Positions 1 to 64,000 of a DNA stretch of 64,000 bases are shown here, one piece after another. Origin of the DNA: Halomonas denitrificans (GTDB lineage Bacteria; Pseudomonadota; Gammaproteobacteria; Xanthomonadales; Wenzhouxiangellaceae); the NCBI GenBank assembly GCA_019800895.1, contig JAHVKF010000003.1, positions 682,001 to 746,000 on the forward strand, in the 5' to 3' direction. The notes beneath the pieces were generated by a model. The model ran no database searches. It had not been told where the DNA came from and saw only the letters and a list, made by a program, of their open reading frames with translations. Position 1 is the first letter of the stretch, and each line of letters starts with the position of its first letter. A program made the position numbers and the translations under genes.

Positions 1-1992
1 GCCGGCACGATCCGCTACATCACCAACAAGCCGCAGCTGGGCCTGTTCGACGCCGGGTTCACGGGCGAGGCCTCGTTCACCAAGGACGGTGAATTCAACA
101 GTTCCGGCGAGGGCTTCTTCAACCTGCCGATCGGCAATTCGACCGCCGCTCGAATCGCGTTCTACAACGTCAACCTCGGCGGCTACATCGACAACGTGCT
201 CGGCGAGTTCACGCTGGATCCGGAGATCAACCCGGAATCCGCGGTCGATCTCGGTCCGGACGCGACCTACCAGACGGTCAACAACGCGGACCTGGTCGAG
301 GAGAATTTCAACGACAGCTACTACAAGGGCCTGCGCGCCGGGCTGTTCCACGAGTTCAACTCGGACTGGAACCTGCTGGTCCAGAACACCTACCAGGAGC
401 TGGGCGCCGACGGGGTGTTCGACTACGACCCCGAGGTCGGTGATCTCGAGGTCTCGCGTTTCTTCCCCGATGAACTCAAGGACGAGTTCAACCAGACCAC
501 CTGGACCCTCGAAGGCCGCCTCGGCGCGCTGAACATGGTCTACACGGGCGGCTACCTCGATCGCGAGGTCAACCAGTCGGTCGATTACACCGGCTACAAC
601 AACGCCGGCGCGTTCATCGCCTACTACACCTGCACCTACGACAACCCGGATTACATCGTCAACTACGACATCGATCCGCGCTTCATCACGGAGAACCGCG
701 AGTGCCTGGACCCGACCAAGGGCACCAAGATCCTCCAGGAGCACGAGCGCTTCACGCAGGAGTTCCGGATCTCCACGCCGGCCGAGAACCGCTGGCGTTT
801 TGTCGGCGGGGTGTACTACGACGACTTCCAGATCGATACGCAGGACGATTACTTCTACCTGGCCACGCCGGACCTCGGCTTCGCGCCGAACGCGCCGATC
901 TCCGACGCCTTCCAGGTCAATCCCGAGACCCGTCCGGCCGGGGTGGCGTTCTTCAACGACATCCGTCGGACCGAGGAACAGCTGGCCTTCTTCGGCGAGT
1001 TCAGCTACGAGTTGATCCCGGACACGCTGCAGGCCACGATCGGGGCCCGCGCCTACGAGATCGAGTCGGACTTCAAGGGCTCGTCGAACTTCGCCAACGG
1101 CATCTTCTCCGGGTCCGTCGACCTCGACAGCGGGCGTGACTACGACGTCGACGGTGGTCACACGCCGGAGCCGCTGGAGCAGGACGACGTGATCACCAAG
1201 CTGAACGTGTCGTGGACCCCCGACGCCAACACGATGCTGTACTTCACCCGCTCGGAAGGGTTCCGCCCCGGCGGCTGGAACCGCGGCGGCGGCATCCCGT
1301 CGGTCAATCCGGACTTCCCGACCGTCAGCGCGACCTACGACACCGATGACGTGACCAACTGGGAACTGGGTTGGAAGACACTGCTGTTCGGCAACTCCTT
1401 CCGCTTCAACGGTGCCGCGTACTTCATCGAGTGGGAGAACATGCAGGTCTCGCGCTTCGACCCGCAGAACGTGTCGATCCTGACCTTCATCGAGAACTCG
1501 GCCGATTCCGAGATCTTCGGTATCGAGACCGACTTCGCGTGGCGAGCGACGCCGAACTTCACCCTCTATGGTGCGGTGTCCTACAACGACACCGAGCTGA
1601 CCGACGTCGACGCCCAGGTCATCGAGCTCGCGCCGATTGGCAGCCAGCTGCCGCTGGTGCCCGAGCTGCAGGCCAGCCTGCGCGGACGCTACGAGCAGTC
1701 GATGGACTGGGAGTGGGCCGACTACGGCTTCGTCCAGGTCTCCGGCAAGTACTCGGGCAAGTCGTACAGCTCGCTGGTCGCCGAGGAGCGTCGCGAGCAG
1801 GATGCCTACGCGATCTTCAACGCGGCGGCGGGCATCTCGCGCGGAAGCTGGACGGCGGAGCTGTTCGTCGAGAACCTGTTCGACGAGCGTGCCGAGCTGT
1901 TCATCAACACGCAGGACGACATCCCGCGGATCACGACCAACCGACCGATGACCGCGGGCATCCGCCTGACCTACCGGTTCCTGCCGCTGTAA
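1..1992 (+). CDS. TonB-dependent outer-membrane receptor, 5' end outside window
   Basis: The open frame runs from the first base to a TAA at 1990-1992, so only the C-terminal 663 codons are present and the start, signal peptide and most of the plug lie upstream. The visible N-terminus (AGTIRYITNKP) is typical of the end of a TonB receptor plug domain. The rest is rich in aromatic residues, Asn/Asp and alternating strands, as expected for a 22-stranded outer-membrane beta-barrel, and it ends in LTYRFLPL, close to the aromatic C-terminal signature of barrels. The family imports siderophores, cobalamin, glycans or other large substrates using TonB-ExbBD energy. The substrate cannot be read from this part. 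The next gene follows after 46 bases and has its own promoter-like sequence. Confidence 0.9.
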   Translation, partial: AGTIRYITNKPQLGLFDAGFTGEASFTKDGEFNSSGEGFFNLPIGNSTAARIAFYNVNLGGYIDNVLGEFTLDPEINPESAVDLGPDATYQTVNNADLVEENFNDSYYKGLRAGLFHEFNSDWNLLVQNTYQELGADGVFDYDPEVGDLEVSRFFPDELKDEFNQTTWTLEGRLGALNMVYTGGYLDREVNQSVDYTGYNNAGAFIAYYTCTYDNPDYIVNYDIDPRFITENRECLDPTKGTKILQEHERFTQEFRISTPAENRWRFVGGVYYDDFQIDTQDDYFYLATPDLGFAPNAPISDAFQVNPETRPAGVAFFNDIRRTEEQLAFFGEFSYELIPDTLQATIGARAYEIESDFKGSSNFANGIFSGSVDLDSGRDYDVDGGHTPEPLEQDDVITKLNVSWTPDANTMLYFTRSEGFRPGGWNRGGGIPSVNPDFPTVSATYDTDDVTNWELGWKTLLFGNSFRFNGAAYFIEWENMQVSRFDPQNVSILTFIENSADSEIFGIETDFAWRATPNFTLYGAVSYNDTELTDVDAQVIELAPIGSQLPLVPELQASLRGRYEQSMDWEWADYGFVQVSGKYSGKSYSSLVAEERREQDAYAIFNAAAGISRGSWTAELFVENLFDERAELFINTQDDIPRITTNRPMTAGIRLTYRFLPL

Positions 1993-2026
1993 TCCCTGCG
2001 GCGACGGAACCGCCGGGCGGGCCGGG

Positions 2027-2032
2027 TACAAT
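2027..2032 (+). promoter_or_regulatory. -10-like TACAAT six bases before an ATG
   Basis: TACAAT lies in a GC-rich stretch and ends six bases before the ATG at 2039. Transcription starting at the usual distance would begin at or within a base or two of the start codon, giving a leaderless mRNA. No Shine-Dalgarno sequence is seen before this ATG. No good -35 box is visible, so the call is tentative. Confidence 0.35.
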
Positions 2033-2038
2033 GCTTCG

Positions 2039-4060
2039 ATGGGTTCCATCGATGCTGCCGAGTCCCCGGCTCGCCCGGATTCTTCGTTGAAACAGGCCGA
2101 GGCGCTGCTCAAGCAGCAGCGCTTCGGCGACGCCCTCGCGAGCGTCCAGGCCTTTCTGGACACGACCCCGGACCATCCCCGGGGGCTCTTCCTTTCCGCC
2201 GTCAGCCTGCGTTATCTCGAGCGCTACGACGAAGCGCTGGCCACCCTGCATCGGCTGGTTCGCGTCGCGCCGGACTACGGGCGCGCGTGGCAGGAGATCG
2301 GCCATGTCCACCGGGCGCGCGGAAAGCTCGACCCGGCCTGCGAGGCCTACGGCCGCGCGACCGAGTTGAATCCCGGCCTTCCCGCGGCCTGGCGCTGCCT
2401 GGCCGAGCTGCGGCACCGGGCCGGCGACGCGGAAGGCGCGCGCGTGGCGGGCGCCAACTTCAAGCGGCTGACCGAGCTGCCGCCCGAATTGGTCACGGTG
2501 ACCAGCCAGCTGCACGAAGGCCAGATCTACAAGGCCGAGAAGCTCTGTCGATATTTCCTCCAGAAGCACCCGCACCATCCCGAGGCGATGCGCCTGCTGG
2601 CCGCGATCGGCGTCCAGCTGCACATCTACGACGACGCGGAATTCCTGCTCGAGAGCGTCCTCGAACTGGAGCCGGGCTTCGACCTGGCGCGGATGGATTA
2701 CGTCAAGGTGCTGCACAAGCGGCAGAAGTTCGCCGAGGCCTGGGAGGCCGCGGCGGAGCTGCGCCGCCGGATGCCCGGCAACCTGGCCGCCGAACTGGCC
2801 TACGCCAACCAGTGCTCGGCGATCGGCCGCTACGACGAAGCCATGGAGGTGCTCGATCCGCTGGTCGAGATCTCGCCGCAGCCGTGGAACGTCCACATGC
2901 TCCGCGGTCACGCGCTGAAGACCATCGGTGAGCACGAGGCGGCGATCGAGGCGTACCGGGAAGCCTGCCGGGGCCGGCCCGCCTTCGGCGACGCGTGGTG
3001 GTCGCTGGCCAACATGAAGACCTTCCGCTTCGACGACGCAGAGGTCGAGCGCATGCGCGAGGTGCTCGACGCCGGCGGCCTGGCGCCGATCGACGAGATC
3101 CACCTGCGCTTCGCGCTCGGCAAGGCCCTGGAGGATCGCGAGCGGTGGGGAGCGTCCTTCGAGCAGTACGCGCGCGGGAACGCGATCAAGCGCGGTCAGA
3201 TCGACTACAGCGCCGATCGGATGCGCGAGGACTTCGATCGCCAGATGGAGTTCTTTTCCGCCGAGCGCGCCGAGCAGCTGCTGGAGGGCGGGCACGATGC
3301 GCCTGATCCGATCTTCGTGGTCGGCCTGCCGCGCGCCGGTTCCACGCTGGTCGAGCAGATCCTGGCCTCGCATCCGGCGATCGACGGCACCCTGGAGCTG
3401 CCGAACGTTCTCGCCCTGGCCCACCGGCTGGACGGTCGCCGTCGCCGGGGCGATGCCCATCGCTACCCGGGCGTGCTGGCCGAGATGCGCCCGGAGGAGC
3501 GGGCCGAGCTCGGCCGGAAGTTCATCGAGGAGACGCGGATCCATCGCCAGGGCGCGCCGCTGTTCATCGACAAGATGCCGAACAACTTCCGGCACCTGGG
3601 CCTGATCTTTTCCATCCTGCCGAACGCCCGGGTGATCGACGCTCGCCGCTCGCCGATGGGCTGCTGCTTCTCCGGCTTCAAGCAGCTGTTCGCCGAGGGC
3701 CAGGAATTTTCCTACAGCCTGGAGGACATCGGGCGCTACTATCGCGACTACGTCGACCTGATGGCGCACTGGAACGGGGTCTATCCGGGTCGCGTTCTCC
3801 AGGTCGACTACGAAGCGGTCGTCGACGACCTGGAAGGCCAGGTCCGGCGCATGCTCGACTACCTGGAGCTGCCCTTCAACGAGGCCTGCGTGGAGTTCCA
3901 CCGAACGCGGCGCTCGGTGCGGACCGCCAGTTCCGAGCAGGTCCGCCAGCCGATCTACCGCGCCGGGGTGGAGCAGTGGAAGCACTTCGAGCCCTGGCTC
4001 GATCCGCTGAAGGCCGCGCTGGGACCGGAACTGGCGCCGACCGAGAGCACGACCGAATGA
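2039..4060 (+). CDS. TPR-repeat sulfotransferase family protein
   Basis: This 673-residue protein has two parts. Residues about 15-400 are tetratricopeptide repeats, visible as repeated A-x-x-x-Y/F-x-x-A-x-x-x-L patterns. Residues about 420-660 form a PAPS-dependent sulfotransferase domain. The 5'-phosphosulfate-binding loop is GLPRAGSTL at residues 429-437, followed by VEQILASHP, and FIDKMPNNF lies further on. The family transfers sulfonate from PAPS to an acceptor; here the TPR half probably binds the acceptor or a partner protein. No signal peptide is seen, so it is likely cytoplasmic. The ATG was chosen because no earlier start exists in frame; it lacks an SD and sits six bases after a -10-like box. 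The acceptor is unknown: protein tyrosine, lipid and glycan are all possible. Confidence 0.85.
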   Translation: MGSIDAAESPARPDSSLKQAEALLKQQRFGDALASVQAFLDTTPDHPRGLFLSAVSLRYLERYDEALATLHRLVRVAPDYGRAWQEIGHVHRARGKLDPACEAYGRATELNPGLPAAWRCLAELRHRAGDAEGARVAGANFKRLTELPPELVTVTSQLHEGQIYKAEKLCRYFLQKHPHHPEAMRLLAAIGVQLHIYDDAEFLLESVLELEPGFDLARMDYVKVLHKRQKFAEAWEAAAELRRRMPGNLAAELAYANQCSAIGRYDEAMEVLDPLVEISPQPWNVHMLRGHALKTIGEHEAAIEAYREACRGRPAFGDAWWSLANMKTFRFDDAEVERMREVLDAGGLAPIDEIHLRFALGKALEDRERWGASFEQYARGNAIKRGQIDYSADRMREDFDRQMEFFSAERAEQLLEGGHDAPDPIFVVGLPRAGSTLVEQILASHPAIDGTLELPNVLALAHRLDGRRRRGDAHRYPGVLAEMRPEERAELGRKFIEETRIHRQGAPLFIDKMPNNFRHLGLIFSILPNARVIDARRSPMGCCFSGFKQLFAEGQEFSYSLEDIGRYYRDYVDLMAHWNGVYPGRVLQVDYEAVVDDLEGQVRRMLDYLELPFNEACVEFHRTRRSVRTASSEQVRQPIYRAGVEQWKHFEPWLDPLKAALGPELAPTESTTE

Positions 4061-4102
4061 CCCTCCCGAATCACGATTTCGCAACCGGAGACTGACGCCG
4101 CG

Positions 4103-4879
4103 ATGGAATCCAAGGAACAGATCGTCCAGAACTGGCTGCCTCGCTACACCGGCACCCCGATCGAGGACTTTGGCAAGCACATCCTGCTGACCAACTTCGA
4201 CAACTACGTCGAGAAGTTCGCCGAGAAGCTCGGCGCCGAGGTCAGGGGGCGCGACAAGGCGATGCGCACTGCCACGGCCGAGGGCCTGACGATCATCAAC
4301 TTCGGCATGGGCAGCGCCAACGCCGCGACCATCATGGACCTGCTCGGTGCCGTCTCGCCGAAAGCCGTGCTGTTCCTCGGCAAGTGCGGAGGCCTGAAGA
4401 AGAAGAACAAGCTCGGCGACCTGATCCTGCCGATCGCCGCGATCCGCGGCGAGGGCACCTCGAACGACTACTTTCCGCCCGAAGTCCCCTCGCTGCCGGC
4501 CTTCAAGCTGCAGCGCGCGGTCTCGTCGACGATCCGCGATCACGAGCGCGATTACTGGACCGGCACCGTCTACACCACGAACCGCCGGGTCTGGGAGCAC
4601 GACCGGAAATTCAAGAAATACCTGCGTCGGACACGCTGCATGGCCATCGACATGGAAACCGCGACGATCTTCGTCACGGGCTTCGCCAACCGCATCCCCA
4701 CCGGCGCGCTGCTTCTGGTCTCGGACCAGCCGATGGTGCCCGAAGGCGTCAAGACCGACGCCAGCGACCGCGCGATCACCGAGCAGTACGTCGATGCCCA
4801 GATCGAGATCGGCATCGACGCGCTGCGCGAGATCCGCGACGAGGGCCAGTCGGTTCGGCATCTGAAGTTCGACGAGTAG
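4103..4879 (+). CDS. amn: AMP nucleosidase, short form
   Basis: The product (258 residues) belongs to the nucleoside phosphorylase-like superfamily and matches AMP nucleosidase, which splits AMP into adenine and ribose 5-phosphate in purine salvage and control of adenylate levels. Supporting segments are FGMGSANAA (residues 67-75), GKCGG (93-97), AIDMETATIF (181-190), the usual purine/ribose-binding Met-Glu region, and SDQP (207-210). It is about half the length of the E. coli enzyme because it lacks the N-terminal regulatory domain; short forms of this kind are known from Bacteroidetes. It begins 42 bases after the sulfotransferase gene, with CGGAGACTG before the ATG giving a good ribosome site, and could be cotranscribed with it. 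A different nucleosidase specificity cannot be excluded from sequence alone. Confidence 0.8.
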   Translation: MESKEQIVQNWLPRYTGTPIEDFGKHILLTNFDNYVEKFAEKLGAEVRGRDKAMRTATAEGLTIINFGMGSANAATIMDLLGAVSPKAVLFLGKCGGLKKKNKLGDLILPIAAIRGEGTSNDYFPPEVPSLPAFKLQRAVSSTIRDHERDYWTGTVYTTNRRVWEHDRKFKKYLRRTRCMAIDMETATIFVTGFANRIPTGALLLVSDQPMVPEGVKTDASDRAITEQYVDAQIEIGIDALREIRDEGQSVRHLKFDE

Positions 4880-5057
4880 GGTGGTTTTCGGGGTACGTGG
4901 TTGTCGGTGACGCGGTGCCGACCGAGGCTGTCGGGCTCCGTCCCTCCGTTCGGTAGGCGAATCCCGTGAGGCGATGCGCTATTGGTTCCGCTTTTTGATC
5001 GAGAACCAAAACCAACCCCGAACTGCATTTCGCCCCGCGCTTCGCGCTTGCGGGCGA

Positions 5058-5087
5058 CCTTCTTTTGTCAGGCGCGACAAAAGAAGG
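5058..5087. repeat. perfect 12-bp inverted repeat (hairpin)
   Basis: CCTTCTTTTGTC at 5058-5069 is exactly complementary to GACAAAAGAAGG at 5076-5087, with a 6-base loop. A/T-rich runs in both arms make it stand out from the GC-rich surroundings. It could act as a terminator for the plus-strand amn gene about 180 bases upstream, or be part of a dispersed palindromic repeat. Confidence 0.7.
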
Positions 5088-5424
5088 CAAAAGCGCTCTC
5101 GAAAAGCGGGTCGTATCGAGGGGCGAGTTTTCCTGGATGCGCCGTGGCGACGATACTCGCTGGTCGGCCTCGGGAGAGGAAAGGCTGTTGGTCGCAACCT
5201 CCTGGATTACCCACGGTGGGCGCCGTGAGGGAAGCGCTCCGGTCGGGCACCGATCTCGAAGCGTTCCGTCCGACGAGCGGATCGGGCTTCGATTCCTCTC
5301 CCGGTAGCCAACGACTGGCGCTCGACAGCATCTCGTGTCTCGGCGCACAAAGCGATTTTCTGCGCCACAGCGCGGCCTGACGGGCAACCCCGCGCTCCTC
5401 GCACCGCTTGTACAAGCGCCTTTG

Positions 5425-5454
5425 GGTACTTTTGAGGCGATTGTCAAGAGTACC
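5425..5454. repeat. 11-bp inverted repeat with one wobble pair
   Basis: GGTACTTTTGA (5425-5435) pairs with TCAAGAGTACC (5444-5454) around an 8-base loop; the only imperfection is one T-G pair. It is followed by CTCGCCAGCAAGCGGGCGAAG. It resembles the hairpin at 5058 in size and setting, suggesting both belong to one repeat unit. Confidence 0.6.
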
Positions 5455-5584
5455 TCGCCAGCAAGCGGGCGAAGCCCGCGTGGCGAAACGCTTTTTTGAT
5501 TCGGCGGTACGAGAGGCCAGCCTGGCCTCGGTACGCCAGCCGCGCGGCCGGCGCCACGCCCCCACGATCGAACAGCCACTGACC

Positions 5585-5617
5585 GAAAAGAAAGAAGCCC
5601 GGCACACGGCCGGGCTT
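5585..5617 (-). terminator. rho-independent terminator of the CsgG-like gene pair
   Basis: AAGCCCGGC (5595-5603) and GCCGGGCTT (5609-5617) form a 9-bp stem with a 5-base loop. Read on the minus strand the stem is followed by TCTTTCTTTTC, a U-rich tail. It lies 40 bases after the stop codon of the leftward gene at 5657. Confidence 0.8.
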
Positions 5618-5656
5618 CGATCGTCGAGCTGAGCGCGCGTTATCGCGCGCAGGGAA

Positions 5657-6679
5657 TCATTGCACTTCGAGTACGAACTGCTCCGAGACCCAGCCTTCCT
5701 GGCCGTCGGCGGTGCGGATGTTCACCCAGCCGCTCGCCCGACCGAGCACGTCGACCATGTCGCCGGAGGCCAGCGAGAACACGACCGGGTTGCTCGTGCC
5801 CGGGCCCTGGCGGACGTTCAGCGAGCTGGCGGTGATGACCACCCGCTCCCCGGTCGAAGCAGAAGCGCCGGACGACGACCCGCCGCTGCCGACGACGTTG
5901 CCGTACTGGTCGTAGCGCATCATCGCCGGCGGCGTGACGGAGATGACGTAGTTCACGGCCTCGCCGATCACCTGGCGGAGCGCTTTCTCGCGCGGCGTGT
6001 TCTTCCAGGAGGAGAGCGAGCCTCCGAGCGCATAACTGCCGGTGTAGCCGGCCAGGGCGCCGCCCATGTTGAAGTCGCGGGCCTCGCCCTCGACGCTGGT
6101 CGCGGCCAGCACGCGGCTGGTCCTGGCGTCGACGACGCGAAGATCGATGGCCATGTGGGCCGAGCGCGACCCGCCGGCCAGCGCACCGAGCACCCGGCCG
6201 ACGTTGCCGCCGCCGATCCGGCCCTGGGTGCCGCCGGAATCGGCCGCGAATTCCGTCACTGCTGCAACGACCAGCAGCTCGGCGCCCTCGATCTCGCCAA
6301 TCGCTGCCGCCGTGTCGCCGCGGACCCGTCCCGAAGCGCCGAGGTCCTGTTCGCTGAGCACGTCGTCGATCGCTTCGCGCTCGAGGACGATGAAGCGCCC
6401 CGAGTTGACCAGCGCGGTGGTCAGCATGTCCGCCATGCCGTCGCCGATCGACGGGCTGTACCAGTTGTAGGAATCGGCGGTCTTGTTCTCGAAGCGCGCA
6501 ACGGCGATTCGCGCCTTCGGTCCGTTGTAGGCCTCGGCCTGGACGTCGGCCATGTTGGTGCCCGAGCTTTCGCGGACATTGGTGGTCGTGCCGGCGGTCG
6601 GGCAGCCGGTGAGCACCAGCGCGGCGAGCGCACCGGCGAGTGTCGTTCGGAGAATGCTGTTGCGAGCGAATGTCTTCAT
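5657..6679 (-). CDS. CsgG-like lipoprotein with C-terminal SH3 domain
   Basis: The product has 340 residues. Its N-terminus is a lipoprotein signal (hydrophobic run, then LTGC with the lipidated Cys near residue 26), so it should be anchored to a membrane, probably the outer one. Residues about 50-245 match the CsgG/HfaB fold: KARIAVARFENKT, GDGMADMLTTAL and FIVLEREAIDDVL are typical. Residues about 275-340 form a bacterial SH3-like domain (LNVRQGPG ... WVNIRTADGQEGWV). Known CsgG proteins form the curli export pore, but other members have different or unknown roles and no curli genes are nearby. It is the second gene of a tandem pair with a close paralogue ending 60 bases upstream, and a terminator follows it. 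Function is not established. Confidence 0.75.
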   Translation of the reverse strand: MKTFARNSILRTTLAGALAALVLTGCPTAGTTTNVRESSGTNMADVQAEAYNGPKARIAVARFENKTADSYNWYSPSIGDGMADMLTTALVNSGRFIVLEREAIDDVLSEQDLGASGRVRGDTAAAIGEIEGAELLVVAAVTEFAADSGGTQGRIGGGNVGRVLGALAGGSRSAHMAIDLRVVDARTSRVLAATSVEGEARDFNMGGALAGYTGSYALGGSLSSWKNTPREKALRQVIGEAVNYVISVTPPAMMRYDQYGNVVGSGGSSSGASASTGERVVITASSLNVRQGPGTSNPVVFSLASGDMVDVLGRASGWVNIRTADGQEGWVSEQFVLEVQ

Positions 6680-6739
6680 TTCGATTCCCTCCCTGGAACC
6701 TCGGTGGTCGATTGAACGGATCGGGTGCTGCGTTCCGGT

Positions 6740-7768
6740 CTACTGGACGTCCAGCGTTCCGTCGGCGGATACCCAGCCGGTGCGGCCCTGGTCGTCGCGG
6801 ACCTGGATCCATGCGCCTGCGCGCACGGCGGCCTCGACGATGGCCCCGGAGCTGAGCGTGAACACGACCGGGCTGCTCGGGTTCGGGCCCTGGTGGGCAT
6901 CGAGCGAGCCGGCGGTTACGACGACCCGGTCGCCGCCGGACGACGCCGAGGCGGAGCCGCCGCTGCTTGTTGGTTGACCGCCGGGCTGCCCGCTGGGCTG
7001 GCCGTTGGCGCCGTAGCGCATCATCTGCGGCGGCGTCACGGAAATCACGTAGTCGACGGCGCCTTCGATCACGGCGCGCAGCGCCTTCTCGCGCGGGGTG
7101 TTCCTCCAGCCCGAAAGCGAGCCGCCCAGTGCATAGCTGCCGGTGTAGCCGCCCAGCGCACCGCCGAGATTGAAGTCCTTGGCTTCGCCTTCGACGCTGG
7201 TGGCGGCCAGCACGCGGCTCGTCGTGGCGTCGACGACGCGAAGGTCGATGGCCATGTGCGCCGAGCGGGAGCCGCCGGCGATCGCGCCGAAGGCACGGCC
7301 GATCCGGCTGCCGCCCAGGCTGCCCGAGGTGCCGCCGCTGTTGCCGTCGAACTCGGTCACGGCAGCGACGATCAGCAGTTCGGCGCCTTCGATCTCGCCG
7401 ATGGCGGCGGCCGTGTCGGAACGCACGCGGCCCGAGGCGCCGAGGTCCTGCTCACCCATCACGTCGTCCAGCGCTTCGCGCTCCAGCACGATGTAGCGAC
7501 CCGAATTGACCAGTGCGGTGGTCAGCATGTCGGCCATGCCGTCGCCGATCGAGGGGCTCCACCAGTTCTGGGAGTCCGCGGTCTTGTTCTCGAAGCGGGC
7601 AACGGCGATCCGTGCTTTCGGTCCGTTGTAGGCGTCGGCCTGGGCGTCGGCGATGCTGCGGTTCGAGCTTTCGCGGACCCGGACCGTGGTGCCCGACTGG
7701 GCGAAGGCTTCGGAGACGGTCGCGAACAGGACGAACGCGACGACGAACGAGGTGATCCACTGTTTCAT
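6740..7768 (-). CDS. CsgG-like secreted protein with C-terminal SH3-like domain (paralogue)
   Basis: This 342-residue protein is a close paralogue of the next gene downstream; long stretches are identical, for example KARIAVARFENKTAD and GASGRVR. The start at 7768 was chosen over an upstream one because GGGAG precedes it and it opens a clean signal peptide (MKQWITSFVVAFVLF ... AFA|Q). Unlike its partner it has no lipobox Cys, so it should be released into the periplasm or remain non-lipidated. A CsgG-type domain covers about residues 25-235, then a Gly/Gln/Pro-rich linker, then an SH3-like domain that has lost the usual NVRxGPG core (it reads DAHQGPN). A promoter-like sequence lies 47-76 bases upstream, so the two genes probably form one operon. 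Confidence 0.72.
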   Translation of the reverse strand: MKQWITSFVVAFVLFATVSEAFAQSGTTVRVRESSNRSIADAQADAYNGPKARIAVARFENKTADSQNWWSPSIGDGMADMLTTALVNSGRYIVLEREALDDVMGEQDLGASGRVRSDTAAAIGEIEGAELLIVAAVTEFDGNSGGTSGSLGGSRIGRAFGAIAGGSRSAHMAIDLRVVDATTSRVLAATSVEGEAKDFNLGGALGGYTGSYALGGSLSGWRNTPREKALRAVIEGAVDYVISVTPPQMMRYGANGQPSGQPGGQPTSSGGSASASSGGDRVVVTAGSLDAHQGPNPSSPVVFTLSSGAIVEAAVRAGAWIQVRDDQGRTGWVSADGTLDVQ

Positions 7769-7814
7769 TGGGGCTCCCGGAAGAATCCGAAATCGTTTGA
7801 AGGCGATGCGCACC

Positions 7815-7844
7815 GTTATAGCCGCAAGCGGCAAGACCGTGCAA
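7815..7844 (-). promoter_or_regulatory. sigma-70-like promoter of the CsgG-like pair
   Basis: On the minus strand TTGCAC (complement of 7839-7844) is followed after 18 bases by TATAAC (complement of 7815-7820). The start codon at 7768 is 46 bases further on. Both boxes are close to consensus in a GC-rich background. Confidence 0.5.
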
Positions 7845-7894
7845 CCTTGGAACGGATTCCGGGCCCCGAACACGCCACCCGAGGCGGCTTGGCC

Positions 7895-9250
7895 TCAGGC
7901 GTCGTCGTGGCCAGCGCTGTCGCCGGCACCGGTGCCGGCAGCGCGCCCGATCGATTCGTGCTCGAAGCCGAGGGCGGCCAGCTCGACCGGGTCGTAGATG
8001 TTGCGTCCGTCGAAGATCACGGGCTGGACCAGGGTGGTCCGGATTCGCTCGAAGTCGGGGCTCCAGAACGCCTTCCACTCGGTGACCACGGCCAGCGCAT
8101 CGGCGCCGTCGAGCGCGTCGTAGGGGTCGTCGAACAGCGCGAGGTCGTCGCGATCGCCGTAGGCCCGGCGGATTTCGTCCATCGCCTTCGGGTCGTGGGC
8201 CCGGACCCGGGCACCGGCATCCCACAGCGCTTCGAGCAGGACCCGGGCCGGCGCCTCGCGGATGTCGTCGGTCTCGGGCTTGAACGCCAGGCCCCAGATC
8301 GCGAAGGTCCGGCCGGACAGGTCCTCGCCGAAGCGGGCGGTGATCTTCTCGAACAGGCGTTGTTTCTGGGCCTGGTTGACGGCCTCGACCGCGTCGAGGA
8401 TGCGCGCCGGTCGCCCGTGGTCGTGGGCGGTGCGGGCCAGCGCGCGGATGTCCTTGGGAAAGCACGATCCGCCGAAGCCCACGCCGGGGTAGATGAAGTG
8501 GTAGCCGATCCGCGGATCCGAGCCGATGCCGATGCGGACGCGCTCGATGTCGGCGCCGACGTCCTCGGCGAGGTTCGCCAGTTCGTTCATGAACGAGATC
8601 TTGGTCGCCAGCATCGCGTTGGCGGCGTACTTGGTCAGCTCGGCCGAGGCGATGTCCATGCTGACGATCTTCTGGTGATTGCGGTTGAACGGCGCGTAGA
8701 GCAGGCGAAGCTGGCGTTCCGAGGCGTCATCGGCGACGCCGATGATGATCCGGTCCGGATTCATGAAGTCCTTGACCGCCGCGCCTTCCTTCAGGAATTC
8801 CGGGTTCGACGCGACGCGGGGCTCGAAGCTGCCGTCGCCGGCCTCGCGAAGGGCTTCGCGGACCTTGTTCGCGGTACCGACCGGTACCGTCGACTTGGTG
8901 ACGACCAGCTGGGCATCGCTCAGGCTGCGCCCGATGCCGCGGGCGACGGCCAGCACGGCGCGGAGATCGGCCGAGCCGTCCTCGTCCGAAGGCGTGCCGA
9001 CGGCGATGAACACGATCTCGCCGTGGCGGGTCGCGTGGTCGGCATCGGTGGTGAAGGCCAGGCGCCCGGCGGCGTGATTGCGCTCGACCAGCGCCTCGAG
9101 GCCGGGCTCGTAGATCGGAATCTCGCCGCGCTCCAGCCGCGCGACCTTGTCCGCGTCGATATCCATGCAGACCACGTGGTTGCCGACCTCGGCCAGGCAG
9201 GCCCCGGTCACCAGCCCCACGTATCCCGTCCCGAAAATACTGACGCGCAT
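7895..9250 (-). CDS. ugd: UDP-glucose 6-dehydrogenase
   Basis: The 451-residue product oxidises UDP-glucose to UDP-glucuronate with two NAD+, feeding acidic sugars into capsule, exopolysaccharide or LPS. The Rossmann motif GTGYVG is at residues 7-12, STVPVGT lies at about 120-126, and the catalytic Cys is C263 in [10 protein letters not shown]. Length and domain order (NAD domain, central dimer helix, UDP-binding domain) are complete. It ends 126 bases before the CsgG-like pair on the same strand and follows a 226-base gap after the E2 gene that contains a nested palindrome, so it is probably a separate transcript. No polysaccharide cluster adjoins it. Confidence 0.93.
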
Positions 9251-9348
9251 CAGAAGATCTCGTTCACGAAAGCGACAAACCTAGCGCAGAAGGATGACGG
9301 AAATACTGCATCGCTGTCGCCTCCACCTTAGCGACGGGTCTTTGCGGC

Positions 9349-9489
9349 GAAATCGGAATTGAGGCGTAGCGGGCGGGCCTCTGGCGGTGGGCGTCGGAGC
9401 GGAGGAACCGGAATGCACTGCTGTGCATGAGGATTCCGAGCACCGCCGAACGCCGCCAGAGGCCGGCGCAGTAGCCTCAATCCGATTTC
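9349..9489. repeat. nested imperfect palindrome of about 140 bp
   Basis: The outer arms 9349-9365 and 9474-9489 match over 16 positions with one extra base on the left. A second pair of arms, GCCTCTGGCGG (9377-9387) and CCGCCAGAGGC (9453-9463), is perfect. The centre is the perfect hairpin ATGCAC-TGCT-GTGCAT (9413-9428). The right outer arm includes the last codons and stop of the E2 gene. It could serve as the E2 operon terminator although it has no U-tract, or it may be a palindromic repeat element. Confidence 0.65.
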
Positions 9490-10787
9490 TGGAGGTCCGC
9501 GATCATGGCTTTCAGGAACCGCGCCGCTTCGCCCCCCGTGCACACCCGGTGATCGAAGGTCAGCGACAGCGGCAGCATGCGGTGTGCTTCCATGCCGCCC
9601 ATCACCGGCACCACCTCGTGCCGGAGCACGCCGGCCGCGACGATCGCGACGCACGGCGGGTTGATGATCGGGGTCGCGTAGCGGCCCGCGAACACGCCGA
9701 AGTTCGACAGCATGATCGTGTAGTCCTTCAGGTCCTCCGGCGGGATCGACCGGTTCTTCGCATTGTCGCGCAGGCGGTTGATCTCCGAGCGCAGGCCCTT
9801 GTGGTCGGACGAGTGCACGTCCCGCAGGCGCGCGACGAACAGGCCGTCGGCAGTGTCGACGGCCATGCCGACGTGCATGCCCTTGTGGATCATGCGCATG
9901 TTCTGCTCGTCGTCGTACCACGCATTCAGGCCCGGCTCGGCCTGGGCGCCGGCCCACAGGGAGCGCAGCAGGCGGACCGTGATGTCCTCGCCCGGCCGCC
10001 AGGCGTGGATGTCGGCGTCGTCCATGATCGTGGTGGCCACGACCCGGGCGTGCGATTCGCTCATCGCACGGGCCATGGTCCGGCGGGTGCCGCGGATCGG
10101 TTCCCAGTCGCCGCTCGCTTCGGCCGGTGCAGGGGCCGGAGCCGGTGCAGGGGCGGGCGCCGGCGCCGGGCTCGGGGCCGGCGTGTCCTCACGATCGGCC
10201 TTGCGCTTCGGGCCGCCTTCGGCGACCTTGCGGACGTCGGCCGAGGTCACGACCCCGTCGGGGCCGGTCGGTTCGACATCGCCGAGATCCACCTTGAGCT
10301 TGCGGGCGAGAGCCCGGACCGCCGGCGTCACCTTGACCCCGCCGACCGTGGAGTGGCTCTGCCGGACCACTTCGTCCGAGGTCGTCACGTTGCCGACCAC
10401 GGTGCCGGTGTCGGCGCGTTCTTCGGACTCGCCCTGGCCGGCATCGTCCGCGGCCGGTTCGGTCGCCTTTTCGTTGGCCTTCTCGCTCGCATCGTCGGAG
10501 CGCGCGTCGGCCTTTTCGTCTTCCGCCGGCTTCCCGGCGTCCGATCCGCCTTCGCCCGTATCGAACTCGACCAGCGGGGCGCCGGTCTTGATCACGTCGC
10601 CGGCCTGGCCGTGGAACTTGGTCACCGTACCGGTATAGGGGGAAGGCACTTCGACCACGGCCTTGGCGGTTTCCATGGAGACGATCGGGTCGTCGACCTT
10701 GACCTGGTCACCTTCGGCGACCAGCCACTCGACGATCTCGGCATCCGGCAGGCCTTCGCCGAGGTCGGGGAGGTTGAATGTCTTCAT
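9477..10787 (-). CDS. 2-oxoacid dehydrogenase E2, dihydrolipoyl acyltransferase
   Basis: This 436-residue protein is the E2 core of a pyruvate/branched-chain 2-oxoacid dehydrogenase complex; it transfers the acyl group from lipoamide to CoA. One lipoyl domain occupies residues 1-80, with the lipoylated Lys K42 in METAKA. An acidic/Ala-rich linker follows, then a peripheral subunit-binding domain at about 150-195, an Ala-Pro linker (APAPAPAP) and a catalytic domain from about 225. The catalytic His is in FDHRVCTGG: the usual DHRxxDG has Thr where Asp is normal. The start overlaps the E1beta stop as ATGA, so the three genes are translationally coupled. No E3 gene lies in the operon. Pyruvate versus branched-chain substrate cannot be decided. 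Confidence 0.88.
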   Translation of the reverse strand: MKTFNLPDLGEGLPDAEIVEWLVAEGDQVKVDDPIVSMETAKAVVEVPSPYTGTVTKFHGQAGDVIKTGAPLVEFDTGEGGSDAGKPAEDEKADARSDDASEKANEKATEPAADDAGQGESEERADTGTVVGNVTTSDEVVRQSHSTVGGVKVTPAVRALARKLKVDLGDVEPTGPDGVVTSADVRKVAEGGPKRKADREDTPAPSPAPAPAPAPAPAPAPAEASGDWEPIRGTRRTMARAMSESHARVVATTIMDDADIHAWRPGEDITVRLLRSLWAGAQAEPGLNAWYDDEQNMRMIHKGMHVGMAVDTADGLFVARLRDVHSSDHKGLRSEINRLRDNAKNRSIPPEDLKDYTIMLSNFGVFAGRYATPIINPPCVAIVAAGVLRHEVVPVMGGMEAHRMLPLSLTFDHRVCTGGEAARFLKAMIADLQKSD

Positions 10788-11764
10788 GAGTACTCCAGCG
10801 TTTCCTTGGCCGCGTGCACGATGCGTTCCGCGCTCGGCATGTAGTTCATTTCACTGCGGTAGAGCGGCATGATGGTGTCGTAGCCGGTCACCCGCTTGAT
10901 CGGGGACTTGAGGTGGAAGATGCCGCTGTCGGCGAGGCCGGCGGCGATCTCGGCGCCGACGCCGCAATGCTTCGGCGCCTCGTGGACGATCACGCAGCGG
11001 CCGGTCTTCTCGACCGACTCGAGGATCGTTTCCATGTCGATCGGCGCGACCGTCGCGACGTCGATCACCTCGGCGCTGACGCCTTCCTTCTCCAGCGCCA
11101 CCGCGGCTTCCATCGTTTCCTTGACCATCGCGCCCCAGGTCACCAGGGTCACGTCGGTGCCGTCGCGGAGCACGAAGCAGACATCGAGCGGCAATTCCTC
11201 GCCGTCGTCGACGACCTCCTCGCGCTGCCAGCGGTAGATGCGCTTCGGCTCGAGGAACACCACCGGATCGGGGTCACGGATCGCGGCCAGGAGCAGGCCG
11301 TAGGCGCGGCTCGGCGATGACGGGATCACGGTCCGCACGCCCGGGAAGTGGGCCCAGGTCGCTTCGTTGCTGTCGGAATGGTGCTCGGGTGCGTGGATGC
11401 CGCCGCCCCAGGGGGCACGGAACACGGCCGGGCAGCTCATCCGGCCCCGGGTGCGGTGCCGCAGCCGAGCGGCGTGGTTGACCACGTGGTCGACCATCGG
11501 GTACATGAAGCCCTCGAACTGGGCCTCGACCACCGGCTTCATGCCCTGGGCGGCCATGCCCACGGCCATGCCGGCGATCATCACTTCGGCCAGCGGCGTG
11601 TCGATGACGCGCTCGTCGCCGAACTTCTGCTGCAGGCCCGCGGTGGCGCGGAACACACCGCCGTTGACGCCGACGTCCTCGCCGAACACGACCACGGTCG
11701 GGTCCTGCTCCATTTCGTGCGCCAGGGCCAGCGTCACGGCTTCGACTAGAGTGATCTCGGCCAT
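10784..11764 (-). CDS. 2-oxoacid dehydrogenase E1 beta subunit
   Basis: The product (326 residues) matches the beta subunit of the heterotetrameric thiamine-diphosphate-dependent E1 component. Typical segments are VVFGEDVG near residue 25, DTPLAE near 55, a GIHAPEHHSD region near 130 and VTWGAMV near 205. With the alpha subunit it decarboxylates a 2-oxoacid and hands the acyl group to lipoyl-E2. The start ATG at 11764 overlaps the stop of E1alpha by ATGA, and the end overlaps the E2 start the same way. An open frame extends far upstream in this phase, but it is only the shadow of E1alpha. Confidence 0.92.
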   Translation of the reverse strand: MAEITLVEAVTLALAHEMEQDPTVVVFGEDVGVNGGVFRATAGLQQKFGDERVIDTPLAEVMIAGMAVGMAAQGMKPVVEAQFEGFMYPMVDHVVNHAARLRHRTRGRMSCPAVFRAPWGGGIHAPEHHSDSNEATWAHFPGVRTVIPSSPSRAYGLLLAAIRDPDPVVFLEPKRIYRWQREEVVDDGEELPLDVCFVLRDGTDVTLVTWGAMVKETMEAAVALEKEGVSAEVIDVATVAPIDMETILESVEKTGRCVIVHEAPKHCGVGAEIAAGLADSGIFHLKSPIKRVTGYDTIMPLYRSEMNYMPSAERIVHAAKETLEYS

Positions 11765-12864
11765 CAGTGGCTCCCTCCCTTGGCCGGGAAGCGTCGCGCG
11801 ATCTCGCGCTGCTCTTCGAGGTGATGCGGCAGGTTCTTGAACATGTAGTCGAACATCGCGTCGATCGGTTGCGGGTCGTTGTTCACGCGGTCCAGGTACT
11901 CGTCGACCGCGCCCTGGACGCGTTCGGCGCACTCGGCCAGCAGCTCTTCTTCCTTGACCTGGTCCCAGGCGCCCTGGTCGACCAGGTACTTGCGCAGCCG
12001 CAGCAGTGGTTCGTTCTTCCAGGCCGAGTCGACCTCGTCCTGCTCGCGGTAGCGGCGTGCGTCGTCGGCCGTGGTGTGATCGGACAGGCGGTAGGTGACC
12101 ATCTCGATCACCGAGGCGCCTCGGCCCTCGCGGGCCGCAGCAATGGCCTTGTCCATGGCCCAGCGCGATGCGATCAGGTCGTTGCCGTCGACCTGGATCG
12201 ACGGGAGCCCACCGGCGATTCCCTTCTGGGCCAGCGTGCGCGCCGTGTTCTGCTTGCCGCGCGGTACCGAGATCGCCCACTGGTTGTTGACGATGACGAG
12301 GACCAGCGGCAGTTTCCAAGCGCTGGCGGCGTTGATCGCCTCGAGGAAATCGCCCTTCGAGGACCCGCCGTCGCCGACCACGGTCACCGCGACGCGCGGC
12401 TGGCCGTGCAGCTTGTAGGCCATGGCCGCGCCGGCCGCGTGCAGGCACTGGGTCGCGATCGGCACGCACCAGGGGAAGTCGTGCTTCGGGCCGGAGAAGT
12501 CGTTGCCGCGTTCGTCGCCGCCCCAGTACATCAGCACGTCCGACATCTTGACGCCGCGGTAGAACTGCGCGGCGTACTCGCGGTACATCGGCGCGAAGCA
12601 ATCCTCGTCGCGCATGGCGGAGCCGATCGCGACGTGGGCGGCCTCGTGGCCGAGGCAGGAGGCGTAGGTGCCGAGCTTGCCCGTGCGCTGCAGCGCCACG
12701 GCCTTCTTGTCGAACACGCGGGTGAGCGTCATGAGTCGGTACAGGCCGACCAGCTGCTTGACGTCGCGCGCCAGCGCCGGGACCTGGACGCCGTCGACCA
12801 GCCGTCCCTCGGCGTCGAGGAACTGGAAATAGTCGACCTTGAACGAGGCGATGGTTGCCGCCAT
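11764..12864 (-). CDS. 2-oxoacid dehydrogenase E1 alpha subunit
   Basis: The 366-residue product is the thiamine-diphosphate-binding alpha subunit of E1. The ThDP motif is clear: GDGGSSKGDF followed about 25 residues later by VNNQWAIS. It is the first gene of a coupled E1alpha-E1beta-E2 operon. The ATG at 12864 was chosen because TGAGG lies six bases upstream; an ATG four codons earlier has no such site. A TATAAT box reads toward it about 95 bases upstream. The family includes pyruvate and branched-chain 2-oxoacid dehydrogenases; the leading FQFLDAEG-type N-terminus and the E2 features are of the kind found in branched-chain-like complexes, but the substrate is inferred only. Confidence 0.9.
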   Translation of the reverse strand: MAATIASFKVDYFQFLDAEGRLVDGVQVPALARDVKQLVGLYRLMTLTRVFDKKAVALQRTGKLGTYASCLGHEAAHVAIGSAMRDEDCFAPMYREYAAQFYRGVKMSDVLMYWGGDERGNDFSGPKHDFPWCVPIATQCLHAAGAAMAYKLHGQPRVAVTVVGDGGSSKGDFLEAINAASAWKLPLVLVIVNNQWAISVPRGKQNTARTLAQKGIAGGLPSIQVDGNDLIASRWAMDKAIAAAREGRGASVIEMVTYRLSDHTTADDARRYREQDEVDSAWKNEPLLRLRKYLVDQGAWDQVKEEELLAECAERVQGAVDEYLDRVNNDPQPIDAMFDYMFKNLPHHLEEQREIARRFPAKGGSH

Positions 12865-12957
12865 GAGAAACCTCATTAGTCTACGGATCAGGGTTTCACG
12901 ACCGGCGCCCGATGAACATCTTGGCGTGTCCTGGGGGCGGGCCGAAGCCAGCCCCGC

Positions 12958-12963
12958 ATTATA
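12958..12963 (-). promoter_or_regulatory. TATAAT -10 box of the E1alpha-E1beta-E2 operon
   Basis: The minus strand reads GGGTATAATGC, a perfect -10 hexamer, 94 bases before the E1alpha start. The -35 position is not recognisable. The same 160-bp gap must also hold the promoter of the divergent tryptophan dioxygenase gene. Confidence 0.45.
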
Positions 12964-13023
12964 CCCGTGCCCGACGGGGGGCGGTACACTGACCGGCAGA
13001 CTCGAACCCGGACCGGATTCCGC

Positions 13024-13881
13024 ATGGCGCACGACGAATCGAGGCCCAATCGGCGCGACCTGGAGGACGGGATCCACACGGATCTCGGCGACCGGCTCGA
13101 CTACCACAGCTACCTGGGACTGGACCGGGTGCTCGACGCCCAGTTCCCGCTCAGCGAGCCGCAGCATCACGACGAGATGCTGTTCATCATCCAGCACCAG
13201 ACCGCCGAGCTCTGGTTCAAGCTGATCATCCACGAACTCAAGGCCGCGATCCGCAATCTCGAAGAGGACGACGCTTCGCCGTGCCTGAAGATCCTGGCCC
13301 GGGTCAAGCTGATCCAGCAGCAGCTGTTCGACCAGTGGGGCGTGCTCGAGACCCTCACGCCCAGTGAATACATCCAGTTCCGCGGCGTGTTCGGCAGCTC
13401 CTCGGGTTTCCAGTCGTTCCAGTACCGCTCGGTCGAATTCCTGCTCGGCAACAAGAACGCGGACCTGATCCGGGTCTTCGATCACAAGCCCGATGTCCGG
13501 GACGAGCTGAAACGGATTCTCGAATCCCCGTCGCTCTACGACGCCTTCATCGGCTACCTGGCGCGGCGCGGGCTCGACGTGCCCGCCGAGTTGGTCGATC
13601 GCGACTGGTCGGAGCCGCACGAGTTCTCCTCCGACCTGGCCGACGTGCTGGTCGGCATCTACCGCCACCCGAATCGCTGGTGGTCCGAATACGCCCTCTG
13701 CGAGCGCCTGATCGACGTCGAGGAATCATTCCAGCTCTGGCGCTACCGGCACCTCAAGACCGTCGAGCGGGTGATCGGCTACAAGACCGGCACCGGGGGA
13801 TCGAGCGGCGTGGACTTCCTCGAGCGCGCGCTGAAGCTGCGGTTCTTCCCCGAACTCATCGAAGTCCGGACCCGCCTGTAG
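13024..13881 (+). CDS. kynA: tryptophan 2,3-dioxygenase
   Basis: The 285-residue protein is the heme-dependent enzyme that opens the indole ring of L-tryptophan to N-formylkynurenine, the first step of the kynurenine pathway. Diagnostic segments are [10 protein letters not shown] near the start, [19 protein letters not shown] carrying the conserved heme/substrate region, [13 protein letters not shown] and, near the C-terminus, [14 protein letters not shown], the substrate-binding GTGG loop. Length is normal. The ATG at 13024 follows a short in-frame extension that lacks conservation. It is divergent from the dehydrogenase operon. No other kynurenine-pathway gene lies in the window, so it is isolated here. 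Confidence 0.93.
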
Positions 13882-13998
13882 CGGCGGTTCGGTCACGCCT
13901 CGATCGCCGAGGTGTGAGCTGCTTCACGGCTGTGCAATAATCGAAGGCTGCCGGGCGTCCGGTGCCCGGGGACAACCATAAAAGAACGGGGTAGATCC

Positions 13999-16881
13999 AT
14001 GAACAAGATCCAGACGCTGCTCGGCCGTGCGTTCGCACCGGCCTGGGTGACCACCGCGGCCCTGGCCGTATCCTTGTCGATGCCGCTGTCGGCGGCCGCC
14101 CAGACCGTCGAGGTCCCCGGGCTGGGCGACGATGTCACCGTGTACACCGATGCCGACGGGATTCCGACGATCGTCGGACAAACCGAGGCCGACGTGACCT
14201 TCGTGCAGGGCTACCTGCATGCCCGCGACCGTTTCTTCCAGATGGATTTCCTGCGCCGCGCGGCGTCCGGCACCCTGGCCGAGCTGCTCGGCCAGGGCGC
14301 GCTGGGCAACGACATCCAGCTGCGCACGCTCGGCCTGCGCCGCGCCGCGCTGGCCACCTGGGCCGGCCTTGACCCCGAAGAAAAGGGCTGGGTCCGCGCC
14401 TACGCCGACGGCGTGAACCAGTGGCTGGCCAGCAACCCGCTGCCGCCCGAGTACGGCCCGCTCGAGCTCACGGCCGCGGAGCCCTGGTCGCCGCTGGATT
14501 CGCTGGCGATCGGCAAGCTGCTGGCCTTCCAGCTGTCCTTCGACAGCGACGACGCCGACCTCACGGTACAGCTCCTGACCTACCAGGGCGTCGGCGACTT
14601 CGTCGGCTTCGACGGCACCGCGCTGTTCTTCGAGGACATCGTGCGGACCGCGCCCGAGGACGATCGCGTCTCGATCCCGACCTGGTTCGCCGATGCCGGC
14701 ATCATCCCGGTGCCGGGCGGTTCCACGGCCGGCAAGAACACCTCGCCGATGATCTTCCGCGCAGCGCCGGGAGCCGACGCGCTGCGCGACGCCCTGAAGC
14801 AGCACGTCGATGCGCTGCAGCAGCTTCCGGTGATCGGCCCGTCGATCGCCCGGGCCGAGGAACCGGCCGGGTCCAACTGGTTCGTGGTGTCCGGTGACGT
14901 GACCGAAAGCGGCTTCCCGATCCTGGCCAACGATCCGCACCTGGGCCTGGACATGCCGTCGACCTTCACCAAGGAGAACCTGGTCATCCTCGACGAGGAC
15001 GTGGCGGTCAGCGGGGTGGCCTTCGCCGGCACGCCGCTGGTCATCCAGGGCTGCAACACCCACATCTGCTGGGGCTCGACGGTCAATTCCAACGACGTGA
15101 CCGACTACTACCAGGAAGAATTCCTGGTCAACAACTTCGGCCTGCCGACGCACACGATCCACAACGGCGAGCCCGAGCCGGTCCGCTACGTGTTCCAGTC
15201 CTACTTCGTCAACGGGGTCGGCGACGGCGAGAACGACAACATCTCCCGGGCAAACGTCGGCTACGACGCCGGCGGCATCTCGTTCCTGGTCCCGCGCCGC
15301 AACAACGGGCCGATCGTCGCCCAGCCGACGGCGACCACCGGTGTTTCGGTCCAGTACACGGGGTGGGGCCCGACCTTCGAGCTGTCGACGTTCCGGAAAT
15401 GGGCGCGGGCGACCGACCTCGAGGAATTCCGCGACGGCCTGAGCGACTTCACGATCGGCGGCCAGAACTTCGCCTACGCCGACGTCGAGGGCAACATCGC
15501 CTATTTCACCACCGGCACCGTGCCGCTGCGGGCCGACCTGCAGAGCAACACGGTCGACGGCGGCGTGCCGCCGTTCCTGCTTCGCGACGGTACCGGCGCG
15601 CTGAATCACGAGTGGCTGCCGGTCGACGGCGCCCCGGTCACGCGCGGCATCGATTTCGCCGCGCTGCCGATGGACGAGATGCCGCAGATCGTGAATCCGG
15701 AATCCGGCTACATCGCCAACGCCAACAACGACCCGGTCGGCAACACGCTGGACAACAATCCCCTGAACCAGCTGCGCCCTGGCGCCAACGGCATCTACTA
15801 CCTCGGCGCCGCGTACCCCGGACTGCGCCAGGGCCGGATCGACCGCGTCCTTCAGTCGCTGATCGCTTCCGGTGACCCGATCACGGTCGACGACATCAAG
15901 GCGCTGCAGGCCAACAACCAGATGCTCGACGCCGAGATCGTGGTGCCCTACATCGTCCAGGCCTTCGACAATGCCACCGCCGAGGGTGCGTGGCCCGGGC
16001 TGGCCCAGTTCGCGCTGAGCCCGGCGATCCAGGAAGCGGTCGGTCGGCTGGCGGCGTGGGACTTCTCGACGCCGACCGGGATCCAGCAGGGCTTCGACCC
16101 GGGCGACGACCCGATGAACCTGCCGGAGCCCGACGCGGCCGAGATCGACAACAGCGTCGCCGCAACGATCTACTCGACCTTCCGCGGTCAGGCGATCGCC
16201 AACACCATCGACGGCACCCTGAGCGCGATCGGCCTGCAGGAAGTGCTGCCGAGCAGCCGGGTGGCCAACCGGGCATTCATGAACCTGCTGCAGAGCTTCG
16301 AGACCAACATGGGCATCGGCGCGTCCGGTATTCCGTTCTTCAATGTGCCGGAGGCCCCCGACATGGCCACGGCGCGCGATGTCGTGCTGCTGGCCAGCCT
16401 GAACGATGCGCTGGAGCTGCTGGCCAGCGACGAGTTCGCGCCGGCTTTCGGCAACTCCACCGACCAGGACGACTACCGGTGGGGCCTGCTGCACCGCATC
16501 GTGTTCGACCACCCGCTGGGCGCCGATCCGTTCAACGTGCCGAACGGCGGTGGGCTGACCCAGGTCGGACCGGGCCTGCCGGGCGTGGCGCGCTCCGGCG
16601 GCTTCGACGTGGTCGATGCATCGGGCCACAGCGCTCGCGCCGACGGCGTCAACGACTTCATGTTCGGGTCGGGGCCGGCGCGCCGGGTGGTCGCCGAAGT
16701 CACCGATTCCGGTCCGGTGGTCGACGAGATCATTCCCGGCGGCCGCAGCGGGATCCTGCTGAGCCCCTTCTACACCAACCAGCTGATGCGCTGGCTGGTC
16801 AACGACTACCTGCCGCTGGACATCGGCGAGGCCGATGCTGCCGGCAACGCCGTGCAGGTCGAGACCTTCACCACGCCGTAA
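13999..16881 (+). CDS. penicillin acylase family Ntn-hydrolase, exported
   Basis: The protein (960 residues) begins with a signal peptide (hydrophobic run, then SAAAQT) and is of the penicillin G acylase/AHL acylase family. These are made as one chain that cuts itself into alpha and beta subunits; the new N-terminal Ser is the nucleophile. The cut site is at G291|S292 in AGSNWFVV, and the following ANDPHL and the WGSTVN region are typical of the beta subunit. The N-terminal part has DADGIPTI and QGYLHARDRFFQMD, also characteristic. Likely periplasmic. Substrates in the family include beta-lactam side chains, acyl-homoserine lactones and lipopeptides; none can be picked here. GGGGTAGATCC precedes the ATG, and a strong terminator follows the stop. 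Confidence 0.88.
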   Translation: MNKIQTLLGRAFAPAWVTTAALAVSLSMPLSAAAQTVEVPGLGDDVTVYTDADGIPTIVGQTEADVTFVQGYLHARDRFFQMDFLRRAASGTLAELLGQGALGNDIQLRTLGLRRAALATWAGLDPEEKGWVRAYADGVNQWLASNPLPPEYGPLELTAAEPWSPLDSLAIGKLLAFQLSFDSDDADLTVQLLTYQGVGDFVGFDGTALFFEDIVRTAPEDDRVSIPTWFADAGIIPVPGGSTAGKNTSPMIFRAAPGADALRDALKQHVDALQQLPVIGPSIARAEEPAGSNWFVVSGDVTESGFPILANDPHLGLDMPSTFTKENLVILDEDVAVSGVAFAGTPLVIQGCNTHICWGSTVNSNDVTDYYQEEFLVNNFGLPTHTIHNGEPEPVRYVFQSYFVNGVGDGENDNISRANVGYDAGGISFLVPRRNNGPIVAQPTATTGVSVQYTGWGPTFELSTFRKWARATDLEEFRDGLSDFTIGGQNFAYADVEGNIAYFTTGTVPLRADLQSNTVDGGVPPFLLRDGTGALNHEWLPVDGAPVTRGIDFAALPMDEMPQIVNPESGYIANANNDPVGNTLDNNPLNQLRPGANGIYYLGAAYPGLRQGRIDRVLQSLIASGDPITVDDIKALQANNQMLDAEIVVPYIVQAFDNATAEGAWPGLAQFALSPAIQEAVGRLAAWDFSTPTGIQQGFDPGDDPMNLPEPDAAEIDNSVAATIYSTFRGQAIANTIDGTLSAIGLQEVLPSSRVANRAFMNLLQSFETNMGIGASGIPFFNVPEAPDMATARDVVLLASLNDALELLASDEFAPAFGNSTDQDDYRWGLLHRIVFDHPLGADPFNVPNGGGLTQVGPGLPGVARSGGFDVVDASGHSARADGVNDFMFGSGPARRVVAEVTDSGPVVDEIIPGGRSGILLSPFYTNQLMRWLVNDYLPLDIGEADAAGNAVQVETFTTP

Positions 16882-16904
16882 CGTCCACGCAAGCAGGACC
16901 CCGG

Positions 16905-16937
16905 AACGTGCCCGCCCCGAGCGGGCACGTTTCGTTT
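16905..16937 (+). terminator. rho-independent terminator after the acylase gene
   Basis: AACGTGCCCGC (16905-16915) pairs with GCGGGCACGTT (16921-16931) around CCCGA, followed by TTCGTTTC. It begins 24 bases after the acylase stop codon. Confidence 0.8.
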
Positions 16938-16982
16938 CGGGCGTGAGGGGCAGGGCAGATCGGAGAAGAGTTTAAGGCGGGT

Positions 16983-17160
16983 TGTCCACAGATGAACAGG
17001 GATGAACACGGATTGAAAAGAAAAAAGCTTCGATGCGGGCCCGAAGGCATCTGCGAGAGCACCCAGCGACTCGAGGACGGAGCAGAGGGCCACCGGCGCT
17101 GCATGCCAATCCCGTGCTTCTTGAAGTTCATCTGTGTTTATCTGTGTTCATCTGTGGACA
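16983..17160. repeat. inverted repeat pair built on the CAGATGAACA motif
   Basis: TGTCCACAGATGAACA (16983-16998) recurs exactly in inverted form at 17145-17160. Both arms continue with imperfect 10-base repeats: GGGATGAACACGG on the left, and TTCATCTGTG/TTTATCTGTG/TTCATCTGTG at 17127-17156 on the right. The 145 bases between the arms hold no convincing gene. The rest of the 395-bp gap (16882-17276) contains only the acylase terminator and the leader of the next gene. Confidence 0.7.
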
Positions 17161-17276
17161 GCCTGGTTCTGACCTTCTTCCATCGCCATTCGGTCACCGA
17201 GCCTGTCGGCGCAGTTGACCCCTTGCGGGGTGCGTGAAAGAATCCTCGCAAGCCTCGTCACCCGGATTCCCTCCCC

Positions 17277-18758
17277 GTGAGCCCTCCGACCCGTCATCCG
17301 ATCGCCAAGGTCGATACCGCGTGGCTGCGCATGGAGCAGCCGACCAACCTGATGATGATCACTGGCGTGATCGTGTTCCGGGACGCGGTCGACTACGAAT
17401 CGCTGAAGGAAGTCGTGGCCTCGCGTTTCCTTGCCTTTCCCCGGTTCCGGCACAAGGCCGTGCAGACCGCGCGCGGTGCGTTCTGGGAAGAGGACGAGGA
17501 TTTCGAGCTGACCTCGCACATCCGGCGCATCGCGCTGCCGGGCGACGCGGGCCGGGCCGAGCTGGAGGAATTCGTCTCCGAGCTTGCCTCGACGCCGCTG
17601 GACCAGTACCGGCCGCTGTGGCAGTTCCACTACGTCGAGAACTACGTCGAAGGGCCGGCCCTGATCACCCGGATCCACCACTGCTATGCCGACGGCATCG
17701 CGCTGGTCCAGGTCATGCTGTCCCTGACCGACAGCGATCGGGGGGATTCGCTGGAGCTCGTCCATCCCGAGCAGTGGCAGCGCCATCGGGCACGCGAGTC
17801 GAACGTGTTCAAGCGCCTGCTCGAGCCGGCCCGGGAGGGGATCGACGCGGTGCAGCACCTCGGCTACAAGCTGGTCGAGGAAGCCTCTTCCCTGATCCGC
17901 GATCCGTCGCAGGCGGCCGATTACGCCGACGCCGGTTCGGAGATCCTGTCCGAACTGGCCACGCTGCTGCTGCTCAACGACGATCCGCCGTCGCGCTTCA
18001 AGGGCAAGCTGGGCGTGCGCAAGAAGGTGGCGTGGACCCAGCCGCTGCCGCTCGGCGAGGTCAAGGCCCTGAGCCACGCCCTGGGCTGCACCGTCAACGA
18101 CGTGCTGATCGGCATCATGACCGGCGCGCTGCACCAGTACCTGCTCGACTACGGCGACGACCCCTGCGAGCTCGAGATTCGCGCGACCATCCCGGTCAAC
18201 CTGCGGCCCCTGGAACACGCCAAGGACCTCGGCAATCATTTCGGTACCGTGTTCCTCGACCTGCCGATCTGGGAGGCCAATCCGCTGGCCCGGGTCTATC
18301 GCGTTGCCGAGAACATGCACCGCCTGAAGAAGTCCAAGCAGGCTACGGTCTCGCTCGGTCTCCTCGCCACCGTCGGCATGGCCCCGCTGGTGGTCCAGAA
18401 GGCCGCGCTGGAGCTGTTCGCTCGCAAGGCAACGACCGTGCTGACCAACGTTCCGGGTCCCCGGCAGTCGCTGTACCTGGCCGGGGCCGAGATCGACCAG
18501 ATGATGTTCTGGGTGCCGCAGAGCGAGTCGATCGGCATGGGCATCAGCATCCTGAGCTACAACGACAAGGTCTACTGCGGCGTGATCAGTGACAACAAGC
18601 GCGTGCCCGATCCCCAGCGGATCGTCGAGCGCTTCGGACACGAATTCGAGAACCTGCTGGCCCTGGTCATGATGCTCGGCCCGGACGCCGATCGCAGCCC
18701 GCAGGAAGTGGAGAACCAGTACCAGGCGTGGCTGGACGAGATCGGGGCCGAAGATTAG
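17277..18758 (+). CDS. wax ester synthase / diacylglycerol acyltransferase (WS/DGAT)
   Basis: The 493-residue product is a bifunctional acyltransferase that joins acyl-CoA to a fatty alcohol (wax ester) or diacylglycerol (triacylglycerol). The catalytic motif HHxxxDG is present as HHCYADG at residues 134-140, preceded by the family's PLWQ (113-116), with NDVLIG and the late LTNVPGP segment. The HPIAKVD ... MEQPTNLM opening is the conserved N-terminus of the family, which supports the GTG start at 17277 over the internal ATG at 17332. Length is usual. The gene lies about 3 kb from an acyl-CoA-binding protein and a fatty acyl-CoA reductase that would supply its alcohol substrate. It likely acts at the inner face of the membrane or on lipid droplets. 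Confidence 0.88.
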   Translation: MSPPTRHPIAKVDTAWLRMEQPTNLMMITGVIVFRDAVDYESLKEVVASRFLAFPRFRHKAVQTARGAFWEEDEDFELTSHIRRIALPGDAGRAELEEFVSELASTPLDQYRPLWQFHYVENYVEGPALITRIHHCYADGIALVQVMLSLTDSDRGDSLELVHPEQWQRHRARESNVFKRLLEPAREGIDAVQHLGYKLVEEASSLIRDPSQAADYADAGSEILSELATLLLLNDDPPSRFKGKLGVRKKVAWTQPLPLGEVKALSHALGCTVNDVLIGIMTGALHQYLLDYGDDPCELEIRATIPVNLRPLEHAKDLGNHFGTVFLDLPIWEANPLARVYRVAENMHRLKKSKQATVSLGLLATVGMAPLVVQKAALELFARKATTVLTNVPGPRQSLYLAGAEIDQMMFWVPQSESIGMGISILSYNDKVYCGVISDNKRVPDPQRIVERFGHEFENLLALVMMLGPDADRSPQEVENQYQAWLDEIGAED

Positions 18759-18797
18759 CCGGGGTCAGGAACCTGCAGATGCAAAGGCGGTTGAAAC

Positions 18798-18823
18798 CGC
18801 AGATGAACGCAGATGAACGCGGA
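18798..18823 (+). repeat. third copy of the CAGATGAACG tandem motif
   Basis: Two direct copies of AGATGAACGC (18801-18810, 18811-18820) are preceded by CGC and followed by GGAC, closely matching the arms at 16986 and 17127. It lies 40 bases after the WS/DGAT stop. The remainder of the 237-bp gap carries phrases like CCTTGCGGTCTTCGCGTCC and a 12-bp palindrome CCGAACGTTCGG (18972-18983), but no gene. Confidence 0.6.
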
Positions 18824-18995
18824 CAAGACTCCCCTGGCATGGTGGTGCGGGGCAGGTCAGGCGGGTCAGGTCTCTCCGGTTTCGCCCAGTCACTTCTTTT
18901 TTATTCGAACCTTCTTTGCGACCTTGCAGTGTTCCTTGCGGTCTTCGCGTCCATCATCTAAGGACCGGGCCCCGAACGTTCGGTAGTGCCTCGAG

Positions 18996-19772
18996 TCAGG
19001 TCAGGGAGTCGGACGCAAAGCGGACGTCCAGGGCCTGCATGGCATCGATCGGTTTCATCGCCGCGGCTTTCGCGTAGGCGTCGTTCGATTCGTCGACCTT
19101 CTTGTCCCCGTAGAGCAGGTACAGGCCGTTTCCGTACTCGATCCAGGCGATCGGGGCGTCGGTCAGGCGGATGGATTCCTCGAAGTGCTCGATGGCCTTG
19201 TCGGCGCTGGCGCCGTAGGTCATCGAGCCCACCAGCTTGCCGACCTTGGCGATGATTTCGGCATGGTAGAGGCCCATGGCCGTATGCGCCTCGGCGTGAT
19301 CGGGGGCCAGGTCCAGGGCGCGGTCCAGCGAGGTCCGGATCTTTCCGCCGAGGCCCTGGCTCAGCGCCTTGGCGACCGAAATGCACTGGCTGTAGCGCCC
19401 CAGGTGGTAGGCGTGGAAATAGTGGGCGTTCGGCTGCTCGGGTTCCGCCTTGATGGCGGCTTCGGCGCGAACGATGCCTGCCTGGTAGATCGCCTGCCTG
19501 ACGTCGTCGTCTTCTTCGAGATAATCGGCGTAGATGCCGGAGGCCTTGTTGGCCAGCACGTGACCGTCACCGCCCACCGCAAGTGCGGCGTCGACGGCGC
19601 CGGCGAAATCGCCCGCATGGAACGCGCGCCAGCCGTCCTGCAGGTCGGGATCGTCCGGCCAGGGCTGACGATCGCCGGCGTGCAGGCGGCTCCACGCCTT
19701 CTTCAGCGCGGCGTCCTCGTAGGCGAAGTCCGCCGTGTCGAGGTCGATTTCGGCCCAGTTCCCGGTATCCAT
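18996..19772 (-). CDS. TPR-like protein of unknown function
   Basis: The 258-residue product is predicted cytoplasmic (no signal peptide). It contains helical repeat segments resembling tetratricopeptide repeats (for example ALDLAPDHAEAHTAMGLYHAEI and HFEESIRL patterns) and little else recognisable. The start at 19772 is supported by a strong AAGGAG nine bases upstream, in preference to a start 25 codons earlier. It is divergent from the phasin gene with 158 bases between them, so the two may share control. TPR proteins usually mediate protein contacts; no specific role can be assigned. It sits inside the neutral-lipid region, which makes a link to granules possible but unproven. Confidence 0.65.
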   Translation of the reverse strand: MDTGNWAEIDLDTADFAYEDAALKKAWSRLHAGDRQPWPDDPDLQDGWRAFHAGDFAGAVDAALAVGGDGHVLANKASGIYADYLEEDDDVRQAIYQAGIVRAEAAIKAEPEQPNAHYFHAYHLGRYSQCISVAKALSQGLGGKIRTSLDRALDLAPDHAEAHTAMGLYHAEIIAKVGKLVGSMTYGASADKAIEHFEESIRLTDAPIAWIEYGNGLYLLYGDKKVDESNDAYAKAAAMKPIDAMQALDVRFASDSLT

Positions 19773-19848
19773 GTCGTCTCCTTGCGGTTCGATGGGTCGC
19801 TGCGGTTTCCGACGCCCATTCTGCCTGCTGAGCCGGTCGTTCGCCATT

Positions 19849-19882
19849 CTAGTGTGACCGCTCTAGAAACCGCTGCTAGATT
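19849..19882 (+). promoter_or_regulatory. promoter region of the phasin gene with three CTAG sites
   Basis: CTAG, a rare tetramer in many bacterial genomes, occurs at 19849, 19863 and 19876, spaced 14 and 13 bases. The last overlaps a -10-like TAGATT (19877-19882), about 50 bases before the phasin start. A TGTGAC 18 bases upstream is a poor -35. The even spacing suggests an operator, possibly for the nearby TetR protein; this is a guess. Confidence 0.3.
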
Positions 19883-19930
19883 GTGTGTCAACTGACTCAT
19901 TCGCTCTCCAGAACCAACGAGGTAATCGAC

Positions 19931-20515
19931 ATGGCGAAGAAGACTGCAAAGAAGAAGGTGTCCAAGAAGAAGGTCGCTCGCAAGACGGCCGCTCGCAAGC
20001 CCAGCTCGTCCATCGGCCGGGCGCAGGACAACGCGCATGAAATCTGGCTGGCTGGCCTGGGCGCTTTCGCCATGGCCCAGGATGAAGGCGTCAACCTGGT
20101 CCGCAAGGGCGGCAAGCTGGTCAACGAACAGACCGGAAAGGTCATCAGCGAGAGCTCCAAGCTGTTCGAGCGCCTGGTCTCCGAAGGCCGCAAGCTCGAA
20201 GGCAAGGGCCGCAAGATGGCCGAAGACGCCGTCGGCGGCGTGAAGAGCGACGTCGAAGGCCGGGTCGGCAAGGCCCGTGAGCAGGCACGCACCAACTGGG
20301 ACAAGCTCGAGAAGGTGTTCGAGGAGCGCGTTGCCCGCGCCCTGTCCAAGCTCGGCGTGCCGACCAGCGACGAAATCCAGGAGCTCAGCAAGCGCGTGCA
20401 GGAACTGAACACCCGCGTGCGCGAGCTGGCGAAGGCCGAAGGCGCGCCGAAGGCGGCCAAGAAGAAGGTGGCCAAGAAGACTTCCCAGAAGGCGTCGGGC
20501 TCCGACGCCTCCTGA
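19931..20515 (+). CDS. phasin-family granule-associated protein
   Basis: This 194-residue protein resembles polyhydroxyalkanoate granule proteins of the PhaF/PhaI type. The core (about residues 28-165) contains the typical IWLAGLGAFAMAQDEG opening followed by a long amphipathic helix/coiled coil (FEERVARALSKLG ... ELSKRVQELNTRVREL). Both ends are Lys-rich, AKKTAKKKVSKKKV at the start and AAKKKVAKKTSQKA at the end, like the histone-like tail of PhaF that binds DNA. Such proteins coat lipid or polyester granules and help segregate them. GAGGT before the ATG at 19931 supports this start. No PHA synthase is in the window, but wax ester genes are on both sides, so it may coat wax/TAG droplets instead. 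A bidirectional terminator follows. Confidence 0.82.
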   Translation: MAKKTAKKKVSKKKVARKTAARKPSSSIGRAQDNAHEIWLAGLGAFAMAQDEGVNLVRKGGKLVNEQTGKVISESSKLFERLVSEGRKLEGKGRKMAEDAVGGVKSDVEGRVGKAREQARTNWDKLEKVFEERVARALSKLGVPTSDEIQELSKRVQELNTRVRELAKAEGAPKAAKKKVAKKTSQKASGSDAS

Positions 20516-20575
20516 TCCCCAGGTCTACCCCGAAGCAGCCGGAGCCGGCTCGAATCGCGCTCCACCACATGCTGC

Positions 20576-20608
20576 TTTTTTACCCGGGCTTCGGCCCGGG
20601 TTTTTTTT
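20576..20608. terminator. bidirectional rho-independent terminator
   Basis: ACCCGGGC (20582-20589) and GCCCGGGT (20594-20601) form a tight stem on a TTCG tetraloop. Eight T follow on the plus strand, and the T-run at 20576-20581 gives an A-tract on the plus side that works for minus-strand read-in as well. It sits between the convergent phasin and TetR genes. Confidence 0.9.
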
Positions 20609-20634
20609 GTCCGGATTCCTGTCCTGTTCGCCGG

Positions 20635-21264
20635 TCAACTGCGTCGGTAGGCGCGGCCCAGCTGCTCGAACGCGACTCGCGCATCGCCCTCGAGGTAGGG
20701 GCTGACCAGGCTCATGACCTGCCATGCGGCGCGGTCGGGGCGGGCCTCGGCTTCGGGTTCGAGCACCGTGTCGAACGCGATCCAGTAGCTGGCGACCAGG
20801 ATCATGGTGCGCACCAGCGTTTCGCGCGCGTCGTCGTCGATGGCCATCTCGCCGCTGCGGCCCAGCGCTTCGAGCATCAGGTCGGCGGTGCGCATCGCCA
20901 GCCGCAGGATGCCGCGCATGCGGCGGTGGAGGCCGTCGTAGCGGTGGCAGAGGTCGGTCAGGTCGCGATAGATGAAGCGATACTCCGCGATCGTCTCGAA
21001 CACCAGGTGCAGGAACAGCCAGGCGTCGTCGATCTCGATGCGGTCGGGTGCGTCGTCCGAGAGCAGGGCGAGCATGCGCTGCTCGAAGCGCTCGAACAGC
21101 GCATCGACCAGCGATTGCTTGGTCCGGAAGTGGTAGTGCAGGTTGCCGGGGCTGATGTCCAGCGTGTCGGCGATCGCGTTGGTGGTCGTCGCGGCCTCGC
21201 CGTCGTGGTTGAACAGGTCGAGCGCGGTTTCGAGAATCCGCTCGCGCGTGTTCGGGCGGGTCAC
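20635..21264 (-). CDS. TetR-family transcriptional regulator
   Basis: The 209-residue protein has an N-terminal TetR DNA-binding domain at about residues 8-55 (RERILETALDLFNHDG ... ISPGNLHYHFRTKQSLVDALF) with the helix-turn-helix at 28-50. The C-terminal ligand/dimer domain is all-helical and not specific. The LHYHFRTK form is common in regulators next to lipid and PHA genes. It converges on the phasin gene and lies 36 bases after the acyl-CoA-binding protein gene on the same strand, so the two may form an operon. It plausibly senses acyl-CoA or a fatty acid and controls the surrounding genes; the ligand is not visible in sequence. Confidence 0.85.
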   Translation of the reverse strand: MTRPNTRERILETALDLFNHDGEAATTTNAIADTLDISPGNLHYHFRTKQSLVDALFERFEQRMLALLSDDAPDRIEIDDAWLFLHLVFETIAEYRFIYRDLTDLCHRYDGLHRRMRGILRLAMRTADLMLEALGRSGEMAIDDDARETLVRTMILVASYWIAFDTVLEPEAEARPDRAAWQVMSLVSPYLEGDARVAFEQLGRAYRRS

Positions 21265-21300
21265 GGCCCGGGAGGTCCTGACAACGGTGCGCCTGCCGCG

Positions 21301-21558
21301 TCAGCCGGTCAAGGAATCGACCAGGGCGATGTAGCGCTTCTTGGCCTCGTCCTGCTCGGTCCCCCGGAGCTTCTCCCAGGCCTCGTACTTCGCGACGCCG
21401 ACGAAATCGAAGAAGCCCGGCTTTTCGCCGCTGACGTCGCCTTCGGCGCCCTGCTTGTACAGCGCGTAGAGCTTCAGCAGCGTGTCGTTGTCCGGCCGCT
21501 CGTCCAGTTGCTTGACGCGCACGGCCGCCGCTTCGAATTCCTCGTTCAGATCGCTCAC
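21301..21558 (-). CDS. acyl-CoA-binding protein
   Basis: The 85-residue product matches the small four-helix acyl-CoA-binding proteins (usually about 86 residues) that bind long-chain acyl-CoA and shuttle it between enzymes. The signature LKLYALYKQGAEGDVSG and the following KYEAWEKLRGT ... AKKRYIALV are all present, including the conserved Tyr and Lys residues that hold the CoA phosphate. The GTG at 21558 was chosen because AAGGGA lies about seven bases upstream and it gives the normal family length; an earlier GTG would add 15 unconserved residues. It is divergent from the fatty acyl-CoA reductase gene and close to WS/DGAT, suggesting it feeds acyl-CoA into that route. Confidence 0.88.
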   Translation of the reverse strand: MSDLNEEFEAAAVRVKQLDERPDNDTLLKLYALYKQGAEGDVSGEKPGFFDFVGVAKYEAWEKLRGTEQDEAKKRYIALVDSLTG

Positions 21559-21706
21559 ATCGGGTCCCTTCGGTTGCGTCGCGTTTGCCTGTCCTTCTAG
21601 CACGCACCCGCTTCGCGGTCAACGGCGGGGCTCGAGCGCTGGTGTTCGGCCCGGCCTTGCGGCTATCCTAGACCGCTGAGGGAACACCACCGCACAGGAG
21701 AGTTTC

Positions 21707-23698
21707 ATGGGCTATTTCGTCACCGGGGGGACCGGGTTCATCGGGCGCAACCTGATCGATCAGTTGCTGAAGCGTCGGGGCACCGTCCACGTCCTGGTCC
21801 GGCGCGGTTCGAAGAAGAAATTCAATGCCCTGGTGGCCGAGCGCTGGGCCGACGACGCCAAGCGCGTCGTGGCCGTCAGCGGGGACCTCACCAAGCCCGC
21901 GCTCGGCGTGTCGAAGGCCGACCGCGAAAAGCTCTCCGGAAAGATCAGGCACGTGTTCCACCTCGCCGCCGTCTACGACCTCTCGGCCAGCGCGGAGTCG
22001 CAGGAAGCCGTGAACATCGACGGCACCCGGCACGCGATGCAGTTCGCCTCGGAGGTCGGCGCGAAGTGCTTCCATCACACCTCGTCGATCGCGGCAGCCG
22101 GGCTCTACCAGGGGCTGTTCCGGGAGGACATGTTCGAGGAGGCCGGCAACCTGGACCATCCGTACTTCCGCACCAAGCACGAGTCCGAGGGCCTGGTCCG
22201 CAAGGAATGCCCGATCCCGTGGCGGATCTATCGACCGGGCATGGTCGTCGGGCATTCGAAAACCGGCGAGATCGACAAGATCGACGGTCCGTACTATTTC
22301 TTCAAGCTGATCCAGAAACTGCGCAGGATGCTGCCGCCCTGGGTGCCGACGCTGGGCCTGGAAGGCGGGCGGGTGAACCTGGTGCCGGTGGATTACGTCG
22401 CCCGGGCCATGGACCACATCGCGCACAAGCCGAAGCTGGACAACACCTGTTTCCACCTGACCGACCCGAACCCGAAGCGGATCGGAGAGGTGATGAACCT
22501 GTTCGCCGAGGCCGCGCACGCGCCCTTGATGTCGATGCGCATCGACGCGCGCCTGTTCAGCTTCATCCCCCAGCCGATCAAGCAGGGCCTGGGCATGCTG
22601 CCGCCGGTCCGGCGCATCATCAACCAGGTGCTCGGCGACCTCGGCATTCCCCGCGACGTGCTGAATTTCTTCAATTACCCGACCAGCTTCGACACCCGGG
22701 AAACAGAGCGTGCGCTGAAGGGGTCGGGCATCGAGGTACCGCGGCTCGAGGACTACGCCTGGGTGCTGTGGGACTACTGGGAGCGTCACCTCGACCCGGA
22801 CCTGTTCATCGACCGGTCCCTGAGCGGCCACGTCCGCGACAAGGTCGTGCTGGTGACCGGCGCCTCGTCCGGAATCGGCAAGGCGACGGCGCTGATGATG
22901 GGCGAGGCGGGCGCGCACGTGCTCCTGATCGCGCGCAAGGAAAGCGAACTGCTCGAGGTCAAGGCCCTGATCGAGAAGGCCGGCGGCAAGGCCACCCACT
23001 ACACCTGCGACCTGGCCGACCTGGAGGCCGCCGACAAGCTGTGCGCCAGGATCACCAAGGCGCACGGCGGCGTCGACGTGCTGGTCAACAACGCGGGCCG
23101 CTCGATCCGCCGCTCGATCAACCTGTCCTACGACCGGTTCCACGACTTCGAACGCTGCATGCAGCTGAACTACTTCGGTGCGCTGAAAATGATCCTCGGC
23201 CTGTTGCCGAAGATGGAGGAGCGGCGCCGGGGTCACATCATCAACATCTCGTCGATCGGCGTCCTGACCAACGCACCGCGCTTTTCCGCCTATGTCGCGT
23301 CCAAGGCCGCACTGGACGCGTTCTCGCGCTGCGCTGCCTCCGAGTTCAACGACACCGGCGTGGCGTTCACGACGATCAACATGCCGTTGGTGCGAACCCC
23401 GATGATCGCGCCGACCAAGATCTATGACTCGGTCCCGACGATCACGCCCGAGGATGCGGCCGACATGGTCAAGCAGGCGGTGATCTACCGGCCCCAGCGC
23501 ATCGCGACCCGGCTCGGGATCTTCGGGCAGGTGCTGCACGGCATCGCGCCGAAGATCTCGGAGATCGTCATGAACTCGGCCTACCGCATGTTCCCGGACT
23601 CGGCCGCCGCACGCGGCGAGCGGCCGGGCAAGGACGAGCGCAGCGTCACGCAGGAGCAGATGGCGTTCGCCCACCTGATGCGCGGCATCCACTGGTAA
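21707..23698 (+). CDS. two-domain fatty acyl-CoA reductase (alcohol-forming type)
   Basis: The 663-residue protein joins two NAD(P)H-binding reductase domains. The N-terminal extended-SDR/FAR-like domain has TGGTGFIG at residues 6-13 and YFRTK as its YxxxK site. The C-terminal classical SDR domain starts at about residue 378 with VLVTGASSGIGK, contains NNAG and NISS, and has YVASK as its active site. From memory, length, domain order and many segments agree closely with the Marinobacter aquaeolei reductase Maqu_2507, which converts fatty acyl-CoA through aldehyde to fatty alcohol. Fatty alcohol is the substrate of the wax ester synthase at 17277. CAGGAGAG before the ATG is a good ribosome site. 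It is divergent from the acyl-CoA-binding protein gene with 148 bases between them. Confidence 0.88.
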   Translation: MGYFVTGGTGFIGRNLIDQLLKRRGTVHVLVRRGSKKKFNALVAERWADDAKRVVAVSGDLTKPALGVSKADREKLSGKIRHVFHLAAVYDLSASAESQEAVNIDGTRHAMQFASEVGAKCFHHTSSIAAAGLYQGLFREDMFEEAGNLDHPYFRTKHESEGLVRKECPIPWRIYRPGMVVGHSKTGEIDKIDGPYYFFKLIQKLRRMLPPWVPTLGLEGGRVNLVPVDYVARAMDHIAHKPKLDNTCFHLTDPNPKRIGEVMNLFAEAAHAPLMSMRIDARLFSFIPQPIKQGLGMLPPVRRIINQVLGDLGIPRDVLNFFNYPTSFDTRETERALKGSGIEVPRLEDYAWVLWDYWERHLDPDLFIDRSLSGHVRDKVVLVTGASSGIGKATALMMGEAGAHVLLIARKESELLEVKALIEKAGGKATHYTCDLADLEAADKLCARITKAHGGVDVLVNNAGRSIRRSINLSYDRFHDFERCMQLNYFGALKMILGLLPKMEERRRGHIINISSIGVLTNAPRFSAYVASKAALDAFSRCAASEFNDTGVAFTTINMPLVRTPMIAPTKIYDSVPTITPEDAADMVKQAVIYRPQRIATRLGIFGQVLHGIAPKISEIVMNSAYRMFPDSAAARGERPGKDERSVTQEQMAFAHLMRGIHW

Positions 23699-23774
23699 GG
23701 CAGCTCTCGCCGCGGGGGGAGCGGCGGGATTCGTCGGGGTGGGCCGGGCATCGGCCGAGGTGCGCCGCGGCGCG

Positions 23775-24341
23775 TCAGCCGTCGTCGTCCTCGCGGCGCG
23801 CGCCGAGCTGGCGTCCGCCGGCGGCCAGCGGCGGGCGGGACTCCTCGGTTGCCCGGCGCAGCCTCCGCTCCGGCGCATCGCGCCGCGCCTCCATGCGATC
23901 GGCGCCCACGGACCGGGTCCGGCCCGGCGCGGGCGGATTCGACGCAGCGTACGGGTAGGCCGGAACGACCGCAACCCTGCGAACCGCGGGCGGGACGTAG
24001 CGTGCCGCGCGCGCTTCGCGGCGTGCCTGCTCGGCGCTCGCCGCACGTCGCGCCGCTCGTTCGGCCTGCACGGATTCCAGGTAGGCCGCGTTGGCCTGCT
24101 TGACCTGTTCCAGCGATTCGGGCGACGCGATGACGCTCAGCGATGCTCGCGGTCGATGCACTTCGGCCGCCTCGTCGCAGGGGCGGTCGCTGAACACCGT
24201 CGTGTCCCCGTCCTTGCAGCGATAGATCGGATCGCCGGCGCCGCCGGCAACCAGCGGCAGGGCCATCAGGCCGACGACCACGCCGACGACGACCCGGCCC
24301 CGAGGCTTCCGTCCGCTCGAGGCGCCGCGGCTCGCGCTCAT
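23775..24341 (-). CDS. small exported DUF4124-domain protein
   Basis: The 188-residue product starts with a basic N-region and one hydrophobic segment (VVVGVVVGLMALPLVAGGAG), a signal peptide or anchor. It is followed by the DUF4124 pattern YRCKDGDTTVFSDRPC near residues 39-55, with two Cys that could pair in the periplasm. The rest is Arg/Ala-rich, probably a coiled coil and a disordered tail. The ATG overlaps the stop of the preceding gene as ATGA, making it the last gene of the lipid cluster. DUF4124 proteins are common in gammaproteobacteria and have no settled function. It converges on the reductase gene with 76 bases between. Confidence 0.7.
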   Translation of the reverse strand: MSASRGASSGRKPRGRVVVGVVVGLMALPLVAGGAGDPIYRCKDGDTTVFSDRPCDEAAEVHRPRASLSVIASPESLEQVKQANAAYLESVQAERAARRAASAEQARREARAARYVPPAVRRVAVVPAYPYAASNPPAPGRTRSVGADRMEARRDAPERRLRRATEESRPPLAAGGRQLGARREDDDG

Positions 24342-26599
24342 TGCCGGGCCTGGCGCGGCCGGCTCTTCGACGCGCGGGGCGGCGGCCCGGCCGAATCGAG
24401 GTGAAGACGTTCGGCCACTGCCGTGGCGACCTCGTCGGTTTCGCCGCGGTAGCGCACGGACGGTACGGCTTCGTCGTCGATCCAGGCGGCCAGGCCGCGC
24501 TCGACGAGGGTGGACTGCCAGGTATCCAGCCCGGTCGGCGGCAGGATCCAACCCCGCTCCACCGCACGTGCGCAGAGATAGGTCCGGCCCTGCTGGGGGC
24601 GAATGCTGCCCCGCTTGTTGTAGCTGGGCGTGAACGCCCGGTCCGCCACTCGTTGGGCGAAGCGGGCCCAGGGCCCCTTGCGGGTGCGGTCCGGCCAGAA
24701 ATACACCGGTGCATCGGCCGACAGCGCATCCTGGAACATGCCCGGTCCGGCCCCGGCGACCAGCAGCGCACCGGCCCGCTCCAGTGCGAGGCCGTAGGGG
24801 TGATCGTCGGCATCGGCCGGCCCGTGGAAGACGTCGGCCCGGCCGTCGACGAGCTTCGCCAGGGTGGCGCCGGATCGCCCGGCGTCGGTCGGCGCGACGA
24901 CCAGGAGGCGAGCATCGCGACGATCGGCCCAGTCCAGCGCGCGCGGTGCCAGCTCTTCGAGCTCCGCCGCGGGCCAGCTGCCCGAAGGGTGGCGGCCGAC
25001 GAGCAGGGCGACGCGACGCGGCGCCTCGAGCCAGGCCTGCCAGGGCTCGGAGTTTCCCGGCGGCCGGAAACCGTCCTCGTGGCCGAAGCCGACCAGCATT
25101 TCGACCCGGTTCGGATGCGGCGGCAGCTGGTGGTGGGTCATGCTGACCACCGCTCCGCCATGCTCGGGTACCCGGCCGGCGTGGCGTCCGATCAGGACCA
25201 GTGCCGGCGGTTGTTCGCAGCGGGCGGCCAGCAGGCGCGCCATCCGGCACGCGGTGCCCCCCGAGGCCACGACCACTGCCGCCTCCTCGAAGGCCTTGCG
25301 CAGCACACCTCGGCCGGCAAGCGCGGTCCAGGCCAGCGAGAGCCACCCGGGCAGCCTCATGCGGACCAGGTCTCGCGCGCCGCGCCGCGCCAGGAGGTGG
25401 CCGAGGTGTTCGGCCTTGCGCACCGGCGCGGCCCGGCGGCCGGCCAGCAGCAGGACCGGCCCGGCTCGCCGAGGTCCGCCGGTCACGACGCGGCGGCGCA
25501 GACCGACCCGGCGCTCCAGCCGCCACCGCGTGCCCGGGTTCATCCGTTCGGCCTGGCGGAACTGCTCGATCCAGAAGTGCAGGGGCCGGCGCGGACGATT
25601 CAATCGGATCCGGACCGGCTCGCGGAGCGAGACGTCGAGCGACTCGCTGGTTCGGAACAGGCGGTCGAGGACCCAGGGCAGGTCGCCGTCGGGCAGCAGT
25701 TCGAGCAGGCCCTCGATGCGGCGGTGCCCGGCCACGGCATGGCCCTCGTTGTCCGGACCGAGCAGGGCCGCCAGGTCGGGACCGTCCGGTCGCGACGTGA
25801 TCCTGAGCGCCACGTCCGGCCAGGCGCTGGTCGGCCGCTTGCTCGAGACCGGAAGGAAGTGCGCATCGTCCGCTTCCCGTTCGAGATCGAACCAAAGGGA
25901 GCCGGTCGGATTGCGGTCGTAGACGTACCAGTCCGGCAAGGGGCGCCAGGGCTGCGTATGAAGCGTGGTGAAGTGGACGCAGGCCGATTCGCCGGGCTCG
26001 TACTCGGCGTCGCGCGCGTTATAGCGTCCGGGCAGTTCGCCCCAGAGGCCAGCGGCGCGTGCCCGAGCCTCGATGCGCTTGCGGGTGGTCTTGAGCACGG
26101 CTTCGCGGTTCCACACCTGGGCCATGCGCTTGCAGTCGACGAGCATCACCGAGGTGTCGTGGTCGTTGATCGACAGGAAGCCCGCGCCGTTCATCTCCCG
26201 GTCGAACAGTTCGGCCGGGTCGGTCAGCCAGACCTGGTCGACGTCGTTGTAGATGGCCCGGCCGGCGTAGTCGCAGAAGTACGGAATCGCGAACCGGTAA
26301 TTCGTGAAGCCGGTGATCCAGAAGCCGCTGATGTAGCCCTTCAGGCCCTTGAGCAGGTAGATCTCGTAGATCCTGCCCGGGTCGCGATGCTTCTCGACGG
26401 ACCAGATGAACGCCCGCTCGGCGCGGAACTGCGCGCGCTCGGAACCGAGAAAGATGCGTACCGGCGGCTTGTCGCTGGGCCGATGGCCGGGGCGCACGCC
26501 GAGGATGATCTTCTCCGGGCGATTGCGTCGCGCCGGCGTCATGTACGGGTCGATGAACGGGGTGAGGCCGCGCAGGATGCGTTGCGCAATCAGCGGCAT
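24338..26599 (-). CDS. fusion of a GT-A-like glycosyltransferase and an ELM1-like domain
   Basis: The 753-residue protein appears to combine two glycosyltransferase-like parts. Residues about 45-260 resemble GT8-like enzymes: AERAFIWSVEKH, YEIYLLKGL, FTNYRFAIPYF, AIYNDVDQVWL with the metal-binding DVD at 119-121, and VMLVDCKRM. Residues about 430-720 resemble the ELM1/COG3660 family, a GT-B-like group often near LPS genes: VVVASGGTACRMARLL, LVLIGRHAG and VSMTHHQLPPHPNRVEML. About 170 residues between them are Arg-rich and unassigned. AAGGAG eight bases before the ATG supports the start, which overlaps the previous gene by 10 bases. It may add sugar to the lipid handled by its neighbours. No membrane segments are obvious. 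Fusion of these two domains is not one I recall. Confidence 0.65.
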   Translation of the reverse strand: MPLIAQRILRGLTPFIDPYMTPARRNRPEKIILGVRPGHRPSDKPPVRIFLGSERAQFRAERAFIWSVEKHRDPGRIYEIYLLKGLKGYISGFWITGFTNYRFAIPYFCDYAGRAIYNDVDQVWLTDPAELFDREMNGAGFLSINDHDTSVMLVDCKRMAQVWNREAVLKTTRKRIEARARAAGLWGELPGRYNARDAEYEPGESACVHFTTLHTQPWRPLPDWYVYDRNPTGSLWFDLEREADDAHFLPVSSKRPTSAWPDVALRITSRPDGPDLAALLGPDNEGHAVAGHRRIEGLLELLPDGDLPWVLDRLFRTSESLDVSLREPVRIRLNRPRRPLHFWIEQFRQAERMNPGTRWRLERRVGLRRRVVTGGPRRAGPVLLLAGRRAAPVRKAEHLGHLLARRGARDLVRMRLPGWLSLAWTALAGRGVLRKAFEEAAVVVASGGTACRMARLLAARCEQPPALVLIGRHAGRVPEHGGAVVSMTHHQLPPHPNRVEMLVGFGHEDGFRPPGNSEPWQAWLEAPRRVALLVGRHPSGSWPAAELEELAPRALDWADRRDARLLVVAPTDAGRSGATLAKLVDGRADVFHGPADADDHPYGLALERAGALLVAGAGPGMFQDALSADAPVYFWPDRTRKGPWARFAQRVADRAFTPSYNKRGSIRPQQGRTYLCARAVERGWILPPTGLDTWQSTLVERGLAAWIDDEAVPSVRYRGETDEVATAVAERLHLDSAGPPPRASKSRPRQARQ

Positions 26600-27522
26600 G
26601 ATGCACGCTCCTTGGAGACGGGTGCCGAGGGATCGAAATGATAGCGCTTCCAGCGGCGCTGGTGCCATGACCACATCGCGGGACGTTCGCGGACCTGGCC
26701 TTCCATGTGCGCGATCACCGCATCCAGGGTGGCGTCCGCGTCGTCGCCTCGAGGCAGCGGATCGCGGACCGTGAACACCCAGTTCGGCTCCCGCTCGAGT
26801 CCGTCGACCGGAACCAGCGGCACGCCCGTGCGATCCGCGAGCTTCAGCACACCGGTCGGCGTGCGTTGCGGCTTGCCGAGAAAGGAGCGGATTTCGCCTT
26901 CCTGCTTGCTGGCCTGGTCCATCAGCACGTAGATCAGGCCGCCGGAGGTCAGCACGCGGAGCATGTGCCGGAAGCTGCGGACCGGGTTGTCCCGATCGAG
27001 AGGAATCGGCGTGGCCCCGGTGGCCGCGATGCATTGTTCCAGGTAGCCGGGCCGCATCCGCCGCGGGTCGCGAAAGACCACGTGCGCCGGACGGCCCTGC
27101 GCGGCCAGCTTGCCCGCCATCAGGATGCCGTTGCCCATGTGCATCCCCAGGAGGATCGCACCCTGGCCGCGCGTTGCGAGTTCATCGAGAAGCGCGGTGT
27201 TGCGGATCTCGACGGCCTCGACCAGCGACCGGGGGTCGGCGCCGGGGCGGGCCAGCGTCAGGGCCTCGAAGATCGCGCCGTCGTTCGTTCGCGCGCCGCC
27301 GAGGAGGATCCGGCTGGCCCGGCGGCGGTCGACGCCGAGGGCGCGTTGGACGTCGCGGCGCAGGCGCCCCCAGAACGGCCAGGCCAGCATCCAGTGAACC
27401 GTGCCGACCGCACGCCCGGTCCGGCGCACGCGCCGGGCCCCTCCGCGCGCTGCCCAGCCGGCCAGCGCCAGCGCCAGCCGCTGCGCCAGGCCGCGCCGGG
27501 CCTTGCGAAGCGACGGTTTCAT
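26590..27522 (-). CDS. LpxL/HtrB-like acyltransferase family protein, atypical active site
   Basis: The 310-residue product resembles the lipid A lauroyl/myristoyl acyltransferase family (LpxL/LpxM). It has an N-terminal hydrophobic/basic helix, the GMHMGNGILM site, VLMDQASKQEG and a C-terminal MWSWHQRRWK. In active members the site is HxxxxD/E (for example HFGNWE). Here H128 is followed by MGNG and then Ile133, so the acidic partner is missing. It may therefore be inactive, use another residue, or have changed chemistry. It is coupled to the ABC transporter gene by ATGA overlap and overlaps the downstream glycosyltransferase gene by 10 bases, which places it in the lipid cluster at the inner membrane. 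Confidence 0.72.
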   Translation of the reverse strand: MKPSLRKARRGLAQRLALALAGWAARGGARRVRRTGRAVGTVHWMLAWPFWGRLRRDVQRALGVDRRRASRILLGGARTNDGAIFEALTLARPGADPRSLVEAVEIRNTALLDELATRGQGAILLGMHMGNGILMAGKLAAQGRPAHVVFRDPRRMRPGYLEQCIAATGATPIPLDRDNPVRSFRHMLRVLTSGGLIYVLMDQASKQEGEIRSFLGKPQRTPTGVLKLADRTGVPLVPVDGLEREPNWVFTVRDPLPRGDDADATLDAVIAHMEGQVRERPAMWSWHQRRWKRYHFDPSAPVSKERASCR

Positions 27523-29378
27523 GACCGGTCGGGGGTTTCGGCGGCCGTGATCACGCCGTCGCGAACCACCAGCAGACGGTCGGCGCGGTCCATCAGCGGC
27601 CGGTGATGGGTGACCGCGAGCAGGGTCAGGCGCTGCTTGAGGTGTTCGATGGTCTCCAGTACGGCGCGTTCGGCCGCCGCGTCGAGGTTGCTGGTCGCCT
27701 CGTCGAGGATCAGCAGGCGGGGCCGGTGGACCAGGGCCCGGGCGATCGCCAGGCGCTGCCGCTGGCCCCCGGACAGCTGGCCTCCGCGCTCGCCGATGCG
27801 CGCGTCCAGACCGCCGGGCAGTTGATCGACGAAGTCGATTGCGTCGGCTTCGGTCAGCGCCCGCCGGGCATCCTCCCGGCTCAGCCCCGGTGCACCCAGC
27901 GTGATGTTCGCGAACACCGAGTCGTTGACCAGCAGGGCTTCCTGCGGCACGTAGCCGATCTGGCGCCGCCACGCAAAGCGGTCGAGCTCGGCCAGGTCGA
28001 CGCCGTCGATGAGGATCCGTCCGCGGTCGGGTTGCAGGAGGCCGGCGACGAGATCGATCAGGGTGGTCTTGCCCGATCCGGACGGGCCCGTGAGCACGGT
28101 CAGGCCGCCGGCCGGGAGGTCCAGCGACTGACCGGTGAACACCGGCTTGCCCGGGTGGCTGAAACCGACGTCGTCGAGCACGATCGAGCGCTCCAGCGTG
28201 GCGGTCCGGCGACCGGTGTTGGCTTCGCGCTCGGCGCGGGCGTCCTCGATCGACTCGTGCAGCGACCAGAATGCACTCTCGGCGATCGCCATGTGCTGCC
28301 ACGCGCGCTGCGCCTTCGACAGGAAGGCCGTGATCCGTGCCAGCAGGAAGATCAGGATCATCACCGCCGACAGCGGCATGTCCAGTTCCACCAGCATCAC
28401 GTACAGGCCGATGGCGGCCAGCACCACCAGCATCGCTTCCTGCAGCGCCTTCATCGCCTCCTTGGAGATGACCTGTTTGCGCAGTGCACGGTTGAGCTGT
28501 TCGGTCTGGCCCGACAGGAGCGTGTCGAACTGGTCTTCGCGCGCCATCGCCTTCAGCGGCTTGATGGCCGCGAGCTGATCGGTCATCACCGACAGCATGT
28601 TGCGCAGCAGCCCGGTCTGCTTGCGGCCGGCGCGACCGGCGATCCGGACCAGGAGATTGAGCCCGCCGAGCACCAGCGCGGACAGGACCAGCGCACCCAG
28701 GGTGACCGGCCAGGAGATCATCAGCGCGACCACGGTGTAGACCATCGCGGTGATGACCTGGGTGGCCATGATCGCGGCCTGGAGATAGCCTTCGGACGCG
28801 CGCTGGGCCTCCGTGGCCATCGCATTGGCCAGGCTGCCGATCGATTTCGACAGGTAATAGCGCCAGCGGCTGGCAACGACCGCGCGGACGAGGTCCAGGC
28901 GCAGATCGGTGGCCACCTGGGCGACCGCATAGCCCACCTGCCGGTTGGCCAGCAACACCACCGCGGCCTTGAGCAGGATCAGCACGATGCCGAAGGCAAG
29001 CAGGTTCGGCAGCGACGCCTCGAGGCCCGCCCAGCCGAACAGGTCACCGATCAGCTGCTCCGGGAGCGATTGTTCGGTCGCCTCGCCGAGCACGGCGCCC
29101 GAGTCGTCCATGGACTGGCTGGACAGGGAGATCATCGACAGCAGCGTCGACAGACCGACCCCGTCGAGGAGGCTGGCCAGCAGAAGCGCCAGCAGCACCG
29201 AAGCGCTCCGGCCGGGATAGCGGCGGAACAGCGACACCAGCATTCGCCCGGTGCCGCCGTCGGCTTGCGCAGAACGGCGCCCGGCCGCACTGGCCACGTC
29301 GGCCGTCGATTCGCCGGTCGAGCCGGGGTTGCCGCGGGTCGAGCGGGACGGCGGGCGGGTCGCTGGATCGGCCTTCAT
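27519..29378 (-). CDS. ABC exporter, fused permease and ATPase (MsbA-like)
   Basis: The 619-residue half-transporter has an N-terminal membrane domain with about six helices (for example ASVLLALLLASLLDGVG near 60-75 and LAFGIVLILLKAAVVLLA near 127-144) and a C-terminal ATPase. Walker A is GPSGSGKTT (431-439), the signature is LSGGQ (535-539), and Walker B is LLILDEATS (555-563). It has the architecture of lipid/oligosaccharide flippases such as MsbA and would work as a homodimer. The first 45 residues are a disordered Arg/Ser/Thr-rich tail. The neighbours are a kinase, a nucleotidyltransferase, acyl- and glycosyltransferase-like genes, all on ATGA overlaps, so the cargo is probably the lipid made by this cluster. 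It ends by overlapping the LpxL-like gene. Confidence 0.88.
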   Translation of the reverse strand: MKADPATRPPSRSTRGNPGSTGESTADVASAAGRRSAQADGGTGRMLVSLFRRYPGRSASVLLALLLASLLDGVGLSTLLSMISLSSQSMDDSGAVLGEATEQSLPEQLIGDLFGWAGLEASLPNLLAFGIVLILLKAAVVLLANRQVGYAVAQVATDLRLDLVRAVVASRWRYYLSKSIGSLANAMATEAQRASEGYLQAAIMATQVITAMVYTVVALMISWPVTLGALVLSALVLGGLNLLVRIAGRAGRKQTGLLRNMLSVMTDQLAAIKPLKAMAREDQFDTLLSGQTEQLNRALRKQVISKEAMKALQEAMLVVLAAIGLYVMLVELDMPLSAVMILIFLLARITAFLSKAQRAWQHMAIAESAFWSLHESIEDARAEREANTGRRTATLERSIVLDDVGFSHPGKPVFTGQSLDLPAGGLTVLTGPSGSGKTTLIDLVAGLLQPDRGRILIDGVDLAELDRFAWRRQIGYVPQEALLVNDSVFANITLGAPGLSREDARRALTEADAIDFVDQLPGGLDARIGERGGQLSGGQRQRLAIARALVHRPRLLILDEATSNLDAAAERAVLETIEHLKQRLTLLAVTHHRPLMDRADRLLVVRDGVITAAETPDRS

Positions 29379-30316
29379 CGCAGGGCTCCGGTGCGCCAGA
29401 GTCGGAACAGCAGGGCCAGCCCGGCCAGGCGGGGATGGCGACGCATGCGTTCGGTCGGTTCGATGCGCACACCGCTGTGGCGTTCGATCTTCCAGACAAG
29501 GTAATCGATCCCGTTGCTGAATGTGCCGGCCGCCTTGAGCAGGCGCAGGACGTTGCAGGTCCGCCCCCAGACCTTGCGCAGCGTCCAGCGCGACCGGCCG
29601 CGGAGCCGCCGCAGCCCGCCGACCCGGATTCGGAACCGATCGTCATCGAGACGATCGACGTCCTCGAGGCCGGTAAGCGCACGTGCGCTGAGGTCGCTCC
29701 AGAACGCGGGGTCGCGGTCGATCAGCGCCTCGGCGGCGCCGGCCGGTTCGGGCCGCAGTTCGCAGCCGTAGGTGGCCCGGATCGAGCGGATCCAGAAGTC
29801 ACGGGCATTCAAGGTGCCGTTGCCCAGCGGCAGCCCCTCGCGGGCGAAGGTGCGGGCGGCGGCGGCGCGGCAGGCCGCGATTCGTCGAGCCGACTCCGGT
29901 CCCTTCGCTCGGACCAGGCGGCAGGGCTGGGTGAAGCGCGCCCAGAAATAGGCATCGAGGCCACCGGCGGTCCGCCGGGCCAGGGTGGCTTCGCTGACGA
30001 TGATGAACTTGCACCGCAGCCGAGCCGATTCCGAACCGGCCTCGAGGTAGTAGACGTTCGGCGGGAGCAGGGCGTTGAACAGCGCCGAGGGACCGGTGCC
30101 GTGGACGGCGCGATAGGAGTCCACGACGGCCATCAGGTCGACCAGGCCATTTCCGAGATCGGCGTTCCTGCGGCATGAGCCGTACAGGACGATGGCGCGC
30201 AACGCCGAGCCGCAGCGCGCCTCGATCGCATCGAGCAGCGGTTCCAGGCCGGGAGGCGGCGCGACGGCCAGGTCGTCGGCCATCAGCTGCACCAGCGCGT
30301 TGCCGGATTCGCTCAT
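29375..30316 (-). CDS. Tam41-like phosphatidate cytidylyltransferase candidate
   Basis: The 313-residue protein is predicted soluble or peripheral. Its N-terminal half fits the nucleotidyltransferase pattern of the Tam41/Mmp37 family, which makes CDP-diacylglycerol from phosphatidate and CTP. There is a GS pair in VLYGSCRRN (G46-S47), spaced acidic residues in VDLMAVVD (D60, D66), His72, N81, YY at 89-90, then KFIIVS (K103) and DAYFWARFTQP, in the order expected for that family. It lies directly after a diacylglycerol kinase-like gene that would provide phosphatidate, and both junctions are ATGA overlaps. The match is from motif order by eye, so another nucleotidyltransferase function remains possible. 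No CDP-DAG-using synthase is seen in the cluster. Confidence 0.6.
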   Translation of the reverse strand: MSESGNALVQLMADDLAVAPPPGLEPLLDAIEARCGSALRAIVLYGSCRRNADLGNGLVDLMAVVDSYRAVHGTGPSALFNALLPPNVYYLEAGSESARLRCKFIIVSEATLARRTAGGLDAYFWARFTQPCRLVRAKGPESARRIAACRAAAARTFAREGLPLGNGTLNARDFWIRSIRATYGCELRPEPAGAAEALIDRDPAFWSDLSARALTGLEDVDRLDDDRFRIRVGGLRRLRGRSRWTLRKVWGRTCNVLRLLKAAGTFSNGIDYLVWKIERHSGVRIEPTERMRRHPRLAGLALLFRLWRTGALR

Positions 30317-31317
30317 GGCCGCAGGAATCCGAGCGAGGGACCCGGCTCGACGCGCAGCGGGTAGGCCGGATCGAGGTCGAATTCCTGGCCGTCCAGGACG
30401 ATCGAGTCGATTCCCTCGATCGTGAGCCGGCGGCAGTGGCCCGACAGGTAACCGGTCGCCGGCGACATGTCGTCGCTGAACCGGCCGCGGACGATCGTGG
30501 CCATCCGACGGCGCCAGCGCTGCGCTGCGGCCGAGATCGCGGTCACCCGCAGGTCGCCGTCGCCGCGTTCGGCGTAGGGCCGAGCGTGGCTGTCGTCCAG
30601 GCCCAGGGTAGTCATGAGCAGGAAGCGCATCGGCGCGTCGAGCGTGCCCAGCGCCTCGGCGTCGAGGCGGAGATGCCGGGCCGTGAACGGTTCGCGGCCG
30701 GTCAACAGGGCCGGCAGCTGGCGGAGCACGCCGAAGGCAGAGGCCAGATGGTGATTGCGCCTCCAGCCCGGTCGCGCGTTTCGCCACCGGTGGACGTTGC
30801 GAATCACCTGGTCGAGCATCGCGCCGGCGAGGAAGAAGCCGTGTTGCGTATCGATCGACGGGTGGCGGACCACCAGCGTGCGGCGCTCCAGGCGAGCGGC
30901 CTCGCGTCCGTCGTCGAGCAACCGGTCCAGGGTGGCGAGGAAGTGGGCCCGCGTGCCGAGATCGGCGGCCACGTAGTTGGTCCTGCCGGCGCTGAGCACC
31001 AGCAGTTCGGGCAGCTGCTCGGCGGGCAGGTGGCGGGCCAGGTAGCTGACCGCACCCTGCAAGGTGCCGTCACCGCCGGCCAGGACCAGCGTGTCGACGC
31101 CTCCTTCGATCGCATCGGCCAGCGCCGCTTCGATCGCCGGGAGGTCGGTGACGCGGTAGGCCCGGCCGCCGGCCTCGGCGATCCTCGCCTCGGTGCGTTC
31201 GGCCCGGTCGCGCAGGCTCATCCGGAAGCTCAGGGGGTTGATCAGCGCGGCCAGGCGCCGGCGGTCGGGCGCTGCGTCGGCGGCCGTTCCGGCCCGTGCG
31301 TCGCGGGTGGTCTTCAT
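30313..31317 (-). CDS. diacylglycerol kinase-family lipid kinase
   Basis: The 334-residue product matches the DAGK/YegS/sphingosine-kinase fold. The nucleotide loop VLAGGDGTLQG holds GGDGT at residues 81-85, and INPLS near 26-30 is the usual first strand. The second conserved loop, normally a PxGTxND form, reads SAGRTNYVA (109-117), a variation. Family members phosphorylate diacylglycerol or related lipids with ATP, here giving phosphatidate that the next gene could activate with CTP. The ATG at 31317 lies 8 bases after the desaturase stop and has only a weak ribosome site; the gene's end overlaps the next start by ATGA. No signal peptide is present. Confidence 0.75.
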   Translation of the reverse strand: MKTTRDARAGTAADAAPDRRRLAALINPLSFRMSLRDRAERTEARIAEAGGRAYRVTDLPAIEAALADAIEGGVDTLVLAGGDGTLQGAVSYLARHLPAEQLPELLVLSAGRTNYVAADLGTRAHFLATLDRLLDDGREAARLERRTLVVRHPSIDTQHGFFLAGAMLDQVIRNVHRWRNARPGWRRNHHLASAFGVLRQLPALLTGREPFTARHLRLDAEALGTLDAPMRFLLMTTLGLDDSHARPYAERGDGDLRVTAISAAAQRWRRRMATIVRGRFSDDMSPATGYLSGHCRRLTIEGIDSIVLDGQEFDLDPAYPLRVEPGPSLGFLRP

Positions 31318-31325
31318 CGAGGAGC

Positions 31326-32408
31326 TCAGCCGCCGGTCTGCCAGCGCCGCAGCACCGTTGCATCGCCGCGCGACGACCAGCTGCCGCGCAGCAGGCGACC
31401 GACGACGGCGAAGTAATTGTCGTGGTTGCTGCGGCGGTAGGGGTGATCGGCAGGCAGTCCGGCGAGCAGGCGGCGGTGCGCCCGGCCCAGCCGGTGGTAG
31501 GGCAGGCCGGGCAGCAGGTGGTGCAGCGCGTGATAGCGCAGGCCGACGGGGAAGAACCACGCCGTCAGCCAGGTCTGTCCCGTGAGATTGATCGAATCGT
31601 CGAGCTGGGCCAGGTGGCCGCGCGCATCGCCCGAGTGGCCGTAGCCGTGCGCGGCGAGATTGCGGAACCAGTTCAGGCCGATCGCCGTGGCCAGCAGGGC
31701 CCAGGCCATCAGCCAGTGGGTGCCGGTCATCGGACCGAACACGGTCAGGAGGACCAGCCCCGCCAGCCACGCGAAGCAGAACCATTCCGAGCGGACCAGT
31801 TCGCGCTCGTGGCGGCCCGGAAACCGCTTGCGATAGTAGGGGTTGGTGATCGCCGCCGAAGCCCGGAGCAGCAGCCATTCGCGCAGTCGCGACGATGCGT
31901 GCGACAGCGGGCCGAGCAGGCCGAAGCGCAGCACGGCCAGCAGCGGCAGCAGCGGTATCTGGGCGAGGTACTTGATCGTCTCGCGCGGCGGCATGGCGGC
32001 CAGCGGCAGGTATTCGCCGTCGTCCGGGGTGCCGAAGTGCAGATGGCTGTGGTGCTCGACGTGATTGCGGTAGAGCACCCAGGGCATCAGGAGCGGAAAG
32101 CCCACGAGAAGGTTCCAGGCCCACTTGAACGATTCCATCTCGCCGGTCCGGAAGTGGACGATCTCGTGGATGAAGGTCCCGGTCCGGAAGAACGCGATCG
32201 CCGCCAGCACCATCGCGCTCCCCTGCACCAGAGGGCCCGCCGGGTCGATGAAGTAGATGGCCGTCAGGGCCCAGGCGATCGACGTGGTGACCATGAAATC
32301 GAGCCAGTAGAGCGCCGGTTTCCGGTCGAACAGGTCGTGCACGAGACCCTGCGCCTGGCGAACGGCGGCACGGTCGTCGGGCATCGTGGCCGAGGTGCGT
32401 TGATCCAT
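31326..32408 (-). CDS. membrane fatty acid desaturase-family protein
   Basis: The 360-residue integral membrane protein has the three His boxes of di-iron membrane desaturases/hydroxylases: HEIVH at 81-85, HVEHHSHLH at 116-124 and HALHH at 293-297. A further conserved His lies in NLAAHGYGH near 254. Hydrophobic segments at about 40-58, 62-77, 98-112, 150-168 and 212-247 flank them. The family introduces double bonds or hydroxyl groups into acyl chains using O2. It is the first gene of the coupled lipid cluster, so its substrate may be the acyl part of the cluster's product. A -10-like TAGAAT ends six bases before the ATG, suggesting a leaderless transcript; an in-frame ATG nine codons in is an alternative start. 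Confidence 0.85.
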   Translation of the reverse strand: MDQRTSATMPDDRAAVRQAQGLVHDLFDRKPALYWLDFMVTTSIAWALTAIYFIDPAGPLVQGSAMVLAAIAFFRTGTFIHEIVHFRTGEMESFKWAWNLLVGFPLLMPWVLYRNHVEHHSHLHFGTPDDGEYLPLAAMPPRETIKYLAQIPLLPLLAVLRFGLLGPLSHASSRLREWLLLRASAAITNPYYRKRFPGRHERELVRSEWFCFAWLAGLVLLTVFGPMTGTHWLMAWALLATAIGLNWFRNLAAHGYGHSGDARGHLAQLDDSINLTGQTWLTAWFFPVGLRYHALHHLLPGLPYHRLGRAHRRLLAGLPADHPYRRSNHDNYFAVVGRLLRGSWSSRGDATVLRRWQTGG

Positions 32409-32414
32409 CGCGAC

Positions 32415-32420
32415 ATTCTA
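32415..32420 (-). promoter_or_regulatory. -10-like TAGAAT six bases before the desaturase ATG
   Basis: On the minus strand TAGAAT, then six bases, then ATG at 32408. This is the same layout as at 2027-2041. A -35 box is not evident. It would drive the seven-gene lipid cluster from within the 63-bp gap after the CorB/CorC-type gene. Confidence 0.35.
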
Positions 32421-32471
32421 GCAGTTGCAGGGCTCCCGAGGCCGCGCAGGGCCGGCCGGGCGCGGCCGTGA

Positions 32472-33743
32472 TCAGGCCGCTGGACGCAAGCGCCAGGGCT
32501 TGAACAGCACCTTGCGGACGCGGTTGTCGGCCATGTCCACGATGGTCAGGATGTGGTCGCCGATCCGGATCGAGGTGTGGCCGTCGGGCAGCGACTCGAG
32601 CTGCTCGAGGATCAGGCCGTTGAGCGTCTTGGCCCCGGCCGTCGGCAGGTCCCACTCCATCCGGCGATTGAGCATCCGGACCGTGGTGTTGCCGGCGACG
32701 ATCCAGCTGCCGTCGTCGAGCTTGCGCACCTGGCGCTGGCGCGCCGTTCCTTCGCTGGTGTACTCGCCGACAATCTCCTCGAGGATGTCGTCGAGCGTGA
32801 CCAGTCCCTGGATATCGCCGTATTCGTCGACGACCATGCCCATCCGTCGCTCCCGGCTCTGGAACTCGAGCAACTGCTGGGTCAGGGCCGTACCTTCGGG
32901 GATGTAGTAGGGCGTGCGGATCGATCGCTCCAGCTCTTCCGGCGTGAGCGTGTTCTGCGACAGCTTCACCATCACGGTGCGGATATGCAGCAGCCCGACC
33001 ATGTTGTCGATGTCGCCCTTCCAGACCGGCAGCCGGGTATAGATCGACCGGGTCAGCATGTGCAGGATCTTTTCCCAGTCCTCGTCGAGGTCGATGCCGG
33101 TGATGTCCTGGCGTGGCACCATCACGTCGTCCACGGTCCCGTACTCGAGGTCGAGGATGTTCAGCAGCATCTGCTGATGGTCGAGGGAGATCTGGCGGCC
33201 GCCCTCCTTGACCAGCGTGCGCAGCTCCTCCCGGGTCAGGTGGTCGCCGCGCGCATCGGCCTTCTTCACGCCGACCAGGCGGAGCACTCCGGACGCCAGC
33301 ACGTTGATCACCCAGACGAAGGGATAGAGCACCTTCAGCAGCGGCACCAGGACGTAGCTGGCCGGATAGGCGATGCGCTCGGGGTGCAGGGCGGCGAGCG
33401 TCTTCGGCGCGACCTCCGCGAAGATCAGGATCACGGCGGTCAGGACGAGTGTGGATACCCAGATGCCCGCATCGCCGAGCAGGCGCAGGAAGATCAGCGT
33501 CGAGATCGACGCGGCCAGGATGTTGACCAGGTTGTTGCCGAGCAGGATCAGCCCGAACATCCGCTCCGGGCGGCTCAGCATCTTCTGGGCCAGCGCCGCA
33601 CCGCGATGGCCGCCCTTGGCCTGGTGGCGCATCCGGTAGCGGTTGAGCGCGACCAGACCGGTCTCGGAGCTGGAGAAGAACGCCGAGAGCAGGATCAGCA
33701 CCAGCAGCATCAGCAGCAGCGCTTGCAGTGAAAGCTCGGCCAT
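32472..33743 (-). CDS. corB: CorB/CorC (CNNM)-type membrane protein with CBS domains
   Basis: The 423-residue protein begins with a DUF21 membrane domain of about four helices (MAELSLQALLLMLLVLILL; SSSETGLVALNRYR is the hallmark). A pair of CBS domains follows at about 195-325 (DVMVPRQDI, DEYGDIQGLVTLDDILEEIVG), then a CorC/HlyC domain at the C-terminus. This family is linked to Mg2+/Co2+ efflux or resistance. The ATG lies one base after the stop of the ypjD gene, and the ffh-ypjD-corB (yfjD) neighbourhood is the same as in E. coli, which supports the symbol. Length is normal. Confidence 0.85.
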   Translation of the reverse strand: MAELSLQALLLMLLVLILLSAFFSSSETGLVALNRYRMRHQAKGGHRGAALAQKMLSRPERMFGLILLGNNLVNILAASISTLIFLRLLGDAGIWVSTLVLTAVILIFAEVAPKTLAALHPERIAYPASYVLVPLLKVLYPFVWVINVLASGVLRLVGVKKADARGDHLTREELRTLVKEGGRQISLDHQQMLLNILDLEYGTVDDVMVPRQDITGIDLDEDWEKILHMLTRSIYTRLPVWKGDIDNMVGLLHIRTVMVKLSQNTLTPEELERSIRTPYYIPEGTALTQQLLEFQSRERRMGMVVDEYGDIQGLVTLDDILEEIVGEYTSEGTARQRQVRKLDDGSWIVAGNTTVRMLNRRMEWDLPTAGAKTLNGLILEQLESLPDGHTSIRIGDHILTIVDMADNRVRKVLFKPWRLRPAA

Positions 33744-33744
33744 T

Positions 33745-34560
33745 TCAGTCGGCCTGCCAGCGGCGATCGAGGACGAGTTCCAGAACGGCCTTGCTGCCGA
33801 AGTACGCCAACAGCAGGACGACCATGCCGACCAGGCAGAGACGGACCACGCGCATGCCCCGCCAGCCGTGGCGCCAGCGTCCATAGAGCAGCACGCCGAA
33901 GATCAGCCAGGCGAGCAGCGACAGCACGGTCTTGTGCACGAGGTGCTGGGCGAACAGGTCGTCGACGAACACCAGGCCGGTGCCCAGGCTCACGCAGAGC
34001 AGCAGCCAGCCGGCCGCGATCAGCTGGAACAGCAGACGCTCCATCGAGGTCAGCGGCGGCAGCGCGTCGAGGAGGCGTGCGCTGCGCCGCCGGTGCAGCA
34101 TCTGGTGCTGGACGAAGATGAAGATCGCGTTCATCGCGGCGATCAGCAGGACCGAGTAGGCCAGCAGCGAGCTGATCACGTGGATCTCGATGCGCGGATC
34201 CGCCAGCGCCAAAGCGGTCGGTTCGGGCGAGAACACACCCTGGAGCACCAGCAACAGGGCAGCGCCCGGCAGGGCCACGGGAAGGAGCTCCAGCACGGGG
34301 AACCGGATGCAGGCGGCGAGCAGGATCGCGTTGACGATCAGCGCGACGAGCGACAGGGAACTGAAGAAGTCGGCCGTGAACCCGCCGACCGCCCGCATCT
34401 GGGCGAGCTCGATCCAGCCGTGGCCCAGCAGTGCGGCGACGGCGAGCAGGAGCCCGAGCGCGCGTGCGCCGGAGTGCTCGTCGCGCAGGCCGACGGCCAG
34501 CGCCGGCGCGGCGAGCAGGTAGAGCGCGGAGGCGATGATGACGGGCAGGCTCGGGGTCAA
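33745..34560 (-). CDS. ypjD: YpjD, CcmC/HemX-family cytochrome c assembly-like membrane protein
   Basis: The product (about 271 residues) has eight or so membrane helices and the cytochrome c assembly (CcmC/ResC-like) domain, with conserved His residues that may bind heme (GHGWIELA, IEIHVISSLLAYS, FAQHLVHKTVLS). E. coli YpjD next to ffh and yfjD is the positional counterpart; its role is not firmly known. The start is uncertain: I use the TTG at 34560, which opens directly into LTPSLPVIIASALYLL. An ATG at 34689 is in frame but would overlap the ffh promoter and start codon on the other strand and add an unconserved segment. Confidence 0.75.
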   Translation of the reverse strand: MTPSLPVIIASALYLLAAPALAVGLRDEHSGARALGLLLAVAALLGHGWIELAQMRAVGGFTADFFSSLSLVALIVNAILLAACIRFPVLELLPVALPGAALLLVLQGVFSPEPTALALADPRIEIHVISSLLAYSVLLIAAMNAIFIFVQHQMLHRRRSARLLDALPPLTSMERLLFQLIAAGWLLLCVSLGTGLVFVDDLFAQHLVHKTVLSLLAWLIFGVLLYGRWRHGWRGMRVVRLCLVGMVVLLLAYFGSKAVLELVLDRRWQAD

Positions 34561-34647
34561 GGACGTCGGTTCTCGTGAACGGGCGATGCCGATTCCGTGG
34601 CGCGGCCGGAAAGCGAACGGCGGCGACGGGGCGGCATGATCGACCAG

Positions 34648-34653
34648 TATAAT
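34648..34653 (+). promoter_or_regulatory. TATAAT -10 box of ffh
   Basis: CCAGTATAATCG contains a perfect -10 hexamer 34 bases before the ffh ATG. The -35 region (GACGGG or nearby) is weak. It lies in the gap with the divergent ypjD gene. Confidence 0.5.
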
Positions 34654-34687
34654 CGCAGCGTTCCCGAAACCCCAGACCGGACCCGCC

Positions 34688-36082
34688 ATGTTCGATCAAT
34701 TGAGCCAGAGACTCGGTGACTCGCTGAACCGCTTGCGCGGACGAGGCAAGCTGACCGAGGACAACATCTCCGAAGCGCTGCGCGACGTGCGCCGGGCCCT
34801 GCTCGAGGCCGACGTCGCGCTGCCTGTGGTCAAGTCCTTCATCGACCAGGTGCGGGAGCGGGCGGTCGGCCAGAAGGTCCTGACCAGCCTCAAGCCCGGG
34901 GAGGCGCTGGTCAAGATCGTTCACGACGAACTCGAGCGCGTGCTCGGCGGCGATCGAGCGCCGCTCGCGCTGAATCGTACGCCGCCGGTGGTCATGCTGA
35001 TGGCCGGCCTGCAGGGTGCGGGCAAGACCACCACCACCGGCAAGCTGGCCAGGCTCCTGGCCGAGCGCGAGAACAAGAAGGTGCTCGTCGCCTCGGCCGA
35101 TATCTACCGCCCGGCGGCGATCGATCAGCTCGAAACCGTCGCCGGCCAGGCCGGCGCGATGTTCTATCGCCACCCGGAGACCGACGACGCGGTGAAGATC
35201 GCCGAGGCCGCGGTGGCCGAGGCGCGCAAGCAGGTCGCCGATGTGGTGATCATCGATACGGCCGGCCGGCTCGGCATCGACGAGGCGATGATGGACGAGA
35301 TCCGTCGTCTCCACGCGGCGGTCGATCCTGCCGAGACGCTGTTCGTGGTCGATTCGATGACCGGCCAGGACGCGGCGAATACGGCCAAGGCCTTCCACGA
35401 CGCGCTGCCGCTGACCGGAGTGATCCTGACCAAGACCGATGGCGACGCTCGCGGCGGTGCCGCGCTGTCGGTCCGGACCATTACCGGGGTCCCGATCAAG
35501 TTCCTCGGTACCGGCGAGAAGCTCGACGGCCTGGAGCCGTTCCACCCCGACCGGCTGGCGGCCCGGATCCTCGGCATGGGCGACGTGCTCAGCCTGGTCG
35601 AGGACGTCCAGCGCAAGGTCGACGAAAAGGAAGCGAAGAAGCTCGCCGGCAAGGTCGGCAAGGCCTCGCGTCGCTTCGGGCTCGACGACTTCAAGACCCA
35701 GCTCGAGCAGATGGAAAACCTCGGCGGGCTCGGTGCGCTGGCCGACAAGCTGCCCGGCATGGGCAACCTTCCCGATGCCGCCAAGGCGCAGCTCCAGGGC
35801 AACGCGACCCGCCACATGATCGCCATCGTCAACTCGATGACGCCGAAGGAACGCAGCTACCCGGACACGATCAACGGCTCGCGGAAGCGCCGCATCGCGC
35901 AGGGCTCCGGGACCTCGATCCAGGAGGTCAACAAGGTGCTCAAGCAGCACAAGCAGATGCAGAAGATGATGAAGAAGATGGGCAGCAAGGGCGCCATGAA
36001 GAAGCTGCTCAAGCGGATGCCGGGCGGCGGCATGCCCGGTGGCGGCGGTATGCCGGGCGGGGGAGGCGGTCTGCCGTTCTGA
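34688..36082 (+). CDS. ffh: signal recognition particle protein Ffh
   Basis: The 464-residue GTPase binds 4.5S RNA and signal sequences of nascent membrane proteins and delivers ribosomes to FtsY. It has the N domain (1-85), the G domain with GLQGAGKTT at 107-115, DTAGR and TKTDGDARGG, and the Met-rich M domain near the end (KQHKQMQKMMKKMGSKGAMKKLLKRM). The very end is a Gly-Met-Pro repeat (MPGGGMPGGGG) that looks like a flexible tail. It is convergent with rho across 266 bases that hold a 7-bp GTGGCGC/GCGCCAC hairpin (36250-36270) and the rho terminator. Confidence 0.97.
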   Translation: MFDQLSQRLGDSLNRLRGRGKLTEDNISEALRDVRRALLEADVALPVVKSFIDQVRERAVGQKVLTSLKPGEALVKIVHDELERVLGGDRAPLALNRTPPVVMLMAGLQGAGKTTTTGKLARLLAERENKKVLVASADIYRPAAIDQLETVAGQAGAMFYRHPETDDAVKIAEAAVAEARKQVADVVIIDTAGRLGIDEAMMDEIRRLHAAVDPAETLFVVDSMTGQDAANTAKAFHDALPLTGVILTKTDGDARGGAALSVRTITGVPIKFLGTGEKLDGLEPFHPDRLAARILGMGDVLSLVEDVQRKVDEKEAKKLAGKVGKASRRFGLDDFKTQLEQMENLGGLGALADKLPGMGNLPDAAKAQLQGNATRHMIAIVNSMTPKERSYPDTINGSRKRRIAQGSGTSIQEVNKVLKQHKQMQKMMKKMGSKGAMKKLLKRMPGGGMPGGGGMPGGGGGLPF

Positions 36083-36284
36083 AGGGCGGTCCTGCCGGGT
36101 TTCGCTGCTCGGCCGACGCGACCGGTTGCAGGAACCCGGCACCCGGCCTCGCCGGGGCCGGCTCGCCGATCCTGCCTCCGGGGTCGGCCGGGCAGGCGCG
36201 AACGCGTCGGTCACCGCCCGTCCGTCCCTGATCGGCCGTTCGTGACCGAGTGGCGCTCGCGAGGCGCCACCCACGTTCCGCCGC

Positions 36285-36318
36285 CCCGAAACGAAGAACG
36301 CCCGGCAGGGCCGGGCGT
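36285..36318 (-). terminator. probable terminator of rho
   Basis: ACGCCCGGC (36298-36306) pairs with GCCGGGCGT (36310-36318) on a 3-base loop. On the minus strand it is followed by TCTTCGTTTC, a moderately U-rich tail. It begins about 30 bases after the rho stop codon. Confidence 0.65.
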
Positions 36319-36348
36319 GGGGAGCGATCGTCTGACGGGCGCCGCTGG

Positions 36349-37605
36349 TCAGCGCTTCATGTAGTTGAAGAATTCCTCGTTGGTCTTGGTCGCCTTCAAC
36401 TTGTCGAGCATGAACTCGATCGCCTGGATTTCGTCCATCGGGTGCAGGATCCGGCGCAGGATCCAGATCTTCTGAAGCAGCTCGTTGTCGACCATCTTTT
36501 CTTCCCGTCGAGTGCCCGAGCGATTGATGTCGATGGCCGGAAACACGCGCTTCTCCGAAATCCGACGGCTCAGGTGCACTTCCATGTTGCCGGTGCCCTT
36601 GAATTCCTCGTAGATCACTTCGTCCATCTTCGAGCCCGTATCGACCAGCGCGGTGGCGACGATGGTCAGGCTGCCGCCGCCCTCGATCTTTCGCGCGGCG
36701 CCGAAGAACCGCTTCGGGCGCTGCAGGGCGTTCGCATCGACGCCGCCGGTCAGGACCTTGCCCGACGACGGCACGACGGTGTTGTAGGCCCGGGCCAGAC
36801 GGGTGATGGAATCGAGCAGGATGACCACGTCGAGCTTGTGCTCGACCAGCCGCTTGGCCCGTTCGATCACCATGTCGGCGACCTGGACGTGGCGCGTGGC
36901 CGGTTCGTCGAAGGTCGAGGAAATGACCTCGGCATCGACGGTGCGCTGCATTTCCGTGACTTCCTCGGGGCGCTCGTCGATCAGCAGGATGATCATGTGG
37001 GCGTCCGGGTTGTTGGCCCGGATCGCCAGCGCCACGTGCTGCAGCAGCATGGTCTTGCCGGCCTTGGGGGGCGAAACGATCAGGCCGCGCTGGCCCTTGC
37101 CGATCGGGGCGATCAGGTCGATGATCCGCCCGGTCACGTCCTCGCTGGAGCCGTTGCCGCGTTCGAGCGTGAACTGCTCGCGCGGAAACTCCGGGGTCAG
37201 GTTCTCGAACAGGATCTTGTTCTTGCTGGCCTCGGGTCGGTCGTAGTTGATCTCCTCGACCTTGAGCAGCGCGAAGTAGCGCTCGGAATCCTTCGGTGGG
37301 CGAATCTTGCCGGAGATCATGTCGCCGGTGCGGAGATTGAAGCGGCGAATCTGGCTCGGAGAGACGTAGATGTCGTCCGGGCCGGCCATGTACGAACCGA
37401 GGGAGGAGCGCAGAAAGCCGAAGCCGTCCTGCAGGATTTCGAGCACGCCGTCGCCGTAGATCGGCTCCTTCTTCTTCGCACGCGCCTTGAGGATGGCGAA
37501 GATGACGTCCTGCTTCTTCGAGCGGCCGATGTTCTCGATGCCGAGTTCGGACGCCATCTCGATGAGGTCCTGCACGGACAGTTTCTTCAGGTCGGTGAGA
37601 TTCAT
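36349..37605 (-). CDS. rho: transcription termination factor Rho
   Basis: The 418-residue protein is a hexameric RNA-dependent ATPase that ends transcription. The N-terminal helix domain ([20 protein letters not shown]), the RNA-binding cold-shock-like domain (about 50-125, with GFGFLRS), Walker A SPPKAGKT (178-185), Walker B VVILLDS and the Q/R loops ([19 protein letters not shown]) are all in place. Length is the usual 418-419. The trxA-rho order with a long untranslated leader (305 bases) is also seen in E. coli, where rho is controlled by its own product in that leader. Confidence 0.98.
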
Positions 37606-37910
37606 TTGTGGTTTCTACGTGCCTTGGAATACGCCTGGGAAAGCCTGGAGTCGTGCGCGCCGGAAGCCTGCGGCCCGGGCGCGATCGACGCGCAACATCG
37701 GTCGATCGTGCGGCCGGGGTCGCGGCCGGGCAATCGACGAGTCGTGCCCACGGCATGGCGGGCGAGGAACGAGACTGCCGTTCCGAGAGGTTGCTGGAGT
37801 ATCTAGTGTCGGCAGGCGGCTGCCTGCTCAGGATGCGGAAAGGTTAGCACCATCGCGGCGCGCCGTCCAGACCGGGAGCCGGTGCGGACGGGCGCCCCGA
37901 TGCCAGCGGA
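37606..37910 (-). promoter_or_regulatory. 305-bp trxA-rho spacer, probable rho leader
   Basis: No gene of normal size is present. It holds a GCAGGC-GGCT-GCCTGC hairpin (37812-37827) and a 16-codon open frame (37853 to 37803, minus) without a ribosome site. By comparison with E. coli, where rho is autoregulated in its leader, this stretch probably carries the rho promoter and attenuation signals; no specific site could be fixed. Confidence 0.4.
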
Positions 37911-38237
37911 TCAGACGTGCTGGTCGATGAATTCCTTGAGCACGCCCTTGGTCACGGCACCGACCTTCATCCCCTGGACCTTTCCGCCGTCGAAGATCAT
38001 CAGCGTCGGGATGCCGCGGATCTTGAACTGGCTGGTGATCTGCTGGTTCTCGTCGATGTTGACCTTGGCGATCTTCAGCTTTCCGTCGTAGTCGTCGGCG
38101 AGTTCGTGCAGGATCGGTTCGATCATCTTGCACGGTCCGCACCACTCGGCCCAGTAATCGACGAGGACGGGGTGTTCGGACTGCAGGACGTCCTGTTCGA
38201 AGGAAGCGTCGGTAACGTGGGTAATCTTGTCGGACAC
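37911..38237 (-). CDS. trxA: thioredoxin
   Basis: The 108-residue product has the thioredoxin fold with the redox site WCGPC at residues 32-36, the buried Asp in VDYWAEW, and the cis-Pro in GIPTLMIF. It reduces disulfides in cytoplasmic proteins. The GTG at 38237 was chosen because GAGGAG lies upstream at good spacing and it gives the standard length; a longer frame upstream is not conserved. The position between rhlB (divergent) and rho is shared with E. coli. Confidence 0.95.
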   Translation of the reverse strand: MSDKITHVTDASFEQDVLQSEHPVLVDYWAEWCGPCKMIEPILHELADDYDGKLKIAKVNIDENQQITSQFKIRGIPTLMIFDGGKVQGMKVGAVTKGVLKEFIDQHV

Positions 38238-38545
38238 GACTGGGGTCTCCTCGTGTTGGGTGGGGTGGGGTGCGGTTCTGCACCGCCGGGGATGGAATCG
38301 GCGAGCGACCGATCCAGTGCTAGAATAGCGCAAAAGCGGTGCGCACCGACTCTTGCTGCATCGCTACATCCGGCTGGCCGCGCCCGATTTCAAGTGCAGG
38401 GTCCCGTCGACGGATTCGATTCCGACGAGTTCCGGCGCCCGGTCCGGTTCCCGGGACTTCGAATCCGCGTCCCGAGAGCTCGCGTCAGCGCCGTTCGACG
38501 GCGGACCGCCGCTGGGCCAGCCCCCGACGAATCAAGAAGGTATCC
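38238..38545. promoter_or_regulatory. 308-bp divergent promoter region of trxA and rhlB
   Basis: The only AT-rich site is GCTAGAATAGCGC (38319-38331): TAGAAT reads toward rhlB and TATTCT toward trxA, so both -10 boxes may overlap here. No clear -35 elements are seen. The plus-strand leader to rhlB would be about 210 bases and contains open but unconserved frame. Confidence 0.35.
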
Positions 38546-39871
<1,326 letters not shown>

Positions 39872-39934
39872 TCCGCGCCACCCCGTGCTAACCTGCCGGC
39901 CGAGTCCGGTATCGCGGAGCGCCTCCGACCCGCC

Positions 39935-40798
39935 ATGCACACGCTGACCTCGTCGAGAGCGCCGTTCGATCGTCTCCTTCGCGTGCTGGCGCTGCTGGCC
40001 TGCGCGCTGGCCGCGGCGGTGCTGATCGAACAGGCCGTGACCGGTCCTCGCCTTCCCGCAGCCCCGGCCATCGATCTTCCCGACGTCGCCATCTCGAGGG
40101 CCACGGAACCGCTGACCGAGGTCGACTGGGGCCTGTTCGGCGAGCCGGCGGCTCAGGACTACGGGCTGGTGCAGGCGGTCGAGCCGACGCCGTTGAAGCT
40201 GCGCCTGCGTGGCGCCGTGGCCGGGCGCAACGGCTACGCCATCATCGTCGACGCCGACGGCAACGAGGGCGTCTACCGGGTCGGCGACGAGCTGCCCGGC
40301 GACGCCCGGGTGACCGAGATCGAAACCCGCAGGGTGCTGCTCCGGCGCAGCGGTCGGATCGAGGCACTCGCCTTGCCGGGCGGTGCCGAAGCGACCGCCG
40401 GTCCGGCCCGTGCGGCGTCGTCCTCCGCGCGATCGATGGCGCAGACGGCGGCGGCCCGGAACGGCGACGCGGATGCGCCGGCGGGCATCGGCGCGGGCTC
40501 GCTGTCGTCACTGACCTCTGCATTCACGCTCGATCCGGATCGGCTGGCCCGGGAGATCACCATCCTGCCGGTGGCCGGCGGCGGGTTCCGGGTGCGCGCC
40601 GGCCGCGACGCGGCGCTGTTCCAGCGCCTCGGTTTCGAGCTCAACGACGTCGTCCTGGCCATCAACGGCCGGCCCGTTTCGACCCAGGCCGATGTGCGCG
40701 CCGTGTTCGGCGACTACAATCCCGGAGAACGAATCGCGATCACCGTGCGACGGGGGGACCGTCAGCTGGTTCTGACGCCGGACCTTTCGGGCTTCTGA
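39935..40798 (+). CDS. gspC: type II secretion protein GspC
   Basis: The 287-residue inner-membrane protein has one membrane helix (about 16-36), a periplasmic homology-region domain (about 60-155, WGLFGEP ... LKLRLRGAVAG ... GYAIIVDADG) and a C-terminal PDZ domain (about 205-285, FQRLGFELNDVVLAINGRPV). GspC links the outer-membrane secretin to the inner-membrane platform and helps choose substrates. It is the first of three gsp genes. The middle linker is Ala/Ser-rich. Confidence 0.88.
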   Translation: MHTLTSSRAPFDRLLRVLALLACALAAAVLIEQAVTGPRLPAAPAIDLPDVAISRATEPLTEVDWGLFGEPAAQDYGLVQAVEPTPLKLRLRGAVAGRNGYAIIVDADGNEGVYRVGDELPGDARVTEIETRRVLLRRSGRIEALALPGGAEATAGPARAASSSARSMAQTAAARNGDADAPAGIGAGSLSSLTSAFTLDPDRLAREITILPVAGGGFRVRAGRDAALFQRLGFELNDVVLAINGRPVSTQADVRAVFGDYNPGERIAITVRRGDRQLVLTPDLSGF

Positions 40799-40919
40799 AC
40801 CGGGCCCGGTCGTCGCGATGCGTGGCGGCGCAAGGCGCCTTTCCGCACCCGAGGAGGCCTTCGATTTGCCAACGGTCGCCAACGGTCGCCAACGACTTCG
40901 ACTGCATAGGAACCAAGCG

Positions 40920-42823
40920 ATGACCCACTGCCGACCGATCCTGCTCCTGGTGCTGGCGCTCGCCGTGCCGGCGTTCGCGCAGCAGCCGGCGAACGACGAC
41001 GGCCACGTGCTGAATTTCCAGGATGCCGAGATCCGCTCGCTGATCACCACCGTGGCCGATATCACCGGCCGCAACATCGTCATCGATCCGGCCGTGTCCG
41101 GGCGGGTGACGGTGGTGTCGAGCGAGGCCCTCGATGCCGACGAGGTCTACGAAGTGTTCCTGTCGATCCTCGCGGTGCATGGCTTCAGTGCCCTGAGCGA
41201 CGGCACGGTGACCCGGATCGTGCCGGATGCCACGGCGCGCTTCGGCGCCAACGGCGACGCGGGCGCCGGGGCCCAGGACCAGGTCACCCGCCTGATCGCG
41301 CTCTCGCACGTGCGGGCCGAGGAGGCCGTGCCGCTGCTTCGCTCGCTGGTGCCGCAGTCGGCCTACCTGGCCGCGCACGCCGCGTCGAACAGCATCCTGG
41401 TCAGCGATCGCGCCGCCAGCGTGCGTCGCATCGAATCGGTACTCCGCCGGATGGATGCGGCCACCGGCGACGGCCCGGAAGTGCTTGCCTTGAACCACGC
41501 CAGCGCGAACGAGCTCGCCGAGATGGTCAACGCCATCTACGGCAGCGATCGCCCGCTGGTGCACGCCGATCCGCGGACCAACAGCCTCGTCCTCGGCGGC
41601 TCGCCGGCCCAGCGGCTGCGCCTGCGCACGCTGGTCACGCACCTGGATACGCCGCTGGACGCCGCCGGCGGCTCGCGCGTCATCCGCCTCAACTACGCCG
41701 ACGCGGAAGACATGGTCCCGGTGCTCGAGAGCCTGGTCGACGAGCCCGGCGAAAGCGGTCCGCGGGCCCGGATCCAGGCCCATGCGGCGACCAATGCGAT
41801 CGTGATCACCGCCTCGCCGTCGGTGTTCCGCGAGATCGCCGCGGTGGTCGAGCAGCTCGACATCCGCCGTGCGCAGGTGCTGGTCGAGGCGATCATCGCC
41901 GAGGTTGCCGCCGATACGGGGCGCGAACTCGGCATCCAGTGGCAGTTCTTCGAGTCCGGCGATTCGGGCTTCTTCGGCGGCACCAACTACCAGAGCGGCG
42001 GGCGCAACATCCTGAACCTGAGCGCCGGGCTGGGCGCCGGCGAGGACGGCGGCACCGCCGTGCTGCCCGGCAGCGGCCTGAACCTCGGCTACGTCGGCGG
42101 CCGCACCAGCCTGCTCGGGATCGACCTGCTCGAGATCGGCGCCCTGGCGCGTGCGCTGGCCACGGACAACAACACCAACGTGTTGTCGACTCCGTCGATC
42201 GTGACCATGGACAACCAGCCGGCCAGCATCAACGTCGGCCAGGAAGTGCCGTTCCTGTCCGGCAGTTTCCTGACCGAGGGCATCGCCAACGCCGACGGCC
42301 AGGTCAACCCGTTCCAGACCATCGAGCGCCGCGAGGTCGGCCTGAAGCTCAACGTCACCCCGCACATCAACCAGGGCGACTCGATCATGCTGGCGATCGA
42401 CCAGGAAGTCTCGTCGCTCGCCCCGATCGCCGGCGCGGTCGACCTGATCACCAACAAGCGGACGATCTCGACCCGGGTGATGGTCCCCGACGGTGCCATG
42501 CTGGTGCTCGGCGGCCTGATCAGCGACGACCTGCAGGAAGGTACGGAGCGCGTGCCGGGGCTGGGCCGGATCCCGCTGCTCGGCGAGCTGTTCACCTATC
42601 GAGCCGACAGCCGCGTGAAGCGCAACCTGATGGTGTTCATCCGGCCCCGGATCCTCGACGACCCGGCGCTGATGGATTCGGTCACGCAGTCGAAGTACAC
42701 GCTGCTGCGGGACCGGCAGATCGAGCAGCGCGAGGACGAAGTGGGCCTGATCCGCCGACCCGACACCCCGCTGCTGCCCGAGCTCGACGCGTTCCTGCAG
42801 GCGCCGGCCGGCGACGGGGGACG

Positions 42824-42827
<4 letters not shown>
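40920..42827 (+). CDS. gspD: type II secretion secretin GspD
   Basis: The 635-residue protein begins with a signal peptide (cut after AFA at about residue 20), followed by N0-N3 domains (FQDAEIRSLITTVADITGRNIVIDP is the N0 start) and the secretin channel domain. The latter contains TPSIVTMDNQPASINVGQEVPF and the late VPGLGRIPLLGELF signature. It forms the outer-membrane pore of the type II secretion system. The ATG at 40920 has AGGA upstream. A short direct repeat (CCAACGGTCG twice) lies just before. It overlaps gspE by ATGA. Confidence 0.94.
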
Positions 42828-44302
<1,475 letters not shown>

Positions 44303-44360
44303 CCGGTCGACGCCGGACGAACGACCGCCGGGCCGATGACCGAGCTGGACCGGATTCACG

Positions 44361-44388
44361 GGAACCTGACGGCGCAGCGGCGGTCCTA
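44361..44388 (+). promoter_or_regulatory. candidate sigma-E (AlgU)-type promoter of rpoE
   Basis: GGAACCT (44361-44367), 16 bases, then TCCTA (44384-44388) resembles the extracytoplasmic sigma consensus GAACTT-N16/17-TCTGA. It ends 50 bases before the rpoE start. This fits the known self-activation of rpoE/algU. Confidence 0.5.
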
Positions 44389-44438
44389 GGATTGTCGCCG
44401 GCCGTCGGCCACCACTCAACGAGGAGCAGGACGGCCCG

Positions 44439-45032
44439 ATGGGCGAACGCGAAATCGATCAACAACTGGTCGAACGAGTGCAGAAGGGCGACAAACGGGC
44501 GTTCGACGTGCTGGTCGGCAAGTACCAGCACAAGATCGTCAGCCTGGTCTCGCGCTACGTGTCCGATCACGCCGAGGCGCTGGATGTGTCGCAGGAGGCG
44601 TTCATCAAGGCCTATCGCGCGATCGGCCGCTTTCGCGGCGACAGCGCGTTCTACACATGGATGTACCGGATCGCGATCAACACGGCCAAGAACCACCTGG
44701 TCTCGCAGAGCCGCCGGCCGCCGCTGTCGGATGTCGATGCAAGCGACGCGGAACAATTCCAGGTCGATACGCGTCTGAAGGACCGCGGATCGCCCGAGCA
44801 CGAACTGCTGAAGGAAGAGATCGAGAAGACGATCAACGATGCCATCTCTGCGCTGCCGGAAGACCTCCGGGTCGCGATCACGCTGCGCGAGATGGACGGC
44901 ATGAGTTACGACGACATCGCCACGACCATGGACTGCCCGATCGGAACCGTTCGATCGCGCATCTTCCGGGCCCGAGAGGCCATCGATGCCCGACTCCGGC
45001 CGCTGCTCGGCGGTCACGGGGCCGCAGATTGA
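44439..45032 (+). CDS. rpoE: RNA polymerase sigma factor RpoE/AlgU
   Basis: The 197-residue ECF sigma factor has region 2 (about 20-90, FDVLVGKYQHKIVSLV ... DVSQEAFIKAYRAIGRFRG ... FYTWMYRIAINTAKNHL) and region 4 (about 130-185, ALPEDLRVAITLREMDGMSYDDIATTMDCPIGTVRSRIFRAR). It controls the response to damage of the outer membrane and periplasm. The four genes that follow are its regulators and a periplasmic protease, the standard rpoE-rseABC-mucD order of Pseudomonas-type genomes. A sigma-E-like promoter lies upstream. Confidence 0.97.
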   Translation: MGEREIDQQLVERVQKGDKRAFDVLVGKYQHKIVSLVSRYVSDHAEALDVSQEAFIKAYRAIGRFRGDSAFYTWMYRIAINTAKNHLVSQSRRPPLSDVDASDAEQFQVDTRLKDRGSPEHELLKEEIEKTINDAISALPEDLRVAITLREMDGMSYDDIATTMDCPIGTVRSRIFRAREAIDARLRPLLGGHGAAD

Positions 45033-45081
45033 GTCGCGCGCCGACTCGCAACGCAACCGAAATCACCACGAGGTGAGCACC

Positions 45082-45699
45082 TTGGAACGAAACAACGAGC
45101 ATCTGTCCGCGCTGGTCGACGGCGAACTGGACCGCCGCGAGTCCGCGTTCCTGCTGCGCCGGCTGACCACCGACGCCGAACTGCAGGACGACTGGACGCG
45201 CTACCACATGACGCGAGCCTGCCTGCACAACGAGTTTCCCGGTCGGGTCGACCTGGTCGACCGCGTCCGGGCGGCGATCGCCGACGAACGGGTCGATCCG
45301 GTCGCCCGGATGTCTCCGCTGGCCCGCTTCGGGATCGGCGGCGCCCTGGCGGCCGGCATTGCGATGATCGCCGTGGTCGGCCTCGACAACCGGATCGCAC
45401 CGGGGCCGGAAGTCGCCGAACCGGCGCCGGCGTTCGTCAGCCAGAGTTCGGCGCTGGATCGCCAGTTCAGCCGCCAGGCCGTACCGGCGGGTTTCAGCGA
45501 ACTCCCGGCCAGTCCGGCCGCGACCCCGGCGGACGACCCGCGCGAGCGGATCAGCCGGTACATCATCCGGCACGGCCAGGCCTCGGGTGCCTCGAACTTC
45601 GTTTCGTTCACCCCGATCCTGACCTCCGACGCGCCGGTGACCGCGGTTCCGCTGGAGACCACCACGGCCGAGGACGACGGAACCGCCGTCCCGGAATGA
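45082..45699 (+). CDS. rseA: anti-sigma factor RseA/MucA
   Basis: The protein (about 205 residues) holds RpoE inactive at the inner membrane. The N-terminal domain (NNEHLSALVDGEL ... DDWTRYHMTRACLH) is the RseA sigma-binding fold. One membrane helix follows at about 82-101 (ARFGIGGALAAGIAMIAVVG), then a periplasmic tail that RseB binds. The start is uncertain: TTG at 45082 has GAGGTGA at good spacing and begins just before the conserved region; GTG at 45073 is an alternative three codons earlier. Confidence 0.88.
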   Translation: MERNNEHLSALVDGELDRRESAFLLRRLTTDAELQDDWTRYHMTRACLHNEFPGRVDLVDRVRAAIADERVDPVARMSPLARFGIGGALAAGIAMIAVVGLDNRIAPGPEVAEPAPAFVSQSSALDRQFSRQAVPAGFSELPASPAATPADDPRERISRYIIRHGQASGASNFVSFTPILTSDAPVTAVPLETTTAEDDGTAVPE

Positions 45700-45712
45700 G
45701 CGCCTGCGCCGA

Positions 45713-46711
45713 ATGATCATGGCCCGCGTGCTCGGATTGCTGCTGGCGGTCTTGCTGCCGGCTCCGGACGATGCGCATGCCGCCGATGATGTCCGCGACT
45801 GGCTGACCCGGATGGAGCACGCGGTGGCCTCGATCAGCTACCGGGGCACCATGGTCAGCGTCCGCGACGGACGGCTCGATACGCTGGCGGTCTATCACCG
45901 GGCCGACGACGACGGCATCCGCGAGCGGATCGTGACCCTCAACGGCCCGGAGCGGGAAATCCTGCGCGATCGGGATTCGGTGCAGAGCCTGGTTTCGGGC
46001 GATTCGCCGATGGTGGTCGACAACCCCTTCCCGACGCGCCTGTTGCCTCGCATTTCCTTCGAAGTCCTCGATCATCCGGACGGCATCTATCGCGCCCGCG
46101 TCGGCCCCCGGGCCCGGGTCGCCGGTCGTTCGGCGCGCGTCATCGAGATTCTCCCGGTCGACGGGTTCCGCTACGGCCGGCGCCTGTGGCTGGACGAGCG
46201 CACCGCGATGCTGTTGCGCTCGGTGCTGCTCGACGCCGACGGAAAGGTGCTCCAGGACCTTGCGTTCGTGGAGCTCGAACTCGGCGCACGGATCAGCGAC
46301 CGCGAACTGTCCTCGGGGCTGGCCGATCCGGCCCGGATCACGCGCTACCGCGATGCCGACGATCCCCGCGAGCCGGCGTTCGCCGCAACCCAGGACCCGT
46401 ACTGGATGCCCGAGTCGCTACCGGCCGGGTTCCGCCTCGTTTCGGTCGGGCGCACCCTGGGCGATGAAGCGGAGTCGCTGGAGCACCTGCTGTTCTCCGA
46501 CGGCCTGTCGAGTTTTTCCATCTACATCGAACCGGTGCGTGATCGGCGAGTGGCCGAACACCTCGACGTGATCGGCTCGATGAACGTCTACACCGGCCGC
46601 ATCGACGACCGGATCGTGACCGTGGTCGGCGAGGTGCCGGCGCGCACGGTGCGTTCGATCGGCCAGCACGTGCGTCGGGCCGAGCACCCGTCGATGCGCC
46701 ATTTCCGCTGA
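45713..46711 (+). CDS. rseB: sigma-E regulatory protein RseB/MucB
   Basis: The 332-residue periplasmic protein has a short signal peptide (MARVLGLLLAVLLPAPDDAHA). Its two MucB/RseB domains cover about 28-190 (WLTRMEHAVASISYRGTMV ... PTRLLPRISFEVLD) and 215-325 (YWMPESLPAGFRLVS ... HLLFSDGLSSFSIYIEP). RseB binds the periplasmic part of RseA and shields it from DegS, and senses mislocalised lipids/LPS. ATG at 45719 is an alternative start two codons in. Confidence 0.9.
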   Translation: MIMARVLGLLLAVLLPAPDDAHAADDVRDWLTRMEHAVASISYRGTMVSVRDGRLDTLAVYHRADDDGIRERIVTLNGPEREILRDRDSVQSLVSGDSPMVVDNPFPTRLLPRISFEVLDHPDGIYRARVGPRARVAGRSARVIEILPVDGFRYGRRLWLDERTAMLLRSVLLDADGKVLQDLAFVELELGARISDRELSSGLADPARITRYRDADDPREPAFAATQDPYWMPESLPAGFRLVSVGRTLGDEAESLEHLLFSDGLSSFSIYIEPVRDRRVAEHLDVIGSMNVYTGRIDDRIVTVVGEVPARTVRSIGQHVRRAEHPSMRHFR

Positions 46712-46715
46712 GCCG

Positions 46716-47180
46716 ATGGGCTCCGAACGCCTCTGGCAGACCGCCCTCGTCGTGGAGGACGTCAGCGGGCGAAGATGGCTGGAGTTTCCCGACCCGGCCC
46801 GGTGCCGCCGATGCCGGGACGGCCGCGGTTGCGGTGCGGCGCAGTGGAGCCGCCTGTTCGGTTCGCGCCGGGCGATCCGGCTGCCGATGCCGACCGACTG
46901 CGCGGTCGAGCCCGGGACGCCGGTCCGGGTCGGCCTGGCGACGGCCGCCTTGCTCGGTGCGGCCGTCCGGGTCTATCTGCTGCCGCTGCTGGCGTTCGTG
47001 CTCCTGCTGATCGGGGCCGGGTACGCCGGACTGGCGGACGGCCTCGCGCTGGCCGTCGGTCTGGTCGGTGCGTTCGCGGCGCTGTGGCAGGCTCGCCGTT
47101 CGACACCGGTGGGACTCCGGCCGCGGATCGAGGCGATCGGAGAAGAGGGCTGCGAAGCGCTTGAATCCCCGGGTCGGTGA
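46716..47180 (+). CDS. rseC: RseC/MucC family membrane protein
   Basis: The 154-residue protein has the RseC layout: an N-terminal cytoplasmic part with a Cys cluster (CRRCRDGRGCG, residues about 30-40), then two adjacent membrane helices (YLLPLLAFVLLLIGAGYAGL and ALAVGLVGAFAALW). RseC proteins modulate sigma-E and take part in the Rsx/SoxR-reducing system; the exact role is unclear. It begins 4 bases after rseB. Confidence 0.85.
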   Translation: MGSERLWQTALVVEDVSGRRWLEFPDPARCRRCRDGRGCGAAQWSRLFGSRRAIRLPMPTDCAVEPGTPVRVGLATAALLGAAVRVYLLPLLAFVLLLIGAGYAGLADGLALAVGLVGAFAALWQARRSTPVGLRPRIEAIGEEGCEALESPGR

Positions 47181-47366
47181 TTGCATCTCTCGGGGTGGAT
47201 TCCCGAGCGGGCGGCCGGGGCCGACGATCCGCGGCGTGCATTCGCCGCTTCGAACCGGACGGAATCGGACACCGGCACGGCCACGATTGCCCGACACGAC
47301 GCATTCCTGGCAACACCCGAACCTGGCAACACTCAATTTCGCACCAGTCAACGAGGACGAATCGAG

Positions 47367-48779
47367 ATGAACCACAGACTCAAGCTGATTCGCCACGCCG
47401 CGCTTGCGGCTGCGCTCCTGCTGGGCGCCGCAGCGCAGGCCATGCCGGATGACTTCGCCGATGTCGTCGAAGACACGATTCCGGCCGTCGTCAACATCGA
47501 GACGACCCGCTTCGGCGATCGTCCCGATCCCGACGCGAACCCGTCCCAGCCACCCGACGACGTTCCCGAGCTGTTCCGTCGCTTCTTCGACCCCTACGGA
47601 GACGGCATGCCGCGCGGCCGGCCCGACCAGCAGGGCGGTGGCTCCGGCTTCATCGTCCGGGCCGACGGCCTGGTCGTCACCAACCATCATGTCATCGAGG
47701 ACGCCGACGAGATCATCGTGCGCCTGGCGGACCGGCGCGAGTTCGTCGCCGAACTGGTCGGTTCCGACGCCGAGACCGACGTCGCGGTGCTCAAGATCGA
47801 CGCCGAGGACCTGCCGACGCTGGACTACGGCGACTCGTCCACGCTGCGCCCGGGCGAATGGGTCATCGCGATCGGTTCACCGTTCCGCTTCGAGCAGAGC
47901 GTGACCGCCGGTATCGTCAGCGCCAAGGGTCGCAGCCAGGCCCAGCAGCAGTACGTTCCCTTCATCCAGTCCGACGTTGCGATCAACCGCGGCAATTCCG
48001 GCGGGCCGCTGATCGACAGGAACGGCCAGGTGGTCGGAATCAACTCGTGGATTCTCAGCGCCTCGGGCGGCAACATCGGCCTGTCGTTCTCGATCCCGAT
48101 CGAGACGGCCGAGGATACGGTCGAGCAGCTGCTCGAGTACGGCCGGGTGGCGCGCGGCTACCTCGGCGTGGGCATCCAGGGCCTGAACCGGGAACAGGCC
48201 GATGCCATGGGCCTCGACCGGCCGGTCGGTGCCCTGGTCAACCGCGTCGAGCCGGGCAGCGCCGCCGAAGAGGCCGGCATCGAGGCCGGCGACGTCATTC
48301 TCGAGGTTGCCGGCCGGCCGATCGAGGTCTTCTCCGACCTGCCGCCGATCGTCGGGTCGATCCGCCCGGGCGAGGAAATCGAAGTTCGCATCTCGCGCTG
48401 GGGCGACGAGCGCACACTCACGGTCGAACTGGCCGAGCGCGAAGAAGCGCCGACCGACGACGGCCGCGGTCCCGCCAGTGACGCGACGCCGACCAATACG
48501 CTGGGGCTCACGGTCGAGCCGCTGACCGAAGGCCAGCGGCGTCAGCTCGAGGGCGTCGACGGCGGGGTGATGATCACCGCCGTCGAAAGCGACGCCGCCT
48601 ACCGGGCCGGAATTCGCCGCGGCCAGGTGCTGCAGATGATCAACAACCGGCCGATCGATTCGATGGAGGCCTTCCGCGCCATCGTCGAGGATCTCGAGCC
48701 GGGGCGGTCCGTGGCCGTACTGCTGTGGAGCAACGGCAGCAGTCGCTTCGTGGCCTACACCCCCGAGGCAGAGCGCTAG
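47367..48779 (+). CDS. mucD: periplasmic serine protease DegP/MucD
   Basis: The 470-residue protein has a signal peptide (LAAALLLGAAAQA), a trypsin-like protease domain with His108 (TNHHVIED), Asp138 (ETDVAVLK) and Ser211 (GNSGGP), and two PDZ domains (about 265-355 and 385-465). It degrades or refolds damaged envelope proteins. It closes the rpoE operon as in Pseudomonas. The ATG at 47367 is preceded by GAGGACGAATCGAG. The 186 bases before it may contain an extra promoter but none is clear. Confidence 0.94.
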   Translation: MNHRLKLIRHAALAAALLLGAAAQAMPDDFADVVEDTIPAVVNIETTRFGDRPDPDANPSQPPDDVPELFRRFFDPYGDGMPRGRPDQQGGGSGFIVRADGLVVTNHHVIEDADEIIVRLADRREFVAELVGSDAETDVAVLKIDAEDLPTLDYGDSSTLRPGEWVIAIGSPFRFEQSVTAGIVSAKGRSQAQQQYVPFIQSDVAINRGNSGGPLIDRNGQVVGINSWILSASGGNIGLSFSIPIETAEDTVEQLLEYGRVARGYLGVGIQGLNREQADAMGLDRPVGALVNRVEPGSAAEEAGIEAGDVILEVAGRPIEVFSDLPPIVGSIRPGEEIEVRISRWGDERTLTVELAEREEAPTDDGRGPASDATPTNTLGLTVEPLTEGQRRQLEGVDGGVMITAVESDAAYRAGIRRGQVLQMINNRPIDSMEAFRAIVEDLEPGRSVAVLLWSNGSSRFVAYTPEAER

Positions 48780-48789
48780 GCTGCGGCGG

Positions 48790-48795
48790 TATACT
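48790..48795 (+). promoter_or_regulatory. TATACT -10-like box upstream of lepA
   Basis: GCGGTATACTACGCG stands out in the GC-rich 235-bp gap before lepA. The -35 position would fall inside the mucD end and is not recognisable. It leaves a leader of about 210 bases. Confidence 0.3.
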
Positions 48796-49014
48796 ACGCG
48801 GCTGGAATCGCCGCCGTCGGGCTCGGTCCGGCGGCGGCGCCTCTACGTGAATCCGCGGTCGAGGTCGGCGTCCCTGCCGGACCCGACCTGCCTGCGGCGC
48901 GAAGCCGGCCGCCTCCATCCACTCATCCGGAAATCCGTTCGTGAATCCAGCGAAGTTCGACAAGCCCGCCCGTAGCCCCGATCCTGCCGCAGCGATGGCC
49001 GGTGGAGGGCGCGC

Positions 49015-50817
49015 ATGAGCGGTGCACGCAGGATCCGGAACTTCTCGATCATCGCCCATGTCGACCACGGCAAGTCGACCCTGGCCGACCGGTTCATCCA
49101 GGTCTGCGGCGGACTGAGCGATCGCGAGATGGCCGAGCAGGTCCTCGATTCAATGGACATCGAGCGCGAACGCGGGATCACGATCAAGGCGCAGAGCGTC
49201 ACCCTGGACTACACGGCCGGCGACGGCGAGACCTACCAGCTGAATTTCATCGACACGCCCGGCCACGTGGATTTCTCCTACGAGGTCTCGCGGTCGCTGT
49301 CGGCCTGCGAGGGCGCGCTGCTGGTCGTCGATGCCGCGCAGGGTGTCGAGGCGCAGAGCGTCGCCAACTGCTATACGGCGGTCGAGCAGGGCCTGGAAGT
49401 GATCCCGGTGATCAACAAGATCGACCTGCCTTCGGCCGATCCCGACCGGGTCAAGGCGCAGATCGAGGACATCATCGGCATCGACGCCAGCGACGCGCTG
49501 CTGGTCAGCGCCAAGACCGGCGACGGCATTGCCGACGTACTCGAAGCCATCGTCAAGCGAATCCCGCCGCCGGAGGACGTCGATGGCCCGCTGAAGGCGC
49601 TGATCATCGACTCGTGGTTCGACAACTATCTCGGCGTCAACTCGCTGATCCGGATCAAGCAGGGTCGACTGAAGAAGGGCGAGAAGATCACCGTGATGTC
49701 GACCGGCGAAGAGCACGACGCCGACCAGATCGGCATTTTTACACCGAAGCGCACGATCAAGCAGACGCTGGAGTGCGGCCAGGTGGGCTTCATCGCCGCC
49801 GGTATCAAGGAGATCCACGGCGCGCCGGTCGGCGACACGCTGACGATGTCCAAGGATCCCGCGGAGAAGCCGCTGCCGGGCTTCAAGCCCATCCAGCCGC
49901 GGGTGTTCGCCGGCGTGTTTCCGGTCGATGCCAGCGATTATCCGGATCTTCGCGAAGCGCTGGACAAGCTGCAGTTGAACGACTCGGCGCTGCAGTTCGA
50001 GCCCGAGACCTCGATGGCGCTGGGCTTCGGTTTCCGCTGCGGCTTCCTCGGCATGCTCCACATGGAGATCGTCCAGGAGCGGCTGGAGCGCGAGTACGAC
50101 CTGGACCTGATCATCACCGCGCCGACCGTGGTCTACGAGATCGCGCTGACCGACGGCGAAGTGATCAGCCTGGACAACCCCGCGGCGCTGCCGCCGCTGA
50201 ACAAGATTTCCGAGGTCCGCGAGCCGGTCATCCGCGCGAATATCCTGGTTCCCCAGGACTACCTCGGCGCGGTGATCGGACTGTGCGAGGAGAAGCGCGG
50301 CGCACAGATCGACATGCGCTTCCTCGGCGGCCAGGTGCAGCTCAGCTACGAGCTCCCGCTGGCCGAGGTGGTCATCGATTTCTTCGACCGGCTCAAGTCC
50401 TGCTCGCGCGGCTTCGCGTCGTTCGAATACGCATTCGACCGACACCAGGCCGGCCCCTTCGTCCGCCTGGACCTGCTGATCAACGGCGAGCGGGTCGACG
50501 CGCTGTCGAGCATCGTCCACCGGGACCAGGCGCAGCGGCGGGGCCGCGACCTGGCCGAGCGGATGCGCGAGTTGATCCCGCGCCAGATGTTCGATATCGC
50601 CATCCAGGCCTCGATCGGCTCGAACGTGATCGCCCGCTCGACGGTCAAGGCCTACCGCAAGAACGTGACCGCCAAGTGCTACGGCGGCGACGTCAGCCGC
50701 AAGCGCAAGCTGCTCGAGAAGCAGAAGGCGGGCAAGCGGCGGATGAAGAATGTCGGCAGCGTCGAGATTCCCCAGGAAGCGTTCCTTGCGGTGCTACGCA
50801 CCGACGGGGACAACTGA
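49015..50817 (+). CDS. lepA: elongation factor 4 (LepA)
   Basis: The 600-residue translational GTPase acts on stalled or mistranslocated ribosomes. The G1 motif AHVDHGKST is near residues 14-22, DTPGHVDF near 81-88 and NKID near 135. The EF-G-like domains III and V and the unique C-terminal domain are present ([25 protein letters not shown]). Length is standard. GGAGG lies seven bases before the ATG. It heads the lepA-lepB-DUF4845-rnc-era-recO-pdxJ run. Confidence 0.97.
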
Positions 50818-50890
50818 CCCGCCAATCCCAAGCCCGGCGCGCCGCAGCGAGCCATGGGCGGCCGCAACGAAACGCAAGGACTGTCACCGA

Positions 50891-51691
50891 ATGGATTTCG
50901 CTCTGATCATCACGCTCCTGACGCTGGCCACCGGCGTGATCTGGTTGCTCGACAAGCTCGTTCTCAAGCGGCGCCGTCGGGCCCGTGTTCTGGCCGGGGA
51001 GGCGAGCAACGACGAGCCCTCGCGGCCGGTCGAGTACGCGGCATCGTTCTTTCCGCTCCTGCTGCTCGTGCTGGTGTTCCGCTCGTTCCTGTTCGAGCCG
51101 TTCAAGATCCCCTCCGGGTCGATGATCCCGACGCTGTTGATCGGCGACTTCATCGTCGTGTCGAAGTACTCCTACGGGCTGCGTCTGCCCGTGCTCAACA
51201 CCAAGATCCTCGACACGGGCGAGCCGGAGCGGGGCGACGTCTTCGTGTTCCGATTCCCGGAAGAGCCTCGCGTCAACTACATCAAGCGTGTCATCGGCGT
51301 ACCCGGCGACACGGTGACCTATCGGAACAAGATGTTCTTCGTCAACGGCGAGCCGGTCGAGCAGGACATCGTCGGCCCCTGGATGGGCGAGGGCCTGAAT
51401 CGCAACATTCCGGGCACGCGGCCGCAGCGTCGGATCGAGCGGATCGGGGACGTCGAGCACGAAATCCTGATCCATCCCAGCCGTCGCCCCGCCGACGGCC
51501 GCAGCTGGGTCGTTCCGGAAGGGCATTACTTCGCCGTCGGCGACAACCGTGACAACTCGCGCGACAGCCGTGCGTGGGGCTTCGTGCCCGAGGAAAATCT
51601 CGTCGGCAAGGCGGTCCGCATCTGGATGCACTGGGATTGCGGGCGCGGCTTCTGTGTCGACTTCTCGAGGATCGGTGATAGGATTGAATGA
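50891..51691 (+). CDS. lepB: signal peptidase I
   Basis: The 266-residue inner-membrane protease removes signal peptides from exported proteins. It has two N-terminal membrane segments (about 3-24 and 52-68), the nucleophile Ser77 in PSGSMIPTL, the catalytic Lys132 in YIKRVIGVPGD and the late GDNRDNSRDSR motif. The ATG at 50891 was chosen because AAGGA precedes it and it begins at the first membrane helix. Confidence 0.96.
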   Translation: MDFALIITLLTLATGVIWLLDKLVLKRRRRARVLAGEASNDEPSRPVEYAASFFPLLLLVLVFRSFLFEPFKIPSGSMIPTLLIGDFIVVSKYSYGLRLPVLNTKILDTGEPERGDVFVFRFPEEPRVNYIKRVIGVPGDTVTYRNKMFFVNGEPVEQDIVGPWMGEGLNRNIPGTRPQRRIERIGDVEHEILIHPSRRPADGRSWVVPEGHYFAVGDNRDNSRDSRAWGFVPEENLVGKAVRIWMHWDCGRGFCVDFSRIGDRIE

Positions 51692-51797
51692 CGTCGGATG
51701 GCTGGCGTGAGCGAGCCTGCCTGCGTCCGATCGGGGGAAGGGTCTGCCCGGGAATCGCGCTCCCGGCGCTGATGGTCTGGAACGGTTGGGAGAACGC

Positions 51798-52160
51798 ATG
51801 AACAAGAATCGCCTCAAGGGCATGACGCTGATCGGGTTCCTTCTGCTGCTTTCGGCGGTCGTCTTCTGCGCCTATATCGGCATGAAACTCGTCCCGATCT
51901 ACATGAACCACTACAACATCGTCAGCGCGATGAAGGGACTGGCCGAAGAGCCCGGATCGGCGCAGTACAGCGAAGCCCGCATCCGCGACCTGCTGTCGCG
52001 CAAACTCAGCGTCAACTACGTGCGCTCGCTGCGGGCCGAGCAGATCCGGCTGGTCAAGTCGCCGCAGCCGCAGCTGGTCCTCGACTACGAGGTTCGCGAA
52101 AGCCTGATCGGCAATATCGACGTGGTGGTGTCGTTCGAGCGTGTCGAAGTCCTCAACTAG
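51798..52160 (+). CDS. DUF4845 membrane protein
   Basis: The 120-residue protein has one N-terminal membrane helix (MTLIGFLLLLSAVVFCAYIGMKLVP) with a prepilin-like look (short basic leader, then KGMTLIGFLLLL) and a small periplasmic domain. A DUF4845 gene between lepB and rnc is standard in Pseudomonas-type genomes. Its function is unknown. GGGAG precedes the ATG by seven bases. It overlaps the rnc start by 20 bases. Confidence 0.85.
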   Translation: MNKNRLKGMTLIGFLLLLSAVVFCAYIGMKLVPIYMNHYNIVSAMKGLAEEPGSAQYSEARIRDLLSRKLSVNYVRSLRAEQIRLVKSPQPQLVLDYEVRESLIGNIDVVVSFERVEVLN

Positions 52161-52842
52161 CCCGGCGCGGGTCGTCTCGCTGCCGGGCCTGCCGTACGTC
52201 TTCGGCGACCCGGCGCTGCTCGAGCAGGCACTGACCCACCGCAGCCACGGATATCGGCACAACGAGCGCCTGGAGTTCCTCGGCGATGCGCTGCTCAATT
52301 TCACCATCGCCGCCCTGTTGTTCGAAGAGCGACCGGACGCGCCCGAAGGCGACCTGTCGCGGATGCGGGCACGCCTGGTCCGGGATCGAACGCTTGCCCA
52401 GGTCGCCCGCGAGCTGGGGCTCGGCGACCACCTGCGCCTCGGCCCCGGTGAACTCAAGAGCGGTGGTTATCTTCGCGAGTCCATCCTTGCCGATGCGCTG
52501 GAGGCGATCTTCGGCGCGGCGCTGCTCGACGGCGGCGTCGATCGGGCCCGGCAGCTGGTCGAGGCGCTGTTGCGTCCTCGGTTGGACGCACTGCCCGATG
52601 TCGACATGCTGAAGGACCCCAAGACGCGCCTGCAGGAGTTTCTCCAGGCGCGCGGTCTCAACCTGCCGGAGTATCGCGTGATCGAGGAACGCGGCGCCGA
52701 CCATGCGCGCGAATTCACCGTGTCCTGTACGGTCGATGTGCTGGATGCCCCTGTGCAGGCCACGGCCGGGTCGCGTCGCAAGGCCGAACAGGCCGCCGCG
52801 CGCGCGGTGCTCGAGCGGATCGAGGCGGAGCAGCAGCGATGA
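52141..52842 (+). CDS. rnc: ribonuclease III
   Basis: The 233-residue enzyme cuts double-stranded RNA, including rRNA precursors. The signature NERLEFLGDALL (41-52) carries the metal-binding acidic residues, a second acidic site is in LADALEAIFGA, and the double-stranded RNA-binding domain covers about 158-232. The start is a GTG inside the end of the previous gene, chosen because the conserved N-terminus needs it. The stop overlaps the era start as ATGA. Confidence 0.96.
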   Translation: MSKSSTSPARVVSLPGLPYVFGDPALLEQALTHRSHGYRHNERLEFLGDALLNFTIAALLFEERPDAPEGDLSRMRARLVRDRTLAQVARELGLGDHLRLGPGELKSGGYLRESILADALEAIFGAALLDGGVDRARQLVEALLRPRLDALPDVDMLKDPKTRLQEFLQARGLNLPEYRVIEERGADHAREFTVSCTVDVLDAPVQATAGSRRKAEQAAARAVLERIEAEQQR

Positions 52843-53738
52843 CGGAAGAACGAGCGCTCCACTCGGGCACGGTTGCCCTGATCGGCCGACCGAACGCGGG
52901 CAAGTCCACGCTGGTCAACCGCCTCGTCGGCGAGCACGTCTCGATCGTCACGCACAAGCCGCAGACCACGCGGCACCGCGTGACCGGGATCGTCAACCAT
53001 CCGCGCGGCCAGGTCGTGCTGGTCGACACGCCCGGTATGCACCAGCGCCGGGACCATGCCCTGAACCGCCACTTGAACCGGGTTGCAGCCGAAACCCTGC
53101 CGGGCGTCGACCTGTTGCTGGTCCTGGTCGATGCCGCCAAACCGACCGACGAGGACCGCATGGCGTTGCGCGCCGCCGCGCAGTCGGGGCGGCCGTTCCT
53201 GCTCGCCTTCAACAAGATCGACCGCGTCCAGAAACGTGCCGAACTGCTGCCGCTGGCCGAGCGATGGACCGCCGACGTCGAGCCGGAAGAGGTCCATTTC
53301 GTCTCGGCGCTGCGCGATGACGGCATCGAGAAGCTGCTCGATTCGATCGTCGCTCGCCTGCCGGCCCAGCCGCCGCTGTACCCGCCGGACCTGTTCACCA
53401 ACGAACCGATGCGCTTCCTTGCCGCCGAACTGGTCCGCGAGCAGCTGCTCGAGAACCTGCACCAGGAAATACCGTACGGAACCACCGTGGTGGTCGAGGA
53501 ATTCGCCGAGGACGAGGGTCGCCTGCAGATCGCAGCGCGTATCCTGGTCGCCGAGAAACGCCACAAGGGCATCGTCATCGGCAAGGGCGGCCAGACCCTC
53601 AAGCGGATCGGCTCGCGCGCCCGCCAGGCCATGCAGCAGCTGTTCGAACAGCCGGTACGCCTGGACCTCAACGTCGCGGTCATGGAGCGCTGGATGGAGC
53701 GCGAGGCCCTGTTCGGCAAGCTGGGCTACGAGCGTTGA
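52839..53738 (+). CDS. era: GTPase Era
   Basis: The 299-residue protein has a GTPase domain with GRPNAGKST (16-24), the switch region TTRHRVTGI, DTPGMH and NKID, and a C-terminal KH domain (GIVIGKGGQTLKRIGSRAR) that binds 16S rRNA. It assists 30S subunit maturation. Coupled to rnc by an ATGA overlap. Confidence 0.97.
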   Translation: MTEERALHSGTVALIGRPNAGKSTLVNRLVGEHVSIVTHKPQTTRHRVTGIVNHPRGQVVLVDTPGMHQRRDHALNRHLNRVAAETLPGVDLLLVLVDAAKPTDEDRMALRAAAQSGRPFLLAFNKIDRVQKRAELLPLAERWTADVEPEEVHFVSALRDDGIEKLLDSIVARLPAQPPLYPPDLFTNEPMRFLAAELVREQLLENLHQEIPYGTTVVVEEFAEDEGRLQIAARILVAEKRHKGIVIGKGGQTLKRIGSRARQAMQQLFEQPVRLDLNVAVMERWMEREALFGKLGYER

Positions 53739-53778
53739 GCCGGATTCGATGAGGGCGCCTGGATGAGCACGACGCGTG

Positions 53779-54501
53779 ATGAACCGGGTCGACCGTGAAC
53801 CGGCCTTCGTGCTTCACCGGCGGCCCTATCGCGAAACCAGTCTGACCGTCGAGCTGCTGACCGCTACCCACGGCCGGGTCGCCGGCGTGGCCCGCGGCGC
53901 ACGGGGCGCTCGCTCCGCCCTGCGGCCGCTGGGCCAGCCCTTCGTTCCCCTCGAGGTCAGCTGGGTGCGCCGCGGCGAGATGGCGACCCTGACCGGCGCG
54001 GAGCCGGTCGGTCGGACCGGCGTGCCGACCGGTCGCGCGCTGTGGTGCGCGCTGTACGCCAACGAACTGCTCCTGAAACTGCTGCCGCGCGACGTCGAGG
54101 AATCCGAGGTATTCATCGCCTATGCCCACCTGCTGCCGGCGCTGGCCGATGCGTCGCGACAGGCATCGGCGCTGCGTCGCTTCGAGCTGGTTCTGCTGAA
54201 TGCACTCGGCGTGGCGCCCGAACTCGACGTGGTGGGTGAGGCGCGCATCGCCGTCGAACCCGACGGCTGGTATCGCGTCGATCCGGTGCGCGGTCCGGAA
54301 CCGGTCGGCGGGCCGGCGGCGGGCGGTCGCGAGCGGGCGGGGCGCGAGCAGGTCGTGTCCGGAGACCTGCTCCGCGCGCTGGCCGCCGGCCGTGAGCTGA
54401 GCGCCGAGCAGGCCGCTGCCGCTCGCCGGCTCATGCGAGAATTGATCGAGCACCAACTCGATGGACGTAGGCTCGAAACGCCGCGCCTGTACCGGGAGTA
54501 A
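53779..54501 (+). CDS. recO: DNA repair protein RecO
   Basis: The product (240 residues) has the RecO N-terminal OB-fold (AFVLHRRPYRETSLTVELLTATHGRVAGVARGARG) and helical C-terminal part. It loads RecA at gaps with RecR. The usual zinc-site Cys residues are absent, as in many gammaproteobacterial RecO proteins. The ATG at 53779 directly follows an in-frame GTG at 53776, so the start could be either. Confidence 0.9.
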   Translation: MNRVDREPAFVLHRRPYRETSLTVELLTATHGRVAGVARGARGARSALRPLGQPFVPLEVSWVRRGEMATLTGAEPVGRTGVPTGRALWCALYANELLLKLLPRDVEESEVFIAYAHLLPALADASRQASALRRFELVLLNALGVAPELDVVGEARIAVEPDGWYRVDPVRGPEPVGGPAAGGRERAGREQVVSGDLLRALAAGRELSAEQAAAARRLMRELIEHQLDGRRLETPRLYRE

Positions 54502-54504
54502 GCC

Positions 54505-55245
54505 ATGACTTCGCAGCCCCGCCCGTTGCTGGGCGTCAACATCGATCACGTCGCCACGATCCGGCAGGCGCGCGGCACCGACTACCCGTCGGTGGTCGAG
54601 GCCGCCCGGATCGCCGAGCGCGGCGGCGCCGACCTGATTACGGTCCACCTTCGCGAGGACCGCCGGCACATCCAGGATGCCGACGTCGCCGCCCTCCTCG
54701 AGGTGGTCACCACGCGCTTGAATCTCGAGATGGCGGTCGACGACGCGATGATCGAATTTGCCCTCGCGCACCGACCGCCCGACGTCTGCCTCGTGCCCGA
54801 GCGCAGGCAGGAACTGACGACCGAAGGCGGTCTCGACGTCGACGGTCAGCGCGACCGGGTCGCCGAGGCCTGCAGGCGTTTCGCCGAGGCCGGGATCCGG
54901 GTGTCCCTGTTCATCGACCCCGACCCCGATCAGGTCGATGCGGCGGCCGAGGTCGGTGCGCCGGTGATCGAGCTGCACACGGGCGGCTGGGCCGAAGCGC
55001 GGGGCGCGCAGGCGGAGCGCGAACTGCAGCGGATCGCCGCGGCCGCCGACCGTGCGGAAGCGGCCGGCCTGGTCGTCAATGCCGGCCACGGTCTGCACTA
55101 CGACAACACCGCCGAGCTGGTCGCGCTGGGCCGGATCCGGGAGTTCAATATCGGCCACGCGATCGTCGCGCGGGCCCTGTTCGACGGGCTCGAGAACGCC
55201 GTGCGCTCGATGCGCGCACTGATGGAACCGCCGGGCTCAGGCTGA
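54505..55245 (+). CDS. pdxJ: pyridoxine 5'-phosphate synthase
   Basis: The 246-residue TIM-barrel enzyme condenses 1-deoxyxylulose 5-phosphate and 3-amino-2-oxopropyl phosphate to pyridoxine 5'-phosphate. The opening [16 protein letters not shown] and the [16 protein letters not shown] and [12 protein letters not shown] segments are typical. GGGAG lies six bases before the ATG. acpS, which often follows, is absent; instead the gene ends overlapping by 9 bases with a convergent response regulator. Confidence 0.96.
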
Positions 55246-56016
55246 GCGGGTCAATCGCATCGCGGTCACCGTCGCTTCCGCGCAGCGCCGGAACTGCAGG
55301 TAACGAATTCCCACGGCATCCGCCCCGGGTGCGACCAGCGCGGTGCGCAGCCGCCCGGCGGCGCGCGCCAGGCGGTCGGCGCCGACGTAGCCACTGGCCC
55401 CGATCCACTGGTGCAGGCAGTCCCGAACCCGGTCCATCCTTCCGTCGGTCAATGCCTGTTCCAGCGGCGCCAGGCCATCGGCCAGTTCGTCGGCGAATGC
55501 CGCGCGCAGCGAGTCCAGGCGGTCGCGCGTTCCCAGCGCGTCGAGCCCGTGGCGGTCGTCGAGCAACGGCGCCATGCCGCCGGCCGGGAGGGGGCGCTCG
55601 AAGACCCGCTGGCCGCCGGCGACGCGCACCAGGGTGTCGAGCAGCACGTCGGGCGTGGCGGGCTTTTCCAGGTAGCCGCCGAAGCCGGCCTCCTCAGCCT
55701 GTCTGCGGGATGCGTCGCGCGCGTCGGCCGTCAGGGCGATCGCGACCGGTGCCTCGGCGCTGCGGCGCAGTACGTCCCAGGTCGAGAAGCCGTCGAAGTC
55801 CGGCATGTGCAGGTCGAGGAGGACGAGATCGAAGCGCTCCGTACTGCAGGCCTCGATCGCCCGTGCGCCGGAATCGACCAGGCACAAGTGCGCGACGCGG
55901 TGGCGGAGCAGGGCGCGCAGGAACGCGCGATTGACCGGGTGATCGTCGACCGCCAGCACGCGCAGCGACGCCAGCGCCGATGCGTCCCGAACACCGCTGC
56001 CAATCCCCGTGCCCAT
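55237..56016 (-). CDS. response regulator with C-terminal Hpt-like domain
   Basis: The 259-residue protein has a receiver domain at about 18-135: acidic pair D24-D25 in VDDHPVN, phospho-acceptor D68 in [12 protein letters not shown]97 and K118 in LEKP. It is followed by a helical Hpt-like domain (about 165-245) with the candidate phospho-His H202 in [17 protein letters not shown]. The Lys normally three residues after the His (HxxKG) is Ile here. There is no output DNA-binding domain, so it likely works as a phosphorelay intermediate detached from a hybrid kinase, as in Bvg/Evg/Ars systems. No kinase is nearby. It starts 18 bases from the divergent YdbH-like gene. Confidence 0.8.
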
Positions 56017-56034
56017 GACGCACAATGGTAGCCG

Positions 56035-58098
56035 ATGAACGCCCGCCGTCCACCGTATGCCGTCCGTTCCGTCCCCGTGTCGGCTGCCGCGCTCGCGCTC
56101 GGAATCGCTGCAAGCCCGGGGGTCGGACCCGGGTCCGGTGCCCACGCGGCGCTCGAATGGTCGCTCGAGGCCGAGCGCGTCCAGGCCGGCGCTGCACGGT
56201 TCGATTCGGTGCGCATCGACGCGGCCGCCGATGGGGCCGTCGAGGCGCAGCTCGATGGCGTCACCTTGCCCGGCCCGGGATCCTTCGGAACGCTTTCGGC
56301 ACGCTGCGGCGCTGGCCCGGTGCGTTGCGAACGCGGCACGGTCGAACGCGCCGGCGATGATGGCGCAACCCTGGCCGACGCGGCGTTCCAGCGCGATGCC
56401 GCCGCGCTGATGCTGAGCGACGAGGACGGCCGCGTGCACTGGGACGTCTCCGCCGGCGAGGTGCGGGCGGAGGCGTGGCCCCTGCGAGGCTGGCTGATCG
56501 GAGCCGGCTCGGCGGTCAGCGTGCAGGACGGTCGGCTCGACGCCCGCGTGGAACTCGGCGCCGATCCGCTGCGCATCGAGGGAGCGCTGCGTTCGTTGGC
56601 CTTCGATACGGCGGATGGCCGCTATGCCGGGGCCGATCTCGATCTTTCCGGGGCCGTGGAGCTGGCCGAGGGGCGCCTGAACGGCCGCCTGGCCTGGACG
56701 GCGGGCGAAGCGCTGCTGGGCCCGGCCTACCTGCCGCCGCCGGAGGGCGCGGTTCGGGTCGAGGGCGCGCTCGAACCCGCCGGAGGGGATGACTTCCGGT
56801 TGCGGCTCGATGTGAACGTCGATGCGGCGGACCGCGAAGGCGATGCGATCCGGGCCGTGCTCGGCGCCCGCGTGGCCAGCCTGTTCGATGAACCGGCGCT
56901 GCGCCGTGCTTCGCTGGACCTCGAGACGGTCGATCTCGATCGGGCCTGGACGCTCGGGCTCGAGTCGCTGGCGGCCCGGGCGGGCTGGCCCGGCCTGCGG
57001 ATCGCCGGCCGCCTCTCGGGCAGGCTGGACTGGCATTCGGACGACGCGCTGGAAGCGCGGCTCGAATGGCGGGACGTGGCGATCGACGATCCGGCCGGTC
57101 GTGCCGGTGTGGAGGGGCTGCAGGGACGCGTGGTGCTCGGCGACGGTTCGATGCGCGAAGAGCAGGGCGATGGGTCCGAAGGGGTGGACGCGGACGCGCT
57201 CCAGGACCGGCTGGACGTGCGTTTCGACCGGGCCACGCTGTACCGCCTGCCGCTCGGGGCGGCATCGTGGACGCTGGTCGAGCAGGGCGGTTCCCTCGAG
57301 TTGGTCGAGCCGCTGCGCGTTCCGCTGCTCGACGGTGCGGTCCGGATCGACCGGCTGGTCGTCGACCGCAGCGATCCGGACTCTCCGGCCATCGACCTCG
57401 ATGCCGCGATCGAACCGCTGGACCTGGCCGCGCTGACCCGCAACCTCGGCCTGCCGGAGTTCGGCGGCCGCCTGTCGGGCCGCATTCCCGGCGTTCGCCT
57501 CGACGGCGGAGCGCTTCGAGTGGACGGCGGTCTCGATCTGGAACTCTTCTCGGGCCGGGCGCGGATCCGCGGCCTCGCCATCGAGCGACCCTTCGGCACG
57601 TTGCCGGCCCTGTCCGCTTCGGTGGAGTTCGAGCGGCTGGACCTGGCGCCGCTGACCTCGGCCTTCGAGTTCGGCGCGATGCAGGGCGAACTCGAGGGCC
57701 ACGTGCGCGGCTTGCGTTTGCTCGACTGGCAGCCCGTCGCCTTCGACGCCTGGTTCTATGCGCCGGCCGACACGCCGCTTCCTCGGCGCATCTCGCAGCG
57801 CGCCGTCGACCAGATCGCCAGCGTCGGGGGCGGCGGCTCGGCCGCGCTGTCGGCGCCCCTGCTGGGCCTGTTCGACGAATTCGCCTATCGCGAGATCGGC
57901 CTGGGCTGTCGGCTGGCGGCGAACGTCTGCGAGATGCGCGGACTCGACGAGGTCGAAGGCGGCGGCTACCGGATCGTCGCCGGGCGCGGCATTCCCCGCC
58001 TCGACGTGGTCGGCTTCCGTCGCCAGGTCGACTGGCCGGTGCTGCTCAGGCAGCTGCGCGCGGCAACGCGCGGCGAGGGCGTCAAGGTCGGCAATTGA
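56035..58098 (+). CDS. YdbH-like (AsmA-like) envelope protein
   Basis: The 687-residue protein starts with a signal-like hydrophobic segment and consists mostly of repeated beta-strand segments (LDARVELGADPLRIEGALRS, LDLSGAVELAEGRLNGRL and similar). The C-terminal part (FEFGAMQGELEGHVRGLRLLDWQPVAFDAWF ... RISQRAVDQIASVGGGG) resembles E. coli YdbH, one of the AsmA-like proteins (with TamB and YhdP) that bridge the inner and outer membranes for phospholipid transport. The next gene encodes a DUF1318 lipoprotein, as expected for a ydbH-ynbE-ydbL type locus. The assignment rests on pattern and context; overall identity to E. coli YdbH appears low. Confidence 0.7.
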   Translation: MNARRPPYAVRSVPVSAAALALGIAASPGVGPGSGAHAALEWSLEAERVQAGAARFDSVRIDAAADGAVEAQLDGVTLPGPGSFGTLSARCGAGPVRCERGTVERAGDDGATLADAAFQRDAAALMLSDEDGRVHWDVSAGEVRAEAWPLRGWLIGAGSAVSVQDGRLDARVELGADPLRIEGALRSLAFDTADGRYAGADLDLSGAVELAEGRLNGRLAWTAGEALLGPAYLPPPEGAVRVEGALEPAGGDDFRLRLDVNVDAADREGDAIRAVLGARVASLFDEPALRRASLDLETVDLDRAWTLGLESLAARAGWPGLRIAGRLSGRLDWHSDDALEARLEWRDVAIDDPAGRAGVEGLQGRVVLGDGSMREEQGDGSEGVDADALQDRLDVRFDRATLYRLPLGAASWTLVEQGGSLELVEPLRVPLLDGAVRIDRLVVDRSDPDSPAIDLDAAIEPLDLAALTRNLGLPEFGGRLSGRIPGVRLDGGALRVDGGLDLELFSGRARIRGLAIERPFGTLPALSASVEFERLDLAPLTSAFEFGAMQGELEGHVRGLRLLDWQPVAFDAWFYAPADTPLPRRISQRAVDQIASVGGGGSAALSAPLLGLFDEFAYREIGLGCRLAANVCEMRGLDEVEGGGYRIVAGRGIPRLDVVGFRRQVDWPVLLRQLRAATRGEGVKVGN

Positions 58099-58320
58099 CC
58101 ACGGACCTTCGAGCGGAATCCGGGGCTGCGGCGCACCGGCCGGCGCGGGCCGGTTTGGTACACTGCAAGCGTTCAGCGGAGGTTCAATCCGGCGGCCGCA
58201 GACTGGTCTCCAGGATGATCGATGCGCCTGCGCCCGCTTCACTCGTTCGACCGTCGTTGCAAGCGTCACTGCCATCGTCACTGCACCCGTTTCCGCTACC
58301 GTTCCGAGGAGAAACACTCG

Positions 58321-58917
58321 ATGAAGACCAATCCGATCAAGTGGCTTTGCGCAATGCTGATGTGCGGCGTGGTCGTCGCCTGCGTGACGATCAACGTGTA
58401 CTTCCCCGAGGCGGCCGCCGAAGAGGCCGCCGACCGCTTCATCCGCGACGTGATCGGTGAGCAGGCCGAGCCACAGGCGTCGCTCGCTCCGCCGGCCCCG
58501 AGCAGCCCGGGTCTTGCCGGGCGACTGCTGGACGCGCTGATTCCGTCGGCGCACGCCCAGGGCGCGGACATCGATATCGAAAGCCCGCAGATCAATGCGA
58601 TCAAGGCGCGCATGTCCCAGCGGCACGCCGAGCATCTCGCCGCCTGGTTCGATGCCGGTGCGATCGGCTTCGGCAACGACGGCCTGGTCGAGATCCGCGA
58701 TCGCTCGGCGGTCGGCCTGTCCGAGCGTCGCGAGCTGGAGCAGGTGGTGTCCGAGGAAAACGCCGACCGGCGTGCCGTCTACCGAGAGATCGCGGTCGCC
58801 AACGGCCAGCCGGACTGGGAGGACGACATCCGCGAGACCTTCGCTCGCCGCTGGATCGCCAACGCCCGTCCGGGCTGGTACTACCAGGACGCCAGCGGAA
58901 GCTGGCAGCGGAAGTAG
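58321..58917 (+). CDS. DUF1318 (YdbL-like) lipoprotein, possible YnbE-YdbL fusion
   Basis: The 198-residue protein starts with a lipoprotein signal ending VVAC, with C21 lipidated, followed by VTINVYFPEAAAEEAAD, a segment reminiscent of YnbE. The second half (about 85-198, INAIKARMSQRHAEHLAAWFDAGAIGFGNDGLVEIRD ... RREIERVVSEENADR-type pattern) is the DUF1318/YdbL domain. In E. coli, YnbE (a small lipoprotein) and YdbL (periplasmic) are separate and partner with YdbH. Here they look joined in one chain. The ATG at 58321 was chosen as the start of the lipoprotein signal; GAGGAGAAACACTCG precedes it. Confidence 0.75.
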   Translation: MKTNPIKWLCAMLMCGVVVACVTINVYFPEAAAEEAADRFIRDVIGEQAEPQASLAPPAPSSPGLAGRLLDALIPSAHAQGADIDIESPQINAIKARMSQRHAEHLAAWFDAGAIGFGNDGLVEIRDRSAVGLSERRELEQVVSEENADRRAVYREIAVANGQPDWEDDIRETFARRWIANARPGWYYQDASGSWQRK

Positions 58918-58921
58918 CGGC

Positions 58922-60256
58922 TTGGCCCGTCGTCGTCGCCGGCGGCTGCCGGCCGAGCCCGTCGAGATCGAGATCCGTGACCTGGCCCATGACGGCCGGG
59001 GGGTGGGGCGCCTCGACGACAAGGTGGTGTTCGTCCACGGCGCATTGCCCGGCGAGCGGGTCCACGCCCGGCTGACCGGGCGCAATCGCAAGTACGACGA
59101 GGCGATCACCGTCGTCGTCGACGAGGCATCCTCCGAGCGCGTGGTGCCGCGCTGCGAGTGGTTCGGCAACTGTGGCGGCTGCGCGCTGCAGCACCTCGAC
59201 GCCGAGGCGCAGGTGCGCTGGAAGCAGGGCCGGCTGGCCGAGAACCTCAAGCGCATCGGGCGCGTCGAGCCGGAGCGTTGGCTCGACCCGGTCACCGCCG
59301 AGCCGTGGAACTATCGGCGCCGTGCCCGCCTGAGCGCCCGCCTGGTGCCGGGCAAGGGGCGCGTGCTGGTCGGGTTTCGCGAAGTCGGCGGCCGCTATGT
59401 CGCCGATATCGAAGGGTGCGACGTGCTCCATCCGGCCTTCGCCGATCGCCTGATGAGCCTGTCGGAACTGATCGGCGGCATGAGCACGCCGGATCGCATC
59501 GCCCAGGTCGAGTGCGCGGCCGGCGATGACTCCGCCGCGATCGTGCTCCGCCACCTCGAGCCGCTGACCGACCAGGACAAGGCCCGGCTCGTGGCGTGGT
59601 CCGACGATCACGGCATTGCCGTCTACCTCCAGCCCAAGGGGCCCGATACGGTGCACCGGCTGCATCCGGCCGAACACCGCCTGCAGTATCGCCTCGATGT
59701 TTTCGACCTGGTCATGGACTTCCACCCGCAGCATTTCGTCCAGGTCAATGCGGCCATCAACCGGCGTCTGACCGAACGCGCCGTGGCGTTGATGGATGCC
59801 GGCCCCGATGACCGGGTGCTCGACCTGTTCTGCGGCCTCGGCAACTTCTCGCTGCCGCTGGCACGCAGCGCCGGTTCGGTCCTCGGCGTCGAGCTCGATG
59901 AGGCGATGGTCGAGGCCGCCCGGGGCAACGCGCGGACCAACGGAGTCGACAACGCGGAGTTCCGTGCTGCCGATCTCCAGCAGCCGCCGGAGCAGCTCGA
60001 CTGGCTGCGCGGCGAATTCGACGGCGTGCTGATCGATCCGCCGCGCTCGGGAGCGCTGGACGTCCTGCCGCTGGTCGCGGCCAGCGGCGCGCGTCGGATC
60101 GTCTACGTTTCCTGCGATCCTGCAACGCTGGCGCGCGACGCCGGCGAACTCGTCAACACCCACGGCTTCGAGCTGAAGCAGGCGGGCGTGGCCGACATGT
60201 TTCCGCACACCGCGCACGTCGAATCGCTGGCCGTATTCGAGCGGGAGGCGGGATGA
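58922..60256 (+). CDS. rlmD: 23S rRNA (uracil-1939-C5)-methyltransferase RlmD
   Basis: The 444-residue enzyme methylates U1939 of 23S rRNA with SAM. It has an N-terminal TRAM domain (about 12-70), an Fe-S cluster site with C78, C84, C87 and C166, the SAM motif DLFCGLGNFSLPLA, IDPPRSG and the catalytic Cys in VSCDPATLARD. The start is a TTG at 58922, four bases after the previous gene, with GGAAG upstream; the conserved TRAM domain follows at once. ATGA overlap with nagZ. Confidence 0.94.
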   Translation: MARRRRRRLPAEPVEIEIRDLAHDGRGVGRLDDKVVFVHGALPGERVHARLTGRNRKYDEAITVVVDEASSERVVPRCEWFGNCGGCALQHLDAEAQVRWKQGRLAENLKRIGRVEPERWLDPVTAEPWNYRRRARLSARLVPGKGRVLVGFREVGGRYVADIEGCDVLHPAFADRLMSLSELIGGMSTPDRIAQVECAAGDDSAAIVLRHLEPLTDQDKARLVAWSDDHGIAVYLQPKGPDTVHRLHPAEHRLQYRLDVFDLVMDFHPQHFVQVNAAINRRLTERAVALMDAGPDDRVLDLFCGLGNFSLPLARSAGSVLGVELDEAMVEAARGNARTNGVDNAEFRAADLQQPPEQLDWLRGEFDGVLIDPPRSGALDVLPLVAASGARRIVYVSCDPATLARDAGELVNTHGFELKQAGVADMFPHTAHVESLAVFEREAG

Positions 60257-61290
60257 GCAAGCGGGATGCGGGTCCACTGATCGTCGGTATCGAAGGCCTG
60301 GAGCTCGATGCCGAAACCGGCGAACGCCTGATGCATCCGGCGGTCGGCGGCGTCATCCTGTTCGCTCGCAACTACGAGACTCCGGAGCAGCTGGCCGGAC
60401 TGACCGAGCAACTGCGCGGGTTGAAATCGGACGAGAGGGGCGCTCGCCTGCTGATCTGCGTCGACCAGGAGGGCGGCCGCGTGCAGCGCTTCCGGGCCGG
60501 GTTCACGCCGCTTCCGCCGTTGGCCGTGATCGGCCGCTGGTACGGCAGCCATCCGGATCGCGCGCGCGACCTGGCCTATCGACACGGCCGGATCATGGCC
60601 GCGGAAGTGCTGGGCCACGGCGTGGACCTGAGCCTGGCCCCGGTGCTGGATCTCGGCGGCGACAGCGACGTGATCGGCGATCGCGCGCTGAGCGGCGATC
60701 CGCAGGCCGTGGCCGATCTCGCCCGGTACTACATCGCCGGCATGCGCGATGCCGGCATGGCGGCCTGCGGCAAGCACTTTCCCGGCCACGGCACGGTGCG
60801 CGCCGACAGTCACCTGACCGAGGTGAGCGATCCGCGCGACCTGGCCACGCTGCGCGAGCACGACCTCGTGCCGTTCCGCGAACTGGCCGGCGAGCTCGAC
60901 CTGGTCATGCCCGCCCACGTGATCTATCCCGAGATCGATGATCGGCCGGCCGGGTTCTCCGAGCGCTGGCTCGGCGCCGTGCTTCGCGACGAGCTGGGCT
61001 TCGGCGGGCTGGTGGTCTCGGACGACCTCGACATGGCCGGCGCCGCCTGCGCCGGCGGGCCGCCGGAGGGGTTGCGGCGGGCGCTCGCGGCCGGTTGCGA
61101 CCTGGCCCTGGTCTGCGACCCGGGTTCGGTGCCGGCTGCGCTGGACGCCTTCGGCGACGCCGTTCCGGAAGTCGATCTTTCGCCCCTGTACGGCCGCGCC
61201 CGGCTGACCCTCGACGAACAGCAGCTGGTGCCCGAATTCCGGGCCTGGAAGCAGACCCTGACCACCCTGGCGGAGGACGCCCGTGGCTGA
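60253..61290 (+). CDS. nagZ: beta-N-acetylhexosaminidase NagZ
   Basis: The 345-residue glycoside hydrolase family 3 enzyme removes N-acetylglucosamine from anhydromuropeptides during cell-wall recycling in the cytoplasm. CVDQEGGRVQRF (about 73-84), KHFPGHG with the catalytic-loop His, and the nucleophile Asp in SDDLDM are all present. It is coupled to rlmD by ATGA and overlaps the channel gene by 8 bases. Confidence 0.95.
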   Translation: MSKRDAGPLIVGIEGLELDAETGERLMHPAVGGVILFARNYETPEQLAGLTEQLRGLKSDERGARLLICVDQEGGRVQRFRAGFTPLPPLAVIGRWYGSHPDRARDLAYRHGRIMAAEVLGHGVDLSLAPVLDLGGDSDVIGDRALSGDPQAVADLARYYIAGMRDAGMAACGKHFPGHGTVRADSHLTEVSDPRDLATLREHDLVPFRELAGELDLVMPAHVIYPEIDDRPAGFSERWLGAVLRDELGFGGLVVSDDLDMAGAACAGGPPEGLRRALAAGCDLALVCDPGSVPAALDAFGDAVPEVDLSPLYGRARLTLDEQQLVPEFRAWKQTLTTLAEDARG

Positions 61291-62404
61291 CTGGATGGAG
61301 CGCCTCGCGGCGATGATCGGCATGAACCCGTGGACGCTACAGGCCTTCCTGGTGATCCTCGGGGCCTTGCTGCTCGACCTGATCTACCGCAAGGCGATGA
61401 ATCGGCTGGAGAAGCTGGCCGAACGCAGCAACACGCTCTGGGACGATGCGCTCGTGTACGCCGGAAAGCGGCCGATCTCGCTGCTCATCTACGGCCAGGG
61501 CCTGTTGAGCGCCGCCCGCGTGCTCGAGCCGCACACCGAAGCGATCGTGTTCTCGCTCGACCTGCTGGCGCTGGGCCAGCAGCTGCTGCTGGTCGCGACC
61601 GTGACCTGGTTGCTGTTCCGTCTGGTCGAGGGATTCGAGCAGGCCTACGTGCACCACAAGCGCGAGGCCGACGAAACCTACGACATGACCACGATCAGCG
61701 TGCTCGGGCGGATCGTCCGGATCGCGGTGGTCGTCACCGGCATCCTGACCATCCTGGCGATCCTGGACATCCCCATCTCCGGCCTGCTGGCCGCCGGCGG
61801 CGTGGGCGGCATCGCGATCGGCCTGGCCGCGCGCGATCTGCTGGCCAATTTCTTCGGCGGCTTCATGGTGTTCATGGACCGGCCCTTCGGGGTCGGCGAC
61901 TGGATCAGTTCGCCCGACCGCGACATCGAAGGCGTGGTCCAGCAGATCGGCTGGCGGGTGACCACCATCATGAAGTTCGACCGCCGTCCGATGTACGTGC
62001 CGAACTCGGTGTTCACGACCATCACCGTCGTCAACCCGTCGCGCATGACGCATCGCCGGATCAGCGAACACATCGGCGTACGCTACGACGATTTCGCCGA
62101 GGTCCGCTCGGTGGTCGACGACATCCGGTCGATGCTGCAGTCGCACGAGGGAATCGCGAGCGACCAGACCCTGATCGTGCACTTCGATCGCTTCGGCGCA
62201 TCGTCCCTTGACATCATGGTGTACTGCATGACCCGAACGATCGTCTGGCAGGAGTATCACGAGGTGCGCGAGGACGTGCTGCTGAAGATCGGCGAGATCG
62301 TCGAGAGCCATGGTGCCGAGATCGCGTTCCCGACCCGCACGCTGAAGATCGACGCGGTGCCGCCGGAGCTCGCCGGCACCGAAGCCGACGGAGACCAGCG
62401 ATGA
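61283..62404 (+). CDS. MscS-family mechanosensitive channel
   Basis: The 373-residue membrane protein has about five helices. The pore-lining MscS core helix follows the pattern GLLAAGGVGGIAIGLAARDLLANFFGGFMVFMDRPFGVGDWI, where small residues (Gly/Ala) face the pore. The cytoplasmic MscS beta/alpha-beta domains follow (VPNSVFTTITVVNPSRM). Such channels release solutes on hypo-osmotic shock. The start is GTG at 61283 with GGAGG upstream, inside the end of nagZ. The 3' end overlaps the next gene by ATGA. Confidence 0.9.
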   Translation: MADWMERLAAMIGMNPWTLQAFLVILGALLLDLIYRKAMNRLEKLAERSNTLWDDALVYAGKRPISLLIYGQGLLSAARVLEPHTEAIVFSLDLLALGQQLLLVATVTWLLFRLVEGFEQAYVHHKREADETYDMTTISVLGRIVRIAVVVTGILTILAILDIPISGLLAAGGVGGIAIGLAARDLLANFFGGFMVFMDRPFGVGDWISSPDRDIEGVVQQIGWRVTTIMKFDRRPMYVPNSVFTTITVVNPSRMTHRRISEHIGVRYDDFAEVRSVVDDIRSMLQSHEGIASDQTLIVHFDRFGASSLDIMVYCMTRTIVWQEYHEVREDVLLKIGEIVESHGAEIAFPTRTLKIDAVPPELAGTEADGDQR

Positions 62405-62946
62405 GGCCGCGCCGACTGCCCCACGATGCTGAATGCCTGTTCGGGGCCGAGCGGGTGCAGGCCGCGTACGACGACCTGGCCCAGCGCCTGGACAACGCGC
62501 TGCCCGACGGCGAGATCCTGCTGCTGACCGTGATGACCGGCGGCCTGTTTCCCGCCGTGGAACTGGCGCGCAGGCTCGACCGTCCCCTGCGGATCGACTA
62601 TGTCCATGCCACGCGCTACCGCGGTGCCCTGCGCGGCGGCGAGATCGAGTGGGTGCGCTGGCCGAAGCTGCCGGACCGTCGCTGCACGGTGCTGCTGGTC
62701 GACGACATCTTCGACGAGGGCAGCACGCTGGCGGCGGTCCGCGATCGGCTGTCGGAAACGCATGACGTGACGACCGCGGTACTGGCCCGCAAGCTGCATG
62801 ACCGGGGCTTGCCCAGGGACTGGATCGACTACCATGGCCTCGACGTTCCGGACCGCTACGTGTTCGGCTGCGGCATGGACTACGCCGAGCACTGGCGGGA
62901 GCTGCCCGGGATCTGGGCGCTCCCCGTGGACGGCGACGGTCACTGA
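62401..62946 (+). CDS. hypoxanthine/guanine phosphoribosyltransferase
   Basis: The 181-residue enzyme has the phosphoribosyltransferase fold with the PRPP loop VLLVDDIFDEGSTL near residues 97-110 and the TVMTGGLFPAVEL segment near 43-55. It converts hypoxanthine or guanine to IMP or GMP with PRPP. ATGA overlap with the channel gene and close spacing to a nucleoside phosphorylase gene link it to purine salvage. Confidence 0.88.
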   Translation: MRPRRLPHDAECLFGAERVQAAYDDLAQRLDNALPDGEILLLTVMTGGLFPAVELARRLDRPLRIDYVHATRYRGALRGGEIEWVRWPKLPDRRCTVLLVDDIFDEGSTLAAVRDRLSETHDVTTAVLARKLHDRGLPRDWIDYHGLDVPDRYVFGCGMDYAEHWRELPGIWALPVDGDGH

Positions 62947-62965
62947 TGCACCAGGGAGGCCGGGG

Positions 62966-63709
62966 ATGACGAGCGCCAACGTGGGAATCATCGGCGGCAC
63001 CGGTGCCCTGGACCTGTTCGACGCGTACGAATCGACCGCGCTGACCACGCCGTTCGGTCCGCCCTCGGCGCGCCCCGTGCGGATCGATCTCGACGGCCGC
63101 GCCGCCTGGTTCCTCGCCCGCCACGGACGCCCGCACCGGATTCCGCCGCACCGCGTGAACTATCGCGCCAACCTCCATGCGCTGCGCACGCTCGGGTGCA
63201 CCCGGGTGATCGCGGTCAGCGCGGTCGGTGCGGTGGACCCGGCCCTGGACAACGGCGCGCTGGTCGCCGTCGACCAGCTCATCGACTACACCTGGGGACG
63301 GGCCCATACGTTCAGTGACGGCGGCTCCGCGCCGTTGCGCCATGTCGAGTTCGAGAAGCCGTACGACGGCGCGGTCCGCCGCGCCCTGATCGAGGCGGCC
63401 AGCGAGTCGAGCGTACCCCTGGTGACCGAGGGCTGCTACGGCGCGACCCAGGGGCCGCGACTGGAAACGGCCGCCGAGATCGCGCGCCTGGCCCGTGACG
63501 GGTGCACCGTGGTCGGCATGACCGGAATGCCCGAAGCCGGGCTGGCCCGCGAGATCGGCATGGACTACGCCAACCTCTGCGTCGTCGCCAATGCCGCGGC
63601 GGGCGTCGCGGACACGCCGATTTCGGAAGAGGAGATCCATCGCGTGCTGGCATCCGCCATGGAGCGCGTCCGGCGACTGCTGGTTGCGGCGGTTGCACGC
63701 ATCGACTAG
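62966..63709 (+). CDS. S-methyl-5'-thioinosine/thioadenosine phosphorylase
   Basis: The 247-residue protein belongs to the MTAP/PNP family 2. Conserved segments are GIIGGTGALDLF at the start, NYRANLHALRTLG, SAVGAVDP, CYGATQGPRLETAAEI and VGMTGMPEAGLARE. In Pseudomonas the homologue beside nagZ acts on methylthioinosine, giving hypoxanthine, which the preceding phosphoribosyltransferase could reuse; the same gene partners here support that substrate. GGAGG lies five bases before the ATG at 62966. Confidence 0.88.
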   Translation: MTSANVGIIGGTGALDLFDAYESTALTTPFGPPSARPVRIDLDGRAAWFLARHGRPHRIPPHRVNYRANLHALRTLGCTRVIAVSAVGAVDPALDNGALVAVDQLIDYTWGRAHTFSDGGSAPLRHVEFEKPYDGAVRRALIEAASESSVPLVTEGCYGATQGPRLETAAEIARLARDGCTVVGMTGMPEAGLAREIGMDYANLCVVANAAAGVADTPISEEEIHRVLASAMERVRRLLVAAVARID

Positions 63710-63829
63710 CGCCGTGTCCTAGGTCGGGGCCCGGAGTGTGACGGGGTTCGCGGATCAGCCGCTTGGGCTGGGCGGTCGGCTCCGGTACCATGAGAGTCCC
63801 ATGGACGGTGACTCCGACGGCCCGACCGA

Positions 63830-64000
63830 ATGACTGATCTGCTCCGTATCCAGGTCCGCTACCTCGTCGACAAGGACGTTCGCGTCCTGCGCTCGCTTGT
63901 CGGGCTGGCCGGTAGCAAGGCCGACCTCCGCGTCACGATTTCCGAAGCCGACGAAGGCGATGTGATCCTGGTCGATGTCGACGAAGCGGAGGGTGCCGCG
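63830..64000 (+). CDS. N-terminal fragment of an unrecognised gene
   Basis: An ATG at 63830 opens a frame that runs off the end of the window (57 codons). The product starts MTDLLRIQVRYLVDKDVRVLRS and is acidic further on (SEADEGDVILVDVDEAEG). The opening looks like a small alpha/beta domain; no family is recognised. The ribosome site is weak. A short out-of-frame open frame (63801-63833) overlaps the start. Confidence 0.5.
   Translation, partial: MTDLLRIQVRYLVDKDVRVLRSLVGLAGSKADLRVTISEADEGDVILVDVDEAEGAA

Follow-up and report, generated by a model that had tools for sequence, protein, structure and literature searches.

Which lipid, if any, is made and exported by the seven adjoining minus-strand genes of Table 1 is the question raised by this locus from Halomonas denitrificans (Wenzhouxiangellaceae), a member of a little studied genus. 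The genes lie in a 64,000-nt stretch of DNA (GCA_019800895.1, JAHVKF010000003.1, positions 682,001–746,000 of the forward strand), which was analysed as a whole and is called the window here. Their coordinates agree with the gene order given in the original prediction, including its four ATGA overlaps (30313–30316, 29375–29378, 27519–27522, and 24338–24341), the 10-base overlap between the LpxL-like and GT8-like/ELM1 (GT/ELM1) genes (26590–26599), and the 8-base gap between the desaturase and kinase genes (31318–31325). We consider it likely that these genes serve to decorate and export a lipid built on ceramide, and that the result is an envelope lipid bearing phosphate and sugar, reached by a variant of the Caulobacter route.

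Table 1. Genes of the cluster, with positions in the window and the basis of each assignment.
Feature	Position	Strand	Basis
Desaturase/hydroxylase family protein	31326–32408 (alternative start 32384)	-	PF00487
DAG-kinase-like lipid kinase	30313–31317	-	PF00781 (DAGK_cat)
Tam41-like CTP-type nucleotidyltransferase	29375–30316	-	Relatives and structure; no Pfam match
MsbA-related ABC exporter	27519–29378	-	PF00664 and PF00005
LpxL/HtrB-superfamily protein	26590–27522	-	PF03279
GT8-like/ELM1 fusion (GT/ELM1)	24338–26599	-	Model; PF06258 below cut-off
DUF4124-like protein	23775–24341	-	PF13511 below cut-off

The gene set is more than a chance neighbourhood, because its order is kept across the 22 fetched family loci that carry the operon (L034–L055). 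The kinase gene lies immediately 5′ of the Tam41-like gene in all 22, with an overlap of the NTGA type in 21; the ABC gene stands 3′ of the Tam41-like gene in 20 of the 20 loci whose contig extends so far, and the LpxL-like and GT/ELM1 genes come next in order in all 18 loci reaching them. The desaturase gene adjoins the operon in 18 of the 22 loci and is non-adjacent in four, and a homologue of the DUF4124-like gene is present behind GT/ELM1 in 12 of the 18 loci reaching it, some family loci having a 2OG-Fe(II) oxygenase gene between the two. Five more family genomes (G007, G008, G009, G012, and G013) hold the Tam41-like gene in a different arrangement, without GT/ELM1. Thus, the comparison of co-occurrence and order in relatives upheld the predicted lipid-making and exporting operon with a kinase, CTP-type activation, glycosyl transfer, and flipping, as the set is conserved. 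The family includes members with and members without the pathway and is a natural comparison set.

The kinase scored 41.8 bits for DAGK_cat, above the Pfam cut-off, with weak matches to the YegS/DgkB-type models (E of 4e-5 or worse) and, as a lone query, weak PDB matches; its GGDGT motif is kept in 22 of 23 aligned sequences and is AGDGT in L045. The Tam41-like protein did not reach the gathering score of PF09139, and single-protein searches of Pfam, NCBIfam, and PDB returned nothing useful, so that its assignment comes from the profile of its relatives and from structure. Of 31 relatives, 8 matched PF09139 with E values no higher than 1, the best being 4.5e-6, and the profile search found 6ig2/6ig4 at E 4e-4. 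A PF09139 search of 6 gene-carrying genomes and 14 controls left the Caulobacter control genome unmatched, together with five of the six genomes known to carry the gene. The structural model (pLDDT 91.1) aligned with the bacterial Tam41-CTP structure 7ecd (Z 18.2, rmsd 3.4, 226 residues aligned) and with Schizosaccharomyces pombe Tam41, 6ig4 (Z 15.4, rmsd 4.6, 225 aligned), and YGS (45–47), D60, and K103 are invariant in 31 sequences. As modelled, the protein has the Tam41 fold.

A pair of this kind is known from Caulobacter, in which CC_1160 has been described as a ceramide kinase, and CC_1161, which is needed for ceramide phosphoglycerate (CPG) and bears a CDP-DAG synthase InterPro domain, might form NDP-activated ceramide (PMC10331486, PMC11324152). 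By its position, the window kinase corresponds to a lipid kinase in the place of CpgB (ceramide kinase), and we propose, from the model and by analogy, that the Tam41-like protein is the enzyme in the CpgC position and would form CDP-ceramide from ceramide-1-phosphate; the basis for equating the pair with CC_1160/CC_1161 is the gene position together with published notes on the domains. Outside the family, 56 of 68 loci have the kinase gene immediately before the Tam41-like gene, and no kinase was detected in the other 12, these 68 belonging to the 80 best-scoring of at least 582 Tam41-like contig loci, which are not a random sample (hereafter, the best-scoring set). The original prediction knew of no described pathway with this gene set; no complete match was found in the literature surveyed, and the prediction was incomplete in leaving out a related pathway, given the positional match of CpgB–CpgC.

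The same pair could also serve a glycerol-based glycophospholipid, the kinase making phosphatidic acid, the Tam41-like protein acting as a second CDP-DAG synthase, and the other proteins decorating and exporting the product. The DAGK_cat domain, the CDP-DAG synthases as nearest solved folds of the Tam41-like protein, and the comparable in vitro activity with which CpgB phosphorylates DAG (PMC10331486) agree with such a lipid, which we nevertheless regard as quite unlikely in view of the distribution of the ceramide genes. The window's genome has a complete ceramide locus (Spt, AcpR, CerR, AasR, and CerS) about 240 kb from the cluster, and its Spt is 56% identical to the query and scored 588 bits against the serine palmitoyltransferase equivalog NF047599 (cut-off 500). 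Among 151 related genomes, both Spt and CerS occur in all 38 that hold the Tam41-like gene; of the 113 without it, at least four have Spt among the matches listed (G028, G031, and G041, which are 84, 83, and 65% complete, and G124) and five have CerS, and Fisher tests on this co-occurrence ignore common descent. Spt was counted at 53% identity or more, leaving out as KBL/BioF-type the matches of about 35% found in nearly all genomes; the count includes fragments (G003, G036, and G146), and others scoring below the KBL/BioF matches were possibly missed. The CerS count includes a divergent copy with one in-frame stop (G001) and two fragments (G011 and G039). Furthermore, the ceramide locus is joined directly to the cluster in four relatives (L053, L054, L055, and L171), lies about 6 kb from it in three (L170, L172, and L173), and is elsewhere in 14 other genomes examined, including the window's. 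Both the co-occurrence and the joining argue against the glycerol-based lipid.

In the best-scoring set, CerS was found at 41 of the 68 Tam41-like loci outside the family, at least one of CerS, Spt, and AasR at 45, and one or more genes from a broader pathway list at up to 61; this last count is an upper limit, and that of 41 with CerS is the firmer, because ordinary members of the AasR, LptF/LptG, and NTP-transferase families may be among the matches at E 1e-5. Since the kinase/Tam41-like pair matches the CpgB–CpgC position and the Tam41-like gene occurs only alongside ceramide-synthesis genes in the 151 genomes, ceramide is most likely the backbone of the lipid. The (glyco)phospholipid originally expected is retained as regards phospho- and glyco-decoration and revised as regards the backbone.

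In Caulobacter, CPG required CpgB and CpgC, and CPG2 required CpgA and CpgD (PMC12275187). No clear orthologue of CpgA (CDP-alcohol phosphotransferase) or CpgD (CDP-glycerate synthase) was detected in the window's genome, and the same 10 of the 151 genomes have clear orthologues of both; CpgD matched in 101 of 151 at 1e-5, and the 10 with at least 42% identity and E < 1e-58 were called orthologues, excluding the weaker NTP-transferase matches in other genomes. GT/ELM1 is present in 23 of the 151, every one Tam41-like-positive; this count, from 25 matched genomes, drops two weak GT-only matches (G044 and G065) and keeps a C-terminal fragment (G024) and a partial copy (G036, residues 1–417). GT/ELM1 and CpgA/CpgD were together in none of the 151 relatives, and five Tam41-like-positive genomes (G008, G009, G012, G013, and G072) have neither. 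A rule by which GT/ELM1 simply replaces CpgA/CpgD was rejected because the two coincide in distant genomes (L210 with L116; L215; and L207, which has a GT-half-only copy in an open frame of 472 aa). The absence of both orthologues counts against our proposal, which then needs another consumer of CDP-ceramide. The genome has three PF01066 proteins, PgsA, PssA, and a PgsA/cardiolipin-synthase-like protein at G000:C3:250348, the last of which is a possible candidate for the missing head-group transferase. The term CDP-ceramide had no match in the open-access literature searched.

In the GT/ELM1 model (pLDDT 80.6), a middle domain separates a GT8-like GT-A domain (about residues 44–249) from an ELM1-like GT-B domain (about 378–738). 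The first matched 3tzt (GT8) with Z 15.9, and the last matched UDP-GlcNAc 2-epimerase and MurG-type folds with Z of about 15–17. The window protein scored 25.4 bits for ELM1 (PF06258), under the gathering score of 27, and four distant homologues scored 158–208 bits. From these folds, we propose that GT/ELM1 is a double glycosyltransferase. The fetched stretch around GT/ELM1 had no sphingolipid gene in two of seven distant genomes (L209 and L212), and the open-access literature searched gave no match for bacterial ELM1 with sphingolipid or serine palmitoyltransferase.

It could be argued that the pathway yields plain CPG, with a single phosphoglycerate, and that the ABC, LpxL-like, and GT/ELM1 genes are mere neighbours serving another envelope glycolipid, as would accord with the requirements for CPG and CPG2 in Caulobacter and with the fact that a MobA protein resembling CC_1153 and an LptF/LptG pair are retained. 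This MobA-like nucleotidyltransferase and two LptF/LptG proteins lie alongside the ceramide genes; the LptF/LptG-type pair lies beside CerS (L160:15405–17485; PF03739, 151 and 178 bits), shares only about 28% identity with the query, and is presumably a second pair in the genome. We judge this explanation unlikely, because the three genes are locked to the kinase/Tam41-like pair in order and spacing and because, in other phyla in which the rest of the operon is absent, GT/ELM1 adjoins Spt (L210 and L211) and ABC homologues are found beside Spt or near CpgA (L129, L149, L095, and L092). Exporter homologues (41–48%) are also near a Tam41-like gene at 6 of the 68 loci outside the family in the best-scoring set, as well as in L068 and L208.

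The ABC exporter exceeded the cut-offs of both of its Pfam domains (PF00664, 119.5 bits; PF00005, 57.5 bits) and scored 241 bits for MsbA (TIGR02203), below the equivalog cut-off of 602; the true MsbA of the genome is located elsewhere and scored 683 bits. We propose from sequence that the window exporter is a sphingolipid flippase. The LpxL-like protein passed the PF03279 (Lip_A_acyltrans) cut-off of 22.3 with 59.1 bits and scores lowest of the three PF03279-type genes in the genome. The catalytic motif of LpxL/HtrB acyltransferases is HX4(D/E). In the LpxL-like proteins, the histidine is kept in 19 of 19 aligned sequences, and the acid is missing in all 19, being replaced with I, V, or L. 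Judged by its sequence family, the protein is a possible acyltransferase, and the predicted acyl modification keeps its PF03279 basis and becomes less certain because the acid is missing. The MsbA-like and LpxL-like proteins and the glycosyltransferase folds would also suit the modification or export of LPS by an accessory pathway for lipid A or core, a highly improbable role, as a separate MsbA and two LpxL-family genes with higher scores lie elsewhere in the genome, and as the Tam41-like gene and GT/ELM1 are both absent from 11 family members without CerS or Spt detected among the matches listed, which presumably still make LPS.

The desaturase-family protein scored 89.8 bits for PF00487, above cut-off, all three of its histidine boxes are conserved throughout the 19 aligned sequences, and its gene lies between Spt and the kinase gene in L054, L055, and L171; it may modify ceramide chains, and a Caulobacter DesA-family desaturase/hydroxylase has been described to act on the amide-linked chain (PMC11324152). 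The DUF4124 label retains a PF13511 match, which is weak (14.2 bits, under the cut-off of 22). The N-terminus of this protein is hydrophobic by eye, and it is apparently secreted.

Taken together, the conserved operon, the complete ceramide locus, the strict co-occurrence in the genomes searched, the joining of the two loci in some relatives, the Tam41 fold, and the two glycosyltransferase-type folds are what was observed; each of the reactions, the way in which the lipid is transported, and the nature of the final product are inferred. Ceramide would be supplied by the separate locus of the same genome and phosphorylated by the CpgB-like kinase; with CTP, the CpgC-like Tam41 relative would then convert ceramide-1-phosphate probably to CDP-ceramide for head-group attachment. 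GT/ELM1 would attach a sugar or two, a chain would be modified by the desaturase-family enzyme, and the LpxL-like protein could add an acyl group. The MsbA-like exporter would flip the product, which would reach the outer membrane by way of the LptF/LptG-type pair next to CerS. A bolder form, which we put forward tentatively, is an LPS-like phosphosphingolipid made via CDP-ceramide, with a disaccharide from GT/ELM1, acylation by the divergent LpxL-family enzyme, and export by the MsbA-like flippase and the LptF/LptG-type pair; this could amount to a second route for outer-membrane lipids alongside that of LPS, with an exporter and glycosyltransferase common to several phyla.

The conversion of ceramide-1-phosphate to ceramide phosphoglycerate by CpgC is left unexplained in the portions of PMC12275187 considered, as is the route of bacterial sphingolipids to the outer membrane in those of PMC11324152. 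Because the CpgB-/CpgC-like pair is kept here without CpgA and CpgD, the CDP-ceramide idea becomes testable with two proteins, and the unexplained step of the Caulobacter route would become open to direct tests. The cluster also offers a candidate flippase and a candidate glycosyltransferase for sphingolipids, homologues of which are seen repeatedly together with sphingolipid genes in records from Nitrospirota, Desulfobacterota, and Proteobacteria.

Compared with known systems, the window exporter shares the ABC exporter superfamily with the lipid A flippase MsbA (TIGR02203) and differs in that its homologues located next to sphingolipid genes resemble it more than they do the genome's MsbA. 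The Tam41-like protein shares the fold, the aligned YGS, aspartate, and lysine positions, and the CTP-type nucleotidyltransferase class with the mitochondrial/Firmicutes CDP-DAG synthase Tam41 (6ig2, 6ig4, and 7ecd), whereas it is about 14–15% identical to it and tied to ceramide genes. GT/ELM1 resembles ELM1 (PF06258) in its GT-B-like domain and GT8 glycosyltransferases in its GT-A domain, but fuses both with a middle domain and lies within or near ceramide-gene clusters. Caulobacter glycosphingolipid synthesis, which uses two glycosyltransferases under phosphate limitation (PMC6445935; also PMC11324152), likewise places sugar on a ceramide-based lipid; the likeness is by description, and the parts of PMC6445935 examined give no link to phosphorylation. 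The ceramide (di)phosphoglycerate pathway of Caulobacter crescentus (CC_1152 to CC_1168) has in common with the present system the ceramide genes, a kinase beside a CDP-DAG-synthase-like protein, the CC_1153-like MobA protein, the LptF/LptG-type pair, and a desaturase-family enzyme. Unlike Caulobacter, which has another potential flippase, CC_1166, the window's genome lacks CpgA and CpgD orthologues, splits the pathway over two separate loci, and adds the MsbA-like exporter, the LpxL-like protein, and the GT8-like/ELM1 fusion.

The seven minus-strand genes, which run from a desaturase through a diacylglycerol kinase-like protein, a Tam41-like protein, an ABC exporter, an LpxL-like protein and a GT/ELM1 fusion to a DUF4124-like protein, are joined as the original prediction described: four of the six junctions are ATGA overlaps, and the other two are an overlap of 10 bases and a gap of 8 bases. 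The suggested check for conservation in relatives gave a positive result, and the order was kept across 22 Wenzhouxiangellaceae loci besides the window (L034-L055). In a set of 151 genomes made up of the window's own and its relatives, the Tam41-like gene was found in 38; of these, 28 belong to the window's family, and the operon was present in 23 of the 28. The kinase gene directly preceded the Tam41-like gene in 22/22 loci, and, where the contig was long enough, the ABC gene followed in 20/20 and the LpxL-like and GT/ELM1 genes came next in 18/18. The desaturase gene adjoined the operon in 18/22 (exceptions L034, L037, L038 and L053). NTGA-type overlaps were found at kinase/Tam41 (21/22), Tam41/ABC (15/20) and ABC/LpxL (13/18), but in none at LpxL/GT (0/18) and in few at desaturase/kinase (2/18). 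In the five other family genomes (G007, G008, G009, G012 and G013), the Tam41-like gene comes after an LptF/LptG pair and the ceramide synthase gene, CerS (L060, L064, L066, L067 and L070), with the kinase gene nearby in L066 and L070 and on another contig in L068; a genome search found no GT/ELM1 gene in these five.

Within the window's genus, the cluster is flanked by Ffh/CcsA genes (CNNM present or absent) on one side and an SDR gene on the other, neither of which was found at the loci of other genera (L039-L055). The window's neighboring gene encodes a double SDR protein of the PRK07201 type (1003 bits versus 549), faces the cluster and occupies the same place in four own-genus loci (L034-L037). 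A 2OG-Fe(II) oxygenase-family gene, so called from one scored member at 29.1 versus 27 bits, lies behind GT/ELM1 in 13 family loci and adjoins it in L143; its product is perhaps a hydroxylase of the cluster's lipid. A putative arginine deiminase-like gene, so named from its sequence, lies downstream of the lipid kinase gene, at a distance of no more than about 2.5 kb, in L066 and L068, which come from two other genera of the family.

Coordinates of the features discussed (L, fetched locus; G, genome; C, contig)
Feature	Location	Positions
Window (genome size 3.2 Mb)	G000:C3	682001-746000
Seven-gene cluster, minus strand	Window	23775-32408
Double SDR gene	Window	21707-23698
Spt gene of the window's genome	G000:C3	457917-459101
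2OG-Fe(II) oxygenase-family gene	L041	3945-4877
2OG-Fe(II) oxygenase-family gene	L079	8899-9666
2OG-Fe(II) oxygenase-family gene	L143	16289-16999
Presumed arginine deiminase-like gene	L066	13669-14988
Presumed arginine deiminase-like gene	L068	3129-4373
Spot between AasR and MobA-like genes	L164 (G001)	5430-6105
Divergent CerS copy	G001:C119	17572-18693

The predicted gene families held in Pfam for the desaturase, the kinase (DAGK_cat), the ABC exporter and the LpxL-like protein (Lip_A_acyltrans), whereas ELM1 and DUF4124 fell below the cut-off and the Tam41-like protein had no match. The latter was nevertheless linked to Tam41 by an alignment of 31 relatives, which as a profile matched S. pombe Tam41 in the PDB (E 4e-4), and 8 of the 31 matched PF09139 at E up to 1. 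Its model (pLDDT 91.1) was most similar to 7ecd, a Firmicutes Tam41 with CTP-Mg (Z 18.2; 15.4 for 6ig4), and the next family among the matches listed was the aminoglycoside nucleotidyltransferases (Z 9.4). Structure comparison of the GT/ELM1 model (pLDDT 80.6) indicated a GT8-like domain at residues 44-249 (3tzt, Z 15.9) and a GT-B domain at residues 378-738, similar to UDP-GlcNAc 2-epimerases and MurG-type enzymes (Z about 15-17). Four distant homologues scored 158-208 bits for ELM1 and matched GT8 weakly, with a weak methyltransferase match in the middle of two. In the LpxL-like protein, the histidine of HX4(D/E), which is presumably the catalytic motif, was kept and the acid was absent in 19/19; therefore, an acyltransferase role is only possible. 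Elsewhere, the genome encodes a separate MsbA (683 bits versus a cut-off of 602) and two LpxL-family genes that outscore that of the cluster, indicating that the cluster's ABC and LpxL-like genes are extra copies.

The window's genome also encodes serine palmitoyltransferase (Spt; 588 bits versus the NCBI cut-off of 500) at a site some 240 kb away from the cluster, where genes for ACP, CerR, AasR, CerS, a MobA-like protein and two LptF/LptG proteins adjoin it. Spt was present in 38/38 genomes with the Tam41-like gene versus 4/113 without it (G028, 84% complete; G031, 83%; G041, 65%; and G124), and CerS in 38/38 versus 5/113 (the same four and G029). Fisher values, which ignore relatedness, were <1e-29 for both and 3e-8 for Spt within the family alone. 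Furthermore, the ceramide genes run directly into the cluster in L053, L054, L055 and L171 and lie about 6 kb from it in L170, L172 and L173; the cluster was not found in the fetched Spt stretch of 14 other operon-bearing genomes (the window's included; G003 and G036 outside this count). The loci with direct joining provide the strongest argument that ceramide is the cluster's substrate. In G001, of the same genus, no CerS was found at the usual spot; a divergent copy, interrupted by one in-frame TAG, is present on another contig. In G124, of the same order, L177 carries Spt, CerR and AasR, with CerS nearby on the contig and no Tam41-like gene, suggesting ceramide without a step like that of CpgC in Caulobacter.

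Among 68 Tam41-like loci outside the family, the gene was directly behind a lipid kinase gene in 56, and the stretch included CerS in 41, at least one of CerS, Spt and AasR in 45 and at least one gene of a wider pathway list in 61. A search of 48 distant genomes that carry the Tam41-like gene matched GT/ELM1 in 8, in one of them over the ELM1 half only. In five of the remaining seven, the gene was located among sphingolipid genes or close to them (L207, L210, L211, L213/L214 and L215), adjoining Spt in L210 and L211; none were seen around it in the stretches fetched as L209 and L212. ABC exporter homologues near the Tam41-like gene (6/68 loci; 41-48% over 486-574 residues) scored far higher against the cluster exporter than against the genome's own MsbA. 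Such homologues adjoin Spt in some loci (L129, L149 and L095) and are also present in L068 and, about 7 kb from CerS, in L208. Thus, both genes recur with sphingolipid genes outside the family, in a minority of loci.

The best supported route, predicted from which genes are present, how they are ordered and linked, how they co-occur across genomes and how their products fold, is that ceramide would be phosphorylated by the kinase, the Tam41-like protein would use CTP to activate the ceramide-1-phosphate, the fused GT/ELM1 enzyme would glycosylate the lipid, the ABC exporter would flip it and the LptF/LptG-type pair beside CerS would take it outwards. In the open-access literature searched, no paper was found for "CDP-ceramide" or uniting sphingolipid, serine palmitoyltransferase, ELM1 and bacteria, and Wenzhouxiangella sphingolipids gave nothing beyond co-mention of both terms.

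Three papers on Caulobacter (PMC11324152, PMC10331486, PMC12275187) describe CC_1160 (CpgB) as a ceramide kinase and CC_1161 (CpgC) as required for ceramide phosphoglycerate; according to the authors, CC_1161 bears a domain that InterPro assigns to CDP-DAG synthases and might form NDP-activated ceramide. By content, the gene set of CC_1152 to CC_1165 is that of complete loci outside the family such as L061, L102 and L146, in which CerS, MobA-like, NTP transferase, LptF-like, LptG-like, CDP-alcohol phosphotransferase, kinase and Tam41-like genes on one strand are followed on the opposite strand by Spt, CerR and acyl-AMP ligase genes. The window's kinase and Tam41-like pair would correspond to CpgB and CpgC, as judged from gene position and the published notes rather than from comparison with the Caulobacter proteins. 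Caulobacter also has CpgA and CpgD, whereas a search of the window's genome found no clear orthologue of either; the 10 genomes of the 151 that carry a clear CpgA orthologue are also the ones with a clear orthologue of the CpgD-like NTP transferase. The GT/ELM1 gene is present in 23 of the 151, each of which carries the Tam41-like gene and lacks CpgA; in more distant genomes, GT/ELM1 and CpgA can coexist. The cluster probably encodes a novel variant of bacterial phosphosphingolipid synthesis.
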